Positions 1 to 64,000 of a DNA stretch of 64,000 bases are shown in pieces (the stretch's first letter is position 1; each line of letters opens with the position of its first letter). Origin of the DNA: Thiemannella venezuelensis (GTDB taxonomy: Bacteria > Actinomycetota > Actinomycetes > Streptosporangiales > Streptosporangiaceae). Position numbers and translations under genes: made by a program. The notes under the pieces were generated by a model. The model was not told where the DNA came from. It did not search any database and was given only the letters and a program-made list of their open reading frames with translations. Location: assembly GCF_014203605.1 (NCBI RefSeq), contig NZ_JACHJJ010000011.1:124001-188000 (forward strand), in the 5' to 3' direction.

Positions 1-282
1 GAGAGCTTCGCGAGCCTGCCGCTCCCGGGCGAGTCCTCCAGCGGCTGGTCCGCCGCTCCGGGGGAGACGTTCTCCAGCGGCCCGGCCTCCCTGCCGCCCG
101 GCTCCTGGGCGCCCGCCGGAGAGCAGAAGCGGAGGGTTCCCGCCGGCGCCCCGCAGACCGGCGCCGGAGGCCTCGCCACGGAGGCCGCCACCTGGCCCTT
201 CGCCGTGGGCGGCGCGGCCCTGCTGCTCGGCGCCGGCCTGGCGGGCTTCGCCGTACGCCGCCGCCGGGAGGGCGAAGCGTAG
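1..282 (+). CDS. C-terminal end of a sortase-anchored surface protein (partial)
   Basis: The reading frame is open from the first base and ends at TAG 280-282, so only the last 93 residues are visible. The tail has the layout of a wall-sorting signal: a Pro/Ser/Gly-rich stretch, an APQTGAGG motif resembling the LPxTG/LAxTG class, a hydrophobic segment (WPFAVGGAALLLGAGLAGFA) and a final Arg cluster (RRRRE). A sortase starts 3 bases downstream, which fits a substrate-enzyme pair. The exported N-terminal domain lies outside the window, so the protein's own function cannot be stated. Confidence 0.7.
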   Translation, partial: ESFASLPLPGESSSGWSAAPGETFSSGPASLPPGSWAPAGEQKRRVPAGAPQTGAGGLATEAATWPFAVGGAALLLGAGLAGFAVRRRREGEA

Positions 283-285
283 CCG

Positions 286-981
286 GTGCCCGCGACGCCT
301 CACCGGACCCAGCGGCTCGCTCTCGTCGGGGCGGTCGTGGCCACCGTGTCCGGGCTCCTGCTGATCTGGTCCGGCATCAGCGGAATGATCTCCAGTGGGC
401 GTTCCGCGCCGGCCGCCGGGCACTCCGCGGTCCCGACCAACGTCCCGCGCCGCCCGCCCTCCTTGACCGAGCCCGCCGACGTGCTGATGCGCACCTTCGC
501 CCGGCCGATGGGGAAGTCCGTCCCCACGGCCGTCTACATTCCCAGGATCGGTGTCGCGGCCCCGCTGATGCAGCTCGGCCTCGACGCCTCGGGGGCCATC
601 GAGAACCCGCCGCTGAACCCGGCCAACATCGCCGGCTGGTACCGCCACGGCCCCGCTCCGGGCCAGCGCGGGCCCGCCGTCATCACCGGCCACCTCGACA
701 CCCGTACCGGCCCGGCGGTCTTCGCCCGGCTCGCCGCGGTCAGGCGCGGTGACCAGATCCAGGTCATGCGCTCCGACGGCTCGGTGGCCGTCTTCGTGGT
801 GGACCGGCGCGAGCACGTCGCCAAGAAGGCGTTCCCCACCGCGCGCGTCTACGGCAAGGTGGACTACCCCGGGCTGCGCCTGGTCACCTGCGGTGGCGCC
901 TTCGACCGCGCGGCCCACAGCTACAAGGGCAACACGATCGTCTACGCCCACCTGGTACGCGCCTACCACCCGCCCGGGTGA
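286..981 (+). CDS. Class F-like sortase (cysteine transpeptidase)
   Basis: This 231-residue protein starts at GTG 286, three bases after the upstream surface-protein stop. It has one N-terminal membrane anchor (about residues 11-34), a Pro-rich linker and a sortase domain from about residue 80. The catalytic residues are visible: His136 in TGHLDT and Cys202 in LVTCGGAFD. The TCGG context is typical of actinobacterial class F sortases. The enzyme would act outside the membrane, cleaving a sorting motif such as the APQTG of the adjacent gene and attaching the protein to the wall or another acceptor. The substrate assignment comes from adjacency only. Confidence 0.85.
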   Translation: MPATPHRTQRLALVGAVVATVSGLLLIWSGISGMISSGRSAPAAGHSAVPTNVPRRPPSLTEPADVLMRTFARPMGKSVPTAVYIPRIGVAAPLMQLGLDASGAIENPPLNPANIAGWYRHGPAPGQRGPAVITGHLDTRTGPAVFARLAAVRRGDQIQVMRSDGSVAVFVVDRREHVAKKAFPTARVYGKVDYPGLRLVTCGGAFDRAAHSYKGNTIVYAHLVRAYHPPG

Positions 982-997
982 TCTCCCGGGCGGGTGG
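966..997. terminator. Perfect inverted repeat, probable bidirectional terminator
   Basis: CCACCCGCCCGGG (966-978) is exactly complementary to 985-997 with a 6-base loop that contains the sortase stop codon. It lies between the sortase and the converging MFS exporter gene. There is no T-run, as is common in high-GC actinobacteria. Confidence 0.6.
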
Positions 998-1037
998 CGT
1001 CCGAGCCGTGTCCGGCCGGACCGGCCGTCCGCGGCGC

Positions 1038-2522
1038 TCAGGCGGCTCCGGCCCGGGCCGCGGGCTCGGCGGGGGCCGCGGCCCGGCCGGAGGCCTCCCG
1101 CCGGGGCTGCCGGAGCACGGCGAGGGCGACGGTGAAGGCGGCCGCGAGCAGGGCGGCGGCGACGGTGAAGGCCAGCCGGTAGCCGCCGGCCAGCGCGGCC
1201 GCCTGGCCGGCGCCGGCGGACAGCAGCCCCTCGGTACGGGAGGCGGCCAGCGTGGACAGCACCGCGACGCCGGCGGCCATGCCGATCTGCTGGGTGGTGT
1301 TGAACAGCCCGGAGGCCAGGCCCGCGTCGTCGGCCCCGGCGCCGGACATGCCGAGCGCGGTCAGGGCCGGGATCACCAGCCCGCCGCCCGCGATGAGCAC
1401 CATCACCGGGAGCAGGTCGGTGACGTAGCCGGCGTCCACCGGGACGCGGGTGAGCCAGCCCATCGCGCCGAGCAGGAGCGCCAGGCCCGCCAGCAGGACG
1501 GCGCGCTCGCCGAAGCGGATGTTGAGCCGGGCGGACACGAACAGGGAGACACCGCCGATGGCCACCGCCGCGGGCAGCATCGCCAGGCCGGTGTCGAGCG
1601 CGCCGTAGCCGAGGACCTTCTGCATGTAGAGGGCGACGATGATCTGGAAGGCGAACATGGCCGACAGCGTCAGCATCTGGACCAGGTTGGCGCCCGCGAC
1701 GTTGCGCGAGCGGAGGATCCGCAGCGGCATCAGCGGGGTTCCGGTGGTCGCCTGGCGGGCGGTGAACGCGGCCAGCAGGGCGAGCGAGAGCGCGCCGAGC
1801 CCGAGGGTGCGCGCGGAGAGCCAGCCGTACTGCTCGATCTCCACCACGGTGGAGATGCCCAGCATCAGCCCGGCGGTGACCAGCACCGCGCCGATGACGT
1901 CGGCCCCGGCGGCGAGTCCGGCCCCGCGCTCGCCCGGCAGCGCGCGGACCCCCAGCGCGATCGTGGCCAGCCCGATCGGCAGGTTGATGAAGAAGATCCA
2001 GTTCCAGCTCAGCGCGTCGGTGAGGACTCCGCCCAGCACCTGGCCGATCGAGGCTCCGGCGGCGCCGGTGAAGCCGAAGACGCCGATCGCCTTCGCGCGC
2101 TCCGCGGGCTCGGTGAACAGCGTCACCAGGATCCCCAGCACGACCGCGGAGGCCATGGCGCTGCCGACGCCCTGCGCGAACCGGGCGGCGATCAGCATGC
2201 CGGGCCCGGTGGCGGCCCCGGCCAGCAGCGACGCGGCGGTGAAGACCGCGTTGCCCGCCAGGAACATCGTCTTGCGGCCGATGAGGTCGCCCAGCCGGCC
2301 GGCCAGCAGGAGCAGCCCGCCGAAGGCGATCAGGTACGCGTTGACGGTCCAGCTGAGCCCGGCGGGGGAGAAGCCCAGATCCCGCTGGATGGCCGGCATC
2401 GCCACGGTCACGATGCTGCCGTCAAGGATCGTCATCAGCATCGCGGTGGACAGTACGGCCAGCGCCGCGCGGCGCGAGCGGCCGGCGCCGGCGGGCCGGG
2501 GAGGAGGAGCGGTGTGCGGCAT
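1038..2522 (-). CDS. MFS drug exporter, DHA2 (EmrB/QacA) family
   Basis: This 494-residue integral membrane protein has about 14 predicted helices. The start of the transporter fold shows the DHA2 signature LDGSIVTVAMPAIQRDLGF near residue 34 and the loop 2-3 motif GRLGDLIGRKTMFLAG. Helices 5-6 carry the antiporter-like GASIGQVLGGVL. Family members export hydrophobic cations, dyes or antibiotics using the proton gradient. The substrate cannot be read from sequence. A MarR-family regulator gene lies immediately upstream on the same strand, and an imperfect inverted repeat overlaps the region just before the start codon. Together these suggest drug-inducible repression. Confidence 0.88.
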   Translation of the reverse strand: MPHTAPPPRPAGAGRSRRAALAVLSTAMLMTILDGSIVTVAMPAIQRDLGFSPAGLSWTVNAYLIAFGGLLLLAGRLGDLIGRKTMFLAGNAVFTAASLLAGAATGPGMLIAARFAQGVGSAMASAVVLGILVTLFTEPAERAKAIGVFGFTGAAGASIGQVLGGVLTDALSWNWIFFINLPIGLATIALGVRALPGERGAGLAAGADVIGAVLVTAGLMLGISTVVEIEQYGWLSARTLGLGALSLALLAAFTARQATTGTPLMPLRILRSRNVAGANLVQMLTLSAMFAFQIIVALYMQKVLGYGALDTGLAMLPAAVAIGGVSLFVSARLNIRFGERAVLLAGLALLLGAMGWLTRVPVDAGYVTDLLPVMVLIAGGGLVIPALTALGMSGAGADDAGLASGLFNTTQQIGMAAGVAVLSTLAASRTEGLLSAGAGQAAALAGGYRLAFTVAAALLAAAFTVALAVLRQPRREASGRAAAPAEPAARAGAA

Positions 2523-2524
2523 GG

Positions 2525-2558
2525 CGGTCTCCTGTTCGGAAGGGAACAGTAGAGACCG
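2525..2558. promoter_or_regulatory. Imperfect inverted repeat before the exporter gene (candidate MarR operator)
   Basis: GGTCTCCTGTTC (2526-2537) faces GAACAG-TA-GAGACC (2544-2557). The repeat sits 3 to 36 bases upstream of the exporter start and is the obvious candidate site for the adjacent MarR-family protein. Binding is inferred. Confidence 0.4.
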
Positions 2559-2595
2559 TAGCAGATAGTTTTGTTATAGACGATCCCTTGCGGAT

Positions 2596-3075
2596 CTATT
2601 TCGCGCGCTGCCGTGCCCGCCGGGCCGCCTGCGGCGCCTCGGCGGGAGTGGCCAGATGGTCGGAGACCAGGCGGCTCAGGGCCCGCAGGAGCGCCTCGCG
2701 CTCGTCCGCGGGCAGGGCGTCCAGGGCCGCCCGGTGCACCCCGTCGACGATCTCCTGGCTCCGCTTCGCGACCTGCGCGCCCTTCTCGGTGACCGCGACG
2801 ATCCGCGCCCGCCGGTCCGTGCCGGACGGGCGGCGCTCGGCGAGCCCGGCCTTCTCCAGGGCGTCGACCGTGACCACCATCGTGGTCTTGTCCATGTCGC
2901 CGATCTCGGCGAGCTGGATCTGCGTGCGCTCCTCCTCCAGGGCGTGGACCAGCACGCAGTGCATGCGCGCCGTCAGCCCGATCTCGGCGAGCGCCGCCGC
3001 CATCCGGGTCCTCAGGACGTGGCTGGTGTGGTCCAGCAGGAACGACAGGTCCGGTTCGGCGCGGGCGGGTGCCAT
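2596..3075 (-). CDS. MarR-family transcriptional regulator
   Basis: This winged-helix protein has about 159 residues. The start at 3075 was chosen because a GGAGG lies 10 bases upstream. ATG 3084 is only 1 base from the same GGAGG, and earlier in-frame starts would run into a tandem repeat. The recognition region is visible as [34 protein letters not shown], the helix-turn-helix and wing of MarR proteins, here described only by its key segment [11 protein letters not shown]. The gene is upstream of and co-oriented with the DHA2 exporter (73-base gap), so it probably represses exporter expression and is released by a ligand. The ligand is unknown. Confidence 0.82.
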
Positions 3076-3122
3076 GGCGGTCATGCCTCCAGCGTAGCAA
3101 CCGGTTCCGTTCCGGATCATCT

Positions 3123-3164
3123 GCAAGAAGATCCATGCAAGGAGATCCATGCAAGGAGATCCAT
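3123..3164. repeat. Three tandem copies of a 14-bp unit
   Basis: The unit GCAAGGAGATCCAT is repeated three times head to tail (the first copy has one change, GCAAGAAGATCCAT). It lies between the divergent MarR gene and the chemotaxis-receptor gene. Direct repeats in a shared promoter region suggest an iterated protein-binding site, although a recent replication-slippage product is possible. Confidence 0.6.
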
Positions 3165-3351
3165 GGGGGAGGCGCACCCGCAGGCAGCCGCCGCGCACCG
3201 CGACGGGCGCGGCGGGCCTGCACCGAAAGGCCCCCCGGATCCGCCCCGGGGGTATTTTGGCTCACCCCGCGACCGATCCGGCCGATGGTCGCAGCACAGG
3301 CGCAAACGGCGCTCGGTGAACGACACGAATACGGCATCACGGGGACCGGAC

Positions 3352-4962
3352 ATGAGGAAGATCAACGATTTGAAAGTCGGCGCGCGGCTGGGCGGCGCGT
3401 TCGCGGTGGTGGGCGTCCTGCTGTGCGGAGCCGTCGGGGTGGGCGCCGCCGGGATCTCCTCGGCGCGGGAGGCGAGCGATCGGGTGGAGGCCAGCGCGGC
3501 GGTGCGCGGCGCGGCGCTGACGGCCAAATTCCGCACCGCCGACTTCAACGGCTGGCAGAGCGGCTACGCCTTCGACATCATCCGCGGTGTGCCGAACGCG
3601 ACCGACGACACCGTCGGCCAGCGCAGGAACTTCCTGGCCTCCACGGCCGCCTTCCGCGAGGACCTCGACACGCTGGCGGGGCTGGGGCTGACCGCCACCC
3701 AGCGTGAGGACCTGCGGAGGGCCGAGACCGCGTTCGAGGACTTCATGCGCGTCGACGAGCAGGTCATCGCCGCCTACCGCCAGGGCGGCCCCGCACAGAC
3801 CCGGCGGGCCGACGACCTGGTCTCCGGCGAAGCGCTGGAGTACTTCGAGCAGGCCGCCAGCGCCGTGGACGAGCTCGCCGGCGAGGCCATCGCCAACGCC
3901 GAGGCCGCGACCGCCGATGCGCACGCCGCCGGCGACGCGGCCTTGCGGCTGATGCTGGGCGCGGGCGCACTGTGCCTGCTGCTGGCCGCCGCACTGGCCG
4001 TGATCGTCACCCGGACCATCACCCGGCCGCTGGCGGCGACCGTGCAGACCCTGCGCACCATCGCCGCAAAAGACCTCACCACCTCCATCGACACCTCCCG
4101 CCGCGACGAACTGGGCGACATGGCCCGCGCTCTGGAGCAGACCGTAAGCGTGCTGCGCGGCGCCTTCGGCATGATCGCCCGCCACAGCGCGACGCTGAAC
4201 GGCGCCTCCCGCGAACTGTCCGCCGTCTCCGGGCGGATGGACACCGCCGCCACCGGCACCGCCGGCCGCTCCGACCAGGTCGCCGCCACCGCCGAGCAGG
4301 TCTCGGCCAACGTGCAGACCATCGCGGCGGCCAGTGAGGAGATGAGCGCCACCATCGCCGAGATCGCCGGCAGCGTCAGCCAGGCGGCCCGGGTGGCCGA
4401 CGCCGGCGTGCAGACGGTGCGCGACGCCGGCGACACCGTGGCCAAGCTGGGCACCTCCAGCGCGGAGATCGGCACCGTCATCAAGACGATCACCTCGATC
4501 GCCGAGCAGACCAACCTCCTCGCCCTGAACGCCACGATCGAGGCGGCACGCGCCGGCGAGCAGGGCAAGGGCTTCGCGGTCGTGGCCGGAGAGGTCAAGG
4601 ACCTGGCGCAGGAGACGGCCAAGGCGACCGAGGACATCGCCCGCCGGATCGAGGCCATCCAGGCGGACACCGGCGCCGCGATCGCGGCCATCGGCGGGAT
4701 CAGCGAGGTCATCACGACCGTCAGCGAGCACTCCACCACCATCGCCGCGGCGGTGGAGGAGCAGAGCGCCACCTCCGAGGAGATGAGCCGCAACATCGCT
4801 CAGGCCGCGATCGGCGCCGACGACATCGCCGCCGGTATCACCGAGGTCGCCGGTGCCGCGCAGACCACCACCGCGGGGGTGGCCGACGCCCGCCGTACCG
4901 CCGGTCAGCTCGACGAGGTCGCCGCCGAACTGCACGACCTCGTGGCGCAGTTCACCGTCTGA
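3352..4962 (+). CDS. Methyl-accepting chemotaxis protein
   Basis: This 536-residue receptor starts at ATG 3352, which opens with a short basic stretch and the first membrane helix (about 10-34). An extracellular four-helix-type sensor follows (about 35-198), then a second helix (about 200-222), a HAMP domain and a long cytoplasmic signalling coiled coil. The conserved hairpin tip is present as [20 protein letters not shown] (about residues 385-404), followed by [16 protein letters not shown]. Such receptors control the CheA kinase. No cheA, cheW or flagellar genes are in the window, so partners must be elsewhere. Its presence hints at a strain with motile spores or at a non-motility Che-like pathway. 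Confidence 0.9.
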
Positions 4963-5076
4963 GGCTCCGGACCGGGCTCCTTCCCCGCGTCGGCGCAGGC
5001 GGCGATTCCTCGAACGGCGGCGGATCGCGCTCACGCCGTTCCGGACGGCCGCGCGCCCCCGGCCGGCCGGGGAGGC

Positions 5077-7290
5077 TCAGGGGTCCCGCGGCAGGCCGAG
5101 GGCGCGTTCGGCGATGATGTTGAGCTGGACCTCGGTGGTCCCGCCGCCGATGGTGAAGGCCCGGGTGGTGAGGACCATCCTGCTCCAGTACGGCGAGGCG
5201 GGCGCGATCGACCAGCAGAACTCGGAGACCGCCTGGGAGTGGCGCATGCCCAGGAGTTTGCGGACGCTGGAGGCCGTCCCGGGATCGCCCCCGGAGAGCT
5301 GGGAGAGCGTGACCCGCAGGCCGAGGGCGGAGATCGCCTGCCCTTCGGCCCACAGCCGCCCGGCCTGCTCCAGCGCGGCGGGCCGCAGGGCGTCCGGGCC
5401 GCCGAGCCTGACGACCAGCTCGGCCATGTCGGTGTGCCGTGAGCCGGGGCCCCAGGAGTCGCCGAGGGCGACGCGCTCGTGGGAGAGGGTGTCGCGGGCG
5501 ACCCGCCAGCCCCGGTTCACCTCCCCGACGACGTTCTCGTCGGGGACGAAGACGTCGTCGAGGAAGACCTCGTTGAAGACCTCGTCGCCGTTGATCTCCT
5601 TCAGCGGGCGGACGGTGACGCCGGGGGCCTTCATGTCCACCAGGAAGTAGGTGATGCCCTCGTGCTTGGGGGCGTCCGGGTCGGTCCTGGCCAGGCAGAT
5701 GCCCCAGTGCGCGTACTGGGCGAGGGAGGTCCAGATCTTCTGGCCGTTCAGCGACCAGCCGCCCTCGACCCGCACGGCCCTGGTGGACAGGGCGGCCAGG
5801 TCGGATCCGGCGCCGGGCTCGCTGAACAGCTGGCACCACATGATCTCGGTGGTGAGGGTCCGGGGCAGGAAGCGCTCCTGCTGCTCCCGCGTGCCGTACC
5901 GGACGATCGACGGCACGGCCCAGGCGGCGATGGCGAGGTTGGGCCGCTTCACGCCCCGGGCCTGGAACTCCTGGTGGATGACGACCTGCTCCAGCGGTGA
6001 GGCGGCGCGCCCCCACGGCTCCGGCAGGTACGGCATCAGCCAGCCCTCGGCGGCGAACCTGGCCAGCCGGGTCAGCGGTTCCTCGGCGGCCAGCGAGGCG
6101 ACGGCGGCCCCGATCTCCTCGCGGAGCGCCCCGGCCTCCTCGGGCAGGTCCGGGTCCAGGTCCCTGCGCGTCCCGGCGGCGGCGAGGGCGGCCACCCGCC
6201 CGGCCCATCCGCCGGGGTCGCCGCTCAGCGCCCGCAGCGACAGCGCGCGCCGGTAGTACAGGTGGGCGTCGTGCTCGTAGGTGTAGCCGATCCCGCCGAG
6301 CACCTGGATCGCGTCCGCCGTGCACCGCACGGCCGCGTCCGCGGCCAGCACCCCGGCGGCGGCGACCGCGAGGAGGGTCTCGCCGGACAGCGCCCCGGTC
6401 GTCCCCTGCGCCCCGGTCGTCCCCCGCCCGTCGGCGGCCTCGCCGTCGAGGGCGCGGGCGGCGTCCCACACGGCGGCGCGGGCCTGCTCGAGCGCGACCA
6501 GCATGGCTGCGCACCGGTGCTTGACGCCCTGGAACTGGCCGATCGGGCGGCCGAACTGCTCGCGGACCCTGGCGTGACCGGCGGCGGCGGTCACCGCCCA
6601 GGCGGCCGCCCCGCACGCCTCGGCGCCGAGCAGGACCGCGGCCAGGGCGCTCACCAGCTCGCCGGTCACTCCGGTCAGCACCCGCCCGTCCGGCACGGCG
6701 CGCGCCGCCACCGCGGCCAGCGGCCGGGTCAGGTCGATGCCCTCCAGCGGCGCGGTCACGCAGTCCGCCCGGTCCAGGGCGGCCCACCGCCCGTCGGGGA
6801 GCGGCAGGACGAACAGGCCGGCCTCCGCGGAGCCCAGCGCGGTCGCGGATCCGGGATGCCCCTCCGCGGAGAGGCCGGCGAGGGAGCTCTCGGGCAGGAC
6901 GACGGCGGCGGTCAGGGTGCCGTCCGCCAGTGCGGGCAGCAGGGCCCGTACGGCCGCGCCCCCCGCGCCCTCCGGCGTCCTGCCGCGCGGCTCCCCGCGG
7001 GCCGTCCCGGCGTCCGGGGAGCGGGCGATGATCGCGGAGGCGAGGACCGAGGGGAGGTGGGAGCCGGGTGCGCAGTGCTCGCCGAGCGCCTCCAGCGCCA
7101 CGGCCAGTTCCGGCAGGCCGCCGCCCTGCCCGCCGTACTCCTCGGGCAGGTGCAGCCCGAGCACTCCCTGCGCGGCCAGCGCGGCGCGGAAGGGCTCGTG
7201 CTCCATGCCGCGTGCCGTGATGTTCCGCTCGGCGAAGCCGTGCACGGAGGCGGCCAGTGCCCGGTGTTCCTCGGTGATCGCGATACCCAT
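5077..7290 (-). CDS. Fused double acyl-CoA dehydrogenase (FadE6/FadE34-like)
   Basis: At 737 residues this is nearly twice the usual length of an acyl-CoA dehydrogenase. Two complete family modules are present: residues about 1-360 (LHLPEEYGGQGGG, later GGIGYTYEHDAH) and about 375-737 (MWCQLFSEPGAGSDLA, NGQKIWTSLAQYA, and a C-terminal FTIGGGTTEVQLNIIAERAL). The fused form is known from mycobacterial FadE proteins acting on lipid or sterol side-chain CoA esters. FAD-dependent alpha,beta-dehydrogenation is expected; the substrate is unknown. There is no Shine-Dalgarno. TAGAGT lies 6 bases before ATG, so the mRNA is probably leaderless. The aldehyde dehydrogenase just upstream on the same strand may be a functional partner. 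Confidence 0.85.
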   Translation of the reverse strand: MGIAITEEHRALAASVHGFAERNITARGMEHEPFRAALAAQGVLGLHLPEEYGGQGGGLPELAVALEALGEHCAPGSHLPSVLASAIIARSPDAGTARGEPRGRTPEGAGGAAVRALLPALADGTLTAAVVLPESSLAGLSAEGHPGSATALGSAEAGLFVLPLPDGRWAALDRADCVTAPLEGIDLTRPLAAVAARAVPDGRVLTGVTGELVSALAAVLLGAEACGAAAWAVTAAAGHARVREQFGRPIGQFQGVKHRCAAMLVALEQARAAVWDAARALDGEAADGRGTTGAQGTTGALSGETLLAVAAAGVLAADAAVRCTADAIQVLGGIGYTYEHDAHLYYRRALSLRALSGDPGGWAGRVAALAAAGTRRDLDPDLPEEAGALREEIGAAVASLAAEEPLTRLARFAAEGWLMPYLPEPWGRAASPLEQVVIHQEFQARGVKRPNLAIAAWAVPSIVRYGTREQQERFLPRTLTTEIMWCQLFSEPGAGSDLAALSTRAVRVEGGWSLNGQKIWTSLAQYAHWGICLARTDPDAPKHEGITYFLVDMKAPGVTVRPLKEINGDEVFNEVFLDDVFVPDENVVGEVNRGWRVARDTLSHERVALGDSWGPGSRHTDMAELVVRLGGPDALRPAALEQAGRLWAEGQAISALGLRVTLSQLSGGDPGTASSVRKLLGMRHSQAVSEFCWSIAPASPYWSRMVLTTRAFTIGGGTTEVQLNIIAERALGLPRDP

Positions 7291-7296
7291 GGGCAG

Positions 7297-7316
7297 ACTC
7301 TAGAACGATATTCTGG
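7297..7316 (-). promoter_or_regulatory. -10 box and palindromic operator before the double acyl-CoA dehydrogenase
   Basis: On the minus strand TAGAGT (7302-7297) lies 6 bases before the ATG, consistent with a leaderless transcript. It overlaps the imperfect palindrome CCAGAATATCGTTCTAG (7316-7300), whose AGAA/TTCT arms resemble the AGAAC-type boxes used by TetR-family lipid regulators. The regulator is not in the window. Confidence 0.45.
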
Positions 7317-7378
7317 CCAAGGTAAGGAGCCGCTTGCGAAAAAGCCTCCCGGCTCCCGCCGCGCCGGGCCCCGGCGGC

Positions 7379-8818
7379 TCAGGTCTGGATGATGGCGGCC
7401 TTCTCGCGGGTGTACTCCAGCACCGCGTCGTGCCCGTAGCCGGAGTCCTTGACGCCGCCGAACGGCAGCCCCGGCGGCATCTGCCGGAAGGTGTTCACCC
7501 AGACCGTCCCGCTCTGCAGGTCGCGGACGAACCGGTGGGCGCGGCCCAGGTCGCGGGTCCACACGCCCGCCGCCAGGCCGTAGGAGGAGTCGTTGGCGAT
7601 CGCCAGCGCCTCGTCGTCGGTGTCGAACGGGATGGCCACCGCGACCGGGCCGAAGATCTCCTCCTGGCAGATCCGCAGGGAGTTGTCGGAGGTGGTGAAC
7701 AGCGTCGGGGCCACCCAGTAGCCGCCGGGCAGGGACGGGACGACCTCGGCCCCCGTCCGGCCGCCGAACACCAGCTCGGCTCCCTCCTTCTCGGCGATCT
7801 CCAGGTAGGAGGTGACCCGCTCGTACTGGCCCTCCGAGACGATCGGGCCCATCGTGGTGGCCAGGTCGAGGGGGTCGGCCAGCGTGATGTGCCCGGCGAT
7901 GGCGGTGATCCGCCCGATCATCTCGTCCCAGACGGGACGGTGGATCAGGATGCGGGACCCGGCCACGCAGACCTGGCCGGCGTTGCCGGTGTAGACCGAG
8001 TTGACCGTCACCCCCTGGGCGGCCGCGTCGAGGTCGGCGTCGGCGAAGACGATGTTCGGCGACTTGCCGCCCAGCTCGAAGGTGAGCGGCTTGAGCGCGT
8101 CGGCGCTGGCCCGGGTGATGGCCTGGCCGGTCTGGGTGGAGCCGGTGAGGCTGACCTTGTTGACCCCCCGGTGGCGGACCAGCGGGTCGCCCACGTCCTC
8201 GCCCAGCCCGCTGACGATGTTGAGCACGCCGGGCGGGAGCACCTCGGCCAGGAGCTCGCCCAGCCGCAGCACCGAGGCGCAGGCCTGCTCGGCGGGTTTG
8301 ACGATGACGGTGTTGCCCGCCGCGAGCGCGTAGGCGGCCTTGGCGGAGAAGGTGGAGACGGGCGAGTTCCACGGGATGATGCACAGCGCCACGCCGTACG
8401 GCTCCCGCCGGGTCAGGCCCATGCTGCCGGGGCCGAGGATCACCGTCTCGCCCCTGACCGCGTCCAGCACCTGCCCGGCGGCGATCTGCCAGAGGTGGGT
8501 CATGCCGGGCAGGTCCTTCTTCAGGGTGTCGCGCAGGATGCGGCCGTTGTCGGTGGTCTCGATCCTGGCCAGTTCCTCGGCGTGCCCGGCGAAGACCTCG
8601 GCAACCTTGCGCAGGAAGTGCGCCCGGCCGAGCGCGGGCATGGCCGACCAGGCCGGGAACGCCTCCCGCGCCGCCGCCACGGCCGCCTCGGCGTCGGCCT
8701 TCCCGCTCGCCGGGATCCGGGCCCAGACCTCGCCGGTGGCGGGGTTGACCGAGTCCAGGGTGCGGCCGTCGGCGGCGGGCACCAGCCGTCCGCCGATGAG
8801 GTTGCGGTACTCGTCCAC
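7379..8818 (-). CDS. NAD(P)-dependent aldehyde dehydrogenase
   Basis: This 479-residue protein has the normal family length. It starts at GTG 8818 with GGGAG 7 bases upstream. The catalytic cysteine is Cys284 in GNAGQVCVAG and the general base is Glu248 in FELGGKSPN. The cofactor-binding stretch IIPWNSPVSTF and the C-terminal signature FGGVKDSGYG are present. It would oxidise an aldehyde to the acid using NAD(P)+ in the cytoplasm. The gene is 88 bases upstream of the double acyl-CoA dehydrogenase, which suggests a shared role in lipid or branched-chain catabolism. A 14-bp palindrome in its promoter points to TetR-type control. Confidence 0.9.
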   Translation of the reverse strand: MDEYRNLIGGRLVPAADGRTLDSVNPATGEVWARIPASGKADAEAAVAAAREAFPAWSAMPALGRAHFLRKVAEVFAGHAEELARIETTDNGRILRDTLKKDLPGMTHLWQIAAGQVLDAVRGETVILGPGSMGLTRREPYGVALCIIPWNSPVSTFSAKAAYALAAGNTVIVKPAEQACASVLRLGELLAEVLPPGVLNIVSGLGEDVGDPLVRHRGVNKVSLTGSTQTGQAITRASADALKPLTFELGGKSPNIVFADADLDAAAQGVTVNSVYTGNAGQVCVAGSRILIHRPVWDEMIGRITAIAGHITLADPLDLATTMGPIVSEGQYERVTSYLEIAEKEGAELVFGGRTGAEVVPSLPGGYWVAPTLFTTSDNSLRICQEEIFGPVAVAIPFDTDDEALAIANDSSYGLAAGVWTRDLGRAHRFVRDLQSGTVWVNTFRQMPPGLPFGGVKDSGYGHDAVLEYTREKAAIIQT

Positions 8819-8855
8819 TCTTCAACTCCCGCGTCAGCCGTACAGGGAACTCGAC

Positions 8856-8869
8856 CAAGCGTACGCTTG
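8856..8869. promoter_or_regulatory. Perfect 14-bp palindrome, candidate TetR operator
   Basis: CAAGCGTACGCTTG is self-complementary and lies 38-51 bases upstream of the aldehyde dehydrogenase start. The flanks add an outer A...T match. The sequence is of the CAAGCG-CGCTTG type seen at TetR-family sites in actinobacterial lipid catabolism. Confidence 0.5.
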
Positions 8870-8897
8870 CTTGACGCGGGAGGGGAAGGCGCCCGGG

Positions 8898-9260
8898 TTA
8901 CTGCTGCCGCCCGCCCTTGGAGAAGATGAAGTTCACCCCGACGATGCCGACCCAGAGGATGAGGAGCACCGGCAGGAGGGCCTGTATCTCGCTGGCGGCG
9001 AGGCCGATCGTCGCCGGAACGCCCAGGCCGAGGGAGACGATCGACAGGGCGAGGCGCTGCCCGGCGGCCACCGAGGGGCGGACCTGCGGGGCCAGGCTGC
9101 GGGCGCGGGCCTCGACCCGCCGGTCGACCCGCCGGTCGATCTCCAGGTCCACCTTCTCCAGGAAGCTCTCGACCAGGGAGTCCTCGAATTCGGGGCCGAG
9201 CTCGCGGCGGGCCTCGACGGTGGCGCGGAGCTCTTCACCGGGGGAGGGCGATGGTGTCAT
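8898..9260 (-). CDS. Small membrane protein with acidic N-terminus and two membrane helices
   Basis: The protein has 120 residues if translation starts at ATG 9260. TATATC lies 6 bases before this ATG, suggesting a leaderless start; a GTG at 9296 would add 12 residues. The first half is charged and probably helical (RRELGPEFEDSLVESF, then LEKVDLEIDRRVDRRVEAR). The second half has two hydrophobic segments, LALSIVSLGLGVPATIGLAA and LPVLLILWVGIVGVNFIF. I recognise the style of a conserved actinobacterial membrane protein but can assign no function. A near-palindrome CGAGATATATCG covers the promoter. Confidence 0.7.
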   Translation of the reverse strand: MTPSPSPGEELRATVEARRELGPEFEDSLVESFLEKVDLEIDRRVDRRVEARARSLAPQVRPSVAAGQRLALSIVSLGLGVPATIGLAASEIQALLPVLLILWVGIVGVNFIFSKGGRQQ

Positions 9261-9384
9261 GATCGAGATATATCGTGCCTTTCCGCCCTTGTCCACTCGA
9301 TCCGCTCATCACAGGCGCCGCCGGAGGGCTCCCGATCTCATACGGCCTCATGCGGCCCCATGCGGCCCGTACGGCGCCGCGGCC

Positions 9385-11820
9385 TCAGGACGGGTCGAGC
9401 GCGGCGGGCAGGCGGACGGTGACCACGGTGCCGCCGCCGTCGCGCGGGCGGGCGGAGATGGTGCCGCCGTGGGCTTCGACGATGGCCTTGGTGATCGCCA
9501 GGCCCAGGCCGGTGCCCTTGATCCCCGCCGTGCGGGCGGTGGCGGCGCGGAAGAACCGGGAGAACAGCTGGCCGTACTCCTCCGGCGGGATGCCGATGCC
9601 GGTGTCGGCGACGGTCAGGACCGCGCCGGGGCCGTGCGCGCCGTCCCCGTCCGCGGGGCCGGGACGCGGGTCGCCGGCGGTGACGGTGACGGTGACGGCG
9701 CCGTCGTCGGGGGTGTACTTGATGGCGTTGGACAGCAGGTTGTCCAGCACCTGCCGCAACCGCAGCGGGTCGGCGTGCACCAGCAGGGGGACCTCCGTCT
9801 CGAGGTCGAGGGTCAGGCGCCTGGTGCCGACGGCCGCCCGGTGGTCGTCGGCCGCCTGGCGGACCAGCCGGGTCAGCGAGGTCGGGCGGGCGTCGATGGC
9901 GATGTGGCCGGCCTCCAGGCGGGCCAGGTCCAGCAGGTCGTCGACCAGGTGCAGCAGGTGGGTGCTGGTGCGGTCGATGACCTCGGCGAACCTGAGCTGG
10001 ACGTCCGACAGGCCGGGGGTGTCCAGCAGCATCTCCACGTAGCCGCGGATGGCGCCGACGGGGTTGCGCAGCTCGTGGCTGACCAGCGCCACCAGCTCGT
10101 CCTTGATGCGGTCGCGCTCCTCGGCCAGCCGGTGGCGCTCGGTGACGTCGGTGGAGATGCCGTCGACGAAGACCCGCCCCCGCTCGCGGCGGGGCGTGCC
10201 GCGCATCCAGATCCAGCGGGTGCGGCCGTCCAGGCCGATGACGCGGCACTCGGCCTGCGCGGCCCGGCCGGTGGCCAGCTCGCTCCGGAACGCGTCCCAC
10301 GCGGCCCGGTCCTCGGGATGGATCCGTTCGGTGAGCACCGTGCCCACGTTGAGGTCGCCGGGCGGCTGGACGCCGAGCACCGCGGCGGCGTTGGAGCCCT
10401 GGAACACGGAGCGCAACTGCCCGTCCGGGGTGATCTGCGCACTCCAGACGTTGTCGTCGATCTGGGAGAGGACCTGGTCGAAGTGACGGCGGCTCTCGGC
10501 CAGGTCCAGGGCCAGTTCCTCGGCGCGCGTCCGCTCCAGGTAGCGGCCCACGTGCGCGCAGACGCCGTCCAGCAGGTCGACCAGGTCGTGGTCGACCTGC
10601 TGGACGGCGTCGGTGCAGAGGACCAGCACGCCCAGCACCTGCCGGCCGCTGCGCACCGGCAGGGCGACGGCCGCGCGCAGTCCCGCCTGCGGGGCGGCCT
10701 GCCCGGGGAGGAGGGCGTTGCCGTCGGCCTGCAGGTCGGCGATCCAGGCGGCCCGGCCGCTGCGCCAGACCGTCCCGGGCAGTCCCTGGCCGGGGCGGAC
10801 GCGGACGGGCTCGCCGCCGGCGGAGGGCGCCGGGCCCTGACCGGGCGGGCTCCACCGGCTGATGCGGACCAGGTGCCGCTGGTCGGGACCGACCTGCCAG
10901 CACTCGCCGTAGGTCCATCCCAGCGCCTGCACCACCGCGGCCAGCACCCCGCCCGCGGCCTGCTCGGCGGAGGAGGACTCGGCCAGGGCCACGGCCACGG
11001 CGTCCTGGGCCTCGCGCAGCGCCTGGGCGCGGTGCCGGTCGGTGATGTCGCGTACGGCCAGCACCGCGCCCAGGCGCTGGCCGTCGCCGGTGATCAGAGG
11101 GCGGGCGTTGACCAGGCAGCGGCGTGCCCGGCCCTCGGGCGGGCAGATCATCAGATGCTGGCCGTCGACGTGCTCGCCGGCCAGCGCCCTGGCCAGCGGC
11201 ACCTGCTCGGAGCGGAGATGGGTGCGCCCGTCGGGGGTGAACAGGTGGTAGGCGCGCGGCCAGTCCTCCGGCTCGGCGGGCGCGTCGGGGAAGGCCGGGT
11301 ACAGCCGGCGGGCCACCTGGTTGGTCACGCTCATCCGGCCGTGGGCGTCACAGGCGATCACGCCCACGTCCAGGCTGTCGAGCAGCGCCTGCAGGAAGGT
11401 CCGCTCGGCCTCCAACTGGCGCCGGGCCTCCTGCCGGGCGCTGATGTCGTGGACGAACGCGTGCACGGCCGCCACGCCGTGCGGGCCGCTGTCCAGCTGC
11501 AGCGCCGCCTCGATGGGGAACTCCCGGCCCGCGCGGTCGGCCACGACCAGCTCCATCCGCCGGTCGGGCAGCACCTCGGAGCCCCGCTCGCGCAGGACGG
11601 CCAGCCCCCGCTCGTAGCGGCGGCGCAACGCGGCGGGGGCGATCAGGCCGAACACGTCGCGGCCGAGGGCCTCCTCGGAGCTCCAGCCGAACAACCGCTC
11701 GGCCGCGGTGTTCCAGGCCCGTACCGCGCCGGTGGCGTCCAGGGAGACGAACGCGTCGTGTGCCTGCTCCAGGATCGACTGCACCGCTGCGGCGTCGCCC
11801 AGCTGCGCCACTGATCCCAT
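9385..11820 (-). CDS. Multi-PAS/GAF sensor histidine kinase
   Basis: This 811-residue protein has no clear membrane segment and is probably a cytoplasmic sensor. Domains in order are a PAS (about 10-130), a second PAS-like domain (about 145-265), GAF (about 285-430), a PAS/PAC (about 450-560, RVFVDGISTDVTERH), HisKA with ELVALVSHELRNPVGA (phospho-accepting His) and HATPase_c with DNLLSNAIKYTP, VADTGIGIPPEE and KGTGLGLAITK. ATG 11820 has AGGGGGG 7 bases upstream. A GTG 6 bases earlier is possible. No response-regulator gene adjoins it, so it is an orphan kinase. The signal is unknown, with light, redox or small ligands all possible for PAS/GAF. Confidence 0.88.
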   Translation of the reverse strand: MGSVAQLGDAAAVQSILEQAHDAFVSLDATGAVRAWNTAAERLFGWSSEEALGRDVFGLIAPAALRRRYERGLAVLRERGSEVLPDRRMELVVADRAGREFPIEAALQLDSGPHGVAAVHAFVHDISARQEARRQLEAERTFLQALLDSLDVGVIACDAHGRMSVTNQVARRLYPAFPDAPAEPEDWPRAYHLFTPDGRTHLRSEQVPLARALAGEHVDGQHLMICPPEGRARRCLVNARPLITGDGQRLGAVLAVRDITDRHRAQALREAQDAVAVALAESSSAEQAAGGVLAAVVQALGWTYGECWQVGPDQRHLVRISRWSPPGQGPAPSAGGEPVRVRPGQGLPGTVWRSGRAAWIADLQADGNALLPGQAAPQAGLRAAVALPVRSGRQVLGVLVLCTDAVQQVDHDLVDLLDGVCAHVGRYLERTRAEELALDLAESRRHFDQVLSQIDDNVWSAQITPDGQLRSVFQGSNAAAVLGVQPPGDLNVGTVLTERIHPEDRAAWDAFRSELATGRAAQAECRVIGLDGRTRWIWMRGTPRRERGRVFVDGISTDVTERHRLAEERDRIKDELVALVSHELRNPVGAIRGYVEMLLDTPGLSDVQLRFAEVIDRTSTHLLHLVDDLLDLARLEAGHIAIDARPTSLTRLVRQAADDHRAAVGTRRLTLDLETEVPLLVHADPLRLRQVLDNLLSNAIKYTPDDGAVTVTVTAGDPRPGPADGDGAHGPGAVLTVADTGIGIPPEEYGQLFSRFFRAATARTAGIKGTGLGLAITKAIVEAHGGTISARPRDGGGTVVTVRLPAALDPS

Positions 11821-11989
11821 GGTCACGCCCCCCTGCGGTTTCCATTCGCATTATTGCACCGAGTATCCATCTGATCACGTTATGTGCCGTGAAAGGGCCG
11901 GTCGTCCCCGGGGTGCCGGGTCCGGCCCTCCGGCGCCGCCCCGCCCTCCGGACCGCTCCCCGCGGCCCGGACTCCCCGGCAGGGGACGG

Positions 11990-12724
11990 TCAGCCCGGCG
12001 CCCGGACGTAGCGGGTGAACAGGAAGCCGTCCTCCTCCAGCACGTGGGCCAGCCGGAGGCCGGTGAACGCGTCGCCGCCGTCGAGGATCCGGGCCGCGGA
12101 CCCGCCGAGCAGCACCGGGCTGACCGTCAGGCAGAGCTCGTCGACCAGGCCCGCCGCCGCGAGCTGCCCGTTGGTCCTCGCCCCGCCCTCGCACAGCACC
12201 CGGGTGAGGCCCCGCTCGCCCAGCGCCTCGACCGCCGCCGCGAGGTCCACCCGCTCGTCCCCGGCCACGATCACGTCGGCGTGCCTGGCGGCCTCCGCCC
12301 GCCGCTCCGCGGGCGCGGCCGCGCAGGTGACGACGATCGTGCGGGCGTACGGCTCCGCCTCGGTGAACAGCGGGGAGGCCAGGTCCAGCTCCAGCCCCCG
12401 GGTGACCACGGCCACCGGCGGGGCGGCCGGCCGGCCCTCGCGCAGCTCCCGCCACGACTCCCGCGGCCGGGCCGGGCGGTACCCCTCGGCGCGGACGGTC
12501 GAGGCCCCCGCCAGGACCACGTCGGCCAGCCCGCGCAGCACCCCGAAGATCCGCTTGTCCCCTCTGCCGGAGAGCCCGCCGGAGAGCCCGTCCAGCCAGA
12601 TCCCGCCGTCGGCGCTGGCCACCATGTTGACCCGCACGCACGGAGCGGCCGGGTAGGCGTAGGCGCGGGCGAGATCGGGCTCGCCGGCGGTCTCTCCGGG
12701 GGAGACCGGATGGATGAGGCGCAT
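11990..12724 (-). CDS. RibD C-terminal/pyrimidine reductase family protein
   Basis: This 244-residue protein has the dihydrofolate-reductase-like fold of the riboflavin pathway reductase. It shows VNMVASADGGIWLDGLSG near the N-terminus, DVVLAGASTVRAEGY, and the NADPH-binding LCEGGARTNGQLAAAGLVDE towards the end. The N-terminal deaminase domain of full-length RibD is absent. Stand-alone copies are common in actinobacteria. Some act on riboflavin intermediates and others reduce unrelated pterin-like substrates, so the exact reaction is open. The GGAGG directly abuts the ATG, an unusually short spacing. No rib genes are nearby, which argues for an accessory role. Confidence 0.78.
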   Translation of the reverse strand: MRLIHPVSPGETAGEPDLARAYAYPAAPCVRVNMVASADGGIWLDGLSGGLSGRGDKRIFGVLRGLADVVLAGASTVRAEGYRPARPRESWRELREGRPAAPPVAVVTRGLELDLASPLFTEAEPYARTIVVTCAAAPAERRAEAARHADVIVAGDERVDLAAAVEALGERGLTRVLCEGGARTNGQLAAAGLVDELCLTVSPVLLGGSAARILDGGDAFTGLRLAHVLEEDGFLFTRYVRAPG

Positions 12725-12829
12725 CCTCCAACCCTGTCACAGCATCCACCCCATAACGGATTCGACGTCAGGGGTGACTTCGGCTGACTCCCGTTACATG
12801 ATTCGTTTCCAGGGATCAGGGAGGGCTGC

Positions 12830-13234
12830 GTGGGGCTGGTCGCGATCGTGACGTGGTTGATCACTGCGATGGTCGGGATCTACCTGCTCTACCTGTGGTT
12901 GTCCGGCGGCGGCCTGCGCCAGCAGGCGACGAAGGTCACCCGCTTCCCCACCGGCCTGGTCTTCGCCCACCCGCTGCTGGCGGTCTCCGCGCTGGGCTGC
13001 TGGATCGCCTACGTCCTCACCCTCCAGCGGGCCTTCGCCTGGATCTCGTTCGGGGTGCTCGCGGTCTCCGCGGTGCTGGGCTTCGTCATGTTCACCCGCT
13101 GGCTGGGCGGGGGCCGGCACGCGCGCGGCGCCGAGAGGCGCTTCCCGCTGGTGGCCGTGCTGCTGCACGGACTGGCGGGGGTGACGACGTTCGTCCTGGT
13201 CCTGCTCACCGCCGCCGTCGCCACGGGTCCGTGA
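12830..13234 (+). CDS. Four-helix integral membrane protein of unknown function
   Basis: This 134-residue protein starts at GTG 12830 with AGGGAGGG about 6 bases upstream. Four hydrophobic segments are visible, beginning VAIVTWLITAMVGIYLLYLW and ending LHGLAGVTTFVLVLLTAAVA, with a basic loop (RHARGAERRF) before the last. No catalytic or binding motif is recognisable. It is transcribed divergently from the RibD-type gene and converges on glgX, so context gives no functional clue. It resembles conserved actinobacterial membrane proteins without an assigned role. Confidence 0.72.
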   Translation: MGLVAIVTWLITAMVGIYLLYLWLSGGGLRQQATKVTRFPTGLVFAHPLLAVSALGCWIAYVLTLQRAFAWISFGVLAVSAVLGFVMFTRWLGGGRHARGAERRFPLVAVLLHGLAGVTTFVLVLLTAAVATGP

Positions 13235-13291
13235 GCGCACGATCCCTGAGCGCACGACCCCTGCGCCCACGGGTCCCTGCGCGGGACCGGC

Positions 13292-15415
<2,124 letters not shown>

Positions 15416-15511
15416 GTGACCCCATTCTTCTCCAGTCCGGGCCCCGTCGCAGGGTGTTGACCTTTTTGTCACCCCTGACAGGCGTGGGAAACGTGGTCCC
15501 CGGAGACCGGA

Positions 15512-15538
15512 CCGGGCGCCGCCGGCGGCGGCGCCCGG
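15512..15538 (-). terminator. GC hairpin downstream of OsmC gene
   Basis: CCGGGCGCCGCC (15512-15523) pairs with GGCGGCGCCCGG (15527-15538) across a 3-base loop, 7 bases beyond the OsmC stop codon. There is no T-run. Confidence 0.5.
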
Positions 15539-15544
15539 TGGTGA

Positions 15545-15973
15545 TCAGCCCAGCAGCTCGGCGTTGAGGGTGATCGTGGTGCCCGTCAGCGCCTTGCTCA
15601 CCGGGCAGTTGGCCTTGGCCGTCTCGGCCGCGGTCTGGAACTGCTCGGCGGTGATGCCCGGGACCTGGGCGCGCACCGAGATGACGATCCCGGTGATGCC
15701 CTCGCCCGGCTGGAAGGTCACGTCGGCCTTCGTCTCCACGGACTGCGGCGGGGTGCCCGCCTGGGCCAGCCCGTGGGACAGCGCCATCGAGAAGCAGGAG
15801 GAGTGCGCGGCCGCGATGAGCTCCTCCGGCGAGGTCTTGCCGTTGGCCGCCTCGGCCCGCGAGGGCCAGGACACGTCGAACGTGCCCACCCCGGAGGAGT
15901 CCAGCGAGACCGAGCCGGATCCGTCGAGCAGCGCGCCCTTCCAGTTGGTCGTCGCGGTACGTGTCGTCGCCAT
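15545..15973 (-). CDS. OsmC/Ohr-family peroxiredoxin
   Basis: This 142-residue protein has the family length. It has the two redox cysteines expected: one in AAHSSCFSMALS (about residue 60) and one in KANCPVSKAL (about residue 123). The Glu in TSPEELIAAAHSS is also typical. OsmC proteins reduce organic hydroperoxides in the cytoplasm using a lipoyl or thiol donor and are induced by osmotic or oxidative stress. The start has GAAGGG 9 bases upstream. The spacing of the cysteines and the NGKTSPEELIAA segment favour the OsmC over the Ohr branch. Confidence 0.9.
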   Translation of the reverse strand: MATTRTATTNWKGALLDGSGSVSLDSSGVGTFDVSWPSRAEAANGKTSPEELIAAAHSSCFSMALSHGLAQAGTPPQSVETKADVTFQPGEGITGIVISVRAQVPGITAEQFQTAAETAKANCPVSKALTGTTITLNAELLG

Positions 15974-16102
15974 GGCGATGTCCCTTCGATCGATAGGTGT
16001 TCATGAGCGAACATACGCCGTCCGCCCGGTGTACCGCCCGGCGGGCACGCGCCTGCCGCAGGAACGGCCCGGAGACCGCCCGGGCGGCCGCCCCGCGGGC
16101 GG

Positions 16103-17545
16103 TCAGAGGCCCTCGACGACGCTCCTGGCGTACTCGTCGTCGCTCTCGGCGAGGACCCGCTCGATCCCCGCCCGCGCCCGCGCGTCGCCCCGCGCCGCCA
16201 GGCCCCGCGCCGCCTCGGCCACCGTGCTCAGGTCCTCGTCGCCGAGCCGCGCGGCCAGCGCCTCGCGGATCCGCGGGGTGTCCTGGTCGAGGCCCGCCAG
16301 GCTCATGGTCGCCCAGTCCCGGACGTCGTCGTCGGGATCCTCGGTCATCGAGACCAGCAGCGCGAGCCCCTCGTCGTGACCGGGCGGCAGGACCGCGGCC
16401 AGCGCCGCCGGGTCGGACTCGGTGCGGGTCCAGCCGTCGGAGGTGATGATCTCCAGCACCTCGGGCAGGGCCCGGGGGTCGGCGTGGTGGCCGAGCGCCC
16501 CGAGCACCGAGCGCAGCACCCGTTCGTCGTTCTCGGTCGCCGCCATCCGCCGCAGGACGGGCAGGGACTCCTCCAGGAAGGGCTTGCCGTCCTCGGTGAA
16601 ACCGAGCTGGGCGAGCACGTCCACGGCGAACTCGCGGCGGCGCGGGTCCTCGGCGGCGCACGCGCGGGCGGCGGCCTCGAAGGTCTCCCGGTCGCCGCGC
16701 CGCTGCAGCGAGCCCGCCACGGTCCACCAGGTCTCGGCCTCCTCGTCGAGGTCCCGGTACGGCAGCGCCCGGTCGGCCAGCTCGTCGAAGGGCGGCCGCT
16801 CGCCGGTGGCGTCCTCCAGGAGCGTGGCGATCGCCGCGTGGCCGCGCTGGCACTGCACCTCGAAACCCGGAGCGCCCTCGGCGTCCAGTGCCGTCACGGT
16901 CACCAGGTCGGTGCCGTCCTCGGCGCGGGTGCGGCCCACGACGAAGCCGGAGTCCTCCGGCACCTGGCCGGCGATCTGGTCCAGCAGCGCACTCTCCAGC
17001 TGGGTGCCGAGCCAGTCGCGGGCGATCTCCAGCGGGGTGTCGCCCTCGCCGTCCGGCCGCCCGGGGTCGGCCCCGGCCTCCAGCAGCGCCTGCACGGCGC
17101 CCAGCGCTCCGCGCCGGACGGCCAGCGTGAGCGCGGTCGTCGCGGTGTCGGTGGCGTCCTCGGCGGGCGCGCCGGCCTCCAGCAGCGCGCGCAGGGAGCC
17201 GGCGTGCCCGTTGGCGGCGGCCCAGAGCACCGGGGTCCACCCGTGGCTCTCCCGCCCGGCCGGGTCGGCACCGGCGGCCAGCAGCGCCTCGACCGTCTCG
17301 GTCCGGCCCCAGGCCGCGGCCGCGCACAGCGGCAGCCCCTCGTCCTCACCGCCGCTGAGCCGGTCCGGGTCGGCCCCGGCCGCCAGCAGCGCCCGCACGA
17401 TCTCCGTCCGGCCGCCCACCGCCGCCCGGTAGAGCGCGGTGCTGTCCGCCTCGCCCGCCGGATCTGCGGGGACGCCCTTCCCGAGCAGGTCTCCGACCCG
17501 CTCGACGTCGTTGCCGGTCACCGCGTCCAGAAGCTCTTCGTACAT
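16103..17545 (-). CDS. Ankyrin-repeat and HEAT-repeat protein
   Basis: In this 480-residue soluble protein, residues 1-195 hold about five ankyrin repeats with the usual core (STALYRAAVGGRTEIVRALL, then LLAAGADP repeated). Residues about 280-480 look like HEAT/armadillo-type helical pairs (RRREFAVDVLAQLGF, DDDVRDWATMSLAGLDQDTP, DEDLSTVAEAARGLAARGD). The middle segment is not recognised. Both repeat types are protein-interaction scaffolds, so a binding or inhibitor role is likely and no enzyme motif is seen. The high acidic content is in keeping with a cytoplasmic protein. Neighbours give no partner. Confidence 0.82.
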   Translation of the reverse strand: MYEELLDAVTGNDVERVGDLLGKGVPADPAGEADSTALYRAAVGGRTEIVRALLAAGADPDRLSGGEDEGLPLCAAAAWGRTETVEALLAAGADPAGRESHGWTPVLWAAANGHAGSLRALLEAGAPAEDATDTATTALTLAVRRGALGAVQALLEAGADPGRPDGEGDTPLEIARDWLGTQLESALLDQIAGQVPEDSGFVVGRTRAEDGTDLVTVTALDAEGAPGFEVQCQRGHAAIATLLEDATGERPPFDELADRALPYRDLDEEAETWWTVAGSLQRRGDRETFEAAARACAAEDPRRREFAVDVLAQLGFTEDGKPFLEESLPVLRRMAATENDERVLRSVLGALGHHADPRALPEVLEIITSDGWTRTESDPAALAAVLPPGHDEGLALLVSMTEDPDDDVRDWATMSLAGLDQDTPRIREALAARLGDEDLSTVAEAARGLAARGDARARAGIERVLAESDDEYARSVVEGL

Positions 17546-17699
17546 GCATCCGGATCATAGGCGGCCGGAGGCCGGGGGGCGTGGCGGCCCTCCGGACGGT
17601 GCTCCCCCGGATGGGGGCCCGGGCCGCGCATGAGGCGTTCGGACCACGGAAGGTTCCTTCCTCAGGAGGATCCACCTCCGAGGAAACTCGCGATATGTT

Positions 17700-18506
17700 G
17701 TGAATGTGAATGATCCGGGTGGAATCCGAGCCTCGGACGCCGAGCGCGAGGCCGTCGTCGAGCAGCTGAGAATCGCCTCCGTCGAGGGCAGGCTGACCCT
17801 CGGCGAGCTGACCGAGCGGACCGAGGCGGCCTACACCGCCGTCACGCAGGCGGAGCTCGCCGTCGTCACCTCCGACCTGCCGCAGGCCGGCCAGGTCCCG
17901 GCGCCCTCGCCCGCCCACATGCCGGTCCCGCCGCAGGGCGGCCGGAGGCGGCGCTGGTTCGTCGCCGTCATGGGCGACTCCAAGCGGCGCGGCAAGTGGC
18001 GGATCGACCAGGAGCTCGGCGCGGTGGCCGTGATGGGCGACGTCCTCCTCGACCTGCGCGAGGCCGAGGTCCGCACCGGCGCGGTGGTCGACATCTCCGC
18101 CACCGCGATCATGGGCGATGTGAAGATCATTGTTCCGGACGGGGTGGACGTCGACCTCGAGGGCATCGCGATCATGGGGGACAAGAAGGTCCAGGTGATC
18201 GAGGCCCCGCCGGGGACGAACGCGCCGCGCATCCGGGTCAAGGCCTTCGTCCTCATGGGAGACGTCAAGGTGATCGGCGACTCCCGGGCCGAACCCGTCA
18301 AGAAGGCGTGGGCCGCCTGGCGGGAGCAGTGGCGCGAGATCCGGGGCGAGCTCCGGGGAGAGTTCCACGGCGGGCCGCACCGGTCGCTGCCCCCGCACGG
18401 CTCCGGCCACCGGCTGCACCCCGCGCCGGAGCCGTACCTCGCGCCCGGCGACTCCTCCTACCGTCCCGGCTCCGGGGAGGGGCCCCGGCCGCCCGGCGGC
18501 CGCTGA
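17700..18506 (+). CDS. DUF1707 protein with LiaF-like beta domain
   Basis: The 268-residue protein starts at GTG 17700; GTG 17706 is an alternative. Residues about 9-65 are the DUF1707 helical hairpin (IRASDAEREAVVEQLRIA, LGELTERTEAAYTAVT). Residues about 80-210 contain the repeating strand motif of LiaF/YvqF C-terminal domains (AVMGDSKR, AVMGDVLLDL, AIMGDVKIIVP, VLMGDVKVIG). The tail is basic, then Pro/Gly-rich. There is no membrane helix in this version. Related proteins sense or buffer envelope stress at the membrane surface. That role is inferred from the families alone. Confidence 0.83.
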   Translation: MNVNDPGGIRASDAEREAVVEQLRIASVEGRLTLGELTERTEAAYTAVTQAELAVVTSDLPQAGQVPAPSPAHMPVPPQGGRRRRWFVAVMGDSKRRGKWRIDQELGAVAVMGDVLLDLREAEVRTGAVVDISATAIMGDVKIIVPDGVDVDLEGIAIMGDKKVQVIEAPPGTNAPRIRVKAFVLMGDVKVIGDSRAEPVKKAWAAWREQWREIRGELRGEFHGGPHRSLPPHGSGHRLHPAPEPYLAPGDSSYRPGSGEGPRPPGGR

Positions 18507-18568
18507 CGAGCCGTTCCCCGGGGCGCGCAACGTCCGGTGGGGTCCGACCGAGGTCCTGCCGGAACGGG

Positions 18569-18661
18569 CCGGCCGGGATCCCCGGCTGTTCGGTGGCCAC
18601 CGTGCGCAGCCAGGCCGCCAGGGGGCTGGCCAAGCTGCGCGCCGACCCCGCCGCCAGGGCC
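18569..18661 (+). pseudogene. Remnant of an ECF (SigE-type) sigma factor, region 4 end
   Basis: The forward frame reads AGIPGCSVATVRSQAARGLA followed by KLRADPA. This is the DNA-binding helix-turn-helix and C-terminus of SigE-family ECF sigma factors (typical GCSVGTVKSQ...RGLAKLR). No sigma region 2 or start codon precedes it: upstream lies the DUF1707 gene, and this frame is then a shadow of it. The fragment sits in the 177-base gap before cbiX. I interpret it as a deletion relic. Confidence 0.6.
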
Positions 18662-18683
18662 GCGACCGGCCGGGAGGCGGAGT

Positions 18684-19445
18684 TCAGGCGGTGGCGGAGC
18701 GCTCGTCCGCCCGCAGGGCCTGCCCGTACCGTTCGAGCAGCACGTCCGCGACCTCCGGAGCCGCGCCGAGCACGTCCGCGACGACCTCGGCGCCCGCGGC
18801 CAGGGCGGCGGCGCGGGTCTTGTCGGCGAAGTAGCCGGGGGCCAGCAGGTAGGGGGCGACCACCACGCGCGGGGCCCCGGCGGCGAGCAGCCGCCGGACC
18901 TCGTCCCCGGGGGCGGGCGCGGCGGCCGAGGCGTAGGCCGCGCTCACCGACCACCAGCCGCGCCGCGCGGCCCACTGCCGGGCGATCCCGGCGACCGTCG
19001 CGTTGGCCCGGTGGTCGCTGGAGCCCGCCGAGAGCAGCACCACGGCGGTCCGCGGGTCCCCGGCGGCCACGCCCGCCTCGGCCAGGCGCCGCTCCAGGGC
19101 GTCGATCAGCAGCGGGTGCGGTCCCAGCGTCGTGCCCCGGTGCACCCGGAGCCGGGGCTGCCGGGCCGCGACCTCGGCCAGCGCGCCGGGGATGTCCACC
19201 CGGCTGTGGTAGGCCTCGGTGAGCAGCAGCGGCAGGACCACCGCCTCGGCCAGCCCGGACAGCGCCCCGGCCAGCGTCGGAGCGGCGTGGTCGAGGTAGG
19301 CGGCGCGGACCGGGAGCCCCGGCAGCGCCAGCCGTACCGTGTCCATCAGGGCCTCCACCGTCGCGGCGGCGCGCGGGTCGCGCGAGCCGTGCGCCACCGC
19401 CACCAGCGGGACCGCCGGTGCCACGGGCGGGAGGGGAAGGCTCAC
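18684..19445 (-). CDS. Sirohydrochlorin chelatase-like protein (CbiX/SirB family)
   Basis: The protein has 253 residues from GTG 19445, whose GTGA overlaps the cysH stop codon by 4 bases and so implies coupled translation. It has two similar halves of the class II chelatase fold: VAVAHGSRDPRAAATVEAL with the metal-binding His near residue 16, then VLPLLLTEAYHSRVD, and in the second half VVLLSAGSSDHRAN and VVVAPYLLAPGYFADKTR. Such enzymes insert Fe2+ into sirohydrochlorin to make siroheme, the cofactor of the sulfite reductase in this operon. That makes ferrochelatase the likely activity. A cobalt chelatase role is less likely. Confidence 0.87.
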   Translation of the reverse strand: MSLPLPPVAPAVPLVAVAHGSRDPRAAATVEALMDTVRLALPGLPVRAAYLDHAAPTLAGALSGLAEAVVLPLLLTEAYHSRVDIPGALAEVAARQPRLRVHRGTTLGPHPLLIDALERRLAEAGVAAGDPRTAVVLLSAGSSDHRANATVAGIARQWAARRGWWSVSAAYASAAAPAPGDEVRRLLAAGAPRVVVAPYLLAPGYFADKTRAAALAAGAEVVADVLGAAPEVADVLLERYGQALRADERSATA

Positions 19446-20170
19446 GTGTGGATGCCGCACTCGGTCTTGCCCATCCCGGCCCAGCGGCCGCTGCGCGGGT
19501 CCTCTCCCGGGGCGACCTGGCGGGTGCAGGGGGCGCAGCCGATCGACGGGTAGTCGTCGTAGTGCAGCGGGTTGATCAGCACGCCGTTGTCGGCCATGTA
19601 GTTGTCGACGTCCTCCTGGGTCCACCGGGCGATGGGGTTGATCTTGACCATCTGCCGCTTGGCGTCCCACTCCACGACCTTGATCCCGGCCCGGGTGGTG
19701 GCCTCGTCGCGGCGGATGCCGGAGACCCAGGCGCGGTACGGCTCCAGCGCGCGGTTGAGCGGCTCCACCTTGCGCAGGTAGCAGCAGAGGTCGGGGTTGC
19801 GCCCGAACAGCCGCGGCCCGAGGTCGCGCTCCTGCTCGGCCACCGTCCGCGACGGCTTGACGTCGATCACGTTGACGTCGTAGACCTGACGGACCGCGTC
19901 CCGCGTGCCGATCGTCTCGGCGAAGTGGTAGCCGGTGTCGATGAAGAGCACGTCCACGCCCGGCTTGACCCTGCTGACCAGGTCGATCATCAGTGCGTCG
20001 CTCATCGAGGCGGTCAGGCAGAGCCGGTCGCCGAAGGTCGCCGCCGCCCAGCGGATGATGTCGACGGCGGAGGCCTCCTCCAGGAACAGCGCGGCCGACT
20101 CGGCGATCTCCTGCAGGTCGAGCGTGCCGCGCTGCTGCCGTAATCCGATTTCGATGTCCACCAGTGTCAT
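19442..20170 (-). CDS. cysH: Adenylylsulfate (APS) reductase, thioredoxin-dependent
   Basis: This 242-residue protein reduces activated sulfate to sulfite. The catalytic cysteine is in the C-terminal ECGIH motif (Cys238). Paired cysteines CC (129-130) and CxxC (212-215, GCAPC) bind a [4Fe-4S] cluster, which marks the APS-using form rather than the PAPS-using form. The nucleotide-binding stretch is LCLTASMSDALMIDL. The start has GAGGAACCG just upstream. It follows the sulfite reductase and a zinc-ribbon gene and is translationally coupled to the chelatase gene downstream. The kinase/sulfurylase genes (cysD, cysN, cysC) are not in the window. Confidence 0.92.
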   Translation of the reverse strand: MTLVDIEIGLRQQRGTLDLQEIAESAALFLEEASAVDIIRWAAATFGDRLCLTASMSDALMIDLVSRVKPGVDVLFIDTGYHFAETIGTRDAVRQVYDVNVIDVKPSRTVAEQERDLGPRLFGRNPDLCCYLRKVEPLNRALEPYRAWVSGIRRDEATTRAGIKVVEWDAKRQMVKINPIARWTQEDVDNYMADNGVLINPLHYDDYPSIGCAPCTRQVAPGEDPRSGRWAGMGKTECGIHT

Positions 20171-20183
20171 CGGTTCCTCACCA

Positions 20184-20338
20184 CTCCTCGTTCGCCGCGC
20201 GGGCCGCTCGTGCCTCGCGGACCGCTCCGCTCACTGCGTCGGGTTCGCTCCCTGACATGGGTCGCTCACCCTCCTCGTTCGCTGCGCGGGCCGCTCGTGC
20301 CTCGCGGACCGCTCCGCTCACTGCGTCGGGTTCGCTCC
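20184..20338. repeat. Two tandem copies of a 68-bp element inside the cys operon
   Basis: Bases 20184-20251 and 20271-20338 are identical except for one base (GCCGCG against GCTGCG), with a 19-base spacer. On the minus strand both copies can be read in frame as a peptide containing SEPDAVSGAVREARAARAAN, but the duplicated copy and intergenic place argue for a non-coding repeat. It separates the zinc-ribbon gene from cysH and may form RNA structure in the operon mRNA. Confidence 0.65.
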
Positions 20339-20341
20339 GGG

Positions 20342-20488
20342 TCATGACGTGCGCACCCCGATCCCCAGAAACTTCAGCTTGAAAGCGCGGGCGCACGAGC
20401 GGCAGTACCAGCCGCCGTCGCCCTCGTACGGCTCCAGGTCCTCTTCACCGCAGTAGGGGCAGTGGAAGGGGACGGCCCTGCCGCTCAC
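20342..20488 (-). CDS. Small zinc-ribbon protein of the sulfite-reductase operon
   Basis: This 48-residue protein starts at GTG 20488, whose GTGA overlaps the sulfite-reductase stop by 4 bases. Two cysteine pairs, HCPYCGEED and WYCRSCARAF (CxxC-x15-CxxC), form a clear zinc ribbon, and the C-terminus is FKLKFLGIGV. Small ORFs of this kind regularly follow the ferredoxin-type sulfite reductase in actinobacteria. Its role is unknown; electron-transfer help or regulation by zinc or thiols are both possible. The tight coupling and the conserved position support a real gene although it is very short. Confidence 0.8.
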   Translation of the reverse strand: MSGRAVPFHCPYCGEEDLEPYEGDGGWYCRSCARAFKLKFLGIGVRTS

Positions 20489-22167
20489 TTGAGGTCCGCC
20501 TCGTCGGCGCGCTGGACCCACTCGGAGAAGGCCTCGCCCTCGTTCTTCTGCTTGCCGAAGTTCCGCAGCACCCGCTCGACGTAGTCGGGGAGCTCGGCGG
20601 CGGTGGCCTTCAGGCCGCGGACCTTGCGGCCGAAGCCGGCGTTGACGCCCAGCGAGCCGCCCAGGTGGATCTGGAAGCCCTCCACCTGCTCGCCCGCCTC
20701 GTTGACGACGAGCTGGCCCTTGAGGCCGATGTCGGCGGTCTGGATGCGCGCGCAGGAGTTGGGGCAGCCGTTGACGTTGATGGTCAGCGGCTCGGCGAAG
20801 TCCGGCAGGCGGGCCTCCAGCTCGTCGATCAGGTGGGACGCGGTGTCCTTGGTGTCGACGATCGCCAGCTTGCAGAACTCGATGCCGGTGCAGGCCATGG
20901 TCTGGCGGCGGAAGGTGGAGGGGTTGACCTGGAGGTCGTTGGCCTCCAGCTCGGCCACCAGGCTCTCCACCCGGTCCGGCGCGACGTCCAGGACGACCAT
21001 CTTCTGCTCGACCGTGGTGTGCACCCGCCCGGAGCCGTGCCGCTCGGCGATGTCGGCGATCAGGTGCAGCTTGTCGCCGTTGAGGCGGCCGACCCGGGGC
21101 GCGAAGCCGACGTAGAAGTTGCCGTCCTTCTGCGGGAAGACGCCCACGTGGTCGCGGCGGCCGCCGCGCGGCGGCTCGGGCGCGGGGCCGTCCGGAAGGG
21201 TGCGGCCGAGGTACTCCTTCTCCAGGACGGCGCGGAACTTCTCGGCTCCCCAGTCGTTGACCAGGAACTTGATCCGCGCCCGGTGGCGCAGGCGGCGGTA
21301 GCCGTAGTCGCGGAAGATGCCGATCACGCCGCCGTAGACCTCGGAGGCCTGCTCCGGGGTGACGAAGACGCCGAGCCGCTTGGCCAGCATCGGGTTGGTC
21401 GACAGGCCGCCGCCGACCCACAGGTCGTAGCCCTTCTCGCCGTGCTCGTTGACGACGCCGACGAAGGCCACGTCGTTGATCTCGTGCACGGTGCAGTGCG
21501 CCGGGCAGCCCGACAGCGCCGACTTGAACTTGCGCGGCAGGTTGGAGTACTCGGGGTTGCCGATGTAGTCGGCGTGGATCCGGTCGATCTCCGCGGTGGC
21601 GTCGACGACCTCCTCGGCGTCGATCCCGGCCAGCGGGCAGCCGATGATGACGCGCGGGGTGTCGCCGCAGGCCTCGGTGGTGGACAGGCCCACCGCCTCC
21701 AGCCGCCGCCAGATGTCCGGGACGGACTCGATCTCGATCCAGTGCAGCTGGATGTTCTGCCGGTCGGTGACGTCGGCGGTGCCGCGGCCGTACTCGTTGG
21801 AGATGTCGGCGATGGTGCGCAGCTGCTCCAGGTTGAGCCGGCCGCCGTCGATCCGGACGCGGAGCATGAAGTAGCGGTCGTCGAGCTCCTCCGGCTCCAG
21901 GACCGCGGTCTTGCCGCCGTCGATCCCGGGCTTGCGCTGGGTGTAGAGCCCGTACCAGCGCATCCGGCCGCGCAGGTCGGCCGGGTCGATGGAGTCGAAC
22001 CCGCCCTTGGAGTAGACGTCGATGATCCGCTGGCGGACGTTGAGCCCGTCGTCGTTCTTCTTGAGCTCTTCGTTCTTGTTCAGCGGCTCGCGGTAGCCGA
22101 GAGCCCACTGACCTTCGCCTCGCGGGCGCTTGTGGTGGCGGTTCGCCGGACGGGCCGGGGTCGTCAT
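20485..22167 (-). CDS. sir: Ferredoxin-dependent sulfite reductase (NirA/Sir type)
   Basis: The protein has 560 residues from ATG 22167; a start 42 bases upstream is possible but less likely. It contains the two ferredoxin-like half-domains and the siroheme/[4Fe-4S] signature CTGIEFC plus CPNSC in its second half. The typical siroheme arginine segments GTADVTDRQNIQLHW and SGCPAHCTVHEINDVAF are present. It reduces sulfite to sulfide with six electrons from ferredoxin. The family includes nitrite reductases, but the cysH and chelatase neighbours and the cysteine leader peptide upstream favour sulfite. It is the first large gene of the operon. Confidence 0.92.
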   Translation of the reverse strand: MTTPARPANRHHKRPRGEGQWALGYREPLNKNEELKKNDDGLNVRQRIIDVYSKGGFDSIDPADLRGRMRWYGLYTQRKPGIDGGKTAVLEPEELDDRYFMLRVRIDGGRLNLEQLRTIADISNEYGRGTADVTDRQNIQLHWIEIESVPDIWRRLEAVGLSTTEACGDTPRVIIGCPLAGIDAEEVVDATAEIDRIHADYIGNPEYSNLPRKFKSALSGCPAHCTVHEINDVAFVGVVNEHGEKGYDLWVGGGLSTNPMLAKRLGVFVTPEQASEVYGGVIGIFRDYGYRRLRHRARIKFLVNDWGAEKFRAVLEKEYLGRTLPDGPAPEPPRGGRRDHVGVFPQKDGNFYVGFAPRVGRLNGDKLHLIADIAERHGSGRVHTTVEQKMVVLDVAPDRVESLVAELEANDLQVNPSTFRRQTMACTGIEFCKLAIVDTKDTASHLIDELEARLPDFAEPLTINVNGCPNSCARIQTADIGLKGQLVVNEAGEQVEGFQIHLGGSLGVNAGFGRKVRGLKATAAELPDYVERVLRNFGKQKNEGEAFSEWVQRADEADLK

Positions 22168-22324
22168 GTGCGCGTCCTTATCGGATCGTTGGATGATTTC
22201 CGGGCACACGCGCAGGCACCTCCCGCCTCGTCGTCGAGTGCGGGGGTCGTCGCTCAGAGAAGGTCACTCGGAGAAGGACGCCTGTCACGCGCCCGAGCTG
22301 GCAGAAGTCAGCGAAGGGCGACGG

Positions 22325-22414
22325 TCAACGGACGTCACAACAGATGGCGCTGCGGACACGCAGGAGGTCGACGTGGCGTCGCACGACGAGCATGGGGTCC
22401 GCTGGCATGTCCAT
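22325..22414 (-). CDS. Cysteine-containing leader peptide of the cys operon
   Basis: This short frame encodes 29 residues from ATG 22414, or 19 from GTG 22384, ending RRHVDLLRVRSAICCDVR. The RRHVDLLRVxSAIC core matches the actinobacterial leader-peptide family found before sulfur-assimilation genes. The adjacent Cys-Cys codons (TGT TGT) sit four and five codons before the stop. By analogy with mycobacterial poly-cysteine leader ORFs, ribosome stalling when Cys-tRNA is scarce would raise downstream sulfite-reductase expression. The gene begins 157 bases before the sulfite-reductase stop-free start region. The function is inferred from family and position. Confidence 0.72.
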   Translation of the reverse strand: MDMPADPMLVVRRHVDLLRVRSAICCDVR

Positions 22415-22541
22415 GACGATACCTTGGCGGCCCGAGATGTCCAATATTAGGTCCACACTCTGGACGGCGGGCCGTCCTCCGGGCAGCGGCCGGTCCCGGC
22501 CCGGCGGGAGCGGGCCGGACGAGGTCCGGGCCGGGCGCCGT

Positions 22542-22670
22542 TCAGCCCTGGCGGGGCCAGACGAGGGGCGACTCCCGGGGCTCCGGTTCGGCGCCCTGGT
22601 GCTGGCAGTCGCACCACGACCCGCCCCGGCACTCCTCGTGGCGGCGGTCCTTGCACTGCTGGCAGATCAT
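22542..22670 (-). CDS. 42-residue cysteine-rich small protein
   Basis: The sequence begins MICQQCKDRRHEECRGGSWC and continues DCQHQ, giving five cysteines and two histidines within the first 25 residues, a layout able to bind zinc or another metal. The tail is acidic/Pro-rich. I recognise it as a recurrent small actinobacterial protein without known function. It is divergent from the YihY gene (165-base gap) and downstream of nothing co-oriented. Codon choice agrees with its neighbours. Confidence 0.6.
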   Translation of the reverse strand: MICQQCKDRRHEECRGGSWCDCQHQGAEPEPRESPLVWPRQG

Positions 22671-22835
22671 TGCTCCATTGTGCGTCCGGCGCCGGGCCGC
22701 GCACAGGACCGGGGGGCGGGCGGCGCCGTACGGCCGCCGCGCGTTTCGCCGCAGGTCGCCCGGGCAGTGACACGGGACCAGGTCACCGATGATCGAACTC
22801 GTGATAGCGGACCGCAGGGAATACCGTTGTGTGCC

Positions 22836-23837
22836 ATGACGTCCAGTGAGGTCCCTGCCAAGCGGTCCGGGCCCGGCAAGCGCCCGCGACGCTGGGCGCA
22901 CTCCCGGCTGCGCAGGCACAGCGCCCGGCTCCGGACCGGGCTGACGTGGGTGCGGGGCACCGGCACCTGGACGCTGGTCTCCGCCACCGTCAACGCCGGC
23001 GTCACCTACCGGGTCACCGGCCTGGCCGGGGAGGCGGCCTTCTTCGCGCTGCTCTCGCTGCCGCCGTTCGTGCTCGGCCTGATCGGCGTGGTCGGCCAGC
23101 TCACCGGCGTCTTCGGCCCGGAGACCGTGCAGGACGTCAGCGCCTGGATCGAGGCGCAGGCGCACCTGCTGTTCACCGACAACGCCGTGGACACCGTCGT
23201 CACCCCGCTCATCGGCGACGTGCTGAACCCGGCGAACCAGGTCTCGCTGATCTCGCTGGGCTTCCTGCTCGCGCTCTGGTCGGGTTCGCGGGCGCTGTTC
23301 GTCTACGTGGACCTGATCGCCCTGGCCTACGGGCTCGGCGAGGAGCGCGGCATCATCCGCACCCGCCTGATGTCCTTCGGGCTCTACCTCGCGGGCCTGC
23401 TGAGCGGCCTGTTCGTCATGCCGGTCCTGGTGCTGGGCCCGGCGGCGCTGCAGGGCGCGCTCCCGCCCGACTACACCGTGCTGGTGGACGTCCTCTACTG
23501 GCCGGTGGTCGTCGTCGGCTCCGTCTTCTTCCTCACGCTGCTCTACCACGTGAGCGTCCCGGTGCGGACGCGCTGGTGGCGGGAGATGCCCGGGGCCGTG
23601 CTCGCGCTCATCATCTGGATCGCCTGCGCCGCGGTGCTGCGCGAGGTCCTGGCGGCGTGGTTCTCGCCGGTCTCCATCTACGGCTCGCTGGCCGCTCCCG
23701 TCGCGGTGCTGCTCTGGCTCTACATCACCGCCCTCGCCGTGCTCATCGGCGCCATCCTCAACGCCGAGGTGGACCGGCTCTGGCCGGCGAACGGCACAGG
23801 GCGGGTCGGCCGATCGGGCGAGTCCGCTATCGTCTAA
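22836..23837 (+). CDS. YihY/BrkB-family inner-membrane protein
   Basis: This 333-residue protein has a basic N-terminus (PGKRPRRWAHSRLRRH) and about six membrane helices. Family hallmarks are the early GLAGEAAFFALLSLPPFVLG, the central LGFLLALWSGSRALFVYVDLI and the late SIYGSLAAPVAVLLWLYITA. YihY proteins were once called ribonuclease BN but are membrane proteins of uncertain transport or envelope role. ATG 22836 has no strong ribosome site. The 3' end overlaps the first bases of the ZTP riboswitch of glyA. Confidence 0.87.
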   Translation: MTSSEVPAKRSGPGKRPRRWAHSRLRRHSARLRTGLTWVRGTGTWTLVSATVNAGVTYRVTGLAGEAAFFALLSLPPFVLGLIGVVGQLTGVFGPETVQDVSAWIEAQAHLLFTDNAVDTVVTPLIGDVLNPANQVSLISLGFLLALWSGSRALFVYVDLIALAYGLGEERGIIRTRLMSFGLYLAGLLSGLFVMPVLVLGPAALQGALPPDYTVLVDVLYWPVVVVGSVFFLTLLYHVSVPVRTRWWREMPGAVLALIIWIACAAVLREVLAAWFSPVSIYGSLAAPVAVLLWLYITALAVLIGAILNAEVDRLWPANGTGRVGRSGESAIV

Positions 23838-23907
23838 GCCGCGACTGGCGCATTGGGTGGGACAACCACCGGGGAGCGGAATGGCGGAGGCCGCGCGCCT
23901 GGGTCTT
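23834..23907 (+). promoter_or_regulatory. ZTP (pfl-motif) riboswitch controlling glyA
   Basis: The RNA shows the conserved blocks of the pfl motif in order: GCCGCGACTGGCG near 23838, a short stem GGTGGGACAACCACC, then CCGGGGAGCG, and a 3' pseudoknot partner CCGCGCGCCTGGGT (23890-23904). It ends about 50 bases before glyA. ZTP/ZMP accumulates when 10-formyl-tetrahydrofolate is short, and this riboswitch class turns on folate one-carbon genes such as glyA. Confidence 0.85.
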
Positions 23908-23953
23908 CGTCCGTTGTCAACGAATGTCAACGATGACAGGGAGTGAAGGCGCC

Positions 23954-25210
23954 ATGAGTTCTCTTTCCAGTGTCGACCCTCAGATCGCCGAGCTCGTCAG
24001 GGCGGAGGAGCGCCGCCAGGCCGACACCGTCAAGCTGATCGCCTCCGAGAACTACGTCTCCAAGGCCGTGCTCGAGGCCACCGGCACCGTCCTCACGAAC
24101 AAGTACTCCGAGGGCTACGCCAGCAAGCGCTACTACGAGGGCCAGCAGGTCATCGACCAGATCGAGACCCTCGCCATCGAGCGCGCCAAGGCGCTGTTCG
24201 GCGTGAACCACGCCAACGTCCAGCCCTACTCCGGCTCGCCCGCCAACCTCGCGATCTACATGGCCTTCCTCAACCCCGGCGACACCGTGATGGGGATGGG
24301 TCTGCCCTTCGGCGGCCACCTCACCCACGGCTGGTCGGTCTCGGCCACCGGCAAGTGGTTCACCCCGGTCCGGTACGGCGTGCGCAAGGACACCGGCCGC
24401 GTCGACATGGACGAGGTCCGCGAGATCGCGCTGCGCGAGCGGCCCAAGCTGATCTTCTGCGGCGGCACCGCCATCCCGCGCACGATCGACTTCCCGGCCT
24501 TCGCCGAGATCGCCCGCGAGGTCGGCGCGGTCCTCGCCGCGGACATCGCGCACATCGCGGGCCTGGTCGCGGGCGGCGCCCACCCGTCGCCGGTCGGCCA
24601 CGCCGACGTCATCTCCACCACCACGCACAAGACGCTGCGCGGCCCCCGCGGCGCCATGCTCATGGCCACCTCCGACGAGCACGCCACCGCCCTGAACAAG
24701 GCCGTCTTCCCCGGCCTGCAGGGCGGCCCGCACAACCACACCACCGCGGCCATCGCGGTGGCGCTCAAGGAGGCCGCCACCGACGAGTTCAGGGCCTACG
24801 CCCGCCAGGTCGTCGTGAACGCCCAGGCGCTGGCCGAGGAGCTGAGCTCCCGCGGCTTCGACCTCGTCTCGGGCGGCACCGACAACCACCTCATCCTGTT
24901 CGACCTGACCCCCAAGGGCATCGGCGGCAAGCCGGCGGCCCAGGCGCTGGACCGGGCCGGCCTGGAGACCAACTACAACACCGTGCCGTTCGACCCGCGC
25001 AAGCCGTTCGACCCCTCGGGCATCCGGATCGGCACCGCCGGCGTGACCAGCCGGGGCATGGGCGTGACCGAGATGCGGCAGATCGGCGCCTGGATCGACC
25101 AGGTCGTCACCGCCCTGGCCAAGGGCGAGGACGAGGCCGAGCACGTCATCGGCCGGGTGCACGCCGAGGTGCTGGAGCTGACCTCGCAGTTCCCGGCGCC
25201 CGGCCTGTGA
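23954..25210 (+). CDS. glyA: Serine hydroxymethyltransferase
   Basis: This 418-residue enzyme converts serine and tetrahydrofolate to glycine and 5,10-methylene-tetrahydrofolate using PLP. The Schiff-base lysine is Lys226 in ISTTTHKTLRGPRGA. The N-terminal VKLIASENYVSKAVLEATG and GYASKRYYEGQQVID segments are diagnostic. ATG 23954 lies behind GGGAGTGAAGG. Expression is expected to respond to ZTP through the upstream riboswitch. The gene is followed by a GC-rich hairpin region and then rsgA. Confidence 0.97.
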   Translation: MSSLSSVDPQIAELVRAEERRQADTVKLIASENYVSKAVLEATGTVLTNKYSEGYASKRYYEGQQVIDQIETLAIERAKALFGVNHANVQPYSGSPANLAIYMAFLNPGDTVMGMGLPFGGHLTHGWSVSATGKWFTPVRYGVRKDTGRVDMDEVREIALRERPKLIFCGGTAIPRTIDFPAFAEIAREVGAVLAADIAHIAGLVAGGAHPSPVGHADVISTTTHKTLRGPRGAMLMATSDEHATALNKAVFPGLQGGPHNHTTAAIAVALKEAATDEFRAYARQVVVNAQALAEELSSRGFDLVSGGTDNHLILFDLTPKGIGGKPAAQALDRAGLETNYNTVPFDPRKPFDPSGIRIGTAGVTSRGMGVTEMRQIGAWIDQVVTALAKGEDEAEHVIGRVHAEVLELTSQFPAPGL

Positions 25211-25215
25211 GGCAC

Positions 25216-25268
25216 CCGCGTCCGGGCGCGCGGCGCGTCCGGCCGGAGGTGCCCGCGGCCGGACGCGG
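25216..25268 (+). terminator. Possible terminator after glyA
   Basis: CCGCGTCCGG (25216-25225) is complementary to CCGGACGCGG (25259-25268), with further GC-rich pairing possible inside the 33-base loop. It starts 6 bases beyond the glyA stop. The long loop makes this only a candidate. Confidence 0.35.
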
Positions 25269-25367
25269 TTAACCGTTTGCGATCGCGAGCCGGGTCCGCG
25301 CTATAGTGGACCCGGCTTCGCGCCGCTGCGCCGGAAGCAGCGGCCACGACACCGGGAGGTGAGGACT

Positions 25368-25421
25368 ATGCGGGTTGTTCTGGTGAGCCTGCCGTCCATC
25401 AGTCTCCGGGTGTCCCTCTAG
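25368..25421 (+). CDS. Short leader ORF (17 residues) before rsgA
   Basis: ATG 25368 is preceded at 5 bases by GGAGGTGA, a near-perfect ribosome site and much stronger than that of rsgA. The predicted peptide is MRVVLVSLPSISLRVSL. Its last codons overlap the left arm of a hairpin, and a promoter-like TATAGT occurs near 25303. The layout (strong SD, tiny ORF, hairpin, main gene 46 bases later) is that of a translated leader. I cannot name a family, and the peptide is rich in Val, Leu and Ser rather than Cys. Confidence 0.45.
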   Translation: MRVVLVSLPSISLRVSL

Positions 25422-25464
25422 CCGATTCCAACGCGGGCACCCGGCTTTCGAAAAGGGTGTACCC
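25406..25464 (+). promoter_or_regulatory. Hairpins between leader ORF and rsgA
   Basis: CCGGGTG (25406-25412, inside the leader ORF) pairs with CACCCGG (25438-25444). A second small hairpin GGGTGTACCC (25455-25464) covers the bases just before the TTG start of rsgA. A ribosome at the leader stop would open the first stem. This is possible translational attenuation, inferred from layout alone. Confidence 0.4.
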
Positions 25465-25467
25465 ACG

Positions 25468-26586
25468 TTGTCCTCACCAGTTCTCTCTGGTTCCTACGAT
25501 CTTCCCTCGCTCGGCTGGAACGGCTCTCTCGCCGCCGAGCTCCCCGCCGGTACGGTCCCCGCCCGGGTGGCCCGCGTCGACCGCGGCGCCGCCGAGGTGC
25601 TCTGCGCCGACGGCCACCTGACGGCCCACTACAGCGCCCGGGTACGGCGTGCCGCCGCCGCCGACCCGGTGGCCCTGCCCTGCGTGGGCGACTGGGCCGC
25701 GCTCCGGCGGTTGCCCGAGGGGCGCTTCGAACTCGACGCGCTCCTGCCCCGCCGTACCGCCTTCGTCCGGGGCGGGGTGGGCCGCACCTCGCAGCAGGGC
25801 CTGTCCGGCGACTCCCAGGGGCAGGTGCTGGCCGCGAACGTCGACGTCGTCTTCGTCGCGGAGCCCGCGCTGCACGCCACCGACACCGCCGACCTGGGCC
25901 GGATCGAGCGGCTGCTCGCGCTGGCCTGGGAGAGCGGCGGGCAGCCGGTGGTGCTCGTCACCAAGGCCGATCTCGTCGGCGACGGCCTCGACTTCCTGAT
26001 GGGCGAGGTCGCCGCGGCGGCGCCCGGTGTGGACGTGCACGCGGTCTGCTCCCTCACCGGGCAGGGGGTGGACATCGTCCGCGGCTACCTGGCCGGGACC
26101 CGCACCGCCGTGGTGCTGGGCGCCTCGGGCGCGGGCAAGTCCACCCTCGTCAACGCGCTGGCGGGGGAGGCGGTGATGGAGACCCAGCAGGTCCGCGCCG
26201 GTGACGGCCGGGGGCGGCACACCACCGTGCACCGCGAGCTCATCCCGCTCGGCGGCGGCGGCCTGGTCGTGGACACCCCCGGCATCCGCCGGATCGGCCT
26301 GTACGACATGGGCGAGGGCGTGGACCGGGTCTTCTCCGACATCGAGGAGCTGGCGGCGCGGTGCAGGTTCGCCGACTGCGGGCACGACAGCGAGCCCGGC
26401 TGCGCCGTGATCGCCGCGATCGAGGACGGCGTGCTTCCCGAGCGCCGGCTGGCCAGCTGGAACAAGCTCCAGCGGGAGGCCGCCTGGATGGCGTCCCGGA
26501 CCGACGCGCGGCTCCGCAAGGAGCTGCAGAACAAGTGGAAGGTCATCCACAAGGAGATGCGTAAGCCGGGTCGTAATCGGCCCTGA
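25468..26586 (+). CDS. rsgA: Ribosome small-subunit-dependent GTPase RsgA
   Basis: This 372-residue protein starts at TTG 25468, the only start that keeps the N-terminal OB-type domain (YDLPSLGWN onwards). It is a circularly permuted GTPase: the G4 motif VTKADLV comes first (about residue 170), then the P-loop GASGAGKSTLVNAL (about 219), then G3 VDTPGIRRIG. A zinc site follows with the Cys/His set CRFADCGHDSEPGC. RsgA assists late 30S ribosome maturation. The weak start codon behind a strongly translated leader ORF suggests translational control. Confidence 0.93.
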   Translation: MSSPVLSGSYDLPSLGWNGSLAAELPAGTVPARVARVDRGAAEVLCADGHLTAHYSARVRRAAAADPVALPCVGDWAALRRLPEGRFELDALLPRRTAFVRGGVGRTSQQGLSGDSQGQVLAANVDVVFVAEPALHATDTADLGRIERLLALAWESGGQPVVLVTKADLVGDGLDFLMGEVAAAAPGVDVHAVCSLTGQGVDIVRGYLAGTRTAVVLGASGAGKSTLVNALAGEAVMETQQVRAGDGRGRHTTVHRELIPLGGGGLVVDTPGIRRIGLYDMGEGVDRVFSDIEELAARCRFADCGHDSEPGCAVIAAIEDGVLPERRLASWNKLQREAAWMASRTDARLRKELQNKWKVIHKEMRKPGRNRP

Positions 26587-26649
26587 GATATGGGTATGAC
26601 CGCTATGTGAGTTATGTGACAGTGTCTCCGGCTCCGAAGGGCCGGACTC

Positions 26650-27324
26650 ATGAGCGGTGAGGAGGGAGTGCGCCTGCCCTTCGCTGACCGGGCGGAGGCG
26701 GGCGTGCTTCTGGGCGAGAGGCTGACGGGACTGGGCCTGCGGGCCCCGCTCGTGCTCGCGCTGCCGCGCGGGGGAGTGGAGGTGGCCGTCCCGGTCGCGC
26801 TGCGGCTGGACGGCGTGCTCGACGTGCTCGTCAGCAGGAAGATCGGCCACCCGGCCAACCCGGAGTTCGGAGTGGGGGCCGTCGCCGAGGGCGGCGAGCC
26901 GGTCTTCGACGGAGGCGTGCTCGCGCGGCTGGGGCTGGCCGAGGAGGACCTCGGCCGGGTGGTCGAGGCCGAACGGGCCGAGCTGGCCCGGCGGGTCGGG
27001 GTCTACCGGGGGGACCGGAGGCTGCCCGCGCCGGACGGCGGGGACGTGGTCGTGGTCGACGACGGCCTCGCCACGGGCGTCACCGCCCGGGCGGCGCTGC
27101 GCGCGATCAGGACGGGGACTCCGGGGAGGCTGGTGCTCGCCGTCCCGGTGGCGGCACCGGAGACGGTGCGGGCCATGCGGGCGGAGGCGGACGAGGTGGT
27201 GGTGCTCGCCGCTCCTCCGGACTTCTATGCTGTGGGACAGTGGTACCGGAGGTTCGACCAGCTCGACGACACGGACGTCCTCGGCCTGCTCGGAAGCTGG
27301 GCCCGGGCGCACGACAGCGTGTGA
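26650..27324 (+). CDS. Phosphoribosyltransferase-domain protein
   Basis: This 224-residue protein begins at ATG 26650 with GAAGGG 8 bases upstream. The PRPP-binding loop is the acidic-acidic motif VVVVDDGLATGVTARAAL (about residues 135-152). The hood region contains LVLALPRGGVEVAVPVAL near the N-terminus and the RKIGHPANPEFGVGAVAEGG segment typical of this stand-alone subgroup. The family binds phosphoribosyl pyrophosphate. These lone actinobacterial members are not assigned to a particular base, and many related ones occur with dormancy or stress proteins. It may be co-transcribed with rsgA (63-base gap). Confidence 0.82.
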   Translation: MSGEEGVRLPFADRAEAGVLLGERLTGLGLRAPLVLALPRGGVEVAVPVALRLDGVLDVLVSRKIGHPANPEFGVGAVAEGGEPVFDGGVLARLGLAEEDLGRVVEAERAELARRVGVYRGDRRLPAPDGGDVVVVDDGLATGVTARAALRAIRTGTPGRLVLAVPVAAPETVRAMRAEADEVVVLAAPPDFYAVGQWYRRFDQLDDTDVLGLLGSWARAHDSV

Positions 27325-27352
27325 TCTCGCAGGAACGCCGGCGAGATCACAC
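27319..27352. terminator. Bidirectional terminator between phosphoribosyltransferase and whiB-like gene
   Basis: GTGTGATCTCG (27319-27329) is perfectly complementary to CGAGATCACAC (27342-27352), with a 12-base loop. The left arm contains the TGA stop of the phosphoribosyltransferase gene. It separates two convergent genes. Confidence 0.6.
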
Positions 27353-27381
27353 GTGCGGGGAGAGCCGGGGGTGGAGGTTGC

Positions 27382-27696
27382 TCAGGCGACGGCGCTGATG
27401 CCGGCGCTGGCGGCGCGGCGCATGCGACGGCGGCGCTCGGAGGCGCGCTCGTCCTCGTTCAGACCGCCCCAGGTGCCGTACTTCTCCGGGCGGGACAGCG
27501 CGTAGTCAAGGCACTCGGCGCGGACGGGGCACTGGCCGCAGATGGCCTTGGCCTTGCGCTCGCGGATATCACGCTCGGGCTGACGCTCGCCATCGGGACC
27601 GAAGAAGAGCACAAGGTCCTCGCCCCGGCACGCGGCGTCATCCTGCCAGCCCCAGCTGGGCCGAGGGCGGGCGGTCTGCCGACGTACCTGAGACAT
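27382..27696 (-). CDS. WhiB-family iron-sulfur transcriptional regulator
   Basis: This 104-residue protein has the four cluster-binding cysteines Cys23, Cys53, Cys56 and Cys62 (ICGQCPVRAEC), the turn motif GTWGGL and a basic C-terminal tail ERRRRMRRA for DNA or sigma-factor contact. WhiB-like proteins bind [4Fe-4S] clusters and act with the housekeeping sigma factor in development, redox or stress control. The FFGPDGERQPERDIRERKAK segment does not match WhiB7 (no AT-hook GRGR) or WblA (different spacing), so I leave the subfamily open. The gene has GAAGGTGG before its start. Confidence 0.9.
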   Translation of the reverse strand: MSQVRRQTARPRPSWGWQDDAACRGEDLVLFFGPDGERQPERDIRERKAKAICGQCPVRAECLDYALSRPEKYGTWGGLNEDERASERRRRMRRAASAGISAVA

Positions 27697-27799
27697 GAGA
27701 AAACCACCTTCTAGTGAGAAGTATTTCGGGTTACTACCGCATTGGACGTTTTTGACATCCTTGGTGCCAACGCGTGGATCGGCCGCGATGTTCCCTCGG

Positions 27800-28738
27800 T
27801 CAGGTCAAGGCGGGCGTGGCGTACCGCACAGGCGAGAGCCTGTCCAGCGAGACCAGCCGATAGGTGGTGATCGTGTCGGCGCAAGCCGTACCACATGGCG
27901 TCGAGAACGTCATGGGTTCAACCACTACCCGATAACGGGCGCCGTTACCGAGCACGACGGCTTCGGTGGCGGACCCGTCCGACCTGGAGGACTCCACGGC
28001 CACTCCGCCGACCGAGAGCTCGCCCGTGTGGGCACGGACGAAATGCTCGGCGGCTTGCAGCGGCTCAGGGATGCCTGCGCGTCCCCGGAAACGGTCGAGG
28101 GTCACCTCGCCGGACCGGTACGCATCGGCTGCTGCGAGCGCAGCAGCCTGAGACATGCTGCCGTAGTAAAGGCCGTGTGGCAAGCACACCAGATTGGCGG
28201 CGTAGCGATCGCCGCCAACATGTGATGTTTCCCATGTTCTGTCCGGCAAAACCTCTGCCAACGAACGAGCGATGGGAAGTCCAATGCGGGCGCAGCACGC
28301 GTTGCGCTTGGCGTGCGTACAGACCAGAAAAACCGGCTCACTCACAAGTATGCAGGACTCGGGGAGCACTCCGGCCACCAGCGCGTCCAGGTCGAGATCG
28401 TCCGGGTTGGTGAAGACGCCCTCGGCGATCCAGGGCTCGGCCGCCGTGGAGTCGGCGACCATGACGTGGATGCCGTCCGGGGCGGGGCCCCTCCGGCCGG
28501 GCCTGCGGATCAGCTGGGGGCGGATGCCGAGGTTCGTCGCCCGTTTGATAAGGGTGTGCACGTCCTCGGGGAGGGAACAGTCCTCCAGGTGCGAGGCCCA
28601 CGGCCCGGAGTGCTCGATGAGCAGCCAGAAGCGCGCGCCGACCGTGGCGCTGGCGTACACGGGCACCTCGCCGGTGTGGCAGCCCGCAGGGTGCGTGCAC
28701 CCCTTGGCCGCCGTGCCGGAAACGTTCGCCGTGTTCAC
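27800..28738 (-). CDS. Sucrase/ferredoxin-like (Apd1-type) iron-sulfur protein
   Basis: This 312-residue protein belongs to the Suc/Fer-like family, a thioredoxin-fold protein related to yeast Apd1. The diagnostic C-terminal half shows FLVCTHAKRNACCARIGLPI followed by HVGGDRYAANLVCLPHGLYY, whose Cys and His residues bind a [2Fe-2S] cluster. The N-terminal half also has Cys residues (CTHPAGCHTG). A perfect-looking iron box lies 20 bases upstream of the start, so the gene is expected to be induced when iron is low. That suggests a role in siderophore-iron reduction or iron-sulfur redox balance. Codon use matches its neighbours. Confidence 0.87.
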   Translation of the reverse strand: MNTANVSGTAAKGCTHPAGCHTGEVPVYASATVGARFWLLIEHSGPWASHLEDCSLPEDVHTLIKRATNLGIRPQLIRRPGRRGPAPDGIHVMVADSTAAEPWIAEGVFTNPDDLDLDALVAGVLPESCILVSEPVFLVCTHAKRNACCARIGLPIARSLAEVLPDRTWETSHVGGDRYAANLVCLPHGLYYGSMSQAAALAAADAYRSGEVTLDRFRGRAGIPEPLQAAEHFVRAHTGELSVGGVAVESSRSDGSATEAVVLGNGARYRVVVEPMTFSTPCGTACADTITTYRLVSLDRLSPVRYATPALT

Positions 28739-28757
28739 ACACCCTCCCTATCCATAC

Positions 28758-28776
28758 TTAGGTAAGACTAACCTAA
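28758..28776. promoter_or_regulatory. Iron box (IdeR/DmdR operator)
   Basis: TTAGGTAAGACTAACCTAA matches the 19-bp IdeR/DmdR consensus (TTAGGTTAGGCTAACCTAA) at 17 of 19 positions. It lies 20 bases upstream of the Suc/Fer-like gene start, where Fe2+-bound repressor would block transcription. Confidence 0.88.
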
Positions 28777-28852
28777 CGTACTCAAGGGGCTGTCATGGGG
28801 GGTGAAGAAGTGCAGGAATGGGTAAAGAATTCTGCTTCAGGCGGGCCGGTCC

Positions 28853-30370
28853 CTACCCGTCGTGGGCCAGCGCCGCCTCCGCGGCGGGCAGGGCCGCCTC
28901 CCGGTCCCGCGGGACCAGGCCGATCCGGGTCCTGCGGTCCAGCAGGTCGGCGGCGTCCAGCGCCCCCTCGTGCCGGACCGCCCAGACCAGCTCGGCCACG
29001 GTGACCCCGGTCGGCAGCGTCTCGGCCAGGGCCGGGTCGGAGAGCGCCAGCGCGTGCACGGCCGGTGCCTCGCTCCCGTACCGCTCCACCAGCCGCGCGG
29101 GCGCCTCGACCCCCGGGTGGAGGACGCCGACCAGGGGCAGCCGCGCCGTACGGCTCCCGCCCGCGTCCAGCCCGCGCAGCCGGACGGCGAGGTCCACCGC
29201 GTCCTCGGCCATCCTCCGGTAGGTGGTGAGCTTGCCGCCCACGACCGTGACCACCCCGTCCGCGGAGGTGAGCAGCGCGTGCTTCCTGGACAGGTCCGCG
29301 GTGCGCTCCCCGGCGCGCCCTGCGGCGGCCAGCAGCGGGCGGAGCCCGGCGAAGGTCCCGGCCACGTCCTCGCGCCGGACCGCCGTGCCCAGCACCGAGT
29401 TGAGCACGCCGAGCAGGAACGCCACGTCCTCCTCGGGAGCCTCGGGCACGTCGGGGACCGGCCCGTCCACCGGCTCGTCGGTCAGCCCGACGTAGACCCG
29501 CCCGTCGGCCTGGGGCAGCACCAGCGCGAAGCGGTTGCCCTCCCCGGGGATCGGGAGGTGCAGCCCCGCCCGCAGCCCCGGCAGGGAGTGCGGGCCGAGC
29601 ACCAGGTGGGTGCCGCGCGAGGGCCGCAGCAGGATGGCCGGGTCGAGCCGGGCGGCCCAGACGCCCGCCGCGTTGATCACGGCCTTCGCCCGGACGGTGA
29701 AGGCCTCCCCGGTCAGCTCGTCGCGGACCAGCGCCCCGTCCCCGGTCAGTTCGAGCGCGCGGCACCGGGTCAGGATCCTGGCCCCCTGCGCGGCGGCCGT
29801 CCTGGCCAGCGCGACCACCAGCCGGGCGTCGTCGACCAGCCGCCCGTCCCAGGAGAGCAGGGCCCCGCGCAGCCCGCGCGGGCTCAGCGGCGCGGCCAGC
29901 TCCAGCGCCCGGGAGGCGGAGATCCGCGAGGGGCCGGGGAGCAGGCGGCGCGGCGTGCGGGCGGCGGCGCGCAGCCCGTCGCCGAGGCGGTAGCCGGCCA
30001 TCACCAGCGCCGCCCGGGCCGCGGAGACCTCCGGGGTCAGCGGGAGCAGGTACGGCTGGGCCCGGACCAGGTGCGGGGCGGTGCGGCGGAGCAGCACGCC
30101 GCGTTCGACCGCGCTCTCGCGGGCCACCCCGACCTGTCCCTTCGCGAGATAGCGCAGCCCCCCGTGGATCATCTTGGAGCTCCACCGCGAGGTGCCGAAC
30201 GCCAGGTCGTGGGCGTCGACCGCGGCCACCGACAGGCCGCGGGAGGCCGCGTCGAGCGCGGCCCCCGCCCCGGTGGCGCCCAGCCCCACCACCAGCACGT
30301 CGACGGTCGGGCCGCCGGCCAGCTCGGCGAGCTCGCGGGAGCGGCGGGCGGCGTTGAGAGAGGATCTCAT
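28853..30370 (-). CDS. glpD: FAD-dependent glycerol-3-phosphate dehydrogenase
   Basis: This 505-residue protein starts at ATG 30370, whose ATGA overlaps the TetR stop by 4 bases, with GAGGAG upstream. The N-terminal FAD site is DVLVVGLGATGAGAALDAAS. The GlpD signature TSRWSSKMIHGGLRYLAKGQ and the later GLTDEPVDGPVPDVPEAPE and VVTVVGGKLTTYRRMAEDAV segments are present. It oxidises sn-glycerol-3-phosphate to dihydroxyacetone phosphate and passes electrons to quinone at the membrane. It is translationally coupled to a TetR regulator and divergent from an alkyl-DHAP-synthase-like gene, which suggests a common lipid-glycerol theme. Confidence 0.92.
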   Translation of the reverse strand: MRSSLNAARRSRELAELAGGPTVDVLVVGLGATGAGAALDAASRGLSVAAVDAHDLAFGTSRWSSKMIHGGLRYLAKGQVGVARESAVERGVLLRRTAPHLVRAQPYLLPLTPEVSAARAALVMAGYRLGDGLRAAARTPRRLLPGPSRISASRALELAAPLSPRGLRGALLSWDGRLVDDARLVVALARTAAAQGARILTRCRALELTGDGALVRDELTGEAFTVRAKAVINAAGVWAARLDPAILLRPSRGTHLVLGPHSLPGLRAGLHLPIPGEGNRFALVLPQADGRVYVGLTDEPVDGPVPDVPEAPEEDVAFLLGVLNSVLGTAVRREDVAGTFAGLRPLLAAAGRAGERTADLSRKHALLTSADGVVTVVGGKLTTYRRMAEDAVDLAVRLRGLDAGGSRTARLPLVGVLHPGVEAPARLVERYGSEAPAVHALALSDPALAETLPTGVTVAELVWAVRHEGALDAADLLDRRTRIGLVPRDREAALPAAEAALAHDG

Positions 30371-31083
30371 CGAATCTCCTCGGACGGGGAGTCCTCCGCC
30401 CGCACGGCGTGCGGAGGACTCGGCGACAGGTACCTCTCCAGGAGCGCGGCGAGCTCGGCGTCCAGCTCGCCCTCGGTGACCGGGCCGAGCATGGTGGGGC
30501 CGGAGAGCAGGAAGGACTGGGCGGTCAGCAGCACGGCCCTGGCCATCGCCCGGGTGTCGCCGGGCCGTACGGCGCCCCGGTCCTGGCCCCGGGCGATCGC
30601 CTGCTCGACGAGGGTGAGCATGACCTCGTGGCTGGCGCCCCGGCGGTCCAGCAGGTACGGCAGGAGCAGCTCGGGATCCACCTCGACGATCTTGCGCCAG
30701 AGCGGGTGGCCGCGCAGCTCCCGCACCACCCCGACGGCGGCGGCGACCGGGTCCTCGGCGGCGAAACCGCCCGCGACCAGCACCCACTCGCGGGTCATCA
30801 GGTCGCCGACCAGGCTCCGCACGTCGGGCCAGTGGCGGTAGACGGTCATCCGGGAGACCCCCGCCCGGCGCGCCACGTCGGTGAGCGTGGTGCGCCGCAC
30901 CCCGACGGCGAGCACCACCTCGCGCGCCGCGTCGAGGATCGCCTCGCCGTGCCGCCCGCCGGTGCCGCTGGGAGCGTCGGTGCCGCTGGGAACATCCGCG
31001 CCGCCGGGAGCGCCCGCGCCGCCGGGAGCGTCGCCGGCCGCACCGGCCGTGGCTCCGGCCTTATTGTGACGAATGGACGTCAT
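30367..31083 (-). CDS. TetR-family transcriptional regulator
   Basis: In this 238-residue protein an unusual Gly/Ala/Pro/Ser-rich stretch (residues about 10-44, with GAGAPGGADVPSGTDAPSGT) precedes the helix-turn-helix TLTDVARRAGVSRMTVYRHW. The C-terminal ligand domain follows. Its ATG lies inside a 16-bp palindrome (TGACG-N6-CGTCA), so either it represses itself through a leaderless promoter or the true start is further downstream. It is coupled to glpD and faces the alkyl-DHAP-synthase-like gene, so it probably controls both directions. The ligand is unknown; an acyl or glycerolipid molecule is a guess. Confidence 0.85.
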   Translation of the reverse strand: MTSIRHNKAGATAGAAGDAPGGAGAPGGADVPSGTDAPSGTGGRHGEAILDAAREVVLAVGVRRTTLTDVARRAGVSRMTVYRHWPDVRSLVGDLMTREWVLVAGGFAAEDPVAAAVGVVRELRGHPLWRKIVEVDPELLLPYLLDRRGASHEVMLTLVEQAIARGQDRGAVRPGDTRAMARAVLLTAQSFLLSGPTMLGPVTEGELDAELAALLERYLSPSPPHAVRAEDSPSEEIR

Positions 31084-31091
31084 ATGTCACA
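31065..31091. promoter_or_regulatory. Nested palindrome between TetR and flavoprotein genes (candidate operator)
   Basis: Outer arms TGTGAC (31065-31070) and GTCACA (31086-31091) flank an inner palindrome TGACG-AATGGA-CGTCA (31067-31082). It covers the TetR start codon and the divergent promoter, the expected position for an autoregulatory TetR site. Confidence 0.55.
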
Positions 31092-31096
31092 GTGTA

Positions 31097-32698
31097 GAGG
31101 TGGAAACTCCGACGACCAAGCCCGAACCCATGCTCTGGTCCGGCTGGGGCGACCCCGCCAGGGCCGCCGAGCTGCCGCAACCGGTCCGCGAACTCCTGGC
31201 GGGCCTGCTGGGGGTGCGCCCGCCCGCGGCCCCCGCCGCCGGCCTCGGCGAGGTGCGGCTGCCCGCCCCGGCCCTGACCCCGCACGTCCTCGCCGAACTG
31301 GAGGCCGTCGTCGGCGCCGGGCACGTGCGCTCCGGCGACGAGGACCGGATCCGCCACACCCGGGGCAAGTCCACCCCCGACCTGCTGCGCATGCGCGCCG
31401 GGGACGGCTCCGACGCGCCCGACGCCGTGCTCCTGCCCGGTTCGCACGACGAGGTGCTGGAGCTGCTGCGGATCTGCGCCGGGCACCGGGTCGCGGTGGT
31501 CCCCTTCGGCGGCGGCACCTCGGTCGTCGGCGGGCTGGCCCCGGCGCGCGAGGGCTTCGCCGGCGTCGTCGCGCTGGACCTGGCCCGGCTCGACCGGCTG
31601 GTGTCGGTCGACGCCGAGTCGATGGTGGTGGAGATGGAGCCGGGCCTGCGCGCGCCGCAGGCCGAGGAACTGCTCGCCCGGCACGGGCTCACCCTGGGGC
31701 ACTTCCCCCAGTCGTTCGAGTACGCCACGCTGGGCGGCTTCGCCGCGGCCCGCTCCAGCGGCCAGGCCTCGGCCGGGTACGGCCGCTTCGACGACATGGT
31801 CGTCGGCATGACCGCGGCCACCCCGCGCGGCACCCTCGACCTCGGCCGCGCGCCCAAGTCGGCCGCCGGGCCCGACCTGCGCCAGGTGGTCCTCGGCTCC
31901 GAGGGCGCCTTCGGGGTGATCACCTCGCTCCGGCTCCGGGCGCGCCGCGCGCCCGCCGTACGGATCTACGAGGGGTGGCGGTTCGAGTCCTTCGCGGCGG
32001 GCACGGCCGCGCTGCGCCGCCTGGCCCAGGACGGCCCCCTCCCGACCGTGCTGCGCCTGTCCGACGAGACCGAGACGATGATCGGCCTGGCCAGGCCGGG
32101 TGAGCTCGGCGGCCTGGCGGCCGGCGCCGGCTGCCAGGTGATCGCGGGGTACGAGGGCGAGGCCGCCGAGGCGGCCGGGCGCCGCGAGCGGGCCGCCGCG
32201 GTCCTGTCCGGGCTCGGCGGGACCTGCCTGGGCGCGGACCCGGGCGAGGCCTGGGCGCACGGCCGCTACTCCGCCCCCTACCTGCGCGACTCCCTGCTCG
32301 CCGCGGGCGCCACGGTGGAGACCCTGGAGACCGCCGGGTTCTGGTCCGCTCTGCCCCGCCTCTACGACGCCGTACGGCTCGCGCTGCACGGCTCGCTCGG
32401 CTCGCCGCTGGTGATGTGCCACATCTCCCACGTGTACGGCACCGGCGCCTCGCTGTACTTCACCGTCGTCACGGCCCAGAGCGGCGACCCGGTCGGGCAG
32501 TGGGAGGCGGCCAAGCGGTCGGTCAACGAGGCGATCGTCGCGGCGGGCGGCACGATCTCCCACCACCACGGCGTCGGCCGCGACCACCGCGAGGCCTACG
32601 CCGCCGAGATCGGCGGGCTGGGTGTGGAGATCCTGCGCGGGATCAAGGACCGCCTCGACCCCGAAGGCGTCCTCAACCCCGGCGTGCTGATCCCCTGA
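31097..32698 (+). CDS. FAD-binding oxidoreductase, alkyl-DHAP-synthase-like
   Basis: The protein has about 533 residues. I prefer GTG 31097 over ATG 31073, which lies inside the operator; ATG 31130 (MLWSGWGDPARAAELP) is also plausible. The VAO/PCMH FAD fold is visible as VAVVPFGGGTSVVGGLAPAR, with LTLGHFPQSFEYATLGGFAA and the ARSSGQASAGYGRFDD segment characteristic of alkyldihydroxyacetonephosphate synthases. The catalytic HHHGVGRDHR is near the C-terminus. In eukaryotes this enzyme swaps an acyl for an alkyl group in ether lipid synthesis. Bacterial members may act on other substrates. Divergence from TetR-glpD supports a glycerolipid role. Confidence 0.85.
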   Translation, partial: EVETPTTKPEPMLWSGWGDPARAAELPQPVRELLAGLLGVRPPAAPAAGLGEVRLPAPALTPHVLAELEAVVGAGHVRSGDEDRIRHTRGKSTPDLLRMRAGDGSDAPDAVLLPGSHDEVLELLRICAGHRVAVVPFGGGTSVVGGLAPAREGFAGVVALDLARLDRLVSVDAESMVVEMEPGLRAPQAEELLARHGLTLGHFPQSFEYATLGGFAAARSSGQASAGYGRFDDMVVGMTAATPRGTLDLGRAPKSAAGPDLRQVVLGSEGAFGVITSLRLRARRAPAVRIYEGWRFESFAAGTAALRRLAQDGPLPTVLRLSDETETMIGLARPGELGGLAAGAGCQVIAGYEGEAAEAAGRRERAAAVLSGLGGTCLGADPGEAWAHGRYSAPYLRDSLLAAGATVETLETAGFWSALPRLYDAVRLALHGSLGSPLVMCHISHVYGTGASLYFTVVTAQSGDPVGQWEAAKRSVNEAIVAAGGTISHHHGVGRDHREAYAAEIGGLGVEILRGIKDRLDPEGVLNPGVLIP

Positions 32699-32740
32699 GA
32701 CCCGGCCCCGGAGACCGCCCCGGAGACCGCCGCGGGGGCG

Positions 32741-33226
32741 TCACCCGGGCGGCGGGCACGAGGGCGGGCGGTCGGAGGCGGGCCAGACGTAGGGGAGGTC
32801 GTCCGGCTCGTCCCCGAAGACCGGCCGGTAGTGGTCCGGGAGCTTGCGGAGCAGGGACGACCGGTGGCTGAGGTGGAAGGCGGGGTCGCCCAGCCAGGGC
32901 GGCAGCTCGCCCGCGGCCTCCAGCAGCGGCTGGGCGCGGGGGGCCGCGACGCCGCAGCGCTCGGCCAGCTCCCGCGCCATCGTCTCCGCGCAGGTGTCGG
33001 CCCGGCCGGTGGAGCACCAGTGCCCGCACACCTCCAGTCCGTACCTGACCAGGGCCTCCTCGTAGCCGGTCCACATCCGCACGGCGGGGTGGTTGCGCCA
33101 GCCGTACCCCGGCACGGTCAGGGCGCGCAGGATCTGCATCGTCTCGACCCGCTGCTTGCCGAGCCGGAGCGGGTCGAGGACCCGCGCCGTGGCCGCGAAG
33201 TCCGGATAGGGGAGGAAGGTCTGCAC
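32741..33226 (-). CDS. MSMEG_6728-family protein (pyrimidine-dimer-glycosylase-like)
   Basis: The protein has 161 residues from GTG 33226, chosen because GGAGG lies 6 bases upstream and the conserved fold starts at once (VQTFLPYPDFAATARVLD). Family hallmarks are LDPLRLGKQRVETMQIL and the C-terminal HLSHRSSLLRKLPDHYRPVF. Members are small uncharacterised actinobacterial proteins annotated as similar to pyrimidine dimer DNA glycosylase/endonuclease V. The conserved Arg, Lys and His residues fit nucleic-acid binding, but DNA-repair activity is unproven. It stands alone between two unrelated units. Confidence 0.75.
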   Translation of the reverse strand: MQTFLPYPDFAATARVLDPLRLGKQRVETMQILRALTVPGYGWRNHPAVRMWTGYEEALVRYGLEVCGHWCSTGRADTCAETMARELAERCGVAAPRAQPLLEAAGELPPWLGDPAFHLSHRSSLLRKLPDHYRPVFGDEPDDLPYVWPASDRPPSCPPPG

Positions 33227-33319
33227 CGCCGTCCTCCCGCCGTGGTCCCGTGCCCGCCCGTCGCGCGGCCCCGCGAAGGTGTACCCGCCGCGGGCCGGCG
33301 ACACGCCGGAGCGGGCCGG

Positions 33320-34447
33320 TCAGAAGACGATCACCTGGCGGACGGCCTCGCCGGTGTGCAGCCGGTCGAAGCCCTCGTTGACCTCGTCCAGGGTCAGCCG
33401 GTGCGACAGGAGCGCGTCCACCGGCAGGATCCCGGCCCGGTACATGTCGACGAAGCGCGGCACGTCCCTGCGGGGCACGCACGAGCCCAGGTAGCTGCCC
33501 CTGAGCGTGCGCTCCTCGGCGACCAGGCTGAGCGCGGGCAGGACGAGCTCGCGGGCGGGGTCGGGCAGGCCGACGGTGACCGTGGTGCCGCCCCGGGCGG
33601 TGGCCCGGTAGGCCTGCTCCAGGACCGGGACGACCCCGGTGGTGTCGACGACCTTCTCGGCCCCGCCGCGGGTGATCTCCCGGATCGCCTCGACGGCGTC
33701 CGGGCCGCCCGCGACCGCGTGCGTCGCGCCGAGCTCGCGGGCCAGCTCCAGCTTGGACTCCACCACGTCCACCGCGACGAGGGTGGCGGCCCCGGCGGCC
33801 TTCGCCGCGAGCAGCGCGGCCAGCCCGACCCCGCCCAGCCCGAAGACCGCGACGCTGTCGCCGGGCGCGACCCGGGCGCTGTAGAACGCGGCGCCCGCGC
33901 CGGTCAGCACGGCGCAGCCGAACAGCGCGGCGATCTCGGAGGGCAGCTCCGGATCGACCTTGACCGCCGAGCGGGCCGAGACCACGGTGTACTCCGAGAA
34001 GGCCGAGACGCCGAGGTGGTGCCAGGGGCGGACGCCGGAGGAGTCGGTGAAGCGCAGTCCGCCGCCGAGCAGGGTGCCGCTCCCGTTGGCGGCGGCGCCC
34101 GGCTCGCACAGCGCGGGACGGCCCCCGGCGCAGCGCGGGCAGTGCCCGCAGGCCGGGACGAACGCCAGCACCACGTGGTCGCCGGGGGCGAACTCCGTGC
34201 CCTCGCCGGTCGCCACGACCTCCCCGGCGGCCTCGTGGCCCAGGGCCATCGGCAGCGGCCGGGGCCGGGAGCCGTTGATCACCGAGAGGTCGGAGTGGCA
34301 CAGGCCCGCCGCCCGTACCCGGATCAGCAGTTCCCCGGGGCCGGGCGGGTCGAGCTCCAGCGGCACGACCTGCAGGGGGCGCGAGTCCGCGTAGGGGGCC
34401 GGGCGGCCCGACTCCACCAGGACGGCCGCACGGGTGGGCGTGCTCAT
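33320..34447 (-). CDS. Zinc-dependent alcohol dehydrogenase
   Basis: This 375-residue protein starts at ATG 34447, whose ATGA overlaps the thioesterase stop by 4 bases. It has the catalytic-zinc Cys in RAAGLCHSDLS and His/Glu in ALGHEAAGEVV, the structural zinc loop CGHCPRCAGGRPALC (four cysteines) and the Rossmann motif VAVFGLGGVGLAALLAAKAA. The layout is that of class III-like/mycothiol- or NAD-dependent medium-chain alcohol dehydrogenases. It likely oxidises a primary alcohol or a thiol adduct. Coupling to a thioesterase suggests the pair releases and processes an acyl-CoA product. Confidence 0.88.
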   Translation of the reverse strand: MSTPTRAAVLVESGRPAPYADSRPLQVVPLELDPPGPGELLIRVRAAGLCHSDLSVINGSRPRPLPMALGHEAAGEVVATGEGTEFAPGDHVVLAFVPACGHCPRCAGGRPALCEPGAAANGSGTLLGGGLRFTDSSGVRPWHHLGVSAFSEYTVVSARSAVKVDPELPSEIAALFGCAVLTGAGAAFYSARVAPGDSVAVFGLGGVGLAALLAAKAAGAATLVAVDVVESKLELARELGATHAVAGGPDAVEAIREITRGGAEKVVDTTGVVPVLEQAYRATARGGTTVTVGLPDPARELVLPALSLVAEERTLRGSYLGSCVPRRDVPRFVDMYRAGILPVDALLSHRLTLDEVNEGFDRLHTGEAVRQVIVF

Positions 34448-34854
34448 TCGTCGATCACCAGTTTCTCCATGGCGGCGCGCAGCGGCGCCGGGATCTCTGC
34501 GGGCCTGCGGGTCTCCCGGTCCACGAAGACGTGGACGAAGTGGCCCTCCGCCACGACGGTCCCGCCGTCCTCGCGGAACAGGCCGAGCTCGTAGCGGACG
34601 CTGGAGCGGCCCAGCCTCCCGATCCGGAGCCCGACCCGGACGGCCTCGGGGAAGGAGATCGAGGCCTTGTAGACGCAGTGCGACTCCACGCACAGGCCGA
34701 TGGCGTCACCTTCGTGGATGTCCAGGCCCGCGGTCCTGATCAGCCACGTGTTGATCACCGTGTCCATCAGCGAGTAATGGACCGCGTTGTTCATGTGGCC
34801 GTAGACGTCGTTGTCCTTCCACCGTGTGGGGACGGTCTCCCAGTGCGCGTACAC
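34444..34854 (-). CDS. Acyl-CoA thioesterase, hotdog fold (4HBT type)
   Basis: The protein has 136 residues from GTG 34854. No ribosome site precedes the GTG, but TATAGT lies 7 bases upstream (34862-34867), so a leaderless mRNA is likely. The core TRWKDNDVYGHMNNAVHYSL carries the catalytic Asp of YbgC/4-hydroxybenzoyl-CoA thioesterases, and SSVRYELGLFREDG is the second conserved strand. It hydrolyses a small or aromatic acyl-CoA in the cytoplasm. The stop overlaps the downstream alcohol dehydrogenase start, so the two are made together. Confidence 0.87.
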   Translation of the reverse strand: MYAHWETVPTRWKDNDVYGHMNNAVHYSLMDTVINTWLIRTAGLDIHEGDAIGLCVESHCVYKASISFPEAVRVGLRIGRLGRSSVRYELGLFREDGGTVVAEGHFVHVFVDRETRRPAEIPAPLRAAMEKLVIDE

Positions 34855-35013
34855 GGACAGAACTATATTCCAGAGCTGTACGGCGGCCGCGGGGGGCTGG
34901 GGTGATCGCCCTTCCGGCCGGTGGGAGGGGAGTGCCGATGGACGGGCGCGGCGCCGTTCACCTGGCGAAGGCGCAGGCGGCGGGCCGCCGCGCCGGAGGC
35001 GGTCTGCCTGGCG

Positions 35014-35187
35014 GAACCGCGCAGGACGCTGCTGACGCTCTGGGCGGACGGTGAGCGCGTCGCCGACGCCGCCGACGGCGTCTCGCCCTTCCCGGTGACG
35101 GCCGTGGGCGTGACGGCGGGACGGGCACCGGATGAGAGGGCTCCCACCCGGGTGGATTTCCACGACTTCCGCCTCGGCCGGTTCTGA
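35014..35187 (+). pseudogene. Decayed fragment of a receptor-kinase sensor domain
   Basis: The frame ending at TGA 35187 reads LWADGERVADAADG, then TRVDFHDFRLGRF. The last part aligns with the end of the intact kinase 1.8 kb downstream (FWVGDEMVADVVDT ... TRVNFDDFRIGRLP). No kinase domain or sensible start precedes it. I read it as the degraded tail of a duplicated kinase gene, and its terminal bases are also the first unit of a tandem repeat. Confidence 0.6.
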
Positions 35188-35241
35188 GCCGGGCGTGTTC
35201 CGTCTCGGCCGGTTCGGAACCGGGCGTGCCCCGCCTCGGCC
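35169..35241. repeat. 31-bp tandem repeat, about 2.4 copies
   Basis: Units start at 35169, 35200 and 35231 (third partial), each beginning CCGCCTCGG or CCGTCTCGG and ending in a CCGGGCGTG segment, with few differences. The repeat extends the last codons of the kinase-fragment pseudogene, so it arose by local duplication of that gene end. Confidence 0.6.
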
Positions 35242-35301
35242 CGTTGCGGCGGGATGCCCTCTCACCGGCCCGGCCGGCCGCCGATCCGGAGACCTTCGTC
35301 G

Positions 35302-35384
35302 TTTCACAATTGTTTTTCACAATTGACCATGTAATTGGATTTTTCGTTCCATTAGATGATCTGCCGGACCTAAGATCTTCCGCT
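35302..35384 (+). promoter_or_regulatory. AT-rich promoter island with direct repeats before receptor kinase
   Basis: This stretch is far AT-richer than the surrounding DNA. TTTCACAATTG occurs twice (35302-35312 and 35315-35325, 13-base period) and a third AATTG follows at about 35333. TAAGAT lies 8 bases before the GTG start, so the kinase mRNA may be leaderless. The iterated CAATTG boxes look like a regulator or nucleoid-protein site. Confidence 0.5.
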
Positions 35385-37022
<1,638 letters not shown>

Positions 37023-37024
37023 GC

Positions 37025-37056
37025 GGCGTCCGGACCGGCCGCCGGTCCCGGACGCC
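37025..37056 (+). terminator. Hairpin after receptor kinase
   Basis: GGCGTCCGGACCGG and CCGGTCCCGGACGCC form a long, slightly imperfect stem immediately after the TGA at 37020-37022, with a short GC loop. Confidence 0.5.
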
Positions 37057-37110
37057 TTCTCCGGACGCGTTCCCCGAACGGCCGCATGATCGCGCGATCA
37101 CGGCCAGAAT

Positions 37111-38634
37111 ATGACCATGGTGGATGTCGGGCAGGCGGCGGAACGCGGTCGGGAGGTCTCCTCCCGGGTCTCCGAGGAGGGGGCGGGCTGGGACTGTGTC
37201 GAGATCGGCGCGTTCAAGGAGCTGAGACCGAACCGGGAGTCGTTCTCCTGGCTCAACCCGCGCACGCTCTGGCGCTCCCGCAACGAGATCCTCGCGGGGC
37301 TGTTCGGCGACCCATCGGGGCAGGTCCGGGCGCGCTGGGTCGGGTCGCAGCGGGACCGGGGCGTCGACCCCTCCTTCCGAATCCCGTCGGACGCCGGGGA
37401 GGAGTTCTCCTTCCTGGTCCTCGGCGACACCGGCGAGGGCGACGCCTCGCAGTACGCCGTGGTCCCCGGCATGCTCAAGATCGGCGAGGGCACGGACTTC
37501 GCGGTCATCGCCAGCGACGTGATCTACCCCACCGGCTCCGGCAACGAGTACGAGGACAAGTTCTTCCGCCCCTACCAGGACTACCGCGCGCCGATCTACG
37601 CGATCCCCGGCAACCACGACTGGTACGACGGGCTCGGCGGCTTCATGCGGGTCTTCTGCGACGCCCCGGCGCTGAAGGCGCAGCGCGAGGGGTTCAAGCT
37701 CTCGCCGTCCGGGCTGCGCGGGCTGCTCTGGCGCAAGCCGGAGAGGATCGACGAGGCGCGGCTGGCCAGGGCGCGCGAGCGCCGGGCGCTGCCCGAGCAG
37801 CAGGCCGCGCAGCCGGGGCCGTACTGGGCGATGGAGACCCCCGGTCTGGTCATCGTGGGCGTGGACACCGGGATCGGCGGGGGCATCGACCGCGAGCAGG
37901 CGAACTGGCTCAGGGAGGTCTCGCTCGACCCCCGGCCCAAGGTGCTCATCACCGGCAAGCCCATCTACACCCGCAACGAGTACAAGCCGTCGAAGCTGGA
38001 GGGCGGCGGCACGATCGACGACATCGTGCGCGACCCCCGGCACAACTACGTCGCGGCCATCGGCGGGGACGTGCACAACTACCAGCGCTTCCCGGTGAAG
38101 GTGGACGACCGGACCTGCCGGACCGTCCAGTACATCGTGGCGGGCGGCTCCGGGGCCTTCACCCACGCCACCCACACCATCCCCCGGGTCACCGTCGGCG
38201 GGGTGCACGAGGACGACTACAAGTGCTACCCGCTCCGCGGCGACTCGTTGTCGTTCTACAGCAAGCTCTACAGCCGGCGGCTGCGCATGCGCTGGCTCTA
38301 CCTCACGCCGGACGAGGCCCTGTGCCTGATGTCCCAGCACGTCGGCAACACCCCGCCGCGCCCGATCGGCGGGGTGCGGATCACCCGCCGGATGCGCTGG
38401 GCGGCGCGGGTGCTCGGCGGCTGGCCGCTGCCGTTCCGGCTCCCGGTGGACAGGGTCTTCCACCGCTACCTGTCGGAGCTGTCCGACTGGGACGACCCGC
38501 CGTTCTTCAAGAGCTTCCTGCACGTCTCGGTGACTCCGGAGACGCTGCGGATCCGGTGCTTCGCCGCCACCGGCTGCCTGCCCCAGGAGATCGAACCCCC
38601 GCTCGAAGACGAGGTGTGCATCCCGCTCGCCTGA
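37111..38634 (+). CDS. Calcineurin-type metallophosphoesterase
   Basis: The 507-residue protein starts at ATG 37111; ATG 37117 is also possible. Metal-binding motifs occur in order: VLGDTGEGD (about residue 100, Asp), SDVIYPTGSGNEY, YAIPGNHDWYDG (Asn-His), and the late GGDVHNYQRF (His). The N-terminal 90 residues and the C-terminal 150 residues do not match a family I can name. Asn-Glu in the SDVIYPTG motif agrees with the purple-acid/calcineurin superfamily. Substrate is unknown. There is no signal peptide, so it is probably cytoplasmic, and it may be co-transcribed with the polymerase-like gene 35 bases downstream. Confidence 0.83.
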   Translation: MTMVDVGQAAERGREVSSRVSEEGAGWDCVEIGAFKELRPNRESFSWLNPRTLWRSRNEILAGLFGDPSGQVRARWVGSQRDRGVDPSFRIPSDAGEEFSFLVLGDTGEGDASQYAVVPGMLKIGEGTDFAVIASDVIYPTGSGNEYEDKFFRPYQDYRAPIYAIPGNHDWYDGLGGFMRVFCDAPALKAQREGFKLSPSGLRGLLWRKPERIDEARLARARERRALPEQQAAQPGPYWAMETPGLVIVGVDTGIGGGIDREQANWLREVSLDPRPKVLITGKPIYTRNEYKPSKLEGGGTIDDIVRDPRHNYVAAIGGDVHNYQRFPVKVDDRTCRTVQYIVAGGSGAFTHATHTIPRVTVGGVHEDDYKCYPLRGDSLSFYSKLYSRRLRMRWLYLTPDEALCLMSQHVGNTPPRPIGGVRITRRMRWAARVLGGWPLPFRLPVDRVFHRYLSELSDWDDPPFFKSFLHVSVTPETLRIRCFAATGCLPQEIEPPLEDEVCIPLA

Positions 38635-38669
38635 TCGAAACCGTCGGTCGCCCGTGGCACGCTGGGGGC

Positions 38670-40274
38670 ATGAACGTCGTGGTCGTGCCGGGAGACGAGG
38701 GCGGGGGGACGCTCCGGCCCGAGGGGAGCCCGGCCGCGGCCGTCGCGGATCTGGCGGCGGCCGCGCGGGAGCTGGAGGCGGGTCCCGGCGGGCCGCCGCG
38801 CTGGGTCTGGGCCGACACGCGGGAGGCCTACCCCGCCCTGCTCGCCCGGGGCGTGCGGCTCTCGCGCTGCCACGACCTCGCGCTGACCGAGGGCCTGCTC
38901 CTGGCCCACGGGGGCCGCCACGGCGAATCCCGCTCGGCGCGGGCGGCGCACGCCCGGCTGCACGGCCTGCCGGTCCCGGAGGAGCACCACGCGCCCGAGG
39001 CGCGGCAGGCCACGCTGTTCGACGAGGAGGTCCCGCCGCTCGGCGCGGAGCAGGCTGCCGAGGTCCACGCCGACCAGCTCCGGCGGATCGAGGCGGTGCC
39101 CGACCCGCACCGCTTCCGGCTGCTGGTCGCGGCCGAGTCCGCCGGGGCGCTGATCGCCGCGGAGATGGGCCACGACGGCATGCCCTGGCAGCGGGCCGAG
39201 CACGACGCGCTGCTGGCCGAGATGCTCGGCCCGCGCCCGGTGCACGGCATGCGCCCGGCCAAGCTCCAGGTCCTGGCCGACCAGGTCGCGGCCGTGTTCG
39301 GCACGGCGTTCAACCCCGACTCCTCGCAGCAGATCGTCAGGGCGTTCAAGTCCGCGGGCCTGACGATCTCCTCGTCCAGGGCCCACGAGCTCCGGCGGCT
39401 CGACCACCCCGGTGTCGCGCCGCTGCTCGCCTACAAGGAGCTCGCCAGGTTCCACAGCTTCCACGGCTGGGCCTGGGCCGACCAGTGGGTCCGCGACGAC
39501 CGCTTCCGCCCGGAGTTCGTCGTGGCAGGGGTGGTGACCGGCCGGTGGGCCACCAGCGGCGGCGGAGCGCTGCAGATCCACAAGGCCATGCGCAGGGCCG
39601 TCGTGGCCGACGAGGGCTGGACGCTGGTGGTCGCCGACGCCGCCCAGCTCGAACCCCGGGTGCTGGCCGCGATGGCCGGGGACGGCGGGCTGGCCCGGGC
39701 GGCCGGGCAGATCGACCTGTACCAGGCGCTCGCCCAGGCGTTCGGCGGTGAGCGCGACCACGCCAAGATCGCCATGCTCTCGGCGATGTACGGCGGGACC
39801 AGCGGGGACGCCCCCAAGCTGCTGGCAGTGATGCGCCAGCGCTTTCCCGACGCCTACCGGTTCGTGGAGGACGCGGCGCGGGCGGGGGAGGAGGGCAGGC
39901 TGGTCCGCTCCTGGCTGGGCCGTACCTGCCCGCCTCCCTCGGCCCGCTGGCGGGAGCTGGTCTCCGGGCCGGAGGGCGGCAGGGCGGCCCGCGACCGGGG
40001 GCGCTTCACCCGCAACTTCGTGGTGCAGGCGACCGCGGCCGAGTGGGCGCTGGTGCTGATGGCCGTGCTGCGCGGGCTGCTGCCGGACCCGGCCCGGCTG
40101 GTGTTCTTCCAGCACGACGAGGTGATGGTGCACTGCCCCGCCGAGCTGGCCGGGCAGGTCGTCACCGCGGTGGGCCGGGCCGCGGAGGAGGCGACCCGGC
40201 TGCTGTTCGGCCCGACGCCGGTCCGCTTCCCGATGGAGACCGCCACGGTGCGGTGCTACGCCGACGCCAAATGA
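38670..40274 (+). CDS. Bifunctional 3'-5' exonuclease/DNA polymerase-like protein (family A)
   Basis: This 534-residue protein contains a family A polymerase core: motif A VVADAAQLEPRVLAAM (Asp), motif B RDHAKIAMLSAMYG (Arg and Lys kept, the usual Phe is Leu) and motif C FFQHDEVMVH (His-Asp-Glu). The N-terminal exonuclease-like region (about 1-190) lacks the DEDD acidic set, so proofreading is probably lost. It is half the size of PolA. Stand-alone members are widespread in actinobacteria and their role is not established. Translesion or repair synthesis is possible. The ATG has GGGGG close upstream. Confidence 0.83.
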   Translation: MNVVVVPGDEGGGTLRPEGSPAAAVADLAAAARELEAGPGGPPRWVWADTREAYPALLARGVRLSRCHDLALTEGLLLAHGGRHGESRSARAAHARLHGLPVPEEHHAPEARQATLFDEEVPPLGAEQAAEVHADQLRRIEAVPDPHRFRLLVAAESAGALIAAEMGHDGMPWQRAEHDALLAEMLGPRPVHGMRPAKLQVLADQVAAVFGTAFNPDSSQQIVRAFKSAGLTISSSRAHELRRLDHPGVAPLLAYKELARFHSFHGWAWADQWVRDDRFRPEFVVAGVVTGRWATSGGGALQIHKAMRRAVVADEGWTLVVADAAQLEPRVLAAMAGDGGLARAAGQIDLYQALAQAFGGERDHAKIAMLSAMYGGTSGDAPKLLAVMRQRFPDAYRFVEDAARAGEEGRLVRSWLGRTCPPPSARWRELVSGPEGGRAARDRGRFTRNFVVQATAAEWALVLMAVLRGLLPDPARLVFFQHDEVMVHCPAELAGQVVTAVGRAAEEATRLLFGPTPVRFPMETATVRCYADAK

Positions 40275-40373
40275 CGCGAACCGGCCGGGCGAGGCGCACC
40301 GGCCGGGCCCGGCGGGCGGATGCGGCGGACGGATGCGGCGGACGGCCCGGTGGACGAGCGCGGCGGGCGCCGG

Positions 40374-41744
40374 TCAGCGGCGGTCGAGGGCCAGCCAGAG
40401 GCCGGTGGCCGTCACCATGACCGCAACGGCGGTGCCGAGCGTCCCGTAGGACAGGGTCTCCACGATCACTCCGGCGACCACCGTGCCGGTCGCGCCGCAG
40501 CCGTTCATCACCAGGTCCGACAGGCCCTGTACGGCGGGGCGCCGCTCCAGCGGCACCGACTCGGTGAGCAGCGCCGAACCGGAGACCAGCCCGCAGGACC
40601 AGCCCAGGCCCAGCAGGACCAGTCCGGCGGTCACCTGCGGCACGCCGTGCTCGCCCGCCGTACCGGCCAGGACGGCGGCGGCCAGCAGCAGCGCCATGCC
40701 GAGCACCAGCACCTGGACCCGGCCGATCCGGTCGGCCAGCCAGCCGACCACCGGGGAGAGCACGTACATGCCGACGACGTGGAGGCTGATCACCAGGCCG
40801 ATGACCGTGACGCCGGCGCCGTGGTGGTCGAGGTGGATCGGGGTCATCGACATGATCGAGACCATGGCGGTGTGGCTGATCGCGATCGCGGCGAGCGCCC
40901 GCCACGCGGCCGGGGACTCGCGCAGCGAGCGCCACGCGGCCCGCAGCGTGCCCTCGGCCTTCGGGGCGGTCCGGGCGATCCCGGGCTTCAGGGCGGCGGC
41001 GGGTGCCGCGGCCTCGGGTGCCGCGGCCGCCTGCCTGGTCGCGGCCTCGGGGGCCGCGCCGGTCACCGGGGCACCGGCCCGGGAGGCGGCGAGCGAGCGG
41101 GCCAGGACCAGCGGGTCGGGACGGAGAGCGAGCGTGATGACGCCCAGGGCGACGGCGAAGGCCAGCAGCGCCAGGACGAACGGGCCGGTGTAGTCGGCCA
41201 GGCCCAGCTCCCTGGCCAGGTCGTCGGCGGGCCCGGCGAGGTTGGGCCCGGCGACCGAGCCGATCGTGGCCGCCCACACCACCCACGACAGGTGCCGGGC
41301 GGAGTGACCGGGCGGGGACAGGTCCGTGGCCGAGTAGCGCGAGGCCAGGTTGCCCGCACCGCCGCTGCCGAACAGCACCAGTCCGGCCAGGAGCAGCGGC
41401 CAGGAGCCGAGGGCGATGGCGAGCACCGTGACCAGGCAGCCGAGCATCGCGCAGGCGTAGGCCAGGGTCAGCCCGGTCCGCCGCCCGCCCTTTCCGGAGG
41501 CCCTGGCCGTGGGCAGGGCGAACAGCGCGGCGCCGAGCACGGTCGCGGTGCCCGCCAGGCCGCCGACCGCCTCCGAGCCGGAGAGCTTGGTGACCACCAC
41601 CGTGCTGAGCGTGAACCCCACGGCGGTGCCCATGCCGCTGGCGATCTGCGCGGCGGTCAGGACGCCCAGGGTCCGCCGCTGCACGGCGGCCACAGCCGCA
41701 GGCTTATCAGGGGATAAATCGGTGTTTGTATGGGTTGCGGTCAC
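40374..41744 (-). CDS. MFS transporter, 12-helix
   Basis: The 456-residue protein starts at GTG 41744. Two six-helix halves flank a long cytoplasmic loop that is Ala/Pro-rich (APEAATRQAAAAPEAAAPAA). The second half contains the loop motif GWLADRIGRVQVLVLGMAL. The first half has ASGKGGRRTGL in the equivalent place. Substrate cannot be inferred from the sequence. A 14-bp perfect inverted repeat overlaps the start codon, so expression is likely controlled by a local regulator, although no regulator gene is adjacent. The next gene upstream is a Ser/Thr kinase on the same strand. Confidence 0.84.
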   Translation of the reverse strand: MTATHTNTDLSPDKPAAVAAVQRRTLGVLTAAQIASGMGTAVGFTLSTVVVTKLSGSEAVGGLAGTATVLGAALFALPTARASGKGGRRTGLTLAYACAMLGCLVTVLAIALGSWPLLLAGLVLFGSGGAGNLASRYSATDLSPPGHSARHLSWVVWAATIGSVAGPNLAGPADDLARELGLADYTGPFVLALLAFAVALGVITLALRPDPLVLARSLAASRAGAPVTGAAPEAATRQAAAAPEAAAPAAALKPGIARTAPKAEGTLRAAWRSLRESPAAWRALAAIAISHTAMVSIMSMTPIHLDHHGAGVTVIGLVISLHVVGMYVLSPVVGWLADRIGRVQVLVLGMALLLAAAVLAGTAGEHGVPQVTAGLVLLGLGWSCGLVSGSALLTESVPLERRPAVQGLSDLVMNGCGATGTVVAGVIVETLSYGTLGTAVAVMVTATGLWLALDRR

Positions 41745-41773
41745 GAGTGAAGTCTGCCATCACTCGTGACCGC
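41737..41773. promoter_or_regulatory. 14-bp perfect inverted repeat over MFS start codon
   Basis: GCGGTCACGAGTGA (41737-41750) is complementary to TCACTCGTGACCGC (41760-41773), with a 9-base spacer. The left arm contains the GTG start of the transporter (41742-41744). This could be an operator or, in mRNA, a stem that hides the start. Confidence 0.55.
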
Positions 41774-41848
41774 GATCCCATGCCGGAGTACCGGCACGGC
41801 CCGGCGGGCGGACCGGAGGCCCGGACGCCGGCGGCGCGGAGCCGGGTG

Positions 41849-44038
41849 TCAGAGCGCGGGGTCGAAGGCGCCGAAGAACGCCTCGACCAGCCCGGAGCTC
41901 TTCTCCCAGTCGATGTCCTTCACCCGGATCGTGATCTGGTAGGCGATCTCATCGCTCACCACCACGTAGCGGGTCAGCCCGTGCATCGGCACGATGCCGT
42001 CGACGTAGGTGTACTCCCAGTCGGCGGCCTTCCACTCGCCGTAGGCGACCGGGGACACGCCGACCTCGGTGTACTCGTCCAGCCCGGTCTTGTCGACCTT
42101 GCCGAGCGCGGCCACCGGGTCGGCCGCCGGCACCTCGGTGACGACGATGCTCCGGCCGCTGCTCTTCGGCCCGGAGAAGGTGACGGTGCCGTCGTCGCTC
42201 GCCCGCACCGTCCAGTTGCCGGGAACCGCACCGGAGACGCCGCCCCCGCTCAGCTTCTTGAACCCCTCGGGGACCTCGCCGCTCCTGCCCGACGACGGGA
42301 CCGGGTCGGCGGACGCGGAGACCGCCGGGGACGACGCGCCGGTCTCGGGGGCGGTCGAGTCGCCGGGCAGCAGGGTCAGCAGGGCGGCGACGACCACGCC
42401 CACCGCCCCGAGCCCGGTCACCAGCAGCAGGCGCGGGGTCGGGCGCCCGTCGCGCATCCAGTCCTCGCCGGAGGCGTCCCTGCGGCGCGCGCTCCGGCGG
42501 CCCGCCGCGGGAGCGGTCTCCCGGAAGCGCCCGGCCCGGCGCGGCCCTGTCTCCAGGGCCTCGCGGGCGGAGGCCGCGGCGGGCAGGATCGGGGCCGGGA
42601 CGCCGGGGGCCGCGGCCGGCCGGGCGGCGGAGCCTGCGGTGATCTCGCCGGAGGCGCTGCGCAGCGGGTCGAAGCTGCGCATCGGATCGAACGGGTCGGC
42701 ACTGTTCGCGCCGAACGGGTCGGCACTGTTCGCGCCGAACGGGTCGGCACTGCTCGCGCCGAACGGGTCGGCGCCGAGGACGTCCCCGGAGGCGCCGGGA
42801 CCGGCCGGCCGGCCCAATTCCGCCGAGGTGCTGCGCAGCGCGTCGTAGCCGCGCCGGTGCCCGCCGGGAGCGGCGGGGATGCCGACCTGCCCTGAGGTGG
42901 ACAGCAGGTCGGTGCGGTGCGCCCCCGATGGGCTGGACAGCGCGTCGTAGCCCGCGGGGTGGCCGCCGGAGACGCTGCTCTGCGGGTCGTACGGCACGCG
43001 CACCGGGCCCGAGGGGGTCTCGATGATCCGGGAGGGCATCGGGCCGGACGGCGGGTCCAGGGGCGGCATGAGATGCACCGGCATGGAGTTGCCGGGGACC
43101 GGCATCACCGTGGGCACCTGGGAGTTGGGTCCCCGGTTCGGGGTGTTGGATCCGTGGCTGCGCAGTACCTGCTCCAGCAGGTCCGACACCTGGGCCGCGG
43201 AGATCCGGTCGGCCGGGTTCTTGCGGAGCAGGCCATCGATGATGCCGGCCAGCGCCCCGGCGCGCACCGGCCGGGCGGGCTCCTGGGTGAGGATCGCGCC
43301 GAGGACCGCCATCGCGTCGGGACCCTCGTACGGCGGGCGGCCCTCGACCGCCGCGTACAGGGTGGCGCCGAAGGACCACAGGTCGGCGGCCTGTGTGATC
43401 GGCTGGCCGGAGAGGCGCTCCGGCGGGATGTAGGCGGGCGAGCCCATCAGCAGCCCGGTCTGGGTGATCGTGACGTCGCCTTCGATGGCGGCGATGCCGA
43501 AGTCGGTGAGCACCACCCGGTCGGCGGTGAGCAGCACGTTGCCCGGCTTGATGTCGCGGTGCAGGATTCCGGCGGCGTGCGCGTGGCGCAGGGCGTCCAG
43601 GACCCGGATGCCGATCTCGGCGGCCTGGGCGACCGGGAGCGGCCCGCTCTGCCGTACGGCCTGCTCCAGGGACCAGGCGCGGACGAGCTCCATCACGATC
43701 CAGGGGCGCCCGTCCTCCTCGACGACGTCGTGGACGGTCACGATCCCCGGATGGCTGATCCTGGCCGCGGAGCGCGCCTCGCGCATCATGCGCCGGTGCG
43801 CCACCTGCTTGCCCGCGTGGTCCAGGCCGTAGGGAAGGATCAGTTCCTTGACCGCGACGTCGCGGTCGAGCAGCACGTCGTGCGCGTGCCAGACCATGCC
43901 CATTCCGCCGCGGCCGACGGGCGACAGCAGGCGGTAGCGCCTGCCGACCAGTCTTCCCTGTCCCTCCGGTGCGGTCCCGGTGATGTTCGCACCCTCCGGT
44001 CCAGGGGGTACCTTGCCGATCACGCGATCCGCTGACAT
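41849..44038 (-). CDS. Ser/Thr protein kinase with extracytoplasmic sensor domain
   Basis: The protein has 729 residues from ATG 44038 (GGGGGGCGGGG just upstream; a start 42 bases earlier is weaker). The kinase domain spans about 30-300: GRGGMGMVWHAHDVLL, ILHRDIKPGNVLL, TDFGIAAI, GSPAYIPPERLSG. A 200-residue linker follows, rich in Pro/Gly/Ser, with a tandem octapeptide ADPFGANS. One helix (about 530-550, VTGLGAVGVVVAALLTLL) leads to a C-terminal domain of about 160 residues (PEGFKKLSGGGVSGAVPGNW to SGLVEAFFGAFDPA). That sensor fold is common in actinobacterial kinases but its ligand is unknown. Confidence 0.9.
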   Translation of the reverse strand: MSADRVIGKVPPGPEGANITGTAPEGQGRLVGRRYRLLSPVGRGGMGMVWHAHDVLLDRDVAVKELILPYGLDHAGKQVAHRRMMREARSAARISHPGIVTVHDVVEEDGRPWIVMELVRAWSLEQAVRQSGPLPVAQAAEIGIRVLDALRHAHAAGILHRDIKPGNVLLTADRVVLTDFGIAAIEGDVTITQTGLLMGSPAYIPPERLSGQPITQAADLWSFGATLYAAVEGRPPYEGPDAMAVLGAILTQEPARPVRAGALAGIIDGLLRKNPADRISAAQVSDLLEQVLRSHGSNTPNRGPNSQVPTVMPVPGNSMPVHLMPPLDPPSGPMPSRIIETPSGPVRVPYDPQSSVSGGHPAGYDALSSPSGAHRTDLLSTSGQVGIPAAPGGHRRGYDALRSTSAELGRPAGPGASGDVLGADPFGASSADPFGANSADPFGANSADPFDPMRSFDPLRSASGEITAGSAARPAAAPGVPAPILPAAASAREALETGPRRAGRFRETAPAAGRRSARRRDASGEDWMRDGRPTPRLLLVTGLGAVGVVVAALLTLLPGDSTAPETGASSPAVSASADPVPSSGRSGEVPEGFKKLSGGGVSGAVPGNWTVRASDDGTVTFSGPKSSGRSIVVTEVPAADPVAALGKVDKTGLDEYTEVGVSPVAYGEWKAADWEYTYVDGIVPMHGLTRYVVVSDEIAYQITIRVKDIDWEKSSGLVEAFFGAFDPAL
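42688..42770 (-). repeat. 24-bp in-frame tandem repeat in kinase linker
   Basis: Three full units and part of a fourth start at 42688, 42712, 42736 and 42760. Each encodes an ADPFGANS-type octapeptide. The units are nearly identical at the DNA level, so expansion is recent and copy number may vary between strains. Confidence 0.75.
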
Positions 44039-44255
44039 ACCCCGCCCCCCATGTCCAACCCTATTTGTGAGGTTGAACACGATATAGGGCTTACATTCGG
44101 CAATGGAAGCTGGGTCATGGAGAAAGCGTTGCCTCCTATTTGCCGGTGACTGGTGTTCTTTGTGTGGCGGTGTCGCCGCCCGGCCCCTGACGTGGGCGGA
44201 TACGAGCCGCCGGTGAGGCGTCCCGGTCCGGCCGTGCTTTATCGGAAACGATCAC

Positions 44256-45650
44256 TTATCCGGCCGGCACGGCGCCCGCCAGGGCGGCCAGCGCCTCGGT
44301 GAACGCCGAGGCGGGCGGGGTGACCAGGCCCGCCCCCACCTGCCCGGTGCCCGCCACCCGGCCCGCGATGCCGGTGTTCACCGTCGGCAGCAACCCGGTC
44401 CTGGCCACCAGCGTCACGTCCACGCCGACCGGGGTGCCGCGGAAGCCGAGGCCGGGGATCTGGTAGGCCGGGTGCTCGGCGAGGGTGATCTCGTACATCG
44501 AGCGGGTGGCCGCGACGGCCGCGGAGACGTCGCCTCCGACGAACCTGACGATCGCCGGAGCCGCGGCCATCGCGAAGCCGCCCAGCCCGGCGGTCTCGGT
44601 GATCGTCGAATCGCCGATGTCGGGGTTGGCGTCCGCCGGGCCGTACGCGCCGAGGTAGAGCCCGTCCGGCACCCCCGCCGGGCCGGTGAACCAGCGATCG
44701 CCCAGGCCGGAGACCTGCACGCCGAAGTCGGTGCCGTTGCGCGCCATCGCCACGACCAGTGTGGAACCGGGCACGTCCCTGGCCGCGTCGGTGCTCACCT
44801 TGCACGCGGCCATGCCCGCGTTGAGGAAGAAGTGGTCGTTGCCGCCCGCGAAGCGCAGCACCCCGGCCGCGTGGGCGGGGGCGGCCTCGACCAGGCCCGG
44901 CGCCAGCTCGCGGATCAGGAGCGAGGTCGCGGCGCGGTTGCGGTTGTGCAGCTCGTCGCCCATCTGCAGGGCCTGCGCGACCAGCGCCCGCAGGTCCAGC
45001 GGGCCGGTCAGCTCCAGGGCGGCCCGGAGCGAGGGGCCGAGCACCTCGCCCATCCAGCGCAGCCGGTCGATCACCTCGGGCCCGTAGGCGCCGTAGCGCA
45101 GCACCTTGCCGAGCCCCTCGTTGAGCGAGCAGTAGGCGGTGCCGCCGTGCTCGGCGTCGCGCACCTCGAACATCCACATCGACGGGCTGACCACGCCCGC
45201 CATCGGCCCCACCGTCCGGTGGCGGTGGCAGGGCTCCAGCCGGGCGCGCCCGGAGGCCAGCCGCTCCTCCGCCTCTCCGGCGTCGGCGGCCAGGCCCTCC
45301 AGCAGCATCGCGCCGATCAGCGCGCCGCGCATCGGCCCCGAGGCGCGCTCCCAGGTGATCGGCGGCCCGGCGTGCAGGAACGTGCCCGGTGGCAGGTCCA
45401 GCACCTCGCGCGCGGGCCGTACCGCGACGAGCTGCGGGCGGGCGGAGACCAGCCTGCCCACCGCCCGGGCGTTGGCGGCGGCGCGGCGGGGGTCGGCCAG
45501 CACCCGCGCCAGGTCCGCCTCGGTGCCGGGCAGCGGCGGGCGCCAGTCCACCGCCACCCGCGGTACGGCCTGCGCGTCCAGCGCCCGGCCGAGCACGTCC
45601 GCCCCGGCCGTGACCACGCGGGGCTCGCCGGAGAGCATGGGCAGCGTCAT
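44256..45650 (-). CDS. DUF1116 protein (YlbE-like), FdrA partner
   Basis: The protein has 464 residues from ATG 45650, preceded at 6 bases by AGGAG; an ATG at 45740 would overlap fdrA by 11 bases but has no such site. Family features include GPPITWERASGPMRGALIGA, ARLEPCHRHRTVGPMAGVVS, the RNRAATSLLIREL segment and ARNGTDFGVQVSGLGDRWF. DUF1116 proteins are encoded with FdrA. In E. coli the set FdrA, YlbE (DUF1116) and YlbF (DUF2877) is reported to form the oxamate carbamoyltransferase of allantoin catabolism. It is the last gene of a three-gene operon here. Confidence 0.86.
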   Translation of the reverse strand: MTLPMLSGEPRVVTAGADVLGRALDAQAVPRVAVDWRPPLPGTEADLARVLADPRRAAANARAVGRLVSARPQLVAVRPAREVLDLPPGTFLHAGPPITWERASGPMRGALIGAMLLEGLAADAGEAEERLASGRARLEPCHRHRTVGPMAGVVSPSMWMFEVRDAEHGGTAYCSLNEGLGKVLRYGAYGPEVIDRLRWMGEVLGPSLRAALELTGPLDLRALVAQALQMGDELHNRNRAATSLLIRELAPGLVEAAPAHAAGVLRFAGGNDHFFLNAGMAACKVSTDAARDVPGSTLVVAMARNGTDFGVQVSGLGDRWFTGPAGVPDGLYLGAYGPADANPDIGDSTITETAGLGGFAMAAAPAIVRFVGGDVSAAVAATRSMYEITLAEHPAYQIPGLGFRGTPVGVDVTLVARTGLLPTVNTGIAGRVAGTGQVGAGLVTPPASAFTEALAALAGAVPAG

Positions 45651-45729
45651 CGGGCACTCCTGACAGGGAGGGGGCGTCGGGCCCGGGGCGTCCCGCCGGG
45701 CGACGTCCGGGATCGCGGGCCGCCGGGTG

Positions 45730-47355
45730 TCATCGGGCATCCGCCAGCCGGGCCGCGTGCCGGGCGGCCCGCGCGTTGGAGGCGAACACGTCCGCCCCGG
45801 CCTCACGCAGCGCCCCGGCCTGGGCTTCGAGCCCCTGGGGGTCGCCGGTGGAGCCGACCAGCGCCACGACCACGGGCACGCCCCGGGAGACGGCCGCGGC
45901 GATCGCGGGCGCGAGCCGTACGGCGGGGTCGGGGTCGGCGCCGTGGCCGAGCACCACGTCCAGCAGGACGACCTCGCCGGGGGCCGCCGCGGACAGGGCC
46001 TCCAGCCGGAGCGCCGGATCGATCATCGGGTGGGCGCGGCCCCGGGTGTAGGCGTCGTCGCCGTAGTCGGTGAACTCCCCGGCCCCCGCGATCAGCCGGG
46101 CCTCCGCGCAGAGCGTGCCGCCCGAGTAGATGCCGCGCAGCGTCCTTCCCGGCCGCGGTGGGTCCGCGCCGTCCGCCGCCGCGCCGTCCGCCGCCGCGCC
46201 GTCCGCCGCCGCGCCGTCCGCCGCCGCGCCGTCCGCCGCCGCGCCGTCCGCCGCCGCGCCGTCCGCCGCCGCACCGCCCCCGCCGGGCGCCGGGCGCCCG
46301 TCCCCGCCGGTCCACGAGGGCCATTCGGGGACCTCCCCGCCCAGCGCCCGCAGCACGTTCCCGGCCGCGGCGGTCAGGTCGTCCTGCCCGGGGCCGAGGA
46401 AGGCGGTCACCACCGGCGTGGCGAGCTTCCCTGCGGCCTCCCGCACGGCCTGCGCCACCTCCGGGGCGGGAGGCTTGGAGATCAGCACGATCAGCCCGGT
46501 CGCGGGGTCGGCGTCCAGCGCGTCGAGGGCGCGGAGCGTGGAGGCTCCGCCCACCTCCGCGGAGAGGTCGCGCCCGCCGACGCCCAGCACGTGGCTGACC
46601 CCCACCCCCGCCAGGTCCAGCAGGCACGCCACCTGCTGCGCGCCGGTCCCCGAGGCCGCCACCACCCCGACCGGCCCGGGCCGGAGCACGTTGGCGAAGC
46701 CGAGACCGGTCCCGCCGACCACGGCGGTGCCGCAGTCGGGGCCCATGACCAGCACCCCGAGCTCTCCGGCCCGCCGTTTGAGCAGCACCTCCTGCTCGAC
46801 GGGCACGTTGTCGCTGAAGATCATGACGGAGCAGCCCGCCTCGACCGCGTCCAGCGCCTCGGCGAACGCGTGCGGCCCGGGGACCGAGACCAGGACCAGC
46901 GTCGCCCGCCGCCCGGCGGCCGGGTCCCCGGAGGCGTCCCCGGCCGTGTCCCCGGGCGCCGTGTCTCCGGGCGCCGTGTCTCCGGGCGCCGTGTCTCCGA
47001 GGGCCGTGTCTCCGAGGGCGGAGCGGAGGGCGGAGCGGACGGTGCGCGGCGGGTGCTCGGCGGCGGCCGGGCCCGCCGCGCGGAGCGAGAGGTCCGCCAG
47101 GAGCCGGTCGAGTTCGGCGGCCGCCCGCCCGGCCGCGGCCTCGTCCACCGCGCGCAGCGCGACCAGCAGGTCGGCCGGCCCGGCGGCGGGGAGCGCGAAG
47201 CCGAGCTCGGCGGCGATGCCCAGGTTGAGCTCGGTGGCCATGGCCACCACCGCGACCTCCACCCCGGGCAGCCCGGAGAGCGCCTGGCTGACCCGCATCA
47301 GGCTCACCGAATCGTGGTACACCCCGGCGCGGACCTGGACCAGATCGTCGTTCAC
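45730..47355 (-). CDS. fdrA: FdrA-family protein (CoA-ligase-like; carbamoyltransferase subunit)
   Basis: The protein has 541 residues from GTG 47355, with GGAGG 9 bases upstream. Its GTGA overlaps the DUF2877 stop. It has the succinyl-CoA-synthetase-alpha-like halves: IFSDNVPVEQEVLLKRRAGE, VMGPDCGTAVVGGTGLGFAN, VVAASGTGAQQVACLLDLAG, and later IYSGGTLCAEARLIAG and LLDVVLGHGADPDP. Two pentapeptide repeat tracts sit in linkers, GDTAP x5 (about residues 112-136) and AADGA-type x7 (about 362-396). They are not a normal family feature. With its operon partners it probably performs carbamoyl transfer from a ureide-derived substrate such as oxalurate/oxamate. Confidence 0.87.
   Translation of the reverse strand: MNDDLVQVRAGVYHDSVSLMRVSQALSGLPGVEVAVVAMATELNLGIAAELGFALPAAGPADLLVALRAVDEAAAGRAAAELDRLLADLSLRAAGPAAAEHPPRTVRSALRSALGDTALGDTAPGDTAPGDTAPGDTAGDASGDPAAGRRATLVLVSVPGPHAFAEALDAVEAGCSVMIFSDNVPVEQEVLLKRRAGELGVLVMGPDCGTAVVGGTGLGFANVLRPGPVGVVAASGTGAQQVACLLDLAGVGVSHVLGVGGRDLSAEVGGASTLRALDALDADPATGLIVLISKPPAPEVAQAVREAAGKLATPVVTAFLGPGQDDLTAAAGNVLRALGGEVPEWPSWTGGDGRPAPGGGGAAADGAAADGAAADGAAADGAAADGAAADGAAADGADPPRPGRTLRGIYSGGTLCAEARLIAGAGEFTDYGDDAYTRGRAHPMIDPALRLEALSAAAPGEVVLLDVVLGHGADPDPAVRLAPAIAAAVSRGVPVVVALVGSTGDPQGLEAQAGALREAGADVFASNARAARHAARLADAR
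46166..46270 (-). repeat. Seven perfect 15-bp tandem repeats inside fdrA
   Basis: GCGCCGTCCGCCGCC is repeated seven times without a break. The unit length keeps the reading frame and adds a five-residue Ala/Asp/Gly unit per copy. The perfect identity points to ongoing slippage expansion. Confidence 0.85.
46946..47020 (-). repeat. Five 15-bp tandem repeats inside fdrA
   Basis: GTGTCTCCGGGCGCC and close variants run five times in frame, encoding GDTAP/GDTAL units in the linker between two FdrA domains. Confidence 0.8.
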
Positions 47356-48251
47356 CTTCCACCGCCTCCGAGGTCGGGGCCTCCGAGGTCGAGGACGGCG
47401 GAGAGACCGATGCGCAGCCCCCAGGCCAGGTCGGCTCCGGAGGTGTGGCCGAGCTGGAGCAGCCGGTACAGCGCCGGCTCCAGCGACTGCCGCCCGGCCA
47501 GGGCGCGCAGGACGGCCAGCACCTCGCCGCTGGCCTCGCCGCGCGCCGCGCAGTGCAGCAGGGTCGCCGAGATGGGAGTGGTCCTGCTCCGGGCGTCGAA
47601 GGTCACCGCGGCGGCCAGCCAGTCGGCCAGCCAGACCGCACGGCCCGCCCCGGCCGCCGCGCCCAGGTGGCGCAGGGCCACCAGCAGCCCGGCGAGCACG
47701 TCGTCGCCGCTCGGCGTGAGGCCGGGCCCCAGGCCGACGAGCTGCTCGGCGGCCGTGATGCTGCGCAGCAGCGAGGCCTCGGCGCACCCCTCGGCCAGCA
47801 GCGCGGCGGCGCCGTTGCCCTCCAGCCCGGGACGCCTCGGCGACCGGTCGCAGAGCCCGGCCAGGGCGGGCAGCGAGCGCGCCAGCCGTACCGGGTCCAC
47901 CGGGCCGAGCGGCGGGGCCGGGTCCCACCAGCGGTGGGCCCGCAGGCTGAGCGTGCCGAGCTCGACCGCGCCGTCCCCGACGGAGGCCTCGTCCCCCACC
48001 TCCACCATCGGCAGGCGGTCGCCGAGGACCACCGCGTTGGGCAGCCGGACGGCCTCCCCGGTGACCACCGCGATCACGTGCGGCTCCAGCTCCGCACGGA
48101 CCTCCAGGTAGATCCCGGAAGGGAAGGCCGCCAGCACCCGCGCGGGACGGCGGGGCGACTCGAGCACCGGGCGCAGCGCCGCGCTGGCCGCGCCGGTCGC
48201 CTGTGTTCGCGGATGCGCCCGCTGCGTTCTCGGGCGCGTGCCGACCGTCAC
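47352..48251 (-). CDS. DUF2877 protein (YlbF-like), FdrA partner
   Basis: This 299-residue protein is the first gene of the operon; its stop overlaps the fdrA start by 4 bases. A 40-residue basic N-terminus precedes the family domain. Conserved stretches are VGLGPGLTPSGDDVLAGLLV (about residues 165-184), RTTPISATLLHCAARGE and LGHTSGADLAWGLRIGL. DUF2877 proteins accompany FdrA in purine or allantoin degradation clusters. The start could lie further inside, as the first 30 residues look non-conserved. Divergent PucR and a 13-base-spaced inverted repeat upstream suggest regulation by purine catabolites. Confidence 0.85.
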   Translation of the reverse strand: MTVGTRPRTQRAHPRTQATGAASAALRPVLESPRRPARVLAAFPSGIYLEVRAELEPHVIAVVTGEAVRLPNAVVLGDRLPMVEVGDEASVGDGAVELGTLSLRAHRWWDPAPPLGPVDPVRLARSLPALAGLCDRSPRRPGLEGNGAAALLAEGCAEASLLRSITAAEQLVGLGPGLTPSGDDVLAGLLVALRHLGAAAGAGRAVWLADWLAAAVTFDARSRTTPISATLLHCAARGEASGEVLAVLRALAGRQSLEPALYRLLQLGHTSGADLAWGLRIGLSAVLDLGGPDLGGGGR

Positions 48252-48315
48252 CTGACCTCACCGTCCATGGCCCGACGGTAGAACGGCGCTCGATCACCGC
48301 CGTACGGAGAAAGCT

Positions 48316-48340
48316 GCCAACAGTCCGCCCAAAGGTTGGC
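48316..48340. promoter_or_regulatory. Inverted repeat between FdrA operon and PucR gene (candidate PucR site)
   Basis: GCCAAC (48316-48321) faces GTTGGC (48335-48340) with 13 bases between, inside the 127-base divergent promoter region. TTGGCT 17 bases before TACATC could also serve as the -35 and -10 of pucR. Confidence 0.4.
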
Positions 48341-48378
48341 TCTTCCTGACAGACGTGTACATCAGACACAATCGGCTC

Positions 48379-49941
48379 ATGGAACCCCCCGTCCGACTGG
48401 CCAGCACCGGAACGATCACTCATGGCGTCTCCGTCGGCGAGGTCCTCGGCGCCTCGACGCTGGCCGGAGCCCGGCTGATCGCGGGGGAGCGGGGCCTGGA
48501 CCGCATCGTGCAGCGGCTCAACGTGATGGAGGTCCCCGACATCCTCGCCTGGGTCAAGCCGCACGAGCTGCTGCTCACCACCGGCTACCCGCTGCGCAAC
48601 ACCCCCCAGTCACTCGACCGGCTGGTGAGCGACCTCGACGAGCGGGGCCTGGCCGCGCTCGCCATCAAGCTCGGCCGCTACCTGGACGAGCTGCCCGACG
48701 AGATGGTGGAGCAGGCCGACAGGCTCGGCTTCCCGCTGATCCAGCTCCCCGACGACGTCGGATTCGACGACATCCTCAACCAGGTCCTGACCGACATCCT
48801 CAACCGGCAGGCCGCCGTGCTGGCCAGGGCCGAGGAGGCGCACCGGGCGCTGGTGGCGATCGTGCTGGCCGGGGGCGGGCTGCACGAGGTGACCGCCGAG
48901 GTGGCCGGGCTGCTCGACGTGGCCGTGGCGGTTGTCGACGACACCGGCCAGACGCTGGCCTCGGCCGGGCCCGCCGAGTACGTGGCCGCGCTGGGCGGCG
49001 CCCCCGACGACCGGCGCACCGTCGTCCCCGTCGTCGCGGGCGGCCACCACCACGGCCGGATCGCCGCCTACGGCCCCGCCGGTGCGCTCGACGAGCGCGA
49101 CGTCGGCATCCTGGAGCGCGCCGCCACGGTCGCGGCGCTCGTGGTCACCCGGCAGGAGGCGGTCAACGCGGTCGAGAGCAAGTACCGGGCCGACTTCCTG
49201 CGCGACGTGCTCACCGGCCGGGCGGGCGACTCCGGGCGGGTCGCCTCCCGGGCCAGGGCCTTCGGCTGGAACCTGGAGCGCCCGGTCACCGTCCTGGTCG
49301 CCGAGCTCGACCCGGACGGCGACGAGCGGACCGCCCAGGACCGCCTGGTGGCCTGCTGGAGCGCGGCACTGCGCCGCCACGACCCGCGCGGCGCGGTGGC
49401 CGGCTTCTCGCACGAGGTCGTCGCCGTCGTGGACGCCGCCGCCGACACCGCCCGCCTGGCCAGGGACGCCGCCGCGGCCTTCGCCGAGTGCCTGCCCGCG
49501 ACCTTCTCCACCGGCGCCAGCCGTACGGCCACCGGGGCCGAGGCGCTCCCTGAGGCGTACGGCCAGGCGCTGAAGGCCGCCAGGGTCGGCCGCCAGCTGC
49601 ACGGCCCCGGCGCGGTCGCCCACTTCGACCAGCTCGGCGTCTACCGCCTGCTCTCCCTGGTGGGCGACACCGGCGAGCTGCACGCCTTCGTCCACGAGAC
49701 CCTCGGCCGGCTCGCCTCCGACGACGACGCCGACAACGCCGACCTGCGCCGGACCCTCCAGGTGCTGCTGGAGACCAACCTCAACGTCGCCGAGACGGCC
49801 CGGCGGCTGCACTTCCACTACAACACCCTGCGCTACCGCATCGGCAAGCTGGAACGCATGCTCGGCAACTTCACCGAGGACGCCCACCTGCGGCTCAACC
49901 TGACCCTGGCCCTGCACGTCCTGCGCATGCGCGGCATCTGA
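48379..49941 (+). CDS. PucR-family purine catabolism regulator
   Basis: The protein has 520 residues from ATG 48379 (a GTG at 48355 adds 8). The N-terminal PucR domain (about 10-125) shows GERGLDRIVQRLNVMEVPDI and ELLLTTGYPLRN. A GGDEF-like CdaR region follows (about 280-420, with ESKYRADFLRDVLTGR). The C-terminal helix-turn-helix is LNVAETARRLHFHYNTLRYR. In Bacillus PucR activates purine and allantoin catabolic genes. Divergent orientation from the DUF2877-fdrA-DUF1116 operon and the nearby permease and molybdenum hydroxylase all support the same job here. Confidence 0.9.
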   Translation: MEPPVRLASTGTITHGVSVGEVLGASTLAGARLIAGERGLDRIVQRLNVMEVPDILAWVKPHELLLTTGYPLRNTPQSLDRLVSDLDERGLAALAIKLGRYLDELPDEMVEQADRLGFPLIQLPDDVGFDDILNQVLTDILNRQAAVLARAEEAHRALVAIVLAGGGLHEVTAEVAGLLDVAVAVVDDTGQTLASAGPAEYVAALGGAPDDRRTVVPVVAGGHHHGRIAAYGPAGALDERDVGILERAATVAALVVTRQEAVNAVESKYRADFLRDVLTGRAGDSGRVASRARAFGWNLERPVTVLVAELDPDGDERTAQDRLVACWSAALRRHDPRGAVAGFSHEVVAVVDAAADTARLARDAAAAFAECLPATFSTGASRTATGAEALPEAYGQALKAARVGRQLHGPGAVAHFDQLGVYRLLSLVGDTGELHAFVHETLGRLASDDDADNADLRRTLQVLLETNLNVAETARRLHFHYNTLRYRIGKLERMLGNFTEDAHLRLNLTLALHVLRMRGI

Positions 49942-50030
49942 ACCCCGGCGGCGCGGGCCCGGGACGGCCCGGGGCGATCCGGGCGCGCACACCGGGGAGA
50001 GCCGCCCGGCCGGGACCTAAGCTGTGGGGC

Positions 50031-50252
50031 GTGAACGAGACCTTTGAGCTGGAAACCGACTACATCCCCCTGTGCGACCTGCTGAAGTACTGCGCCGTCA
50101 CCGACACCGGCGGCCAGGCCAAGCACTTCATCGCCGACGGGAACGTCATGGTCGACGGTGAGGTCGAGCTCCGCAAGACCTGCAAGATCCGGGCCGGCCA
50201 GGTCGTCACCGGCGACGGCTTCGAGATCCACGTCGTCGCCCCGGGAGCCTAG
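50031..50252 (+). CDS. S4-domain RNA-binding protein
   Basis: This 73-residue protein is almost entirely one S4 domain: IPLCDLLKYCAVTDTGGQAK, then FIADGNVMVDGEVELRKTCK. It resembles YbcJ/YlmH-type stand-alone S4 proteins that bind structured RNA, often rRNA or tRNA. The GTG start at 50031 has no strong ribosome site. It follows PucR by 89 bases, but nothing suggests a purine role. The proximity to a structured RNA leader and an NYN nuclease is noted as a curiosity. Confidence 0.82.
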   Translation: MNETFELETDYIPLCDLLKYCAVTDTGGQAKHFIADGNVMVDGEVELRKTCKIRAGQVVTGDGFEIHVVAPGA

Positions 50253-50639
50253 GGGGCCCTCGCCGGAGCCTCGCGTCCCGCCGCCCGGCCGGTGCCGTGT
50301 CCCCGGCCGGTGCCGTGTCCCCGGGCCGGCCCGCCGCACCGGAAGCGGTCCCGGCCGGTCGCGCCGCACGCCGGTCACGATGGGTAGTGGATCGATCGCT
50401 CATTGTTCGCTATTCTTATTCGAACTGGTAGGCGACAAAAGGAGCCGCCCCGACTGTTCGGTGCCCGCGGAGCCCGTCGATCCGCCGGCGTCCACGCATG
50501 GCGACGGAGTCATGACCCGCTGCCTGCCGCCCTGGGATCGAACTGGTGGGCGAAAAAGAAACGGCCTCCCAAGGGAGGCCGTAGAGCCAGGGGGAGTAGC
50601 CCCTGGCGTTATATGACTCCATGTTAGGGGAGGTCGTCC
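50253..50639 (+). promoter_or_regulatory. Gene-free structured leader before the NYN nuclease gene
   Basis: This 387-base stretch holds no convincing gene. It contains an 18-bp tandem pair (about 50286-50321), a 21-base direct repeat TCGAACTGGTGGGCGAAAAA (50538-50557; near-copy at 50420-50441) and two strong adjacent hairpins. The hairpins are ACGGCCTCCC/GGGAGGCCGT (50561-50582) and GCCAGGGG/CCCCTGGC (50586-50607), ending 33 bases before the NYN start. The hairpins could be a terminator, but more likely form the 5' leader of the nuclease mRNA. Confidence 0.45.
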
Positions 50640-51287
50640 GTGCGTGACAAGTCGAACGGCGGAGCGGCGCGTGTGGGCGTCTACATCGACGGATACAACC
50701 TCTACTACGCGCTGCGGAAGCTGGGCGGGCGCCGCTACCTCTGGCTCGATCTCGCCGGCCTGGCCGCCCGCCTCCTCCACGGGGACCAGGTTCTCGAAGC
50801 GGTGTACTACTTCACCGCGCCGGTCCGGCGCGACCCCGCCTCGGTGGCGCGCCAGCGGAGGTACCTCGCGGCGCTGCGGTGCGGCGGCGTGCTGAGGATA
50901 GTGCTCGGCAGGTTCCTGGAGCTGAGGATGCAGTGCCGCGACTGCGGAGCCGGATGGCGGACCTACGAGGAGAAGCAGACCGACGTCGCGATCGCCACGG
51001 CCATGGTCGCCGACGTCGCCCTCGGCCGCGTCGACGTCGTCCTGCTGATCTCGGCCGACTCGGATCTGTGCGCGGCCGTCCGCACCCTCCGGGAGATCGA
51101 TGCGCACCGCGGGACGAAGACGAGGGTCGTCGCGGTGTTCCCGCCGGGCAAGGGCTCGGACCAGCTGCGCCGGGTCGCCGACGCCTGGTTCCCCCTCGGT
51201 GAGGCGGTCATCCGCGGTTCCCAGCTGCCCGACGTCGTCCAGGACCGGAACGGGGCCTCCTACCACCGGCCGTCCTACTGGAACTGA
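50640..51287 (+). CDS. NYN-domain ribonuclease-like protein
   Basis: This 215-residue protein starts at GTG 50640 with AGGGGAGG 7 bases upstream. The NYN/PIN-like fold has its acidic metal site in GVYIDGYNLYYAL (Asp18), EEKQTDVAIATAMVADVAL and LLISADSDLCAAV. A CxxC pair, QCRDCGAGW, is inserted in the middle and may bind zinc. NYN proteins are mostly RNases. This type is common in actinobacteria with no assigned target. Immediately upstream are two strong RNA hairpins, which could be its own processing or regulatory site. Confidence 0.83.
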   Translation: MRDKSNGGAARVGVYIDGYNLYYALRKLGGRRYLWLDLAGLAARLLHGDQVLEAVYYFTAPVRRDPASVARQRRYLAALRCGGVLRIVLGRFLELRMQCRDCGAGWRTYEEKQTDVAIATAMVADVALGRVDVVLLISADSDLCAAVRTLREIDAHRGTKTRVVAVFPPGKGSDQLRRVADAWFPLGEAVIRGSQLPDVVQDRNGASYHRPSYWN

Positions 51288-51527
51288 CCCCTGCCACCCG
51301 GACCCGGAGGAGCGCCGCGGCCGGGCGGCAGGGGTGCCCCCGCCCCCCGCCGGGCGCGGTTACCGGCGGTGTGCAAGGGCTTCTCTGGCCGACGGGTTAG
51401 ATTTGGCAGATCATGACGGTGTGAGCCGGGGTTCGCGGTCCTAATGTGCCCGCAACGGCAGTAAGCGATCCGCCGGAGGGAGCCTGCGGGGCGGCCACCG
51501 ACCGACGGCCCGGGAGAGGTGGGCTTG

Positions 51528-52934
51528 ATGGTTGCAGGTTGGACGAAACACGGAGACGGCAAGACTCTGGCGCCGGGAGAGGTCGTCAGGCCGCACGAGC
51601 GGTTGTCCTGGCCCCGCATGGTCGGGTTCGGGGCGCAGCACGTCATCGCGATGTTCGGTGCGACGTTCGTGTTCCCGCTGGTCATGGGGCTGGACCCGAA
51701 TGTCGCGATCATGTTCTCCGGTGTCGCGACGATCCTGTTCCTGCTGATCGTCGACGGGAAGGTGCCCAGCTACCTCGGCACCAGCGCCTCGTTCGTCGGC
51801 GGGGTGCTGGCCATCCGGGCGGCCTTCGGGGGCGACAACCCGGGCGTCGACGCGATCGTCACGGGTGCGATCCTCGTCGCGGGCCTGGTGCTCGCCCTGA
51901 TCGGCGTGGCGATGCACATCCTCGGCGTGCAGATCATCAACAGGATCTTCCCGCCCGTGGTCACCGGCGCGGTGGTCATGCTCATCGGGTTCGGCCTGGC
52001 CTACGTGGTCGCGGACATCTACTGGCCGCAGGACCAGTGGATCGCGCTCATCACGATGACGGTGACCTTCCTGATCATCGTGCTCTTCAGGGGGTTCGTC
52101 GGCCGGATCGGCATCCTCCTCGGGCTGGTCATCGGCTACCTGCTCTCCTGGGCCGCCGACCGGGTCTTCGGCGACATCACCGCCTTCAACGCGGGCACCG
52201 GGCAGATCGACACGCACGCGAGGGTGAGCTTCGACGCGGTCGCGAAAGCCGACTGGATCGGCCTGCCCGGCATGCACTGGCCGGACTTCAAGATCTCCGC
52301 CGTCCTCCTGGTGCTCCCCGCGGTCGTCGCCCTGGTCGCCGAGAACGTCGGCCACGTCAAGGCGGTCGGTGAGATGACCGGGACCGACGTCAACCCCTAC
52401 ATGGGACGGGCGATCATCGGCGACGGCGCGGCCACCGTGGTCACCAGCACCTTCGGCGGCTCGCCGACCACCACCTACGCCGAGAACATCGGCGTCATGG
52501 CGGCGACCAGGGTCTACTCCACGGCCGCCTACTACATCGCGGCCGTCATCGCGATCCTGTTCGGCCTCTGCCCGAAGTTCGGCGCGCTGGTCGCGGCGAC
52601 CCCGGGCGGTGTGCTGGGCGGCATCACGGTCATCCTCTACGGCATGATCGGCCTGCTCGGCGCGAAGATCTGGATCGAGAACCGGGTGGACTTCTCCGAC
52701 CCGGTCAACATGGTCCCCGTCGGGGCCGGGATCATCCTGGCCATCGGGCCGGTCAAGCAGGTGATCAGTTCGGACTTCACCCTGGAGGGCATCGCCCTGG
52801 GCACCATCGTGGTGCTCGCGGGCTACCACCTGCTCCGGGCGATCTCCGGACGCGGCGGGGCCGGTCCCAACCCGCCCGGCTCCGAGACGCCGGTTCCCCG
52901 GTCGCCCGGGCTGAAGGGAGAGGCAGCCGGTTGA
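51528..52934 (+). CDS. Uracil/xanthine permease (NCS2 family)
   Basis: The protein has 468 residues from ATG 51528 (GGGAGAGG 9 bases upstream; an overlapping GTG 51519 is possible). There are about 14 helices with the NCS2 core: VFPLVMGLDPN, ALVAENVGHVKAVGEMTG (substrate-binding Glu in TM8) and GGSPTTTYAENIGVMAATRV (TM10), closest to the UraA/RutG branch. It imports uracil or oxidised purines by proton symport. Its stop overlaps the TTG start of the molybdenum-hydroxylase FAD subunit by 4 bases, so transport and oxidation are made together. That favours a purine such as xanthine. Confidence 0.9.
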   Translation: MVAGWTKHGDGKTLAPGEVVRPHERLSWPRMVGFGAQHVIAMFGATFVFPLVMGLDPNVAIMFSGVATILFLLIVDGKVPSYLGTSASFVGGVLAIRAAFGGDNPGVDAIVTGAILVAGLVLALIGVAMHILGVQIINRIFPPVVTGAVVMLIGFGLAYVVADIYWPQDQWIALITMTVTFLIIVLFRGFVGRIGILLGLVIGYLLSWAADRVFGDITAFNAGTGQIDTHARVSFDAVAKADWIGLPGMHWPDFKISAVLLVLPAVVALVAENVGHVKAVGEMTGTDVNPYMGRAIIGDGAATVVTSTFGGSPTTTYAENIGVMAATRVYSTAAYYIAAVIAILFGLCPKFGALVAATPGGVLGGITVILYGMIGLLGAKIWIENRVDFSDPVNMVPVGAGIILAIGPVKQVISSDFTLEGIALGTIVVLAGYHLLRAISGRGGAGPNPPGSETPVPRSPGLKGEAAG

Positions 52935-53800
52935 AGCCGCCCCCCTTCGACTACCACGCTCCCCGTTCCCTCGGCGAGGCCCTCGACGTCCTCGCCGAGG
53001 CCGGGGAGGAGGGCAAGGTGCTCGCAGGCGGGCAGAGCCTGATCCCGCTGCTGAACATGCGGCTGGCCGCCCCCGCGCACCTGGTCGACATCAACCGGCT
53101 GCCCGGTCTGGCCGCCGTCGAGGCGGCGCCGGACGGGGTCCGGATCGGGGCGCTGGCCCGGCACGCCCAGGTGGAGCGCTCCGAGCCGGCGGCGGTGGCC
53201 CAGCCGCTGCTCCGCCAGGCGCTCCGGCTGGTCGCCCACCCGGTCATCCGCAACCGCGGCACCGTCGTCGGCAGCCTGGTCCACGCCGACCCGGCCGCCG
53301 AACTGCCCGCCGTGCTGGCCCTGCTCGGAGGCTCGGTACGGCTGGCGCGCCGCGGCGGCACCCGGGACGTCCCGGCCGGGGAGTTCTTCACCGGCCCGCT
53401 GGAGTCGGCGGCCGCCCCCGGCGAGCTGGCCGTCTCCGCCCTCTTCCCGGCGCTGCCCCCGCGCTCGGGCACCGCCTTCCGCGAGGTGGCCCGCAGGCAC
53501 GGCGACTACGCCCTGGCCGGGGTCGCGGCCCTGGTCGGCCTGGACGAGGACCTGCGGGTCACGACCGCCCGGGTGGCGTGCGTGAGCGCGGGCCCCGTCC
53601 CGGCGGTCGCCGACGTCGCCGGGGCGTGCGGGCACCGGCCGCCCGCCTCCGCCGACTGGGCCGGGGCGGCGGAGGCCGTACGCGCCCGGGCGGAGCCGGA
53701 GGACGACATCCACGCCACCGCCGCCTACCGGCGGCACCTGATCGGGGTCCTCGCCGAGCGGGCGCTCCGCGACGCGGCCCGGGAGGCCCTGAATGCCTGA
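52931..53800 (+). CDS. Molybdenum hydroxylase FAD-binding subunit (CoxM/XdhB type)
   Basis: The protein has 289 residues from TTG 52931, overlapping the permease stop by 4 bases; GGGAGAGG lies upstream. It has the CO-dehydrogenase flavoprotein fold: VLAGGQSLIPLLNMRLAAPA near residue 32, then VIRNRGTVVGSLVHADPAAE near residue 105 for FAD binding. The C-terminal domain ends the protein. It accepts electrons from the [2Fe-2S] subunit and passes them to NAD+. Three consecutive subunits (FAD, 2Fe-2S, Mo) form one enzyme, here most likely a xanthine or related purine hydroxylase. Confidence 0.9.
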   Translation: MKPPPFDYHAPRSLGEALDVLAEAGEEGKVLAGGQSLIPLLNMRLAAPAHLVDINRLPGLAAVEAAPDGVRIGALARHAQVERSEPAAVAQPLLRQALRLVAHPVIRNRGTVVGSLVHADPAAELPAVLALLGGSVRLARRGGTRDVPAGEFFTGPLESAAAPGELAVSALFPALPPRSGTAFREVARRHGDYALAGVAALVGLDEDLRVTTARVACVSAGPVPAVADVAGACGHRPPASADWAGAAEAVRARAEPEDDIHATAAYRRHLIGVLAERALRDAAREALNA

Positions 53801-54278
53801 GCAGGCCCACGAGATCACTCTGGTCGTCAACGGCACGGTACGGCGGGCCGAGGTGCCGGGACGGCGGCTGCTGTCGGACTGCCTCCGGCACGACCTGGGA
53901 CTGACCGGCACGCACGTCGGGTGCGAGCACGGCGTGTGCGGGTGCTGCACGGTGCTGCTGGACGGCGAGCCGGTCCGCTCGTGCCTGACGTTCGCCGTCA
54001 CCGTGGACGGCCGCGAGATCACCACCGTGGAGGGACTCGCCGACGGCGACCGGATGTCGCCGGTGCAGCGGGCCTTCGCAGAGTGCCACGGCCTGCAGTG
54101 CGGGTTCTGCACCCCGGGCTTCCTGTGCACGGTCACCGCGCTGCTGCGGGAGAACCCGGCGCCGACCGAGGAGGAGGTGCTGGAGGGCGTCTCCGGCAAC
54201 CTGTGCCGGTGCACGGGCTACCAGAACATCCTCAAGGCCGTGCACCGCGCGGCCGAGATCATGGCGGAGGAATCGTGA
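53793..54278 (+). CDS. Molybdenum hydroxylase [2Fe-2S] subunit
   Basis: This 161-residue protein overlaps the FAD-subunit gene by 8 bases. The plant-type cluster is GCEHGVCGCCTVLLDGEPVR plus the next Cys. The second, helical cluster uses CGFCTPGF and LCRCTGYQNI. The length and spacing are standard for CoxS/XdhC-type small subunits. It carries electrons between the Mo cofactor and FAD. It is followed by a 97-base gap before the large subunit. Confidence 0.93.
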   Translation: MPEQAHEITLVVNGTVRRAEVPGRRLLSDCLRHDLGLTGTHVGCEHGVCGCCTVLLDGEPVRSCLTFAVTVDGREITTVEGLADGDRMSPVQRAFAECHGLQCGFCTPGFLCTVTALLRENPAPTEEEVLEGVSGNLCRCTGYQNILKAVHRAAEIMAEES

Positions 54279-54375
54279 CCGGCTCGGGCGACCGCCGTAC
54301 AGGCCGATGCCCCATGGCGGGCGGAGAGGCGCCGGACGCGGGAACCAGCCGGCCGCTGGAGCGGGAGGGCGGGCG

Positions 54376-56760
54376 GTGACCACCAGACTCTTCGGCGAGC
54401 CGGTCCAGCGGCGGGAGGACCCGCGGCTGCTCACCGGGCGGGGCCGCTACCTGGACGACCTCGGGCCGGACGCGCTGGCGGCGGCGTTCGTGCGCTCCCC
54501 GCACGCGCACGCCCTGATCCGCGACATCGACGTCTCGGCCGCGCTCGACGTGGACGGGCTGGTGGCGATCTACACCTGGGAGGACCTGCCGGACCGGCTC
54601 GCCGAGCCGCTCCCGCTGCTCATCCCGCACCCGGCGCTGACGCACGGCCGCACCGCCCACCCGCTGGCCCGCGAGCGCGTCCGGCACGTCGGGGAACCGG
54701 TCGTCATGGTCGTCGCCCGCGACCGCTACCTCGCCGAGGACGCCTGCGCGCTGATCCGGGTGGACTACGAGCTCCTCAAGCCGGTGGTCGGGGTGGAGGA
54801 GGCGGCGCAGTCGGCGCAGCCCGTCCACGACGACGTGCCGGGCAACGTCGGCGCGCACCTGGTCCAGGAGGTGCCCTCGGCGGACGGGCGGGGCGCCCGC
54901 GAGGTCATCGAGGGCGCCCCGCACACGCTGGCCTTCCGGCTGGACGTCGAGCGCAGCGCGTCCATGCCGCTGGAGGGGCGCGGCGTCTACGCCCGGTGGG
55001 ACGCCGACGACGCCTCCCTGCGGGTCTACTCCAGCACCCAGACGTCCACCAGCGTCCGCATGGCCGTCGCCGCCAAGCTGGGCCTGCCGCTGCCCAAGGT
55101 CGAGGTGATCGCGCCCGACGTGGGCGGCGGGTTCGGGGTGAAGATCGTGCACCCGTGGCCCGAGGAGGTCCTGGTGCCCTGGGCGGCGATGCTGCTGGGC
55201 CGGGAGGTCAAATGGGCCGAGGACCGGCGCGAGCACTTCGTCTCCTCGGCGCACGAGCGGGCCCAGGTGCAGTTCGTCCGGGTCGGCTTCGACGACGAGG
55301 GCCGGGTGCTCGGCCTGGAGGTGAACATCCTGCACGACCACGGCGCCTACACGCCGTACGGGATCATCGTGCCGATCATCACCTCCACCCAGCTGCCGGG
55401 GCCGTACCGGCTCGGGTCCTACCGGGTGGAGTTCTCCTCGATCTACACCAACACCGTGCAGGTCACGCCGTACCGGGGGGCGGGCCGCCCGCAGGCGGTG
55501 TTCTGCATGGAGCGCACCATGGACCGCATCGCGGCCCACCTCGGGCTGGACCGTACGGCGGTGCGCGCGGCCAACTTCATCCAGCCCGGCGAGTTCCCCT
55601 ACGACCAGGGCCTGATCTTCCAGGACGGCCGGCCGCTGATCTACGACAGCGGGGACTACCCCGAGTCGCTGCGCATGCTCAAGGAGCTGATCGGCTGGGA
55701 CTCCTTCCCCGGCCTCAAGGCGGAGGCGGCGCGGGAGGGCCGCCGGCTCGGCATCGGGATCGGCTGCTACGTCGAGGGCACCGGCGTCGGGCCGTACGAG
55801 GGCGGCCACGTGCAGGTCACCTCCGACGGCCGGGTGCACGTCTCCACCGGGCTCACCTCGCAGGGCCAGGGGCACGAGACCGCGTTCGCGCAGATCGCCG
55901 CGACCGAGCTGGGCGTGCCCCTGGACCGGGTCTCGGTCGTCACCGGGGACACCCGCAGGTTCGGCTACGCGGTCGGCACCTTCGCCTCGCGCGCCGCGGT
56001 GATGAGCGGCAACGCGATCGCCCTGGCCTGCCGGAAGGTCCGCGAGAAGGCGCTGCGGATCGCCGCCGACGCGCTGGAGGCCGACCCCCGCGACCTGGAG
56101 ATCACCGACGGTGTGGTGCACGTGACCGGCACCCCGGCCGCCGCCGTCCCGCTGGCCACCGTGGCGGTGCTCGCCAACCCGCTGCGCTACGCCTTCGACG
56201 CGGAGGCGGCCCGGGCCACGCAGTTCGCCGGGGCCTCCTCCTTCGACCGGCCGCCGGTGCAGGAGGGCCAGGAGCCGGGTCTGGAGGGGCGCGACTACTA
56301 CTCGCCGATCCGCTCGACCTTCGCCTCCGGCATGCACGCGGCGATCGTGGAGACCGACCCGCTCACCGCCGAGATCCGGATCCTGCGCTACGCCGTCGTG
56401 CACGACTGCGGAAACCTCATCAACCCGATGATCGTCGAGGGGCAGATCCACGGCGGCGTCGCGCAGGGCGTCGGCGGCGCGCTGTACGAGCGCATGGTCT
56501 ACGACGGGCACGGGCAACTGCTCAACGCGTCCTTCATGGACTTCCTGATGCCGTACGCCACGGAGGTCCCGCACGTGGAGACCGCGCACCTGCAGACTCC
56601 GTCCCCGCTCAACCCGCTCGGCATCAAGGGCGCGGGCGAGGCCGGGGTCATCCCGGTCTCGGCGGTGATCGCGGCAGCGGTCGAGGACGCCGAGGGCATC
56701 CCGATCGACCGCATGCCCATCTCCCCGTCCGACCTGTTCGGCCTGCGCGGGGCCTCCTGA
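54376..56760 (+). CDS. Molybdopterin-binding large subunit, xanthine dehydrogenase/CoxL form II-like
   Basis: The protein has 794 residues from GTG 54376, with GGGAGGGCGGGC just upstream. The N-terminal ald_Xan_dh_C domain shows RREDPRLLTGRGRYLDD and VVMVVARDRYLAEDA. The Mo-cofactor region has PYRGAGRPQAVFCMERTMDR and the catalytic Glu in GIKGAGEAGVIPVSA. The PYRGAGR loop differs from the AYRCSFR loop of true CO dehydrogenase, so this is the form II/purine-hydroxylase branch. With the permease and PucR nearby, xanthine or a related heterocycle is the likely substrate. No XdhC-type maturation gene is present in the window. Confidence 0.9.
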   Translation: MTTRLFGEPVQRREDPRLLTGRGRYLDDLGPDALAAAFVRSPHAHALIRDIDVSAALDVDGLVAIYTWEDLPDRLAEPLPLLIPHPALTHGRTAHPLARERVRHVGEPVVMVVARDRYLAEDACALIRVDYELLKPVVGVEEAAQSAQPVHDDVPGNVGAHLVQEVPSADGRGAREVIEGAPHTLAFRLDVERSASMPLEGRGVYARWDADDASLRVYSSTQTSTSVRMAVAAKLGLPLPKVEVIAPDVGGGFGVKIVHPWPEEVLVPWAAMLLGREVKWAEDRREHFVSSAHERAQVQFVRVGFDDEGRVLGLEVNILHDHGAYTPYGIIVPIITSTQLPGPYRLGSYRVEFSSIYTNTVQVTPYRGAGRPQAVFCMERTMDRIAAHLGLDRTAVRAANFIQPGEFPYDQGLIFQDGRPLIYDSGDYPESLRMLKELIGWDSFPGLKAEAAREGRRLGIGIGCYVEGTGVGPYEGGHVQVTSDGRVHVSTGLTSQGQGHETAFAQIAATELGVPLDRVSVVTGDTRRFGYAVGTFASRAAVMSGNAIALACRKVREKALRIAADALEADPRDLEITDGVVHVTGTPAAAVPLATVAVLANPLRYAFDAEAARATQFAGASSFDRPPVQEGQEPGLEGRDYYSPIRSTFASGMHAAIVETDPLTAEIRILRYAVVHDCGNLINPMIVEGQIHGGVAQGVGGALYERMVYDGHGQLLNASFMDFLMPYATEVPHVETAHLQTPSPLNPLGIKGAGEAGVIPVSAVIAAAVEDAEGIPIDRMPISPSDLFGLRGAS

Positions 56761-56821
56761 CGGCCGCCGCGGCGGTGGCCCGGCGGCGCCCCGCGGCGGT
56801 GGCCCGGCGGTGGCCCGGCCC

Positions 56822-58003
56822 CTACTCCGGCACCGGGCCGCCGTCCGGCAGGACGACGGTGAAGCAGGCGCCGGGATCGGCCGGGGTGTAGCGGGTGTCC
56901 CCGCCGTGCGCGCGGGCCAGCTCCCGGGTGATCCACAACCCCAGACCGACCGAATCGGGGTTGGTGTCGGCGTTGCTGAACCGGGAGAACAACTGGTCCC
57001 GCTTCTCCTCGGGAACCCCCGGGCCGTGGTCGCGGATGTGCACGGCGACCATGCCGGACTCCTCCCGCCCGGCGCTGATGACGATCGGCGGGGAGCCGTG
57101 GCGGACGGCGTTGGCGGCGAGGTTGACCAGGATCTGCTCCAGCCGCTGCGGGTCGGCCAGCACGGTCAGGCCGGGATCCACCGCCACGCTCACCGGAGCG
57201 GTCAGGTAGCCGACGGCCTCGTCGACGGCGGTGCTCAGCCGGACCTGCCGCAGGTCGAGCTGGAGTCCCTGGCTGTCGACGCGCTCGGCGTCCAGCAGGT
57301 TGGCGGCCAGCCGCCGGATCCGGCTGCTCTGCCGCAGCGCCATGGAGATGATCTCGTGCCGCTGCTCCGGCGGAAGGTCCCCGTCGTCCAGCGTCTCCAG
57401 CGCGAACTGCACCGAGGTCAGCGGGGAGCGCACGTCATGGGCGAGCGTGGCGGTCAGCGCGGCCCGCCACCGCTCCATCCGCCGGATCGTGTCGCGGTCC
57501 CTGCGCTGGTAGCCGACCTGCTGCGCGATCAGGGCGCCCACGCCCATCACCGCCGGGATGAGCAGCGCCGCGCCGCCGATCACCACCGGGCCGCGCTCAT
57601 CGATGACCAGGGGGGTGACGTAGGCCAGCGCCGCGACCGGGCCCAGCGCCAGCACGGCCGCGATCGAGAAGTGCATGCCCACCCAGACGAACAACATCGT
57701 CAGGAACGGCGCGGTGCCGATCGAGCCGCCCGTGAGCGCCCAGGTGCAGTAGGAGAGCAGCACCAGCACGGGCACGCACAGGACGAGCGGAGCCTGCGGG
57801 TCGAGCCGGGACCAGGGGGTCCACCACGCCGCCGCGGCCACGCCCGCGGCGAGTACGGTGACCGCGATGAGGGGGACGTGCTGGTCGTCCGGTGCCGTCA
57901 GCAGTCCCACCGCCGCCAGGACCGTGCCCAGGGCGAAGACCAGCGCCATCTGGCGCGCGGCGTGCCCCGGGTTCTCTCCCAGCACGGATCTCTGCTCCGA
58001 CAT
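56822..58003 (-). CDS. Orphan membrane histidine kinase
   Basis: The protein has 393 residues from ATG 58003. About six hydrophobic segments form an N-terminal sensor (residues about 18-160, for example MALVFALGTVLAAVGLL). Then come HisKA with LTATLAHDVRSPLTSVQFAL (phospho-His) and HATPase_c with LVNLAANAVRHG, RDHGPGVPEEKRDQL and SVGLGLWITRELARAHG. The sensor has the multi-helix layout of kinases that detect membrane or small-molecule signals. No response regulator is adjacent; the neighbour is an MFS transporter. Confidence 0.87.
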   Translation of the reverse strand: MSEQRSVLGENPGHAARQMALVFALGTVLAAVGLLTAPDDQHVPLIAVTVLAAGVAAAAWWTPWSRLDPQAPLVLCVPVLVLLSYCTWALTGGSIGTAPFLTMLFVWVGMHFSIAAVLALGPVAALAYVTPLVIDERGPVVIGGAALLIPAVMGVGALIAQQVGYQRRDRDTIRRMERWRAALTATLAHDVRSPLTSVQFALETLDDGDLPPEQRHEIISMALRQSSRIRRLAANLLDAERVDSQGLQLDLRQVRLSTAVDEAVGYLTAPVSVAVDPGLTVLADPQRLEQILVNLAANAVRHGSPPIVISAGREESGMVAVHIRDHGPGVPEEKRDQLFSRFSNADTNPDSVGLGLWITRELARAHGGDTRYTPADPGACFTVVLPDGGPVPE

Positions 58004-58098
58004 CACGACCCCCCGGTGCGAGCTTCCCCAACCCTCCACGATAACCATCGGCGACGCGGGAGCGACACTCGGTGATCGGCGGGCGCCCCGCCGGAGGG

Positions 58099-59343
58099 TC
58101 AGGAGGCGGCCTCGTCCGGGGCGGGCAGGTCGCGCATCCCGCGCAGCGGGGAGAGCAGCAGCGGCACGACGGCCAGCATCGTGAGGCCCGCGCTGACCCA
58201 GAGTGCGGCACGGGCTTGGAGGACCTCGCCCAGGACGCCTCCGGCGAGGCCGCCGAGCGGGAGGGTGCCCCACACCACGAAGCGCATGGTGGCGTTCATC
58301 CGGCCCAGCATGTGCTCGGGCGTGACGCTCTGGCGGAAGCTGACCTGGCCGACGTTGTAGAGCACCACGCCGACCGAGTTCACGAACGTCCCGATCACGA
58401 ACAGCGAGAGCCCCCAGCCGGGTTCGGTGAGCGGCACCAGGACCATGAACGGGGACGTGACCAGCATGGAGAGCCAGATGAGCCGGGCCGAGCCGACCCG
58501 GCGGCTCACCCGCCCCACGACCACCGCGCCGGTCAGGCCGCCCACGGCGGCCGCGGAGAACATCAGGCCGACCAGGCCGGGGGCGAGGCCGAGCACCCGG
58601 GACAGGAAGATCATCTCGACGGCGGCGAAGATGCCGTTCGCGAAGTTCGCGGTGGCGGTGCAGGCGGCGATCATCCGCAGGATCCGGTGCGTGGCCACGT
58701 AGCGCAGGCCCTCGCCGATCTCCTTCAGCAGCCCCCGGCGCTCCGCCCGGCCGGGCACCTGCTCGGCGGCGTCGATCCGCCACAGGAAGAGAGCCGAGCC
58801 GAGGAAGCTGACCGCGTCGGCGAGCACCGCGACCGGCGCGGTCAGCAGCTGGACCAGTCCGCCGCCCAGACCGGGCCCGGCCACGCCGGCCGTCGAGCGC
58901 ACGACCTCCAGCGTGGCGTTGCCGTCCACCAGCCGGTCGCGGCTGATCAGGCTCGGCAGGTAGCTCTGGTAGGCGATGTCGAAGAAGACCGTGGCCAGGC
59001 CGGTGCCGAGCGCCACGCCGTACAGCTGGAGCATGGTCAGCGCGTCCAGCCACCACGCGACCGGGATCGAGGCCAGCAGCACCCCGCGGACCAGGTCGGC
59101 GGCGACCAGGATGCGGCGCCGCGCCATCCGGTCCACCCACACCCCGGCGGGCAGCCCGATCAGCAGGAACGCCGCGGTCTCGGCCGCCACCAGCAGCCCC
59201 ATCTGGAGCTCGCTCGCCTTCAGCGCGGTCAGCGCCACGAACGGCAGGGCGATCAGGCTGATCTGGGTGCCGGCCTGGCTGATCGTGTCGGCCCCGAACA
59301 GGAGCATGAAGTTCCGGTGCCGGAACAGGCTGGGAGGGGTCAT
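58099..59343 (-). CDS. MFS transporter (macrolide-efflux-like, 12 helix)
   Basis: The protein has 414 residues from ATG 59343. It opens with FRHRNFMLLFGADTISQAG, typical of MefA/enterobactin-exporter-like MFS members, and has VWVDRMARRRILVAADLVRG in the loop after helix 2 and RFVVWGTLPLGGLAGG late. This branch usually exports macrolides, siderophores or other small molecules, but substrate is unknown here. No regulator is adjacent. It is followed on the same strand by the histidine kinase 95 bases away, though nothing else links them. Confidence 0.85.
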   Translation of the reverse strand: MTPPSLFRHRNFMLLFGADTISQAGTQISLIALPFVALTALKASELQMGLLVAAETAAFLLIGLPAGVWVDRMARRRILVAADLVRGVLLASIPVAWWLDALTMLQLYGVALGTGLATVFFDIAYQSYLPSLISRDRLVDGNATLEVVRSTAGVAGPGLGGGLVQLLTAPVAVLADAVSFLGSALFLWRIDAAEQVPGRAERRGLLKEIGEGLRYVATHRILRMIAACTATANFANGIFAAVEMIFLSRVLGLAPGLVGLMFSAAAVGGLTGAVVVGRVSRRVGSARLIWLSMLVTSPFMVLVPLTEPGWGLSLFVIGTFVNSVGVVLYNVGQVSFRQSVTPEHMLGRMNATMRFVVWGTLPLGGLAGGVLGEVLQARAALWVSAGLTMLAVVPLLLSPLRGMRDLPAPDEAAS

Positions 59344-59405
59344 CGGGGCATCGTGACGAAGACCGCGTTCCCCTGCAACTCCTTTCGCCCCGGTCCGCTC
59401 CGAGG

Positions 59406-60347
59406 TCAGGACGGCGCGGCGGTGAGGCGCCTGCGGAAGACCCAGTAGGACCAGGTCTGGTAGCCCACCACGAAGGGCAGGGCGATCAGGCCGATCCAGG
59501 TGAGCACGGTCAGCGTGTACGGGCCGGAGGCGGCCTCGGCGACGGTCAGGCCGGGGAGCGGGGCGGGCCACAGGGCGCTGAACAGGGCGGCGCCGGTCAG
59601 GGCGATCGACGAGGCGGTGGCGGTGAAGGCCCAGCCGTCCCGGCCGCGCCAGGTCAGGGCCGCTCCGGCGGCCAGGGCGGCCATCGCGGTCAGCGCGAAC
59701 CCCCAGAGCCAGGGCGAGTCGCCCCACTCCGCGACGGCCGTCCCGGTCGAGGGGATGCCGGACAGCGCCACCACCCCGGCGGGCAGCGCCGCCGCAGAGA
59801 CGATCATCGCGCTGCGGCGGGCGCGGGCGCGGACCGGGCCGGAGGTCTTGAGCGCGACGAAGACCGCGCCGTGCAGCAGGCAGAGCAGGAGGGAGAAGGC
59901 TCCGCCGGTCAGCGCGGCGAGCGCGCTGTCGTGCAGCAGGTCGGCGAAGACCGCGCCCCACAGGAAGGCCGGCAGCGCGCTGCCGCCCGCGATCCCCAGA
60001 TCGCACCAGGTGCGGTCGGCGGCGTGGTGGACCTTGCCCCGCCACTCCAGCCCGACGCCGCGCACGATCAGCCCGGCCAGGACGAGCACGATCGGCAGGT
60101 AGAACTCGCTGAGCAGGCCGGCGTACCAGGCGGGGAAGGCGGCGAACATGGCGCCCACCGCGGTGATCAGCCAGACCTCGTTGCCGTCCCAGACCGGGCC
60201 GATCGTGCCGAGGACCTGCTTGCGCTCGGCCTCGCTCCGGGACAGGACCGGGGCCAGCATGCCGACGCCGAAGTCGAAGCCCTCCAGGACGAAGAAGCCC
60301 GTCCAGAGGAACGCGATGACCGCGAACCAGAGAGTGGTGAGTTCCAT
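59406..60347 (-). CDS. cydB: Cytochrome bd oxidase subunit II
   Basis: The 313-residue protein has about eight or nine helices, the family's length. It opens with LWFAVIAFLWTGFFVLEGFD and contains VWDGNEVWLITAVGAMFAAFP, the two best-known CydB motifs, and ends FVVGYQTWSYWVFRRRL. With CydA it forms the quinol oxidase that reduces O2 at low oxygen without pumping protons. It is 10 bases downstream of cydA. The cydC and cydD ABC-transporter genes that often follow are not present here. Confidence 0.94.
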   Translation of the reverse strand: MELTTLWFAVIAFLWTGFFVLEGFDFGVGMLAPVLSRSEAERKQVLGTIGPVWDGNEVWLITAVGAMFAAFPAWYAGLLSEFYLPIVLVLAGLIVRGVGLEWRGKVHHAADRTWCDLGIAGGSALPAFLWGAVFADLLHDSALAALTGGAFSLLLCLLHGAVFVALKTSGPVRARARRSAMIVSAAALPAGVVALSGIPSTGTAVAEWGDSPWLWGFALTAMAALAAGAALTWRGRDGWAFTATASSIALTGAALFSALWPAPLPGLTVAEAASGPYTLTVLTWIGLIALPFVVGYQTWSYWVFRRRLTAAPS

Positions 60348-60357
60348 CGGTGCTCCC

Positions 60358-61773
60358 TCAGTACATCAGGGTCGGCTGGAGCATGACGGCCGTGGTCTCG
60401 TCCTGGCCCGGCGGCGAGGCGGGCGGGGCGGGGGGGACCGGCTCAGGTCCCGCCTTGACGTGGCGGACGAGCAGTACGGCCTCGGCCACGGCGAGCAGGC
60501 CGTACAGGAGGGTGAAGACCGCCAGGGAGACCGCCACCTCGGTCAGGCTGACGCCGGGGGAGACGCTCGCCGCGGTGAGCAGCTCGCCCTGGACGGTCCA
60601 GGGCTGGCGGCCGATCTCGCTGAGCAGCCAGCCCGCGATCATCGCGGCGGCCGGCAGCGGGAGCGCCAGCAGGCAGGCGCGGGCGAACCAGCCGGGGACC
60701 GGGCGGCGGCGCCGGGTCAGCCAGAGGCCGAGGACCGACAGCGCCACCGTGCTCAGCCCGAAGGTGATCATCACGCGGAAGGACGCGTAGACCACCGGCA
60801 CGTTGGGCCGGTAGTCCCCGGGGCCGAACTTCGCGGCGAACTCGGCCTGCAGGTCCTCGGTGCCCCGGACGACCGCGTCCGGGTCGTTGGTGGCCAGGAA
60901 GCTGAGCAGCATCGGCACCTCGATCCCCGGAACCGGGGAGAAGGCCGCGCCCGCGGTGTCGCGCTCGAGCCCTTCGGCGGCGGCCAGCTTCATGGGCTGC
61001 TGCTCGTACAGGAGCTTGCCGGACAGGTCTCCGGTGCCCGCGGAGACCGCCCCCGCGATCGCCGTCATGACCAGGGCGGCCCGCATCGGGGTGCGCCACA
61101 TGCTCACCGCGCCCCGGCGCAGCGGGACGGTCCGGTCGGGGTCGCTCCTGCGCTCCTTCAGGATGTTGTAGCCGCAGACCGCGAGCACGAATCCGCCCGC
61201 GACGATGAAGGCCCCCGCCACCACGTGCGGGACCTGGGCGAGCGCGGTGGAGTTGGTGAGCACGGCCCACAGGTCCGTCATCCGGGCCTTGCCGTCGACC
61301 ACCTCGTAGCCGACCGGGTGCTTCATCCAGGCGTTGGCGGCGAGGATGAAGTAGGCCGACAGGTTGGAACCGATGACCGCGGCCCAGATCGTGGCCAGGT
61401 GCACGCGCTTGGGCAGCCTGTCCCAGCCGAAGATCCACAGGCCGAGGAAGGTCGACTCCAGGAAGAACGCGAGCAGTGCCTCCAGCGCCAGCGGAGCGCC
61501 GAAGACGTCGCCGACGAAGACCGAGTACTCGCTCCAGTTCATCCCGAACTGGAACTCCTGCACGATGCCGGTGACCACGCCCATCGCGAAGTTGATCAGG
61601 AAGAGCTTCCCGAAGAACTTCGTCAGCCGCAGGTACTGCTCCTTGCCCGTACGGTGCCAGGCGGTCTGCAGGCCGGCCACGAAGACGCCGAGCCCGATCG
61701 TCAGGGGTACGAAAAGAAAGTGGTACACGGTGGTGACCCCGAACTGCCACCGTGCCAGGTCCAGCGCTTCCAT
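60358..61773 (-). CDS. cydA: Cytochrome bd oxidase subunit I
   Basis: The protein has 471 residues from ATG 61773 (GGGGGAAGC upstream). It starts LARWQFGVTTVYHFLFVPLT, with the axial heme His. It has GWDRLPKRVHLATIWAAVIG and the IGRQPWTVQG motif near the C-terminus. The quinol-binding loop is of the short type. It oxidises menaquinol and holds hemes b558, b595 and d. A very long inverted repeat lies 20 bases upstream of the start, so control by a repressor or an attenuating hairpin is likely. Confidence 0.94.
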   Translation of the reverse strand: MEALDLARWQFGVTTVYHFLFVPLTIGLGVFVAGLQTAWHRTGKEQYLRLTKFFGKLFLINFAMGVVTGIVQEFQFGMNWSEYSVFVGDVFGAPLALEALLAFFLESTFLGLWIFGWDRLPKRVHLATIWAAVIGSNLSAYFILAANAWMKHPVGYEVVDGKARMTDLWAVLTNSTALAQVPHVVAGAFIVAGGFVLAVCGYNILKERRSDPDRTVPLRRGAVSMWRTPMRAALVMTAIAGAVSAGTGDLSGKLLYEQQPMKLAAAEGLERDTAGAAFSPVPGIEVPMLLSFLATNDPDAVVRGTEDLQAEFAAKFGPGDYRPNVPVVYASFRVMITFGLSTVALSVLGLWLTRRRRPVPGWFARACLLALPLPAAAMIAGWLLSEIGRQPWTVQGELLTAASVSPGVSLTEVAVSLAVFTLLYGLLAVAEAVLLVRHVKAGPEPVPPAPPASPPGQDETTAVMLQPTLMY

Positions 61774-61792
61774 GCTTCCCCCAACGACTGAA

Positions 61793-61841
61793 GCTCTACA
61801 AGCCGTAGTGCTACTTCTAGTAGTACTACGGCTTGTAGAGC
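61793..61841. promoter_or_regulatory. 23-bp inverted repeat with 3-base loop before cydAB
   Basis: Left arm 61793-61815 begins GCTCTACAAGCCGTAGT and is matched by 61819-61841 with one mismatch; the loop is TCT. It also contains the internal palindrome GTAGTACTAC. It does not match the Rex site TGTGAAC-N3-TTCACA expected for oxygen/redox control of cyd genes. An operator overlapping a TTGCTC-N18-TAGAAG promoter is one reading. Confidence 0.65.
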
Positions 61842-62288
61842 AATGGGAGGGAGCGGCGCCGCGAGCTGCTGCGATCTTCGTCACACGGCCCGGTTCGAGA
61901 CCGCACTTCTCTTACGGGCCAGATCGTCCCCTCTGGCTCGCGGCACCGGTCCTTCCCCGGCATCGCCGGGGATGCTCTCCCCGGCGTCCCGGTGTGGTGG
62001 GCTGGCGGCCCTGTCCACCGGTGCGCTTCCGGGTCCGCCAGGCCCCCGGAAGCGCATGGCCCAATCGTGCACCGGAGGGAGGAGGCCGCGCGTCCGCCGC
62101 TCGGGTGATTCCGGGGTACGCCGGGCGGCGGACGTGATCGGCCCGCGTGCAAGCGCCGCTACGGAGGCGTGCAAGCGCAGATAAAGCGCGGATAAGGAGG
62201 AATGAAAGCGGGCCTCGCTATCAATGACTCACAAGCCCGGGGGGGAACCGGCAAGGGGCCGGTCCGAGGGGCTGAGGGAGAGACCATC
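61842..62288. other. Long intergenic region between cydA and secreted-protein gene
   Basis: There are 447 bases without a convincing gene. It contains GTGCAAGCGC twice (about 62147 and 62168), several short GC hairpins and the purine-rich AAGGAGGA near 62196. The last 90 bases form the leader of the secreted-protein gene. I do not recognise a known riboswitch in it. Confidence 0.4.
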
Positions 62289-62804
62289 ATGAAGCGACTG
62301 ACCACCGGCCTGCTGGCCACCGCCGCCACCGCCGCCGCGTTCGCGCTCGCGGTCCCGGCCACCGCGCAGGCCGCCACCCCCGCGACGGCGTCCGCCGCGA
62401 CCGCCTCGTCCGGCTACGACTACGAGGACTACTGGGGCTCGGTCTACTCGGCCAACCACAAGGCCAAGGCCAAGGGCTGGATCGGCGTCGAGTGGGACCA
62501 CCACCAGAAGTCCAACGAGGTGCACGTCAGCGGCAAGCTCTACGACCTCGACCACCGCACCTACAAGCAGGGCGGCAAGTGCGCCTACCTGAAGATCCAG
62601 GCCCACGGGTTCGGCGACCACCACAACTACTGGGCCGACAGCAAGTACTACAAGTACTGCGGCGCCGGCGGCTACAAGAAGTTCCACTTCTCCAGCCACG
62701 ACACCGACGCCGTCCGGGTGAAGGTCTGCCAGATCGGCCTGCACAGCTCCTACCCGACCCGCTGCGGCGACTGGGACTACCTCTACACCGCCGAGAGCGA
62801 GTGA
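62289..62804 (+). CDS. Secreted small protein of unknown function
   Basis: The protein has 171 residues from ATG 62289 with GGGAGAG 6 bases upstream. The signal peptide is clear: basic MKR, a hydrophobic Ala/Leu core and cleavage after AQA (about residue 28). The mature part is rich in Tyr, His, Lys and Gly and has four cysteines (GGKCAYLK, KYCGAGG, VKVCQIG, TRCGDWDY) that could form two disulfides. No family is recognised. Repeated His/Lys/Tyr suggest a surface or metal/polysaccharide-binding protein, but this is speculative. A strong terminator follows. Confidence 0.8.
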   Translation: MKRLTTGLLATAATAAAFALAVPATAQAATPATASAATASSGYDYEDYWGSVYSANHKAKAKGWIGVEWDHHQKSNEVHVSGKLYDLDHRTYKQGGKCAYLKIQAHGFGDHHNYWADSKYYKYCGAGGYKKFHFSSHDTDAVRVKVCQIGLHSSYPTRCGDWDYLYTAESE

Positions 62805-62818
62805 CCGCATATATCCCG

Positions 62819-62852
62819 GGACGGCCCGCCCCTCTGAGGGGGCGGGCCGTCC
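62819..62852. terminator. Strong terminator hairpin
   Basis: GGACGGCCCGCCCC (62819-62832) pairs with GGGGCGGGCCGTCC (62839-62852) around a 6-base loop. It lies between the secreted-protein gene and the convergent deacetylase gene, so it can serve both. Confidence 0.75.
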
Positions 62853-62880
62853 GCGTCTCGGGGCGTCTCGGGTCCGCGTC

Positions 62881-63762
62881 TCAAGGTGCGGGCGGACCGG
62901 TGACTCCGGCGGCCCTGAGGTAGGCGTCGAGGTTGCCGAGCTCGAAGCCGCGGCGCCTGATCTTGTCGAGGAGGATGCGGAAGTCCCGCGACAGGCCGGG
63001 GCGGAAGTGCAGCAGCAGCACGTCGCCGGGGCGGAGCTTCTTGTCCGGGACCTGGTAGGCGATCTTCCCGCCCGGCTGGACCGTCGCGGTCCAGAGCAGC
63101 AGGGCCCTGGCCCCGCAGGCCTTGGCCGCCCGCCGGGTCAGCGTGTTGTGGTTGCCGAACGGCGGGCGCAGCAGCGCCGGCGCGGTCCCGGTCCGCCTGC
63201 GGATCAGCTTGGCGGCGCCGCAGATCTCGGCGCGCTGCCCCTCGTAGCCGAGCGCGGGCAGGCTGGGATGGGTCAGGGTGTGGTTCTCGACCGTCGCGCC
63301 CGCCTCGCGCAGGCTCCGGACGTAGTCCCACCCGCCGGCGCCCAGGTACTTCCCGCCCTGGGCGGTCGGATCGGCCGCGCCCCGCGCCTCGACGGCGTCG
63401 CGGGTGACGAAGGCGGCGATGGGGATGCGCTCCTCGCGGACCTGCCTGACGAAGCCCGGATCCTGCTCCCAGCCGTCGTCGATGGTGAGGAAGACGACCT
63501 TCCGCCTGGTCGGGATGGAACTGATCACCGGTGGCAGCCCGTCGGCGGGCCGGGGGACGCGGTCCACCTCGCCCGGCTCCGGCAGCGCGCCCGGCGGGCC
63601 GGCGGGAGCGGGCGAGGCGGTCGGGCGGGCGGAGGCCGTACCGGCTGCCTGCGGGGACGCTCCGGCGGCGGGACCCTGCTCCCCGGCGGTTCCGCACCCG
63701 GCCGCGGCCAGGACCGCCAGCATGGCTGCCAACCCGATTTTTCGTGATTTATCCCCCGCCAT
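62881..63762 (-). CDS. Lipoprotein polysaccharide deacetylase (NodB/CE4 family)
   Basis: This 293-residue protein has a lipoprotein signal peptide with lipobox LAAAGC (Cys23), then a Pro/Ala-rich linker to about residue 80. The NodB domain shows motif 1 VVFLTIDDGWEQD (catalytic Asp pair), the metal-binding HTLTHPSL (His-x3-His), LLRPPFGNHN and a late VLLLHFRPGLS with the last His. It would remove acetyl groups from peptidoglycan, chitin-like or other surface polysaccharide outside the cell. The start is ATG 63762. Convergent with the secreted-protein gene. Confidence 0.9.
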   Translation of the reverse strand: MAGDKSRKIGLAAMLAVLAAAGCGTAGEQGPAAGASPQAAGTASARPTASPAPAGPPGALPEPGEVDRVPRPADGLPPVISSIPTRRKVVFLTIDDGWEQDPGFVRQVREERIPIAAFVTRDAVEARGAADPTAQGGKYLGAGGWDYVRSLREAGATVENHTLTHPSLPALGYEGQRAEICGAAKLIRRRTGTAPALLRPPFGNHNTLTRRAAKACGARALLLWTATVQPGGKIAYQVPDKKLRPGDVLLLHFRPGLSRDFRILLDKIRRRGFELGNLDAYLRAAGVTGPPAP

Positions 63763-63879
63763 GGGTGACCATCCTGCCAGGGGTGGGATGCCGGCCGGAA
63801 TCCGGTCGCGGGGGTCACCTCTCGAGGAAGGTCTCCTCGCGGAGGTCGGCGGGACCGGGCTTGCCTACCGGGAGCCCGC

Positions 63880-64000
63880 TCAGGAGGGCGCTCCGTACAG
63901 CTTCGCCAGGTCGATGAGGCCGACCCGCCCGGAGGCGGCCGCATCCTCCAGGTCGCCGGTGAAGCCGGAGCGCGAGAACACGATGAACGCCGCGTCATGG
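63880..64000 (-). CDS. C-terminal end of a larger gene (partial, possible DUF234-type ATPase tail)
   Basis: Only the last 39 residues are visible, running off the right edge. They read AAFIVFSRSGFTGDLEDAAA followed by SGRVGLIDLAKLYGAPS. The FSRSGFT...DL layout resembles the C-terminal domain of AAA-type ATPases with a DUF234 (restriction-endonuclease-like) tail. That is a weak call from a short fragment. The stop TGA is 63882-63880. Confidence 0.55.
   Translation of the reverse strand, partial: HDAAFIVFSRSGFTGDLEDAAASGRVGLIDLAKLYGAPS

Follow-up and report, generated by a model that had tools for sequence, protein, structure and literature searches.

In translational attenuation of the erm type, a ribosome stalled on the first of four RNA segments lets the second pair with the third, which frees the Shine-Dalgarno sequence in the fourth. 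The leader described here is unrelated in sequence to the erm leaders, and its proposed signal is an amino acid rather than an antibiotic. For mycobacteria, the abstract of a study of cysteine leaders reportedly describes stalled ribosomes that block an mRNA structure sequestering the ribosome-binding site. According to the available parts of three papers (PMC9031893, PMC9094748, PMC13236596), Canestrari et al. 2020 demonstrated that poly-Cys leaders in M. smegmatis exert control in response to cysteine, and the last of the three terms this control translation attenuation. Seliverstov et al. 2005 (PMC1262725), in the accessible portion of their survey, describe runs of Cys codons in leaders of Mycobacterium, P. 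acnes and B. longum, without conserved hairpins and with a mode of regulation given as unknown.

The locus considered here lies in a window, by which we mean the whole stretch of 64,000 nucleotides of Thiemannella venezuelensis DNA that was analysed. Its leader shares with those in the accessible portion of the 2005 survey a short ORF, Cys codons near the stop and a place before cys operons of Actinobacteria; it differs from them in its one conserved Cys codon and its conserved hairpins, and in occurring in other families. The uORFC-8-2 motif, a leader of cysS in Rhodobacterales, likewise joins an upstream ORF with Cys codons to a hairpin at those codons, but, as described in the available part of PMC8632094, it has tandem Cys codons with UGC dominant, an intrinsic terminator and cysS as its gene. 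On balance we consider it probable that the leader in the window is a cysteine-responsive, ribosome-mediated attenuator that acts mainly on translation of sirA, the sulfite reductase gene behind it.

The leader and the operon behind it

The leader and its operon consist of the following features:
22325..22408, minus strand: leader ORF MPADPMLVVRRHVDLLRVRSAICCDVR, from ATG 22408-22406 to stop TGA 22327-22325 (sequence, family match, conservation)
20485..22167, minus strand: sulfite reductase "sirA", 560 aa (NIR_SIR and NIR_SIR_ferr domains)
19442..20170, minus strand: cysH, phosphoadenylyl-sulfate (PAPS) reductase (domain and family search)
18684..19670, minus strand: CbiX-domain protein, likely a sirohydrochlorin chelatase (PF01903 above cut-off)

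An earlier note on this DNA had described an ORF with tandem Cys codons near its stop, about 160 bases before a sulfate-assimilation operon, and had read it as a cysteine attenuator leader. Indeed the ORF ends in RRHVDLLRVRSAICCDVR, its tandem TGT TGT lies at 22342-22337 on the minus strand ahead of the stop at 22327-22325, and this stop stands 157 nt before the sulfite reductase start, ATG 22167, which follows AAGGA. The broader claim, that a cysteine attenuator leader precedes sulfite reductase, also has good support: the peptide matches a leader family, its place before the gene and its sequence are conserved, and it resembles poly-Cys leaders of the mycobacterial type that precede the same gene.

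The leader peptide matches NCBIfam NF042934 (cis_reg_atten, putative leader peptide) with 31.6 bits against a curated cut-off of 27 and an E-value of 2.4e-6 in a search of its own genome. The match covers positions 1-19 of the model's 19, and the model scores the peptide only, not UGU constancy or RNA layout. Two further models leave the leader below membership: NF042936 (Ms4527A, mycobacterial poly-Cys) with a score of 19.6 and NF042933 (Ms5788A) with 16.0, each against a cut-off of 45. Pfam gave no match to the peptide at E up to 10. Rfam at gathering score gave none at the leader, the sole match in the window being a ZMP/ZTP riboswitch at 23831-23911, and a search of 22120-22520 at E up to 10 returned a single miRNA model, whose score fell well short of the gathering score. 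The riboswitch (plus strand, 55.2 bits) precedes a serine hydroxymethyltransferase gene (PF00464), which is an ordinary pairing.

Because NF042934 finds a match in 147 of 150 genomes drawn from the order, above the cut-off in 146, this type of leader is already known and widespread. The genome of the window itself holds three more candidates, two above the NF042934 cut-off and one just below it (25.3 bits). They precede, respectively, a gene for a DUF4395 protein followed by a rhodanese, a subunit of a 2-oxoacid:ferredoxin oxidoreductase (POR domains) and, the weakest, an SDF-family symporter. The oxidoreductase subunit is part of an Fe-S enzyme of carbon metabolism; its leader stands about 200 nt before the gene (L003, gene from about 1784, reversed orientation), and leaders before similar oxidoreductase genes were seen by eye in other genomes.

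Directly downstream of the leader in the window lies a cysteine-metabolism operon of sulfite reductase, cysH and the CbiX-domain gene. The name sirA was assigned from domains and neighbourhood, and no NCBIfam equivalog model scored above its cut-off for this gene; the NCBIfam chelatase models likewise stayed below theirs for the CbiX-domain protein. Between sulfite reductase and cysH lies a 72-aa ORF (20178-20396, minus strand) with neither a Pfam match nor an NCBIfam match above cut-off.

The comparison set consists of the window and 80 loci kept, out of 550 confirmed places, from a search with the sulfite reductase. The loci were sorted, by our own grouping from sequence and record title, into a Streptosporangiaceae group (46), an Actinomadura group (11) and a Streptomyces group (23). 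The sulfite reductase of the window is 69-93% identical (best segment) to those of the 80 fetched loci, and by this gene the closest genome is Planobispora, with 93% identity to Planobispora loci. A leader stands upstream of sulfite reductase in 80 of the 81 loci. The exception, L077, has a truncated contig that begins inside the gene and was left out of the leader counts; it is also the sole locus missed by the leader search pattern, which demanded D, R and C. From leader stop to the start of the matched gene the 80 leaders leave 106-249 nt. Judged by such comparison of sequences, the leader ORF is more than chance, and it is a real, conserved cysteine leader of known actinobacterial kind.

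Two further elements lie upstream of the leader:
22416..22444, minus strand: likely promoter TTGGAC (22444-22439), 17 nt, TATCGT (22421-22416) (sequence and conserved TGGAC)
22451..22465, minus strand: GTCC-N7-GGAC inverted repeat, candidate operator upstream of the leader promoter

The leader start at ATG 22408 is kept in all 46 loci of the Streptosporangiaceae group. GTG 22456 and ATG 22414 were considered as starts and rejected: conservation begins only at ATG 22408, and a Met stands at the position of 22414 in 4 of 80 leaders. Seven nucleotides separate the putative -10 element from this ATG, and the interval between a TGGAC and the leader start is 34-36 nt in 79 of 80 loci, so that the distance from promoter to start is near-fixed; this possibly reflects a leaderless start, which such a distance would fit without proving it. 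A promoter scan gave one promoter-like site here, in an overlapping register, against a mean of 0.0 in shuffled sequences. The inverted repeat, which may be a regulator site of sulfur assimilation, recurs as GTCC-N(6-8)-GGA[CT] in 64 of 80 loci, with GTCC beginning 55-58 nt before the leader start. A 42-aa Cys-rich ORF (MICQQCKDRRHEECRGG...) lies upstream of the leader promoter at 22542-22670 on the minus strand and has no Pfam match at E up to 0.001.

The proposed sensor codon and the peptide before it

The two Cys codons of the window differ in their conservation:
22340..22342, minus strand: TGT, invariant sensor Cys codon (TGT in 80 of 80 sirA leaders)
22337..22339, minus strand: TGT, second Cys codon, not conserved (Cys in 18 of 80 loci)

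The proposal that the tandem Cys codons form the sensor is therefore not supported. The residue after the invariant Cys is variable: in the Streptosporangiaceae group it is Cys in 18 of 46 leaders, Ile in 15 and one of six other residues in the remaining 13, while the 11 Actinomadura-group leaders have Arg or Leu and the 23 Streptomyces-group leaders Pro, Gln or Arg, a second Cys thus occurring in none of either group. The first Cys is invariant and always encoded by TGT, a codon that accounts for 23 of 599 Cys codons (3.8%) in the adjacent sulfite reductase genes.

This constancy extends beyond the sulfite reductase leaders. In 42 further loci a pattern found the motif in 35 (none in L123, L125, L128, L131, L135, L138 and L139), and all 28 distinct cores among the 35, with several downstream genes and the mycobacterial type included, have TGT at the sensor site; some of these 35 are leaders before sulfite reductase and perhaps close to the 80. 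TGT also occupies this site in the other three leaders of the window's genome. An earlier Cys site of the further loci (DLC) is TGC in 8 and TGT in 1. The codon before the sensor Cys changes among ATC, ATG, CTC and CTG, which makes a fixed RNA word improbable as the cause of the TGT constancy. Elsewhere in these leaders third positions are variable; the loci are related and do not count as independent trials.

The mycobacterial poly-Cys leaders of NF042936 have a core in common with the window leader, RRHVD[LFY]xRV, with UGU at the same site and sulfite reductase behind. In other genomes of the class they read RRHVDFKRVCSCCCLP or close variants (L129, L130, L132-L134 and L136 above the cut-off, L137 below); the one from L129 scores 57 against the cut-off of 45. 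Behind the leader, these seven loci have a reading 53-59% identical to the sulfite reductase of the window over 402-464 residues. The window's RRHVDLLRVRSAIC aligns with them in such a way that its invariant Cys corresponds to their last Cys. They have RVC[ST][CA]CC, with three or four Cys codons, whereas the window has RVRSAIC, with one conserved Cys. A run of several Cys codons, the mark of the mycobacterial polycysteine leaders, is absent: the window has two Cys codons, of which one is conserved across the 80 loci.

The peptide before the sensor codon is itself conserved. None of the 80 leaders departs from the first R, H, V, D, the third R, A or C of the core RRHVDLxRxxSAxC; 78 have its second R and 79 its S. 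The codons carry many synonymous changes, which indicates that it is the peptide that is kept. For the 13 codons that precede the Cys, comparisons inside a group give pN/pS values of 0.12 (Streptosporangiaceae), 0.15 (Actinomadura) and 0.19 (Streptomyces), and comparison of the first two groups with each other gives 0.14. It may be, then, that the nascent peptide RRHVDLxRxxSAxC slows the ribosome at the single UGU, so that one Cys codon suffices and the supply of cysteine, or a related small molecule, sets the arrest. This reading is compatible with the attenuator and would fit the near-invariant core, the single conserved Cys and the retention of the motif before different genes, but several points weigh against it. 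Base pairing with the Shine-Dalgarno region may keep part of the leader coding sequence constant at the RNA level. The mycobacterial-type leaders place three or four Cys codons in the same motif, as a plain codon-counting attenuator would. Against Streptomyces, pN/pS rises to 0.42-0.44. The search pattern demanded D, R and C of every leader, though it missed no locus save the truncated one. We regard such peptide-assisted arrest as a tentative idea, to be held with some doubt.

Hairpins and competing pairings in the spacer

The spacer between the Cys codons and sirA holds these elements:
22331..22336, minus strand: segment 1, GACGTC, which follows the Cys codons immediately and forms the 5' arm of hairpin H1
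22277..22294, minus strand: segment 2, GGGCGCGTGACAGGCGTC, 3' part of H1, followed by CTTCTCC with no clean T-run (folding, pairing)
22218..22247, minus strand: hairpin H2 (CCCCCGC-A-CTCG / CGAGGCGGG-AGG), which covaries in relatives
22201..22217, minus strand: segment 3, GCCTGCGCGTGTGCCCG, potentially pairing with segment 2 or the Shine-Dalgarno region
22165..22179, minus strand: segment 4, AAGGACGCGCACATG, Shine-Dalgarno sequence and start codon of sulfite reductase (folding, pairing)

In the attenuator that we propose, the transcript would start at or near the leader ATG. When Cys-tRNA is scarce, a ribosome translating the leader would stall at the invariant UGU and cover segment 1, a few nucleotides downstream, and so block hairpin 1:2; the free segment 2 would then pair with segment 3, which otherwise would cover the Shine-Dalgarno sequence and start codon (3:4), and the operon would be translated. 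With plentiful cysteine the ribosome would finish and leave, 1:2 and 3:4 would form, and sirA-cysH would be turned down.

In the window the H1 stem joins GACGTC (22336-22331) to GGCGTC (22282-22277). When the 95 nt after the Cys codon are folded, a stem opens within 4 nt of that codon in 79 of 80 loci and within 7 nt in L070; it is a two-pair stem in L072 and closes more than 80 nt away in L064, L070, L078 and L095. In 44 of 46 Streptosporangiaceae-group loci GACGYC forms the leader codons after the Cys, and in eight loci with shorter leaders (L045, L063-L065, L067-L069, L071) these letters fall on the stop codon and the CGCC behind it (TGACGCC). Segment 1 thus looks like an RNA feature, since the word outlives the reading frame. 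The Streptomyces group has another sequence at this place (CCGGCG and variants) and a hairpin that is usually shorter. H1 is no stabler than shuffled sequence: in the window its z is -0.91, with 58 of 200 shuffles as stable, and the group means are -0.86, -0.88 and -0.08.

RNAalifold on alignment A1 (36 sequences, built without structure, the ten Nonomuraea loci being placed in A2 instead) gave a consensus with hairpins H1 and H2 (22247-22218) and a third that covers the Shine-Dalgarno sequence. In A1 91.6% of cells pair. Changes on both sides of a pair affect 48 cells (shuffles: 20.3, none of 500 reaching 48); the covariation score is 0.169, compared with 0.123 for shuffles and 0.024-0.089 for slid partners. 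Two measures are weaker: 9 pairs have changed on both sides (shuffles: 6.3, with 24 of 500 reaching 9), and there are 31 further pair types (shuffles: 29.9, with 155 of 500 reaching 31). All these counts were made on the alignment from which the structure was derived, which favours the structure. The Nonomuraea alignment A2 gave the same three hairpins, and A4 (Streptomyces) gave H1, another hairpin and GUCC:GGAC over the Shine-Dalgarno sequence; by this method H1 was not obtained from A3 (Actinomadura, with L070 and L072 omitted).

The competing pairings can be judged by their energies, which in the window are -25.4 kcal/mol for the 2:3 duplex and -12.8 for the Shine-Dalgarno region with segment 3. 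Against shuffled spacers, a locus's own 2:3 pairing wins in 39 of 46 Streptosporangiaceae-group, 10 of 11 Actinomadura-group and 14 of 23 Streptomyces-group loci, and its own 3:4 in 41 of 46, 9 of 11 and 8 of 23. When partners were exchanged across genera (L064, L068, L070 and L072 omitted), own 2:3 was better in 9/10 Planobispora/Streptosporangium, 11/11 Microbispora/Planotetraspora, 8/10 other Streptosporangiaceae and 7/8 Actinomadura loci, 35 of 39 together, and failed in Nonomuraea (1/10), Herbidospora (0/4) and Streptomyces (4/23). Own 3:4 was better in 9/10, 6/11, 10/10 and 8/8 of the same four groups and in Herbidospora (4/4), and failed in Nonomuraea (0/10), Streptomyces (6/23) and about half of the Microbispora/Planotetraspora loci. 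In the window's own genus group each of the two pairings thus beats its cross-genus partners in 9 of 10 loci, while Streptomyces has an H1-like hairpin but lacks support for 2:3 and 3:4. Swaps within the Streptosporangiaceae group carry little information, many segments being alike (the own partner wins for 2:3 in 24 and for 3:4 in 20 of the 46 loci). Pairs of 2:3 that have changed and yet are kept occur in L024, L028, L036, L054 and L067, for example CAGACGU:ACGUCUG in L024, CCUGGCG:CGCCAGG in L036 and CAGGU:ACCUG in L054.

Two results of this kind were put aside. Own 1:2 beats cross-genus partners in 72 of 76 loci, which is discounted, as segment 2 was placed by its 1:2 pairing. A long-range pairing of the leader with the Shine-Dalgarno region (GCGUGUCC with GGACGCGC, in the Planobispora/Streptosporangium fold) was dropped, as the Herbidospora Shine-Dalgarno region differs (GGAAAGGTCCC).

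With segment 1 masked, the Shine-Dalgarno region becomes easier to open, by a mean of 0.75 kcal/mol in the 46 Streptosporangiaceae-group loci (a gain of over 1 in 18 loci, a loss of over 1 in 5) and of 1.04 in the 11 Actinomadura-group loci (p 0.07); in the 23 Streptomyces-group loci the opening cost changes by +0.08. In the window itself opening is not eased (4.42 to 4.74 kcal/mol), and a ribosome block slid along the transcript gave no peak specific to the Cys codon. Because equilibrium folding ignores co-transcriptional order, these energy tests neither prove nor refute the switch. The alternative stems that the earlier note had suggested looking for in the spacer are thus present, but no clean switch emerges for the window from the energy calculations. 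How well the RNA switch is supported depends on the group: well among relatives of the window, poorly in Streptomyces. The loci in the pairing and covariation counts are related, so that these counts are not independent. The weak 3:4 swaps and the two weak covariation measures led us to give the attenuator slightly less weight.

The same hairpin can be read as a signal for transcription. H1 would then be an intrinsic terminator with its 5' arm just after the Cys codon, and a stalled ribosome would occlude the arm and cause read-through. The 10 nt that follow H1 are rich in T in the Streptosporangiaceae group (51%, compared with 18% for the spacer), and at least 5 T stand there in 28 of 46 loci, as in AGGCGTCTTTTTC; the symporter leader of the window's own genome (L004, 25.3 bits; 1519-1660, reversed orientation) has arms GCATGCC/GGCATGC followed by TTTTT. 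The window has 3 T at this place (CTTCTCCGAG), however, and a terminator pattern scan gave no terminator-like site in the window; outside the Streptosporangiaceae group at least 5 T follow H1 in only 3 of 34 loci, and a terminator would leave the Shine-Dalgarno hairpin unexplained. We therefore find termination an unlikely account overall: it may contribute in the relatives with a T-run, and for the window control at the Shine-Dalgarno sequence is favoured. At the symporter gene, the leader's own arms and T-run suggest transcription attenuation, perhaps of the uptake of a sulfur compound.

Rho-dependent control, in which the ribosome, whether moving or stalled, would keep Rho off the spacer and dedicated alternative hairpins would be dispensable, was proposed as one possibility for mycobacterial cys leaders without conserved hairpins (Seliverstov et al. 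2005, PMC1262725, in its accessible portion); here conserved hairpins with some covariation exist, and this route seems quite improbable. That the ORF encodes a trans-acting small protein, or arose by chance, is scarcely credible in spite of its strong amino-acid conservation, for in 80 of 81 loci it immediately precedes the gene, at a near-fixed distance from its promoter, a hairpin overlaps or abuts its end, and its C-terminal end is variable and, in several genera, truncated.

A possible role of codon identity in the control of sulfur assimilation

The attenuator favoured here departs from the published poly-Cys picture in a single invariant UGU, a conserved preceding peptide and a conserved RNA layout; the switch itself is inferred. 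In the open-licence literature searched, as far as its available text goes, we met neither the UGU constancy nor this RNA layout. We speculate, as a possibility that is rather less than probable, that outside mycobacteria the leader is a single-codon sensor, in which an obligatory wobble-read UGU, the peptide RRHVDLxRxxSAxC that makes the ribosome linger and a four-segment RNA that decides access to the Shine-Dalgarno sequence would act together. Such a sensor would respond to the identity of the codon and not just to the cysteine content, and the poly-Cys leaders of mycobacteria would be a derived amplification.

Attenuator parts that were reported missing in the species of the 2005 survey (PMC1262725, accessible portion) have visible candidates in the window's relatives. 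The RNA layout gives a testable scheme for a possible control of sulfur assimilation by the ribosome, and the invariant UGU, standing beside genes in which UGU is rare, points to the identity of a synonymous codon as part of the sensor.
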